Assembly (NCBI GenBank): GCA_025774205.1
Contig: JALGWK010000237.1
Span: forward strand, 1-6,978
Length of the DNA stretch: 6,978 bases
Source of the DNA: a bacterium
GTDB lineage: Bacteria > Blakebacterota > Blakebacteria > Blakebacterales > Blakebacteraceae
Direction: 5' to 3'
The position numbers and the translations under genes were made by a program. The notes beneath the pieces are model-generated. The model made no database searches and was not told the origin of the DNA. It saw nothing but the letters and a program-made list of their open reading frames with translations. Below, one piece after another: positions 1-6,978 of this stretch (its first letter is position 1; the number at the start of each line of letters is the position of its first letter).

Positions 1-14
1 GTGGATCAAGGTCT

Positions 15-20
15 CCTCCT
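15..20 (-). promoter_or_regulatory. Possible ribosome binding site of a gene off the left edge
   Basis: On the minus strand this reads AGGAGG, a perfect Shine-Dalgarno core. It lies just past the glycosylase stop codon at 21-23. A TTG triplet follows five bases later (9-7), and an ATG could lie beyond the edge. This suggests that a leftward gene follows the glycosylase closely in the same transcript. Only nine bases of it would be visible, so nothing can be said about the product. Confidence 0.35.
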
Positions 21-653
21 TCATACCTGAGCGGTGTCGACCGCGCGCCAGAGGTAGATACTGGCCACCGTCCGCCACGGTTTCCATCGTTCGCCGTATT
101 CGATGATCTCTCGCGGGGCGGGATGCTCTTCGAGACCGCGCACGATCCGGAATCCGCTCTGGACTCCGTAATCGGTGGCTGCCAGCACGTCGGGCCGCCC
201 GAGGGCGAAGATCAGCAGCATCTGGGCCGTCCACGGTCCGATCCCCCGAACCATGGTCAGGCTCTCCACGATCTCCGCGTCGGTCATCCGCCGCAGGCGC
301 GCCGCTGTCGGAACGCTCCCGTCGATCACCTTCGCCGCCAGATCCATGATCGCCGCGCTCTTCGACCGGGAGAGACCGGCGCTCCGCAATGTCTTTTCCG
401 GAGTGGCCAGCACCTCCTCTGGCGTGGGAAACCGGTTCCCCTCATAGAGCGCCCGAAAACGTCCGAAGATCGTCGCGGCCGCTTTCCCGTTCAGCTGCTG
501 GTAGGTGATGGCTTCCGACAGGTAGCGGAAGGGACTCCGGAACGGTTTCAGCGGCAGCGTGACCGGGCCGATCCGTTCGATCAATTCCCCCAGCGACGGA
601 TCGCTCTCCGAGAGGGCCCTCCCCGCCTCCTCGAGACTGAAATCGGGTTCCAT
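21..653 (-). CDS. AlkA-like DNA-3-methyladenine glycosylase (HhH-GPD family)
   Basis: Base-excision repair enzyme predicted to cut alkylated purines from DNA in the cytoplasm. From the start chosen here the protein is 210 residues. It shows the HhH-GPD order: an N-terminal helical part with the AITYQQLNGKAA segment, the GLSRSKSAAI segment, the helix-hairpin-helix VRGIGPWTAQML (about residues 135-146), and the catalytic aspartate in AATDYGVQSG (about residue 161). The C-terminal RWKPWRTVASIYLWRA is typical of short AlkA/MagIII-like enzymes without the extra N-terminal domain of E. coli AlkA. The frame stays open upstream to an ATG at 815, but the extra residues look like nothing in the family. 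I chose the ATG at 653 because GGGAG (664-668) sits 10 bases upstream. The ATG at 662 is in frame but only one base from that site. No disruption is seen. Substrate range (3-methyladenine versus broader) cannot be read from the sequence. Confidence 0.9.
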   Translation of the reverse strand: MEPDFSLEEAGRALSESDPSLGELIERIGPVTLPLKPFRSPFRYLSEAITYQQLNGKAAATIFGRFRALYEGNRFPTPEEVLATPEKTLRSAGLSRSKSAAIMDLAAKVIDGSVPTAARLRRMTDAEIVESLTMVRGIGPWTAQMLLIFALGRPDVLAATDYGVQSGFRIVRGLEEHPAPREIIEYGERWKPWRTVASIYLWRAVDTAQV

Positions 654-878
654 GCCGCTCATGCTCCCTTCTGCCTGATGGTCCGGTCCGGCGTGCCTGT
701 TCGTGATACCTGTTCCGGATATCCATCCCGGATGACCGATCGAGACCCTGATGATGCAGCCGCTCCGAACCTGACCGCAAACCGGTTTTCCATCCACGAC
801 CGGTTTTTCTGTCATCCGCCGGGCGGATTTTCCAGTTTAATGGTCTGATACCCTTTAACCGGAGGGGCTCTGCTCTCC
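654..878. promoter_or_regulatory. Divergent intergenic region with ACCGGTTTT repeats
   Basis: About 225 bases lie between the divergently transcribed glycosylase and serine hydrolase genes, so promoters for both are expected here. I see no convincing sigma-70 type -35/-10 pair. The visible structure is a direct repeat ACCGGTTTT at 781-789 and 799-807, 18 bases apart start to start. The first copy sits inside the perfect palindrome AAACCGGTTT (779-788). An AT-richer stretch at about 830-858 precedes the hydrolase gene, and GGAGG (861-865) lies 13 bases before its ATG. No RNA gene or convincing small coding region is seen. Confidence 0.4.
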
Positions 879-2616
879 ATGTTCTGCCTCGCCATCCTTC
901 ACATAGCCGGCCCTCACCGGTCCGCCGCCCAGGAGGGCGGGACCGTGTCGGGTGAGATCGGCCGGCGACTCGATGAATACCTGACCCGGCTGGAAGGGGT
1001 TGGCTTCAGCGGGGTGGTCGTGGTGGCCAGGGAGGACGGGATCGCGCTCGAGAAGGGAGAGCGGGCGGCAGGTCACCGCCGGGACCGTCTTCTCCACCGG
1101 TTCGATCACCAAGCAGTTCACCGGGGCCGCGATCCTGAAGCTGGAGATGATGGGCCGGCTCTCGGTCGATGATCCCATGACCGACTACTTCGACAGTGTC
1201 CCGGCCGACAAGCAGGGAATAACTCTCCATCATCTGCTGACCCACACGGCCGGCTTCCCGGGCGCCATCGGGGATGATTTCGACGCCGGCGCCACAGCTG
1301 ATCGCTTCATGCAGCTCACCCTGGGAACGGAGCTGGGATCAGCGCCGGGCGTGCGGTACGAGTATTCGAACGTTGGTTTCAGTATCCTCGGCATCATCGT
1401 CGAACGTGTCTCCGGCATGGGGTACGAGGAGTTCCTGCGGGAGCATCTCTTCGAACCGGCCGGCATGACGCGGACGGGGTACCTCCTGCCCCGGTATGTC
1501 GATGCGGAACTGGCGGTCGGCTACCGTGATGGTGAGCGATGGGGGAGCGTGATCCGGAAGCCGATGCTCTCCGATGGACCCGGCTGGCACCTCCGCGCCA
1601 ACGGCGGGATCCATACTGTCGCCGGCGACATGTACCGCTGGTACCGTGCCCTGCAGGGGGAGGAGATCCTCTCCGCGGATGCGAAGGAGAAGTACTTCGC
1701 GCCGCACGCCGACGAGGGTGGCGGGGAATCGTTCTACGGCTACGGCTGGGTTACCGTGCCCGATTACATGGGCCGGCGACTGATCACCCACAATGGGGGG
1801 AACGGCATCTTTACCGCCGACTTCCGCTGGTTCCCCGATGACGAGGTGATGATCTTCGCCGCCTCCAACCTCTCGACCTTCGCCCCGGTAGATAACGTGA
1901 CCCGGGACCTCACCCGGCTCCTCTTCGGCTCCCCGGTCACCCTCCCCCCTGAGACCATCACGCTCGATGCGGAGGGTCTGGACCGATACACCGGTATCTA
2001 CCGGATGCCCGATGAGGGGCTGGTCGAGGTCGAACGGGCAGGTGGACATCTGCTGGTGAGAGGCTCGGGAGACCTCGCCCGGAACCTCCTGGCGGGTGGT
2101 GGCGGCGCGGGTGAGGATCCCGCCATCGAACGGTATTCGAGGCGAAGCGAAGAGATCCTCCGAAAGGCCATCGCCGGTGACTTCACGGGAATCCACGAGG
2201 CGCTCGGCGGGCGCATGCCCCTGGAAGAACTGGCCTCCGAAGAGCAAAACTGGATGGAGATGCGGGAGCAGCGCTACGGCACGTACCGCGATCTGGAGGC
2301 GGCCTTCGCCCTTCGCCAGGGGATGAGGGTTTCAGTCTGGATCGCCATTGAATATGAACGCGAGACCGGTTTCATCAGGTACGACTGGGGAGGCGGGGAA
2401 CTGATGGGGATCGAACTGGTGCGCGGGATACCCGGCGCCGAGGCGGAACTCTATCCGGTCTCCGCCACTAATTTCGAATCGTACTCCCTCCAATCACCGG
2501 TCCAGGTGAAGATCGGATTCGAGTTCGTGGAAGGCGATCCGACGCCGGCCGCGCTCTTCTTCACGACCGATCGCGGGAAGGTACGGGCTTCGAGAAGACC
2601 CGGCGGAAGCGGCTGA
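879..2616 (+). pseudogene. Exported serine hydrolase (class C beta-lactamase family, PF00144-like), frameshifted near the 5' end
   Basis: The family includes D-alanyl-D-alanine carboxypeptidases, esterases and class C beta-lactamases. The N-terminal part (879 to about 1058, 60 codons) has a short hydrophobic leader MFCLAILHIAG with a plausible SAA/Q cleavage site, then GFSGVVVVAREDGIALEKG. From about 1057 the protein continues one frame over, from RESGRQVTAG to the stop at 2614-2616. The catalytic motifs are all in the second part: S-I-T-K (Ser at 1102), Y-S-N (1363-1371) and H-N-G (1789-1797, in the KTG position). After the hydrolase domain comes a beta-rich stretch (LDRYTGIYRMPDEG, from about 1978) and roughly 170 further residues that I do not recognise. 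Relatives carry a conserved Y-G-x-A-D-R segment between the EKG and RESG parts; it is absent here, which fits a deletion of about 20 bases. The leader lacks the usual basic residues and GGAGG is 13 bases from the ATG, so the 5' end may be further degraded. The in-frame TTG at 1000 is not a credible start. Confidence 0.8.
1056..1057 (+). other. Frame break in the serine hydrolase gene
   Basis: Upstream codons (phase of 879) read ...L-E-K-G through 1058. The family-like sequence resumes in the phase of 1057 as E-S-G-R-Q-V-T-A-G-T-V-F. Going from one to the other leaves a single extra base, so the loss is 2 modulo 3. If the missing residues are the usual Y-G-x-A-D-R, about 20 bases are gone. The boundary could shift by a few bases because the local sequence is G-rich. 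Confidence 0.75.
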
Positions 2617-2649
2617 TCGCCGCCCCCGCCGGACAGATCCAGGTCGGTA
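2617..2649. other. Convergent 33-base gap between the hydrolase and oxidoreductase genes
   Basis: The stop codons of the two genes face each other here (2614-2616 plus strand, 2650-2652 minus strand). A small inverted repeat, GCGGC-TGATC-GCCGC (2609-2623), has the hydrolase stop codon in its loop. No run of T follows on either strand, so it is not a convincing intrinsic terminator. Nothing else is visible. Confidence 0.5.
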
Positions 2650-2775
2650 TCAGGCTGTGCCCGGTACCGGAACAACACCCCGCACGAGGTCGGAGGAACC
2701 GAATTCCAGCGGATCGGGTCCCAGCTTCATGTCGGAGTTCATCATCTCCTCCCAGGTGACCTCTTTACCGGTGTA

Positions 2776-2776
2776 A
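2776..2776 (-). other. 3' frame break in the oxidoreductase gene
   Basis: The main frame reads V-M-G-R-T through 2777 and then L-H-R and a TAA stop at 2767-2765. With the one base at 2776 set aside, the next frame continues Y-T-G-K-E-V-T-W-E-E-M-M, the usual C-terminal sequence of this subfamily. Relatives normally have two residues between R-T and Y-T-G-K, so a loss of 5 bases is the simplest reading. Insertion of one base is the alternative. Confidence 0.75.
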
Positions 2777-3185
2777 GGTCCGGCCCATGACGGCCACCAT
2801 GGTCGAGATGGCGGTGTTCTCCGCCTCGTTGAAAGCGCGGTTCTGCCTGATCGATGTCACCAGGTCGATGTGCTCCTGGAAGTAGGGCCGGGGACTGATC
2901 GGATTCCCCTCCTCGTTGATCTCGTAGGGGTATTCCCAGATCAGTTCACCCTGGTGGTTCCAGATCTTGTCGACGCCGTTGGTATACCCCTCGGTGCCCA
3001 TCAGGAATTCCGACACGTTGTTGGCACAGCCGGAGATCTGACGACACATGCTGTGGACGTGCCGGCCGTCCTCGAAGACATAGTCGATGCTGAAGTTGTC
3101 GAACTGGTCGCCGGAGGGACGCCGATGACGGCTGCCGAAGCCGACCGCCTTGACCGGGTGGCCGGCCATGAACCAGTGGGCTACG

Positions 3186-3217
<32 letters not shown>

Positions 3218-3721
3218 GTCGCCGGAACCCCAGATCCAGTTGACCCAGTCGCGGAGCATGAATTCGACATCGGTCCAGCCCCGCTGCCGTTCACGCCACC
3301 ACGGCACCTGGCCGTTCCAGTAGACGTTGGCCGAGACGACCCGGCCGATCGCGCCCCTGGTGACCTGCCTGAAAGTCTCCAGATAGTCAGTCTGGTGCCG
3401 GCGCTGGGTGCCGGTCACGATCGTGAGTCCCGCTCCCTCGGCTCTCCTGGCCGCTGCCATCACCGCCCGGATCCCGACCGGATCGACCCCCGCCGGTTTC
3501 TCCATGAAGATGTGCTTCCGGGCATCGACGGCGGCTTCGAAATGTGAGGGCCTGAAATAGGGCGGCGTGGCCAGGAGGACCACGTCGACATCGGTCTCGA
3601 GGAGCCGTTCATGGCAATCGAAACCGGTGAAGCAGTTTTCGTCGGCAACCTGGACATCGTTGCGTTCCCGGAGGGTGTTGCGGCACCCGTCAAGCCGGTC
3701 CTGGAAAACATCAGCCAGGGC

Positions 3722-3723
3722 GG
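3722..3723 (-). other. 5' frame break in the oxidoreductase gene with loss of the nucleotide-binding motif
   Basis: Frame one ends sensibly at G-P-V-L-K-V (last codon 3726-3724). The family sequence resumes at A-L-A-D-V-F (first codon 3721-3719). Two bases are left between them, so the missing length is 1 modulo 3. If the usual stretch of about 25-26 residues is gone, about 76 bases are missing. The lost part corresponds to the first beta strand end, the glycine loop and the first helix of the Rossmann fold. Confidence 0.8.
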
Positions 3724-3916
3724 TACCTTGAGGACCGGTCCGTCAGGGGCGGTCTCGAGCATGTCCGGATATTGATAATCGGCATAGACGTCGCCCATCC
3801 CGCTGCCGCCGCAGCCGGCCGCCACCAGTCCAGCGGCGCCCGCGGCTCCCACCAGCCCCGCGATCTCGATGAATTCTCTCCGGTTGGGTCCATCCTTCTT
3901 CTCGCTCATGGAACGG

Positions 3917-3924
3917 TTCCTCCC
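3917..3924 (-). promoter_or_regulatory. Ribosome binding site of the oxidoreductase gene
   Basis: GGGAGGAA on the minus strand ends seven bases before the ATG at 3909. It fixes that start, which also gives a proper Tat leader. It is the only clear signal in the 60-base gap after the cytochrome gene. No terminator separates the two genes, so they are probably co-transcribed. Confidence 0.75.
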
Positions 3925-3969
3925 ATGCGGCTCAGGGCCTGTGTCAGGAATGTCATGGATGCTGGCGGA

Positions 3970-5472
3970 TCAGCTCCCCCTGTCATCAAGTTCGCATACT
4001 ACACGGAATCCAACATCGATACAGTCTGAATACCACCAGATGCTCTTCGGGATCTGGGGATCGGTCATCAACCAGGCTTCGGTACGGGTCCGGTCACGCG
4101 CCGCCGACCTCGTTGCGACGGGATCGCTCCTGAAGGAACCTCCCCGGACAACCCGTTCTCTCCCCTCTGAAGGTCCGGTCGGATCGACGATCGGATCTCC
4201 TTCAGGATGGTCTCCATAGGCGTCGACGGCGTACCAGTCGAGGCAGAACTCCCGCACGTTCCCGAGCATGTTGACCAGGCCGAACGGGTTGGGCCGGGTA
4301 TCTCCGGGGGGTTGTGTTTTCCCGCTGCTGTTGCCGGTATGGATCACCCACGGATCGATCCCTTCACTTCGGCTGCCGAACACCCGGTTCCAGAACCGAT
4401 CCCGGGTGAACATCTTCGGATCACCTTCGAAGAAGTAGGGCGTATCGGTACCGCCCCGGCAGGCATACTCCCATTCGGCTTCGGTCGGCAGCCGATAACG
4501 GCGGCCGGTGACACTCGAGAGCCATTCGCAGTAGGCCAGGGCGGCATGGTGGGTCATGGTGATGGCCGGCCGTTCTCCCCTCCCCCACCCCTGGTCGGGA
4601 GGGACATAAGGAGGGGTTGCGCCGGTGACAGCGTCGATCGTGGGATCGGCAGCGGCATCGAGCGCCCGTGTATCGGTCCGGCCCTCCGAGGCAGTGGCAC
4701 GGTACCACGCCTCGAACTCGTCCCAGGTCACCTCGATCCGGCCCATCCAGAATGAGGACACGCTCACTTGTCGCGTGGGTTCCTCATCGGGTCTCCGGTA
4801 CCGCTCCTTCGACGGACTCCCCATGGTGAAGATCCCGCCCGGAACAGCAACCATCTCGAAATCGATAGTGGTGCCGGGGACCTGCTCGGTGAAGTCGGTG
4901 AAGCCCTCCACCACGGCGGACCGGTCGTAGATTTCCTGTTCTACGGTGGTGGTGATCCCGAACGCTTCGCCAGTCGTGGCGTCGGGATCGTAATGACCCA
5001 CATACAGGTGGCAGTTGATGCAGCGGAGTTCCTCTTCCTTCCGCTCATAGTAGAGATGGGCCTCCTCCCCCTTGTCCGACAACTGCATGGGGAAGAGGTT
5101 GCTGTGGCAGGTGAGGCACGATTCCCGGAATACATGTGTCCGGGCGTGCTCCAGCATGGATCGCTCATCCCAGTCGAACTTCTCCGGATTCTTGAAGAGC
5201 TTGCCGAGCAGGTCGCGGACGCCGAGCCGCGTCTTCTGGATCACGTAGGCGATGCCGCCGGGCGGGAGATGACACTCCACACAGTGGATCACCATCCCGC
5301 TCTGTGTGCTGTAGTGGGTGGATTGTTTCCAGGAGGTGGTCGCCTGGGGGTGGACATGACACGATTCGCAGAACCGGTCGGAGGAGGTGAGCGAATTGCC
5401 GGTTCTGACCAGCGTGAGGGCCAGAATCCCGATCGCGATCCCGAGGGTGACAGGGTGCCGCAGATACTTCAT
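3970..5472 (-). CDS. Membrane-anchored NapC/NrfH-type tetraheme cytochrome c fused to a SUMF1/FGE-like domain
   Basis: A 500-residue two-domain protein. Residues 8-23 form one N-terminal membrane helix. Four c-type heme sites follow: CESCH (35-39), CVECH (64-68), CLTCH (119-123) and CINCH (151-155). CVECHLPPGG and the following helix (AYVIQKTRLGVRDLLGKL) are typical of NapC/NirT/NrfH quinol dehydrogenases, which pass electrons from membrane quinols to periplasmic partners. Residues from about 203 to 495 are a SUMF1 (formylglycine-generating enzyme-like, PF03781) domain: VPGGIFTMGS, FWMGRIEVTWDEF, RPAITMTHHAALAYCEWLS, YRLPTEAEWEYACRGGT, GNVREFCLDWY, RVVRGGSF, VGFRVV. The segment after RGGSF reads RSDPVATRSAARDR, so the two copper-binding cysteines of true FGE are missing. 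Conversion of sulfatase cysteine to formylglycine is therefore unlikely; a binding or structural role is my inference. The ATG at 5472 overlaps the upstream stop by one base (TGATG), with only a weak GGATGG nearby, so translation is probably coupled. No disruption is seen. Confidence 0.9.
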   Translation of the reverse strand: MKYLRHPVTLGIAIGILALTLVRTGNSLTSSDRFCESCHVHPQATTSWKQSTHYSTQSGMVIHCVECHLPPGGIAYVIQKTRLGVRDLLGKLFKNPEKFDWDERSMLEHARTHVFRESCLTCHSNLFPMQLSDKGEEAHLYYERKEEELRCINCHLYVGHYDPDATTGEAFGITTTVEQEIYDRSAVVEGFTDFTEQVPGTTIDFEMVAVPGGIFTMGSPSKERYRRPDEEPTRQVSVSSFWMGRIEVTWDEFEAWYRATASEGRTDTRALDAAADPTIDAVTGATPPYVPPDQGWGRGERPAITMTHHAALAYCEWLSSVTGRRYRLPTEAEWEYACRGGTDTPYFFEGDPKMFTRDRFWNRVFGSRSEGIDPWVIHTGNSSGKTQPPGDTRPNPFGLVNMLGNVREFCLDWYAVDAYGDHPEGDPIVDPTGPSEGRERVVRGGSFRSDPVATRSAARDRTRTEAWLMTDPQIPKSIWWYSDCIDVGFRVVCELDDRGS

Positions 5473-6413
5473 CAGGCCATCCGGAACGTCTCACGAGCGA
5501 AAGCCACGTTCCGGCGGGTATCCTCGAGAAACTGGTCCCTCCGGCCGCTCGTCTCCAGCACCAGCCACTTGTCGTAACCGATCTCATCAAGCACCGCCGC
5601 GGCGGCAGCGTTATCCACCATGCATCCCTCGCTGCCGAGCAGGGGGGTGTTCCAGTCCTTCAGGTGCACCTCGCAGAGGCGGTCATTGCCGATCAGACGC
5701 AGTTCGCCGGGCACGTCGTACCCGTTGCCGGTGGAGTTGCCCAGATCATAGTAGATCTGCACCTGGTCCGATCCCACCTGCTCGATGATATCCAGGCTCT
5801 GACGGGCGGTGATGGTGTTCTCCAGTCCGATGATCACCCCGGCGTCCCGGGCACGGGGTACGACCTGGATGAGCGTATCCACGACCGAGGCAACCTTTTC
5901 GTCGTCCAGCCGGAAGGAGGAGAATTCCCCTTCCTTCTCGTCTACGGGATCTCCAGCCTCATCATGCCAGCGGAGATCGCCGTTCCCGAAGAAGGCGAGC
6001 AGGATGTTGGAGGCGCCCAGGGCCGCGGCCGTTTCGATGGCGTCCACCACCCAGACCGCGCTCCGCGGCTCGGTGGCGAGGGGATAGGTGTTGAGCATCC
6101 CGATCGCGACCGAATGGAAGGTGATACCGTTGAGAGCGCCCTGCTCCAGATAGAGACGGCGGAGTTCGGGGTCCCTCAGGAGGATGTTCTCCGGGTCCCG
6201 TCCCAGGCTCACCTGGATCCCCTCCAGGTCCGCTTCCCGGGCCAGGGCGATCTTCTCGGGATCGCACATCGGTCCGAGGTTCCAGTCGCAAATCCCCACG
6301 CCTGCGGCTCCGATGGTGGGCAGTACTGTTCGGCTGCAGCCGGTCATGGCCGACAGCTGGAGCGCGGCCAGGCCGACTCCGGCACTCTCGAAGAAGCTTC
6401 TCCGGTTCATCAT
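5472..6413 (-). CDS. Tat-exported lipoprotein, sugar phosphate isomerase/epimerase-like TIM barrel
   Basis: A 313-residue protein of the AP-endonuclease-2/xylose isomerase-like TIM barrel family (PF01261). The leader has a twin-arginine motif (N-R-R-S-F-F, R4 and R5), a hydrophobic stretch and a lipobox-like MTGC (C26), so the protein is probably exported folded and lipid-anchored. The barrel shows the usual divalent-metal ligands: Glu198 in GLENT, Asp223 in YYDLGNST, His250 in EVHLKDW and Glu287 in VLETSG. The segment LGASNILLAFFGNGDLR is typical of the exported group in this family. Such proteins act on free sugars or modified glycosides rather than sugar phosphates in several known systems. 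Examples are the oxidoreductase plus isomerase-fold pairs that cleave C-glycosides through 3-keto sugars; whether this one does is inference. AGGAGG (6419-6424) lies 5 bases before the first ATG and 8 before the second (6410), so either could be used. The gene starts directly after the apbE stop and ends one base into the cytochrome gene. It appears intact. Confidence 0.9.
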   Translation of the reverse strand: MMNRRSFFESAGVGLAALQLSAMTGCSRTVLPTIGAAGVGICDWNLGPMCDPEKIALAREADLEGIQVSLGRDPENILLRDPELRRLYLEQGALNGITFHSVAIGMLNTYPLATEPRSAVWVVDAIETAAALGASNILLAFFGNGDLRWHDEAGDPVDEKEGEFSSFRLDDEKVASVVDTLIQVVPRARDAGVIIGLENTITARQSLDIIEQVGSDQVQIYYDLGNSTGNGYDVPGELRLIGNDRLCEVHLKDWNTPLLGSEGCMVDNAAAAAVLDEIGYDKWLVLETSGRRDQFLEDTRRNVAFARETFRMA

Positions 6414-6978
6414 CTATTCCTCCTGAACAGACAGGGACGGGACATCATCCTGATAATAGAGCCTGTACCGCATGCCGGTCGAGGCGACGATCGCACCCCC
6501 GTCGGTGACCAGGAGGGCCTCCACCCCGTCGAGATCCTCAACCAGCGCCAGGCCATCGATCTCGCCCAGCACGAACACAGCCGTAGCGAGGGCATCCGCG
6601 TCGAGGGCGGAACCGGCCGTGACGGTCACGCTCGCGACTCCCGCGGCGCTCCTTCCCGTCCGGGGATCGATGAGGTGGTGCCACTTCTGTCCGGCATCGA
6701 AGAAACGCTCGTAACCCCCGCTGGTCGCGACCGCGTTCCCGGCCAGTGAGATGGTTGCCAGGAGCCCCTCCGGTTCCAGCGGATCCCGAACAGCGAGCCG
6801 CCAGGGCTCACCGACCCGGTCCCCGAGGGCGCCCAGATCCCCTCCGGCGTTGACCAGACCATGATCGATCCCGCCCAGCTCCAGGGCGGCGACCGCCAGG
6901 TCGATGGCGTACCCCTTGGCTATCCCCCCGAGGGTGATTTCCACTCCGGCGGGGAGGGAGACCTGGTCCCCATCGACG
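6414..6978 (-). CDS. apbE: FAD:protein FMN transferase, ApbE family (C-terminal part, runs off the window)
   Basis: ApbE moves FMN from FAD onto a threonine or serine of an exported target protein, usually of the FMN-binding domain class (NqrC, RnfG and relatives). About 187 residues are visible, open to the right edge, so the N-terminus is missing from this window. Visible motifs in order: VEITLGGIAKGYAID (the FAD- and metal-binding LGGIAKGYA signature), GLVNAGGD, AVATSGGYERFF, HHLIDPRTG and the DALATAVFVLG segment that contributes to magnesium binding. The protein ends at VQEE with TAG at 6416-6414. A GTG at 6944 falls inside the conserved core, so it is an internal codon and not the start. 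The ribosome binding site of the following gene lies within the last codons, so the two are tightly coupled. No flavin-acceptor gene is visible in the window. The adjacent cytochrome suggests a role in electron transfer outside the cytoplasm, which is inference. Many ApbE proteins are lipoproteins, but the leader cannot be seen here. Confidence 0.93.
   Translation of the reverse strand, partial: VDGDQVSLPAGVEITLGGIAKGYAIDLAVAALELGGIDHGLVNAGGDLGALGDRVGEPWRLAVRDPLEPEGLLATISLAGNAVATSGGYERFFDAGQKWHHLIDPRTGRSAAGVASVTVTAGSALDADALATAVFVLGEIDGLALVEDLDGVEALLVTDGGAIVASTGMRYRLYYQDDVPSLSVQEE
6419..6424 (-). promoter_or_regulatory. Ribosome binding site of the TIM barrel gene inside the apbE end
   Basis: AGGAGG on the minus strand overlaps the last apbE codons (C-A-G G-A-G G-A-A before TAG). 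The TAG is followed at once by ATG ATG. Ribosomes finishing apbE would be placed on this site, which fits translational coupling. Confidence 0.8.

Follow-up and report, generated by a model that had tools for sequence, protein, structure and literature searches.

Gene content and domain architecture of the locus

The window, as the whole 6,978 bp stretch of DNA analysed here is termed, constitutes an entire contig of a genome that is distributed over 527 contigs and is 86 % complete. Four genes, all on the minus strand, encode in order an ApbE protein, a TIM-barrel protein, a fusion of a tetrahaem cytochrome and a SUMF-fold domain, and a Gfo/Idh/MocA family protein (Table 1). The apbE gene ends directly before the TIM-barrel gene, the stop codon of which overlaps the start of the fusion gene by one base (TGATG). 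The cluster is flanked by genes coding for two seemingly unrelated proteins, a HhH-GPD DNA glycosylase-type protein (positions 21-815, minus strand) and a serine beta-lactamase-family protein (PF00144; positions 1000-2616, plus strand).

Table 1. Features of the fusion gene and its neighbours, with positions in the window
Feature	Position	Strand	Evidence
Fused NapC/NrfH-type tetrahaem domain and SUMF-fold domain, 500 aa	3970..5472	minus	ORF, Pfam, NCBIfam, homologues
N-terminal membrane helix of the fusion, residues about 5-29	5385..5460	minus	Structure model and hydropathy
Four CXXCH haem sites, residues 35-39, 64-68, 119-123 and 151-155	5008..5370	minus	
SUMF-fold domain (Pfam stretch), residues 206-460, without FGE cysteine pair	4093..4857	minus	
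DAVTGAT, residues 280-286, exact ApbE flavinylation motif, not family-conserved	4615..4635	minus	
AP_endonuc_2 TIM-barrel protein, twin-arginine-like start NRRSFF	5472..6413	minus	
ApbE (FAD:protein FMN transferase), 5' end lost at contig edge	6414..6977	minus	Pfam, NCBIfam
Gfo/Idh/MocA gene, TAT signal and lipobox-like cysteine, broken	2656..3909	minus	Pfam

The union of a NapC/NrfH-type tetrahaem domain and a SUMF fold within a single frame, as proposed in an earlier sequence-only reading of this DNA, was borne out by the open reading frame, the Pfam matches, the haem motifs and the homologues. The frame is devoid of internal stops, and both halves score well above the curated Pfam cut-offs, with the NapC/NirT cytochrome domain (Cytochrom_NNT) matching residues 8-164 (E = 8e-30) and the FGE-sulfatase domain matching the stretch given in Table 1 (E = 3e-44). 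Shuffling the protein 20,000 times never gave four CXXCH motifs. The N-terminal helix spans residues 7-29 in the structure model, and hydropathy is highest for the segment starting at residue 4. The model has a mean pLDDT of 60, drops below 50 in the motif loop as well as in parts of the haem domain, and is too poor for reading domain contacts or haem-to-pocket distances.

Distribution of the fusion

A scan using one genome per species returned eighty loci, including two (L038 and L105) where the match is absent from the called ORFs. Both halves are encoded by a single gene in all seventy-five aligned full-length rows, window included, and the carriers belong to the Bacteroidota, Calditrichota and Gemmatimonadota, among others, and include one MAG labelled Latescibacterota. 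Close homologues encoded as two separate genes were sought as a sign of an assembly effect, and none with split halves was found among the homologue loci examined. Instead, at least seventy-three full-length single-gene homologues occur in other genomes, and the fusion is thus genuine rather than an assembly join. A profile search of eighty-two genomes in the phylum of genome G047 distinguished twenty-three carriers, twenty-two with near whole-length proteins and one cut by a contig edge. When 118 genomes were drawn evenly across the phylum of genome G070, the fusion occurred in G070 alone, and it is therefore rare across that phylum as a whole.

The closest stand-alone SUMF relative (L009; 48 % identity) consists of a membrane helix and a SUMF domain and lacks haem motifs; a cytochrome gene is likewise absent from the 3.5 kb examined. 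At a further locus (L018, positions 548-3627), a stand-alone SUMF gene lies beside ThuA-like, ApbE and Gfo-like genes, which suggests that the SUMF fold also meets a sugar setting in the absence of a cytochrome.

The tetrahaem half

The haem half resembles the NrfH/NapC tetrahaem quinol dehydrogenases (PF03264) in its N-terminal membrane helix, its four CXXCH motifs, and a lysine and an aspartate at the positions of K82 and D89 in the solved NrfH structure, which form the quinone site of that protein. The corresponding K80 and D87 of the fusion, as well as all four CXXCH motifs, are invariant in forty-five homologue rows. It differs from NrfH in carrying an invariant histidine (His41), two residues past the first CXXCH, where NrfH has a methionine, and in the approximately 300 further residues which make up the SUMF fold. 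Furthermore, the next gene encodes a Gfo/Idh/MocA protein, while that of the NrfH/NapC family encodes a nitrite or nitrate reductase. The scores lie below the equivalog or subfamily cut-offs for NrfH (73 against 134 bits), NapC/NirT (57 against 311 bits) and TorC (64 against 478 bits). On profile scores, the haem half is thus classified as a member of the Pfam superfamily only, and not as an NrfH, NapC or TorC equivalog. The earlier proposal that the protein links the quinone pool to a periplasmic redox step is plausible in view of the invariant K80 and D87.

Pairing with a putatively exported Gfo/Idh/MocA protein

The sequence-only reading had the SUMF domain replacing the separate partner to which NapC/NrfH proteins usually pass electrons. 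This finds no support, as a candidate partner, a TAT-type Gfo/Idh/MocA protein, is almost always encoded by the next gene. When the phyla and gene neighbourhoods carrying the architecture were mapped, several phyla were represented and a Gfo gene followed on the same strand in 75/76 loci with downstream DNA, with a median gap of 24.5 bp. A twin-arginine pair is present in 74/74 of the Gfo proteins examined, and a cysteine follows the hydrophobic stretch in 73/74, resembling TAT lipoproteins; the neighbour at L103 is a second Gfo type without this cysteine. The window copy contains two frame changes and has lost about 26 codons, including the glycine-rich nucleotide-binding motif, and represents either an assembly error or a pseudogene.

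The two genes also co-occur in each of two samples drawn separately, in counts and p values which ignore shared ancestry. Among the eighty-two genomes of the G047 phylum, Gfo is found in 22/23 fusion carriers (the exception being cut by a contig edge) and 1/59 non-carriers (Fisher p = 1e-17). The partial matches in G129 and G140 count as presences here, and weaker relatives of Gfo, which score under about 500 bits and for the most part begin past position 50, do not. Among seventy-nine genomes of a family sample around G070 (Bacteroidota), Gfo is found in 49/53 with and 7/26 without the fusion (p = 4e-9). The orphan Gfo in one fusion-less genome (G101) lacks the cysteine. Twenty genomes of the family sample, G070 among them, have two fusion copies; 12/20 contain two complete adjacent fusion-Gfo pairs, a sign that the two genes were duplicated or transferred together. 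In 8/20, no Gfo is listed within 500 bp of one of the fusion copies. Neighbourhood and co-occurrence amount to functional linkage, and not to proof of physical contact.

The Gfo proteins keep the glycine-rich nucleotide site, the lysine of the EKP motif and a histidine aligned with the conserved histidine of inositol dehydrogenase. Their closest counterparts among solved structures are inositol dehydrogenases, DgpA, an aldose-aldose oxidoreductase and a glucuronide 3-dehydrogenase. The superfamily is shared with the BT_2158 and BT_2159 glycoside 3-dehydrogenases, of which the BT_2158 family matches the partner weakly in the N-terminal part. Considering that scores of 19-36 bits fall far below the cut-offs of both families (750 and 650 bits), the partner belongs to neither and its substrate can only be inferred.

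Close neighbours in other loci include ThuA proteins, 3-keto-disaccharide hydrolases (3keto-disac_hyd), AP_endonuc_2 TIM barrels and further Gfo proteins. In one Calditrichia genome, the fusion is directly preceded by the gene of a PQQ-dependent alcohol dehydrogenase that carries a cytochrome c domain (L102, positions 5638-7851). A gene for an MsrA-MsrB fusion occurs in twenty-seven loci, all of the Bacteroidota, and in most of them it lies immediately upstream of the NapC-SUMF gene and has the same orientation (for example L050, positions 6905-7837). This arrangement would fit a fusion that supplies electrons to a periplasmic methionine sulfoxide reductase, a role considered very improbable because the gene is limited to part of the Bacteroidota loci and is absent from the window and the other phyla, while Gfo occurs throughout.

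The SUMF half

The nearest solved folds to the SUMF half are those of the formylglycine-generating enzyme (FGE) and PvdO. With the former (SUMF1, PF03781) it shares the fold as well as core motifs, among them RLPTEAEWEYA and RGGS, and differs in being joined to haems and in lacking the copper cysteines. The family profile contains no cysteine counterpart to the copper-binding segment LCHESYC, nor is the FGE pair formed by the conserved Cys 315, 410 and 484. The SUMF half is thus no FGE, a role in sulfatase maturation was rejected, and the protein cysteine oxidation for which the earlier reading had cited this fold is contradicted. An anaerobic formylglycine-generating, sulfatase-maturing enzyme in which quinone replaces oxygen would account for a fold and sequence closest to FGE, and is nonetheless extremely improbable given that both copper-binding cysteines are missing and that the immediate neighbours of the fusion are not sulfatases. 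A regex screen for sulfatases returned no matches; the same screen overlooked a sulfatase-like ORF in L037, and this result is hence no evidence. Ergothioneine-type C-S chemistry, also raised previously, fares no better: the DinB domain of EgtB/OvoA-type sulfoxide synthases, which holds the iron-binding histidines, has no Pfam match in the fusion, where the N-terminal half is of the NapC type.

In NCBIfam, the SUMF half matches PvdO best (dihydropyoverdine dehydrogenase; E = 7e-31), a protein with an extracytoplasmic redox role. Together with the similarity in fold, this raises the possibility that the SUMF half is a PvdO-like redox enzyme acting on a small molecule or the Gfo product, with the haems shuttling its electrons to or from quinone. 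However, at 107.3 bits the match stays below the cut-off of 500 bits, no histidine occurs in the columns conserved at 97 % or above, the conserved cysteines form no FGE pair, PvdO lacks a haem domain and its gene setting differs. As such an enzyme alone would also leave the tie to the Gfo gene unexplained, it is considered unlikely.

The ApbE motif

Residues 280-286 of the window protein match exactly the ApbE flavinylation motif D-x-x-[S/T]-G-A-[S/T] (PMC12052999). ApbE might thus flavinylate the SUMF half covalently at Thr286, and a haem-flavin wire could split a hydride into single electrons. Both G284 and T286 are invariant in seventy-five rows, and a co-directional apbE gene lies near the fusion in the window and in L034, L035, L102 and L163. 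While the exact motif looked decisive, half of the family has GPT in place of GAT (30/75 rows in the first alignment and 45/91 in a larger one), at least four changes are forced on the tree at this site, and GPT is present even in the apbE-adjacent L102 and L163. The stand-alone relative at L009 reads TRPSP at the motif position. Furthermore, the co-occurrence of apbE is uninformative, since nearly every genome carries this gene (33/34 genomes). Covalent flavinylation was therefore set aside as quite unlikely, and the motif in the window protein, judged by its variation across the family, is probably coincidental.

A putative route from extracytoplasmic sugars to quinone

The reading preferred here, which we give about an even chance, is that the fusion and the exported sugar or cyclitol Gfo make up a periplasmic oxidoreductase of two proteins, in which the fusion is the subunit that is anchored in the membrane, linked to quinone, and responsible for electron transfer and docking. 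The NapC/NrfH half would trade electrons with the (mena)quinone pool, while the SUMF half, lacking the catalytic cysteines of FGE, may hold the partner, the substrate of the partner, or both. For the adjacent Gfo/Idh/MocA protein, export through the TAT pathway is predicted, probably as a lipoprotein that is tethered to the membrane and binds its nicotinamide cofactor tightly. Most likely, such a complex would act outside the cytoplasm, taking electrons from a sugar, glycoside or cyclitol and handing them to quinone, and the product may then be processed by the TIM-barrel, ThuA and 3-keto-sugar hydrolase proteins. The direction is probably from sugar to quinone, since alcohol oxidation with menaquinone as acceptor is downhill.

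This two-protein arrangement would entail the delivery of single electrons from a hydride carrier to haem. We know of no Gfo/Idh/MocA enzyme that hands electrons directly to haem, and no conserved one-electron mediator was found. Covalent FMN would solve the hydride-to-haem step; flavinylation is, however, unlikely for the reasons given above. There is a slim chance that the system constitutes a respiratory sugar dehydrogenase of a new class. In it, electrons would pass from the exported nicotinamide enzyme through the haem-SUMF protein to quinone, and the lineages with GAT would add covalent FMN on the SUMF domain to convert hydride into single electrons.

The open-access literature searched yielded no description of the haem-SUMF architecture, and two flavinylation surveys make no mention of SUMF or NapC. 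As far as the searches reached, what is new is the combination of components of known kinds, together with the neighbour conserved beside it. A two-gene unit shared by several phyla would connect the quinone pool with the sugar chemistry of Gfo/Idh/MocA proteins in the periplasm, and the recurrent pairing suggests an undescribed wiring of extracytoplasmic sugar chemistry to the respiratory chain, which also places the SUMF fold in a new setting, that of membrane electron transfer. To our knowledge, the re-oxidation of the cofactor by exported Gfo/Idh/MocA enzymes is settled only for the self-recycling GFOR/AAOR type, and the fusion-Gfo pair makes this question testable with two proteins.

A comparable system is found in other bacteria, where DUF1080 hydrolases, which include a 3-ketotrehalose hydrolase, adjoin membrane-bound lactose 3-dehydrogenases (PMC9007349). 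The LacABC-type glycoside 3-dehydrogenases and the loci described here have in common a membrane-linked periplasmic sugar oxidation, proposed in the present case, and 3-keto-sugar hydrolases encoded nearby. They differ in the dehydrogenase, which is LacABC in the former (PMC9007349) and would be the Gfo/Idh/MocA protein with its NapC-SUMF partner in the latter.
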